Shown here: piece by piece, positions 1 to 8,916 of the stretch
How positions within the stretch are numbered: position 1 is the stretch's first letter
Layout of the letters: every line of letters starts with the position of its first letter
NCBI GenBank assembly: GCA_021160245.1
Contig: JAGHCW010000175.1
Span: forward strand, 1-8,916
Length of the DNA: 8,916 nt
Source: a bacterium
GTDB lineage: Bacteria; B130-G9
Direction of reading: 5' to 3'
The notes under the pieces: generated by a model
The model's input: the letters and a program-made list of their open reading frames with translations, nothing else
Databases searched by the model: none
What the model was told of the DNA's origin: nothing
Position numbers and translations under genes: made by a program

Positions 1-1485
1 AACGCTGGACTCCATAAAGACCGTGCAGCGCTCACCGAGCTTCACAGGGTTCTCGGAGGCAAATGCTTCTTTCGCAAACTCCTTCTTGATGTTGATGTCC
101 AGCTTCTCCGCTTGCTCCTCTAAGAACGACCCAGTTCCCGCGGCGCAGACCTTGTTCATCTCGAAGTCCACGACGGCACCGTTCTCCAGGCCGATGAACT
201 TCGAATCCTGGCCACCTATCTCAAAAATCGTATCTACTGATGAGTCTATGAACGCCGCTGCCGTCGCCTGCGCCGTGATCTCATTCCGAACGACATCAGC
301 GCCTGCGAGCTCACCGGTCATATAACGTCCGGAACCGGTTGTCCCAACTCCGCCGACTATGACATTTGGGGGAAGCTCGCTCTTAACCTCAGAAAGACCA
401 GTCGCCACGGCGTCTATCGGCCTGCCGGCGGTCATTAGGTATCGCTTTGAAAGCAGCTTTGCATTCTCGTCTATCGCGACCACATTCGTGCTTATAGAGC
501 CAACGTCTATGCCGATATAGACCTTGAGAGGCTTACCAGCCTTCACATCGGCCGGCTTCTGGTCATCATCAGGAGGCAGAACAACGTCCTTGAGCGATAG
601 CCTCGGCAGATAACCATCATCTGATGCGGGCTTGCCCAAAAACTCGTCGATCTTATCAAGACCCTCGAAGTATCGCGCCGGCAGTTCTTTCAGCGACAAA
701 TAATGCAGGCACGCGCCGATTGCGCCGGAGACCGAGTGGAACTTGTGGACTAGAAGCTCATCATCCGAGAGGTCTAAGACTTCCGCGAGCGCCTTCACCA
801 TTGCCCTGTTCTCGGCCACGCCGCCCTGGAACGATACTAGAGGATTGATTGCAGCGCCCTTAATCACGTTGCTGCGGAAGTTCCGAGCCATCGCATAGCA
901 CAGACCGGCGACAATGTCATAGACGGGCGTTCCCTCTTGCTGGAGGTGAATCATGTCGGTCTTAGCAAATACGCTGCACCTACCGGCGATTCTCGGAGGC
1001 GTCTCCGATTTAAGCGCAAGCTCTGCAAACTCATCCTCGATGGAGACGCCAAGCCTTGTGGCCTGCTGGTCAAGAAATGATCCCGTGCCGGCTGCGCAGA
1101 CGGTATTCATTGCAAAGTCCGAAACGACCGTTCCGCCAGACGCCTCGTCCTCTTCGATCAATATCAGCTTGGAGTCCTCGCCACCAATGTCTATGACCGT
1201 TCGGACGCCCTTGTCGAACGACATAGCGCCCATGTACTGAGCTATAACCTCATTCACAAACACACCGTTAAGCAACTCCGCGACGAGGCGGCCCCCTGCC
1301 CCCGTCGTACAGACCGCCGCAATATCGCCTCGGTCATGACGGCCTAGGACATCCGCCAATATATCCCGTACCATTTGAAGCGGCCGGCCTTTGATCCGCT
1401 TGTAATAATGCTCAAGCACCTTATGGCCGGCGTCCATCAGGACGACCTTTATCGCTACTGATCCAACATCTATACCTAAAAGCAA
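1..1485 (-). CDS. BadF/BadG/BcrA/BcrD-type (HgdC-like) acyl-CoA dehydratase activator, large tandem-domain form, C-terminus beyond window
   Basis: This reading frame is open for 495 codons to the window edge, and the rest of the gene lies outside. Two tandem ASKHA-fold ATPase domains are visible. The first opens with LLGIDVGS at residues 2-9; the second opens with YIGIDVGS near residue 325. Each carries the family's cluster-ligand motifs: VCAAGTGSFL followed by GRCSVFAKTD in the first repeat, and VCAAGTGSFL followed by GERCTVF in the second. In known activators these cysteines hold one [4Fe-4S] cluster at the dimer interface, and ATP hydrolysis drives electron transfer to a 2-hydroxyacyl-CoA dehydratase or benzoyl-CoA reductase. 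Proteins with this tandem layout are usually well over 1000 residues and continue into DUF2229 and dehydratase-like parts, so I expect about half or more to be missing. I chose the TTG start at 1485 because it directly precedes LLGIDVG and a GGGAG lies ten bases upstream; no ATG is available there. The substrate is unknown. It is separated from the metal genes by 417 bp and is probably a different transcription unit. Confidence 0.9.
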   Translation of the reverse strand, partial: MLLGIDVGSVAIKVVLMDAGHKVLEHYYKRIKGRPLQMVRDILADVLGRHDRGDIAAVCTTGAGGRLVAELLNGVFVNEVIAQYMGAMSFDKGVRTVIDIGGEDSKLILIEEDEASGGTVVSDFAMNTVCAAGTGSFLDQQATRLGVSIEDEFAELALKSETPPRIAGRCSVFAKTDMIHLQQEGTPVYDIVAGLCYAMARNFRSNVIKGAAINPLVSFQGGVAENRAMVKALAEVLDLSDDELLVHKFHSVSGAIGACLHYLSLKELPARYFEGLDKIDEFLGKPASDDGYLPRLSLKDVVLPPDDDQKPADVKAGKPLKVYIGIDVGSISTNVVAIDENAKLLSKRYLMTAGRPIDAVATGLSEVKSELPPNVIVGGVGTTGSGRYMTGELAGADVVRNEITAQATAAAFIDSSVDTIFEIGGQDSKFIGLENGAVVDFEMNKVCAAGTGSFLEEQAEKLDINIKKEFAKEAFASENPVKLGERCTVFMESSV

Positions 1486-1508
1486 GGCTGCAATTCTCCC
1501 ACTACAAA

Positions 1509-1536
1509 ATACTATGGATAATCATCGTTCGCACAA
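1509..1536 (-). promoter_or_regulatory. possible sigma70-like promoter for the dehydratase activator
   Basis: On the minus strand a TTGTGC box (1536-1531) and a TAGTAT box (1514-1509) are separated by 16 bases. They lie just upstream of the GGGAG and TTG start of the activator gene. Each hexamer matches the consensus only partly, so this is a weak call supported mainly by position. Confidence 0.25.
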
Positions 1537-1596
1537 TACAACCGAGAGACCGGCTGGGGAGCGCAGAACGTACCACGCGATTCGAAATTATCAAGC

Positions 1597-1683
1597 TTAC
1601 TTCCCGAGGAGTTTTCGTATTTGTTCCCGGACCAGCTCTGTTGAAGGCGATTTTTCTGTATCCCCGAAAAGGAACCAAGACAT
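1597..1683 (-). CDS. possible 28-residue peptide of unknown function in a gene-poor region
   Basis: An ATG-initiated frame of 28 codons encodes a peptide beginning MSWFLFGDTEKS and ending REQIRKLLGK before TAA. The second half looks like a charged amphipathic helix. The ribosome-binding site is poor: only a GGGATGA-like stretch lies upstream. The frame sits 112 bp ahead of the dehydratase activator and could be a leader peptide, a relic of a longer gene, or chance. I recognise no family. Confidence 0.15.
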   Translation of the reverse strand: MSWFLFGDTEKSPSTELVREQIRKLLGK

Positions 1684-1902
1684 CGCATCATCCCGACCCT
1701 AATACCACTTCTCTATTGACCATAACCAAGCCCCGGAGCCTACAACTCAACCAATCACAAACTCATAATACGAAAACTACTGTACTTCCCAAAAACAGGA
1801 GAGGATCACCATTGAAATCAGCCCCCGCTAGAGACATAGGACTCTTACATCATCAACCAGGCCTCAATTACTGCAATCTATCAGACTAAGTACAGAAGAC
1901 TA

Positions 1903-2901
1903 TCATCTATCTATGTCTTTTGTTCCAATTGAACCAATCCCATTTGCTCGAATAACCGGCTCTTCATCCGGCTCCAAATGGACGATGACATCGATTATGT
2001 CTGGGCCTTCGGAAAGAAGGCGGTGTTTGACCTCTCCCGCTATGTTGTGTCCCTGCCAAACTGTTATCCCGGGGTCCACAAGCACATGAAGGTCCACCAT
2101 GAGTCCCGGACCGACATAGCGGGTCCGAAGGGCATGAACGCTCCGGATGCCCGGGATAGCGAGCGAGATGGCCTGTATCTTCTCGCAGTCTTTTCTGGAT
2201 GCGCCACAATCCACAAGCTCCTTGAGAGCCGGTGATACGATTGTCCAAGCTGCTCGGAGGATGAAAAACGAGACCACAACAGCCGCCAGGTGGTCCAGGA
2301 ACCGCAACGAGGAATAAAAGAGCGCAATTGTCACCGCGATACCCGCCGGTATCGAACTGAACGCGTCCGATCTATGATGCCACGCGTTGGCGAGAAGAGC
2401 TCTTGATTTGAGTCGTCTCCCAATCGCAGCCGTCCAACGATAGAGAACCTCCTTGCTAACGATCGATATGAGCGAGGCGCAAATAGCGATCCTGCCCGGA
2501 GCCTTGGGGTGCGGTTCTTGGAATGTGACGAGCGCGTTATAGACGAGTCCGGCTGCGACAGCGACAAGCACAAGCCCAATGAAAACAGTTACGACCGCCT
2601 CGATGCGCCTGTGCCCGTACGGGTGACTTTCATCCGGTGGCCTCGACCAGAATCTAACTCCGATCAGAATGGCGATGTCCGTGCTACTGTCCGAGAGACT
2701 GTGAACACCATCTGCAATGATCGCCTGGCTTGATCCTATCACTCCCCCAGCCATCTTGAGAGCCGATAATAGGATGTTCACGATAAGGCCAATCCAAGTC
2801 GCGTGGCTGACGCCCTTTACGTGACCGGGCTTGGTCGAAAGAGCATCAACCTCTGTCGAATCTAGCGCTGGCATGTCCCCACTCAAGCGAATAATCACCA
2901 A
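1903..2901 (-). CDS. cation diffusion facilitator (CDF) family divalent metal efflux transporter
   Basis: This is a membrane antiporter of the CDF family (FieF/YiiP, Mam-type), which exports divalent cations such as Zn2+, Fe2+, Cd2+ or Mn2+ in exchange for protons. Six hydrophobic segments can be placed near residues 34-56, 58-84, 100-127, 137-158, 183-198 and 203-223. The two intramembrane half-sites are HSLSD (H67, D71) in helix 2 and HHRSD (H175, D179) in helix 5. The family's HPYGHRRIE stretch follows helix 2 at 93-101. The C-terminal part, about 230-312, fits the cytoplasmic dimerisation domain and includes DLHVLVD. The length of roughly 320-330 residues is normal. The start is uncertain: a TTG at 2901, a GTG at 2898 (GAG seven bases upstream) and an ATG at 2874 are all in frame, and family alignment favours none strongly. 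It lies downstream of the arsenic genes in the same direction, with a 143-bp gap, so it may be read through or have its own promoter. Metal specificity cannot be read from the sequence; the H-xxx-D rather than D-xxx-D helix-2 site is often found in zinc-type members. Confidence 0.93.
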   Translation of the reverse strand: MVIIRLSGDMPALDSTEVDALSTKPGHVKGVSHATWIGLIVNILLSALKMAGGVIGSSQAIIADGVHSLSDSSTDIAILIGVRFWSRPPDESHPYGHRRIEAVVTVFIGLVLVAVAAGLVYNALVTFQEPHPKAPGRIAICASLISIVSKEVLYRWTAAIGRRLKSRALLANAWHHRSDAFSSIPAGIAVTIALFYSSLRFLDHLAAVVVSFFILRAAWTIVSPALKELVDCGASRKDCEKIQAISLAIPGIRSVHALRTRYVGPGLMVDLHVLVDPGITVWQGHNIAGEVKHRLLSEGPDIIDVIVHLEPDEEPVIRANGIGSIGTKDIDR

Positions 2902-3044
2902 TTATCTCGAGAATCAGATTGGAATGCGGGGCGGCTCTTGGTTTCAAAGCTCGCGCGCTGATGTTTTACCAGCCAAGCGCATCCCATAAGTAGCCGCGCT
3001 GCCCGGCGGAGCGCCGCCGCGAGAAACCTGCCGCCTCGCAAAGC

Positions 3045-3575
3045 TCAGCTCATATAGGCGCGTATCTCCTCGCGGATATATTTGGAAAACTTCCTCTTCT
3101 CTCGCAGCAATGGCCAGGCCCTCTGCAGAACCTTATATCTTGTCCGCTTGCCTCCCCGGTACTCAGCGACAACGATTGACTTAGTATCGAGCTGATAATC
3201 ATCTAAGAAATGCTCGTTTTCGGGCTTGTCTGTGCTGATGGGCCTCCATTTCAAAAGACCGGCCCTAATGGCTTCAGCAAACTCCCCCTCCATCGCCTCA
3301 AGCGTCATCGATTCGAATAAACGGCTAGCGTAGCTTCGCCATGTTGAGTGGAAGTAATAGACGACAACGACATCTCCGAGTTCCTGAGTGTCCGGGACCT
3401 GCTTCGCTATTTCTCCTTCGGCACTCATCGGCCGGCCGGTCTCTTGGAGCGACAGTTTCGTGCTGGATGACGAATGTGATGGCCTCTTAGGCGCGTTGGC
3501 TATCATGTAGGCCAAGCTGGCAATAATGAATGAAAGCAGAGCAAACGTCGCTATTCTATTGGACCAAATACCCAT
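3045..3575 (-). CDS. ArsF-like membrane-anchored thioredoxin-fold protein lacking the CxxC (SxxS instead)
   Basis: The protein has 176 residues: one N-terminal membrane anchor (about residues 7-26), a low-complexity serine/threonine-rich linker (30-65), and a thioredoxin-like domain (68-172). It is a clear paralogue of the ArsF-like protein at 4119-4682. Shared blocks are VYYFH, DKPENEHFLDDYQL, RGGK-TRYKVL and a basic-acidic C-terminal helix. The family's active site, C-x-x-C in the neighbour, reads R-S-Y-A-S here (S81 and S84), and the protein contains no cysteine at all. It therefore cannot perform dithiol chemistry alone and may have a binding or scaffolding role, or it may be a decaying duplicate. 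The frame is intact and otherwise well conserved, which argues for function. I chose the ATG at 3575 because GGAGGA lies four bases upstream; the in-frame TTG at 3611 has no such signal. It starts 39 bases after the small thioredoxin-like gene, so the two are probably co-transcribed. Confidence 0.72.
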   Translation of the reverse strand: MGIWSNRIATFALLSFIIASLAYMIANAPKRPSHSSSSTKLSLQETGRPMSAEGEIAKQVPDTQELGDVVVVYYFHSTWRSYASRLFESMTLEAMEGEFAEAIRAGLLKWRPISTDKPENEHFLDDYQLDTKSIVVAEYRGGKRTRYKVLQRAWPLLREKRKFSKYIREEIRAYMS

Positions 3576-3614
3576 AATTCCTCCAGCAGCTTCTCTCAGA
3601 ACAACCCGCAAAAG

Positions 3615-3848
3615 CTATAAGAGCAGCGTCTTTATCTCCTCAACATTGAGTATCTTGCCCTGGGACTTCACCTCACTGTTGATGGCAAGCGCCGGCGTCA
3701 TCGTCACTCCGAAATCACCGATCCTGTCGATGTCTGTAATCTTCTCCATAACGAACTGTATTTGAAGCTCCCTGGCGGCATCCTCCGCGTTCTCAAAGAG
3801 CTTCCTGCAGTTGGGGCAATCCGCGCCCAGTATCTGCAACCTCTTCAT
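3615..3848 (-). CDS. small thioredoxin-like redox-active disulfide protein (ArsE-like candidate)
   Basis: This 77-residue cytoplasmic protein has the minimal thioredoxin fold seen in the redox-active disulfide protein 2 group. The active-site motif ADCPNC places cysteines at residues 11 and 14, right after the first beta strand (KRLQILG). The cis-proline follows in VTMTPALAING-like context (T51-P52 here, with INSEV), and the C-terminus forms the usual short helix, NVEEIKTLLL. It has no signal peptide or membrane segment. The ATG at 3848 is preceded by AGGAG at seven bases, better than the adjacent TTG at 3851. It sits directly upstream of an ArsF-like gene. In the Shewanella arsEFG system a small partner acts with ArsF in nitroaromatic-arsenical reduction, so an ArsE-like role is a reasonable guess but not shown here. 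It could equally be a general dithiol carrier that feeds electrons to the membrane-bound thioredoxin-fold proteins. Confidence 0.85.
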   Translation of the reverse strand: MKRLQILGADCPNCRKLFENAEDAARELQIQFVMEKITDIDRIGDFGVTMTPALAINSEVKSQGKILNVEEIKTLLL

Positions 3849-3883
3849 CAAACATCTCCTATTTCAGTGTGTATCCTTTGAAC

Positions 3884-3976
3884 TTAGTCCAAAAGCGTGG
3901 CTATAATGACCACTAGTATAACATAGACTACTACCTCCTCAGTTCCCAGTATCATTCGAATAACCACCATACTCAT
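3884..3976 (-). CDS. putative leaderless 30-residue single-pass membrane peptide
   Basis: A 30-codon frame runs ATG at 3976 to TAA at 3884. It encodes a short N-terminal part (MSMVVIRM), then ILGTEE, then a continuous hydrophobic helix of valine, isoleucine and leucine from about residue 15 to 29, ending in aspartate. This is the size and layout of known bacterial small membrane proteins. There is no Shine-Dalgarno sequence, but a perfect TATAAT lies six bases before the ATG, which would place the transcription start at or next to the start codon, the classic leaderless arrangement. It ends 35 bases before the ATG of the small thioredoxin-like gene. No homologue is recognised; chance coding in a 5' leader remains possible. 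Confidence 0.3.
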   Translation of the reverse strand: MSMVVIRMILGTEEVVVYVILVVIIATLLD

Positions 3977-3982
3977 GAGGGG

Positions 3983-4011
3983 ATTATAGGTGTTGTCCTG
4001 TCGCGAATGAA
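3983..4011 (-). promoter_or_regulatory. candidate internal promoter (perfect TATAAT -10) for the small thioredoxin / ArsF-paralogue pair
   Basis: On the minus strand TATAAT occupies 3988-3983, with a weak TTCATT -35 element at 4011-4006 and a 17-base spacer. It lies within the 270-bp gap after the ArsF gene, the largest gap in the arsenic block. This would allow the genes at 3976-3045 to be expressed separately from the hgcAB/acr3 transcript. The -10 is perfect and the spacer ideal; only the -35 is poor. Confidence 0.45.
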
Positions 4012-4118
4012 GCACAGATGGGGCAGGCCGGCGGATTCTCCTGACACCGCTTCTCGCGCTATCGACCTATACGCACCCAGGATGAGGCTTCCGCGAGGCG
4101 CTCAGACTAATTCAGCGA

Positions 4119-4682
4119 TCATCCTTTCGCAAGATAGGGCCGAACCTCGTTACGAACGTACACCAGGAAGCCATCTTTTTCGTCCAGCAGCGACCAGGTG
4201 TCTTCCAAGACCTTATATCGAGTGCTTTTGCCGCCTCTTATCTGTGCGACAACGAGGGACTTGTCTGTCAGTTGATAGTCGTCTATGAAGTGGTCGTTCT
4301 CAGGTTTCTCGACGTCAACGGCCCTCCATTCCAATCGCCCGGCCTTCAGCGCGTCCGGGAAACCATCCAAGACGGCCTCTTTCGCCCATTCCTCCAACCT
4401 TATGCAGCGGTCACAACGAGCGGTAATGTGGAAGTAATATACGATGACTCTAACTGGGTCTGATGTCGGCGAGGCATCTTGATTACTGGCTTGGTGCGCA
4501 ACTTGTGCAGAGGAAGTGCTCTGCGAAGCAAGAGTGGCGCCGGAAAGATCGAATGCAGCGATCGCAGAGTTCATTTCCCGCACGGGTCGAATCGGGGTCT
4601 TGACGGCCATATAGGCTACAACTGCAATGGCAAGAATTAGAAGTGTGAACTTGACCACAGTCACATGTTGGGAATTAAGCAT
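4119..4682 (-). CDS. arsF: ArsF-family membrane-anchored thioredoxin-like protein with CxxC (nitrophenyl-arsenical reductase subunit family)
   Basis: The protein has 187 residues: an N-terminal membrane anchor (about 9-27), a flexible Ser/Ala/Gln-rich linker to about 75, and a thioredoxin-like domain (77-185) that would face the outside or periplasm. The active site is YYFHITARCDRC, giving C90 and C93. The family's signature KPENDHFIDDYQL and RGGKSTRYKVL blocks follow. Related ArsF proteins take part, with ArsE, in reducing nitro-aromatic arsenicals in the arsEFG operon described from Shewanella. Whether that substrate applies here is unknown, and a general extracytoplasmic dithiol reductase is the alternative. 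I chose the ATG at 4682, which has GGAG a few bases upstream; an in-frame TTG at 4724 lies two bases after the acr3 stop but has no ribosome-binding site. The gene directly follows acr3 and belongs to the same transcript. Confidence 0.78.
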   Translation of the reverse strand: MLNSQHVTVVKFTLLILAIAVVAYMAVKTPIRPVREMNSAIAAFDLSGATLASQSTSSAQVAHQASNQDASPTSDPVRVIVYYFHITARCDRCIRLEEWAKEAVLDGFPDALKAGRLEWRAVDVEKPENDHFIDDYQLTDKSLVVAQIRGGKSTRYKVLEDTWSLLDEKDGFLVYVRNEVRPYLAKG

Positions 4683-4726
4683 GATTCTCCAGATTCTTGA
4701 GAACAGGGGTCGCTCGTCCCGCAACG

Positions 4727-5944
4727 CTACATCGCAGGCTCAAACCAGGGACGCGTGCGAAGACAAATCCTGACCAACATCAACATGACTGGGACTTCTA
4801 TAAGCACCCCAACGACTGTGGCAAGCGCCGCCCCTGAAGAGAGTCCGAACAGCATCGTGGCTGTCGCTATGGCGACCTCAAAATGATTCGAGGCCCCGAT
4901 CATCGCAGAGGGCGCTGCGTCCTCGTAAGAGAGCTTGAGAAGCCTTGACAGGCCATATCCAAGCCAGAATATAAGATTCGTTTGGATGAATAGCGGTATG
5001 GCGATCCATAAGATCGTCAGCGGATTCGACAGAATCACTTCGCCTTTGAACGAGAACAGCAACAGCAGTGTCACAAGAAGGGCGATGATAGTAACAGGCG
5101 TCAAAAGATGAAGGAACTTCTCTTCGAACCACGCCAGCCCCTTGGCGCCGATGATCCACCTTCTGGTGAAGTAGCCAGCCGACAGCGGAAGCGCTACATA
5201 GACCCCTATCGAGAGAAGAAGCGCCTGCCAGGGGACGGGAAGCCTGCCCACGCCCAGCAGGAAGCCGCCCAAGAGGCCATAGAGCAAGAGCATTGTGAGC
5301 GAGTTGATCGCAACCATCACCAGTGTGTGCCCATCGTTCCCCTTTGCCAGGAAGCCCCAAACCAGCACCATCGCTGTGCATGGCGCGATGCCCAGAAGTA
5401 TGCATCCGGCAAGATAACTTCGCCAAAGAGGGACCTGGAGCATCTTCACACCCTCGACGATCACAACACGACCGGCGCCATAGACGGCGTCCACCGGCAG
5501 ATCGAGGCCAAAAGGCATCTTGACGTAATCCACGGCGTCTTCACCGATTAAACCTCTGAAAAGCACGCCGAGAAACAAGATCGCGATTGCATACATCGTG
5601 AACGGCTTGATCGCCCAGTTGACGAAGAGTGTAAGCCCAACCGGCTTGACGTTCTTGCCCGCTTTGAGCACCTCGGCAAAGTCAATCTTCACCATGATAG
5701 GATACATCATAAAGAAGAGGCAGACGGCGATGGGGATGGACACGACAGGCGCGCCGCCCACGTAGATGGCCGTCCCATCCAACGCTTTGGCAAACTGCGG
5801 AGCGAGGCGACCCAGCAGGATGCCGCCAGCTATGCAGAGCAGCACCCACAAAGTTAAGTAGCGCTCAAAGGCGCTCAATGCCCCTATCTTCTTCGATTCG
5901 TTTCCCATTCCGTTCGCGGCGCTATCACGCAGTTCTCGCTTCAT
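4727..5944 (-). CDS. acr3: Acr3-family arsenite efflux permease
   Basis: This polytopic inner-membrane protein of 405 residues belongs to the Acr3 branch of the bile acid/arsenite/riboflavin transporter superfamily, which exports As(OH)3 using the proton gradient. About ten hydrophobic segments are visible from residue 29 to 395. The diagnostic motif [12 protein letters not shown] carries the conserved cysteine (C189) that is essential in studied Acr3 proteins. The late motif [18 protein letters not shown] carries the conserved glutamate (E356). Other family marks are [11 protein letters not shown] at 79-89 and NWAIKPF at 109-115. The protein is longer than the usual 350-370 residues, partly because about 35-40 residues (roughly 134-172) are inserted before the [14 protein letters not shown] helix, in an external or internal loop. 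The ATG at 5944 is preceded by GAGAGG at seven bases. The stop of the ArsG-like gene lies 11 bases upstream and the ArsF gene follows closely, so these form one operon. Confidence 0.94.
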
Positions 5945-5955
5945 CTAAATGCCTC

Positions 5956-6675
5956 TCAGAATGTCCAAAGGAAGTAGAATCCAACTGCAACCAGAAGCAC
6001 ACCGGCGACCCAGCGAATCACCGACTCCACCCCGCGAATCTTTGTCGCCACGGCCCCCAGTGAAGAAACGCCCAGCGTGAGCGCGGTCAGCGGGACGGCG
6101 AATCCCAGCGCGTAGGCGAGAAGGATGGCCGCCATGAAGAGCGTGGCGCCCTGGAGCACGGCTGCTCCGAGTATAATGTAAATCCCAGGATTGCAGGCGA
6201 GCGAGCAGACGCTCACTCCGCCTCCGGCAACCAGGCCGAAGAGAATCGAACCTAATATACCCTTATCCCGGACAAGTCCCTTAGGTCGCTCGCCATGGGG
6301 CATCCGGAATGGAAGTAACTTCATTGTTGCTAAGCCCATTAAAATGGCCACGATGCCTGCAAAGAGCTTCCAAAATCTCCCGAGAATGCTCTGAGTAGCC
6401 TGTCCGATGCAGGCAGCGACCCCGCCTAGAATCACAAGCGCGAGAGCTGTGCCCAAGAAGAAGCCTGCGGCCAATAGCCACCTTTCGCGCCATTCACGGC
6501 TCACTTTAGCTCCTGCATAGCCCACGATGACCCCAAGCACCGGAAGGGTGCAGCACAGGCTGACGACAGCGCTCAACAGGCCGAGCAGGAACGCCAAGGG
6601 AATGCTAAGAAGCCCGAAACCTGATTGGTCAAATGCCGCGCCCGCCCAGTCGGTGAGCGCCCGTATCTTGTCCAT
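5956..6675 (-). CDS. arsG: CcdA/DsbD-type six-helix membrane protein, ArsG-like
   Basis: The protein has 239 residues with about six membrane helices (near 22-52, 66-90, 99-121, 138-170, 173-199 and 216-238), the size and layout of the CcdA / DsbD transmembrane-domain family. Conserved-position cysteines are in helix 1, SLCCTLPVLG (C41, C42), and helix 4, VCSLACNPGIYII (C157, C161); a further C89 is in helix 2. In CcdA-type proteins, one cysteine from each of helices 1 and 4 forms the disulfide that carries electrons from cytoplasmic thioredoxin to extracytoplasmic thiol proteins. Members of this family next to arsF are called ArsG and described as permeases for trivalent aminoaryl arsenicals. 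Here both roles are plausible: flanking genes encode membrane-tethered thioredoxin-fold proteins that would be natural electron acceptors. The ATG at 6675 has AAGGA five bases upstream; the preceding gene ends 12 bases before it and acr3 begins 11 bases after, a tight operon. Confidence is high for the family and moderate for the ArsG label. Confidence 0.8.
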   Translation of the reverse strand: MDKIRALTDWAGAAFDQSGFGLLSIPLAFLLGLLSAVVSLCCTLPVLGVIVGYAGAKVSREWRERWLLAAGFFLGTALALVILGGVAACIGQATQSILGRFWKLFAGIVAILMGLATMKLLPFRMPHGERPKGLVRDKGILGSILFGLVAGGGVSVCSLACNPGIYIILGAAVLQGATLFMAAILLAYALGFAVPLTALTLGVSSLGAVATKIRGVESVIRWVAGVLLVAVGFYFLWTF

Positions 6676-6687
6676 TGCAGTCCTTTT

Positions 6688-7332
6688 CTACTTGCAGCCA
6701 GACTTAGAAGCGCCGCCCGAGCAACACCCGCCGGACACAGGTCGAGACGACGCCACAACGGCCTTCAACAGCGCGTCCTTGCTGATCCTGTGGCCTGAGA
6801 TGACGTTTGAGCCTCGTCCCTTATACATGGTAATGATCGTCGGAGTCCCGTTCTGTCTCACCATCCGGGCATAATCTCGCGAGGCCTCGCTCAGCAGAAA
6901 CGTTCTTACCCGTATTCCGCGCGATGAAACCGCCGATGTCGCCTCATTCAGCGCTTGCTCGATCCTCGCCATCTCGGCGTCATCTTCCGCCGGCAGAACG
7001 ACGAAAACGGCTTCAGTGGTGGCAGCGGCCGTGTTCAGCTCCGCCAACGAATTCAGGGCGCCCCATTCGTTCGACGTTTGCGAGGCCTGCCCCGGCCTGG
7101 GCTGACTGACCTGATTAAGCGTGGAGGAGTAGTTAGCCTGACCCTTTTGGGCTTCTGTCACCCCAGTTATGGAGAGACGGGCCGCCACGACGCCGACCGC
7201 GACGAGAAGTACAATGCCGCAGATGAAAAACTTGACCCGCCGTCCACTTCCTGAAGCGGGGCTCTGACAGCTGCATTCTGGCCCACAGCATTCCTCGGCT
7301 CCCTCTAATTCATCCTTCTCTTCTTCGCTCAT
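6688..7332 (-). CDS. membrane-anchored thioredoxin-fold protein with cysteine-rich ends and no CxxC
   Basis: The 214-residue protein starts with an acidic segment carrying a cysteine cluster, CCGPECSC (C15, C16, C20, C22). A membrane helix follows (about 33-51), then a Gln/Ser-rich linker (60-100) and a thioredoxin-like domain (107-195) with an AVFVVLPAEDDAEM first strand and turn, and NGTPTII carrying the likely cis-proline (T163-P164). It ends in GGCCSGGASKSGC (C203, C204, C213). At the position where thioredoxins have CxxC, this protein has A-E-D-D. It may therefore bind rather than reduce, with the cysteine clusters chelating As(III) or Hg(II), or the tail cysteines may substitute for the missing active site. 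Topology, by positive charges RR at 31-32, suggests the N-terminal cysteines are cytoplasmic and the domain with its tail outside. The ATG at 7332 has AAAGGA about ten bases upstream. It follows hgcB by 121 bp and precedes the ArsG-like gene by 12 bases. I do not recognise a named family; the fold assignment is by pattern. Confidence 0.75.
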   Translation of the reverse strand: MSEEEKDELEGAEECCGPECSCQSPASGSGRRVKFFICGIVLLVAVGVVAARLSITGVTEAQKGQANYSSTLNQVSQPRPGQASQTSNEWGALNSLAELNTAAATTEAVFVVLPAEDDAEMARIEQALNEATSAVSSRGIRVRTFLLSEASRDYARMVRQNGTPTIITMYKGRGSNVISGHRISKDALLKAVVASSRPVSGGCCSGGASKSGCK

Positions 7333-7408
7333 CGCTCAAACATCCTTTCATCTTCATTCGAAGTGTTCACAATCACACACAATTACAGCGCTCTATAGCT
7401 CATGGTTT

Positions 7409-7429
7409 GCCGGCCTTTATGTCGGCGGC
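7409..7429 (-). other. weak hairpin between hgcB and the thioredoxin-fold gene
   Basis: In the 121-bp gap after hgcB, GCCGCC and GGCCGGC arms pair over six base pairs with one bulged base around an eight-base loop. No U-run follows, so it is not a standard rho-independent terminator. It could stabilise or process the hgcAB transcript, or it could be chance. Confidence 0.15.
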
Positions 7430-7453
7430 GCGGACATATCAATCTGACGAGTC

Positions 7454-7786
7454 TCAATCGCTCTTCTTGTCGCCGCAACAGCAACCACATGAGGGCTCTC
7501 TATGCAGCAAGGCGGCGATGATTATCGCGGATGCGCAGCCAACACCGGCATCAACGAAGATAGCCTCAACAGGACAGTTCAACGCACAGGCTCCACACTC
7601 CATACAGGCGTCGTGATCGATTACAGTGGCTTTGCCGCTGTCCACCGCGAAGACCTCGTGCGGGCAAACCTGTGTGCAAGTCCCGCACCCAATGCACTTT
7701 TGGGTGTCTAAAGACAGTGACACATCTTTCGACAGATAACGAGGTTTACTCATACTACCCTCAGTGCAACATACCTGCGCCTTCAT
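7454..7786 (-). CDS. hgcB: HgcB, mercury-methylation 2x[4Fe-4S] ferredoxin
   Basis: This 110-residue ferredoxin is the electron donor of the mercury-methylation pair; it is thought to reduce the corrinoid cobalt of HgcA and to handle Hg(II). Two [4Fe-4S] motifs are visible: CIGCGTCTQVCP (residues 31-42) and CMECGACALNCP (61-72), the second with the MECGACALNCPV wording typical of HgcB. A further conserved cysteine follows in DAGVGCAS (about residue 84), equivalent to the single conserved cysteine after the second cluster in characterised HgcB. The C-terminus ends in SCGCCCGDKKSD, matching the required vicinal cysteine pair with extra cysteines. The frame starts with ATG at 7786, overlapping the hgcA stop in ATGA with AAGGG upstream; this 4-base overlap suggests translational coupling. 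A second ATG at 7753 with GAGGG five bases upstream is a credible alternative and would remove an N-terminal segment that contains another CC pair. HgcB specificity over a generic ferredoxin is secured by the adjacent hgcA. Confidence 0.95.
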   Translation of the reverse strand: MKAQVCCTEGSMSKPRYLSKDVSLSLDTQKCIGCGTCTQVCPHEVFAVDSGKATVIDHDACMECGACALNCPVEAIFVDAGVGCASAIIIAALLHREPSCGCCCGDKKSD

Positions 7787-8901
7787 ACAACGCCCTTCAC
7801 AATCAACAGGGCAACGCCCAGGAAGGCCGCCGCAAGCTGCACAGGCGCTGCTATTCTCACCTCGCGCCTCACCCCGGAGAATGATGTATAGGTTGAGGCG
7901 CCAGTGAAGAGCATGGCGGCGAAACTGATAGCAGCAGGGATAAGAAATAGCAATGCGAGGCCCGTTAGCCAGCTGTCAAATAGTCCGGGGCTGACCAGTT
8001 CATATCCGACCAGGAGCAGCACTACGGCTAGACCAACCCACGCCCCTTTAAGCGCGAATGCCCGTCCCGGGAGCCACGGCAGCAGAATCGGAGTTATGGA
8101 CAAAGCTGCCCAGAACGCGCCGTACTTCAGCACGGTAGAGCCGATGCCAATGGAAAGGGCTCGTTCGATCGAGAATAACCCGGGCCCAAACCCGGCTATC
8201 AAGAGGCGGATGACCGCGATCAAGATGACGAATTTGGCAAATATCATGAGCTCAGTCGGGACTAGAACCAGGCGATCTCGAAGAGCGAATCTCACGCGCC
8301 GCATCTCCGGCGTCGCGGTGATCCCCGCCTCAAGAAACGCTGGTATGTCGTGGGCTCGCACGGGCCCGAAGACTACTGAAAAGCCTGTGCGGCGCTTCAC
8401 TTCGTGTCCGCAGACGCCGGCCGCGCCGAGCTGAGGCACGATGAGCTTGCGCTGCGACACGATCTCAGGCAGCCGCGTCTGTTCGAGGCGATTGACGAGC
8501 TCGTCCGTTCCAAAAGTGCCCTTACCGGCAGCACACCAGACGTTTATGCCCTTTGTGTCAAGAACCATTATCCAGGCGTCAAGACCGCTCAGTTCAGAAC
8601 GCAGCCGGTCGAAGCTCATCTTGTAGTTTGCCGAGACGAAGACTAGCGAATCCGGTCCAGAATTCCCTACCGCATATAGCCCCGGCTTCACCCTATAACG
8701 CATCCGGCCAATGGCGCACCTCTTCATGAAGCCGCCGAGATGATCTCTAAATTGCAGCCGTGTTGACACTTGCGGCACGTCGCCAACGACAGTTTTGATG
8801 AAGTCCTTCACCCAAGGCGGCTTCTCCTCATAGAACACACTTGGCGACGGGCAGCAACAGCCAGCGCCGGATGATGGCTCACGCTGATCGGGCCCGGTCA
8901 C
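7783..8901 (-). CDS. hgcA: HgcA, mercury-methylation corrinoid protein
   Basis: HgcA transfers a methyl group from a corrinoid cofactor to Hg(II), giving methylmercury; its corrinoid domain resembles CdhD/CFeSP of the acetyl-CoA pathway. The diagnostic cap-helix motif NVWCAAGK is at residues 120-127, with C123 as the cysteine that coordinates cobalt. Around it are other HgcA-typical stretches: VKPGLYAVG (71-79), SANYKMSFD (90-98), QRKLIVPQLGAAGV (150-163) and VVFGPVRAHDIPAFL (176-190). The C-terminal half has five hydrophobic helices near 215-236, 255-276, 284-304, 310-334 and 351-369, as expected. The length of 372 residues is normal. The start is taken as GTG at 8901 with GGAGA about eight bases upstream, but the frame stays open for the last five codons to the window edge, so a slightly earlier start cannot be excluded. 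An unusual N-terminal GCCCP triplet of cysteines (15-17) precedes the corrinoid domain. It is first in the visible operon and overlaps hgcB by four bases; its promoter lies outside the window. Confidence 0.97.
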   Translation of the reverse strand: MTGPDQREPSSGAGCCCPSPSVFYEEKPPWVKDFIKTVVGDVPQVSTRLQFRDHLGGFMKRCAIGRMRYRVKPGLYAVGNSGPDSLVFVSANYKMSFDRLRSELSGLDAWIMVLDTKGINVWCAAGKGTFGTDELVNRLEQTRLPEIVSQRKLIVPQLGAAGVCGHEVKRRTGFSVVFGPVRAHDIPAFLEAGITATPEMRRVRFALRDRLVLVPTELMIFAKFVILIAVIRLLIAGFGPGLFSIERALSIGIGSTVLKYGAFWAALSITPILLPWLPGRAFALKGAWVGLAVVLLLVGYELVSPGLFDSWLTGLALLFLIPAAISFAAMLFTGASTYTSFSGVRREVRIAAPVQLAAAFLGVALLIVKGVV

Positions 8902-8916
8902 TCCGTTGCTCTCCGC

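Follow-up and report, generated by a model that had tools for sequence, protein, structure and literature searches.

The closest described counterparts of the locus analyzed here are the HgcAB mercury-methylation proteins of the Pseudodesulfovibrio mercurii ND132 type and the arsenic operons near which such genes have been found. Mutagenesis in ND132 showed the importance of Cys93 in HgcA and, in HgcB, of Cys73 and of one cysteine of the pair Cys94/95 (PMC7305189). Genes for hgcAB have been described flanked by acr3, arsC, arsM, and arsR (McDaniel et al. 2020, PMC7438021), and control of hgcAB by ArsR in ND132 is cited in PMC10349881. The field still asks what makes bacteria retain hgcAB and by what route methylmercury is released from the cell. 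The window, the whole stretch of 8,916 nucleotides that was analyzed, is the entire contig C238 of a 3.43-Mb MAG (94.8% complete, 1.8% contamination). It encodes both hgcA and hgcB on its minus strand, at positions 7454 to 8901. We consider it highly probable that these genes specify a genuine HgcA-HgcB pair and that, within an ArsR-type arsenic/soft-metal operon, this pair is the methyltransferase module, located where a sister lineage has arsM. Like the ND132-type proteins, the pair matches the equivalog profiles, has the cap-helix cysteine, the [4Fe-4S] motifs, the later cysteine, and the Cys-rich tail, and shows the gene adjacency and the membrane domain. Unlike them, it comes from a rarely sampled phylum (4 genomes), its activity is a prediction, and its HgcA has an N-terminal CCC motif, CC motifs being present in several relatives too. 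The window likewise resembles the published loci (PMC7438021, PMC10349881) in having hgcAB beside arsenic genes; it differs from those loci, as far as these papers describe them, in having an arsM scar in the slot, a known arsM-bearing sister locus, and a cassette for a Cys-rich thioredoxin-fold protein and a CcdA-like protein.

In a profile search, the product of hgcA (7783 to 8901, minus strand) scored 422.7 bits against the HgcA equivalog NF040863, which has a cutoff of 275, and only 191.7 bits against the fused HgcAB-like model, which has a cutoff of 285. The cap helix, GINVWCAAGKGTFGT, contains the predicted motif NVWCAAGK at N120 to K127, including the cobalt-ligand cysteine, and every column from N120 to F130, together with T132, was at least 95% conserved in an alignment of HgcA relatives. 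At six alignment columns with a conservation of at least 90%, the window protein differs from its relatives, and none of these columns lies in the cap helix. Five C-terminal membrane helices had been predicted; simple hydropathy gave four clear membrane segments and a weaker fifth. Sequence search returned no solved HgcA structure, just large (gamma) subunits of CFeSP. The GTG at 8901, which has a GGAG upstream, is a plausible start for hgcA. It overlaps with a TGA of a different reading frame, which could mark the end of a gene farther upstream. Since just 15 bp of the contig precede hgcA, the upstream DNA, with the promoter and the regulator, lies off the contig, and the hgcA reading frame stays open up to position 8916. 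The original prediction of a complete pair was nearly right in that both genes are present, although the DNA upstream of them is missing.

The adjacent hgcB gene (7454 to 7753, minus strand) scored 116.7 bits against the HgcB equivalog NF040864 (cutoff, 99). As had been predicted, its product has two CxxCxxCxxxCP motifs, CIGCGTCTQVCP and CMECGACALNCP, a later conserved cysteine in the form GVGC, and a Cys-rich tail, CGCCC. Among the HgcB proteins of relatives, the clusters were present in 82 of 82, the later GxGC-type cysteine in 80, and a paired-Cys tail in 76. Since the cap-helix and HgcB cysteines are kept, the residues defined by mutagenesis in ND132 all have counterparts here (the cap-helix Cys, Cys73 of HgcB, and at least one tail Cys), which agrees with the earlier statement that the required residues are intact. 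The overlap that had been claimed between the two genes depends on the start codon of hgcB. The first ATG, at 7786, gives an ATGA overlap with hgcA, whereas the ATG at 7753 leaves a short gap. The latter is the likely start, as it has a better Shine-Dalgarno sequence (GAGGG) and agrees with the HgcB starts of relatives.

HgcA-like corrinoid paralogues occur in the sampled genomes (L007, L008, L009, and L011), and the window protein could be such a paralogue with no part in mercury methylation. We regard this as very improbable, given an HgcA score far above the cutoff, a fused-paralogue score below it, and linkage to a stand-alone HgcB with all of its motifs. The tree argues the same way. In a phylogeny of 90 rows, into which no experimentally confirmed methylator was deliberately put, the HgcA-like and fused paralogues formed a clade of their own (SH-aLRT, 99), with the window protein outside it and inside HgcA proper. 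It stood among HgcA proteins of Planctomycetota, Latescibacterota, Zixibacteria, Poribacteria, and others, in a 20-row group with an SH-aLRT of 96, and the closest HgcA proteins among the matches listed were about 57 to 60% identical and came from Planctomycetota. Profile searches of both proteins and an HgcA phylogeny had been proposed as checks on the original prediction, and both support it; a position among the HgcA-like corrinoid proteins, which had been named as evidence against it, was not observed.

The original prediction was incomplete rather than wrong, as it overlooked the arsenic island in which hgcAB takes the place of arsM. The gene order 3' of hgcB is CysTrx, a CcdA/ArsG-like permease, ACR3, ArsF, ArsE, ArsF, a CDF transporter, and BadFG, all on the minus strand. 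CysTrx (6688 to 7332) has a Cys-rich N-terminal tail, one transmembrane segment, a thioredoxin fold without CxxC, and a Cys-rich C-terminal tail. It matched no Pfam or NCBIfam family, and its AlphaFold model, with a pLDDT of about 92 over residues 91 to 190, matched thioredoxins in Foldseek. The next gene (5956 to 6675) encodes a polytopic membrane protein of the CcdA/DsbD type that is ArsG-like and has the paired Cys motifs CCTLP and CSLACNP. Its score of 39.3 bits against NF040495 (ArsG) is far below the cutoff of 200, and the protein is therefore not ArsG. Its size, its paired Cys motifs, a weak match to Pfam DsbD_2, and a best Foldseek match to CcdA (5vkv; probability of 0.99) liken it to the CcdA/DsbD electron carriers. 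It is unlike them in that the DsbD_2 score of 23.8 bits lies just below the gathering score of 24.9, the Foldseek match has an E value of 0.035 on a low-confidence model (pLDDT, 66), and the thioredoxin fold of its partner is without CxxC.

The remaining genes of the island were assigned above their cutoffs: acr3, for an arsenite efflux permease (4727 to 5944; TIGR00832, 371.3 bits against 282.8), an arsF-family gene (4119 to 4724; NF040494, 91.2 bits against 60), a gene for a small thioredoxin of the ArsE/MTH895 family (3615 to 3851; TIGR00412, 81.2 bits against 62), and a second arsF-family gene (3045 to 3611; NF040494, 71.5 bits against 60). A CDF cation efflux transporter (1903 to 2901; TIGR01297, 223.5 bits) marks the far edge of the island, and a BadF/BcrA-type CoA-dehydratase activase (BadFG; 1 to 1485) is cut by the contig start. 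Where the first ArsF has its CxxC (ITARCDRC), the second reads STWRSYASR, without that motif, and the copy of the second in the sister genus described below retains one Cys. The ArsE and ArsF matches, and a permease that is a distant relative of ArsG, recall the arsEFG operon for nitro-aromatic arsenicals; unlike in that operon, the permease fails the ArsG cutoff and has a Cys-rich thioredoxin-fold protein as its partner. The island also shares ArsR, ACR3, ArsE, and ArsF members with arsM/ACR3 arsenic operons, and the same island carries arsM in the sister genus, but the methyltransferase in the window is the corrinoid HgcAB pair and not the SAM-dependent ArsM. The window ACR3 is 77 to 78% identical to the ACR3 proteins of hgcAB loci in Lentisphaerae/PVC bacteria (L098 and L037), where the HgcA proteins are about 50% identical, and this difference hints at a separate transfer of acr3.

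The sister-genus genome, G001 (95% complete), has the island in identical order beside BadFG (CDF-ArsF-ArsE-ArsF-ACR3-ArsG-like-CysTrx), followed by arsM and arsR in the position of hgcAB. Closest to the methyltransferase slot are four genes for proteins that are 91% (ACR3), 82% (ArsF), 80% (ArsG-like), and 80% (CysTrx) identical between the two genomes, and the CDF transporter is 53% identical to the product of the gene at the matching place. The G001 arsM product is an arsenite methyltransferase by NF008823 (361.6 bits; cutoff, 263), and no hgcA was found in that genome. Conversely, the host assembly yielded no arsM, its best match showing 28% identity with an E value of 2e-8. Host contig C223 carries the part upstream of this slot, with genes for Trx and CcdA2, ends within an ArsR orthologue, and is syntenic with G001. 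Because no exact assembly overlap between C223 and the window was found, it is from synteny that we infer that C223 directly precedes the window contig. An arsM copy could in principle have been missed in the gap between these two contigs or in the 5% of the genome that the assembly lacks.

The window retains a trace of arsM. The gap between hgcB and CysTrx, 121 bp long, aligns to the last part of the G001 arsM and the DNA behind it. The relic of the arsM 3' end (7361 to 7449, minus strand) includes the arsM stop codon at 7375 to 7373 and 12 bp of downstream homology, and no more than about 16 bp separate the hgcB stop from the onset of the homology. The global score of the relic against the G001 arsM 3' end was 111, compared with 11.2 ± 4.3 (SD) and a maximum of 31 for shuffled sequences, and its local alignment score was 104, compared with 40 for the best alignment elsewhere in the 1.5 Mb of other loci. 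Its reading frame, YVRAADIKAGKP-stop-AIERCNCV-stop, set against YVRSADIKARKPKCAPGCCNCV-stop in ArsM, identifies it as the decayed end of a coding sequence, interrupted by a stop. Since the relic lies between hgcB and CysTrx, arsM formerly stood directly before CysTrx and has since been lost, and hgcAB holds its place. The leftover arsM end behind the pair suggests a takeover of the place of arsM by the mercury genes. It fits a one-step replacement and a loss from an ancestor with both equally well, and it gives no arrival time for hgcAB. At three other loci (L029, L069, and L026), inspection by eye of the translated gaps behind hgcB showed no ArsM-like relic.

In a different order of events, an ancestor would have carried arsR-hgcA-hgcB-arsM-CysTrx. 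A deletion in the host lineage would then have spared no more than the 3' end of arsM, and hgcAB would have disappeared from the lineage of G001. We hold this reciprocal loss to be a serious possibility, at somewhat less than even chances; it competes with a takeover on the order of events alone and leaves the present identity of the locus as described. Operons with both hgcAB and arsM do exist, in one gene run with the CysTrx/ArsG-like cassette, in Verrucomicrobiota (L207, G648:C43) and Myxococcota (L044), the order arsR-hgcAB-CysTrx recurs in L029, L069, and L200, and the relic is where such an arsM would have been. Set against these points, the island was not seen beside BadFG in the stretches visible of the other two family members, 10 kb upstream in G002 and 3.6 kb in G003. 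The loss of hgcAB from G001 would also need to have been precise, because arsR and arsM there overlap by ATGA with no trace of hgcAB between them. The genomes of G002 and G003 gave no strong match to the ArsG-like subfamily.

The host phylum consists of 4 genomes in one single family, and hgcA was found in the host alone among the 4. In an RpoB tree, the host forms a long separate branch near Nitrospinota, Acidobacteriota, and Myxococcota. A mis-binned contig was considered and ruled out. The BadFG of the contig shares 74 to 75% identity with its counterpart in each of the three family relatives, in the other genomes sampled the identity over its length does not exceed 59%, and this anchor indicates that the contig is truly part of the host lineage. 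The host RpoB takes up 1716 bp for a 373-position domain, which is longer than its counterparts in the comparison, and it therefore probably contains a large insertion.

At least 581 HgcA relatives were confirmed in a scan of GTDB r220, and the gene is therefore widespread though patchy. Carriers had been described beforehand as a small, scattered set, of which the scatter stands and the small number is outdated. Even samples gave hgcA in 6 of 392 Planctomycetota genomes, one of which is the center genome, and in 19 of the 387 genomes drawn from the phylum to which L037 (Lentisphaerae) belongs, which we take to be Verrucomicrobiota in GTDB usage. Across 81 hgcA loci, the commonest neighbors were ArsR (23), ACR3 (16), CcdA/ArsG-like proteins (13, encoded on the same strand), MarR-like proteins (11), and ArsC (10). 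Ten ArsG-like genes were present in hgcAB loci; a gene for a Cys-rich membrane protein lies directly upstream of nine, and the neighbor of the tenth is cut by a contig end, with a Cys-containing tail visible.

The ArsG-like subfamily was found in 22 of 387 Verrucomicrobiota genomes. The 20 cassette loci besides the center were read as stretches of about 6 to 12 kb, two of them hard to read; CysTrx was present in 18, ACR3 in most, arsM in 9, and hgcA in 4, with both arsM and hgcA in one. With the center left out, hgcA was found in 8 of 21 cassette-positive genomes and in 10 of 365 cassette-negative genomes of this phylum (Fisher P of 6e-7, an optimistic value because the genomes of one phylum are related and are not independent samples). 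In Verrucomicrobiota, the CysTrx/ArsG-like/ACR3 cassette is found with arsM, with hgcAB, with the two together, or with none of them, and its association with hgcA is strong. The cassette had seemed specific to hgcAB in Planctomycetota, where it was present in 1 of 392 genomes, the hgcA-positive center, a reading abandoned in view of Verrucomicrobiota, in which arsM or neither of the two genes accompanies many of the cassettes.

These distributions bear on the suggestion that hgcAB simply landed in a mobile, metal-inducible arsenic island, with no functional link to it and with the loss of arsM being incidental. The position of hgcAB relative to the cassette varies by lineage (before CysTrx, after the ArsG-like gene, or after ACR3), HgcA moves horizontally (PMC7438021), and at many hgcAB loci a search for a set of ars genes was negative. 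We nevertheless find such hitch-hiking rather doubtful. In many phyla, the genes most often found beside hgcA are those for ArsR, ACR3, and CcdA/ArsG-like proteins, nearly always in the same orientation. In one phylum, the cassette and hgcA occur together far more often than expected, and the published ArsR control of hgcAB, as cited in PMC10349881, points to shared regulation.

The reading that we prefer, an HgcAB module within an arsenic operon, leads to a prediction from gene content. The hgcAB genes most likely encode a working pair, subject to ArsR-type control, in one gene run with genes for thiol handling and efflux. The ArsR encoded at the end of the syntenic contig C223 would repress the operon, and As(III) or another thiophilic metal would release it. 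HgcA would take a methyl group from methyl-tetrahydrofolate, perhaps by way of a stand-alone methyl-THF:corrinoid methyltransferase-like protein that the host genome encodes (244 bits, just under the cutoff of 259) and that is a possible candidate for the methyl source; as no AcsC or AcsD was found in the host genome, this methyl route is a guess. HgcB would reduce the cobalt of the HgcA corrinoid, and Hg(II) would be bound by the tail cysteines of HgcB and then methylated at the corrinoid. CysTrx and the CcdA-like permease may supply reduced thiols or carry thiol-bound metal across the membrane, and ACR3 would export As(III). A further step would be to regard HgcAB and ArsM as interchangeable in one thiophilic-element operon, with HgcAB methylating arsenic or another soft element too or feeding a methylated product into export by CysTrx, the CcdA-like permease, and ACR3. 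We think this unlikely; if true, it would supply a native context for HgcAB and would turn the cassette downstream into a candidate for the export of methylmercury.

The nearness of hgcAB to ars genes was known already, and the arsM scar and the two-gene cassette are apparently unreported. The literature searched, in which few subscription papers were covered and which is weak evidence on this point, described neither an arsM scar, nor hgcAB in an arsM slot, nor the Cys-rich/CcdA-like cassette. Together, the scar, the arsM-bearing sister locus, and the defined cassette make the arsenic link testable, through the response to As(III), the action of HgcAB on arsenic, and the movement of methylmercury by the cassette.

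Several features of other hgcA loci were observed in the same comparison. Genes of a MarR-like family lie near and upstream of hgcA on the same strand at about 10 loci, with Acetivibrio mesophilus among the hosts. Several members have a CC motif (e.g., CCGxTxAQCH), and the MarR-like protein is possibly a second regulator of hgcAB besides ArsR. The Cys-rich membrane protein beside hgcAB at locus L051 (1004 to 1666) has a long His/Asp-rich repeat (HAGHGDHADHDGH...) and no clear thioredoxin-like part. Two genomes of the Verrucomicrobiota sample, G831 and G666, have two separate hgcA genes apiece.
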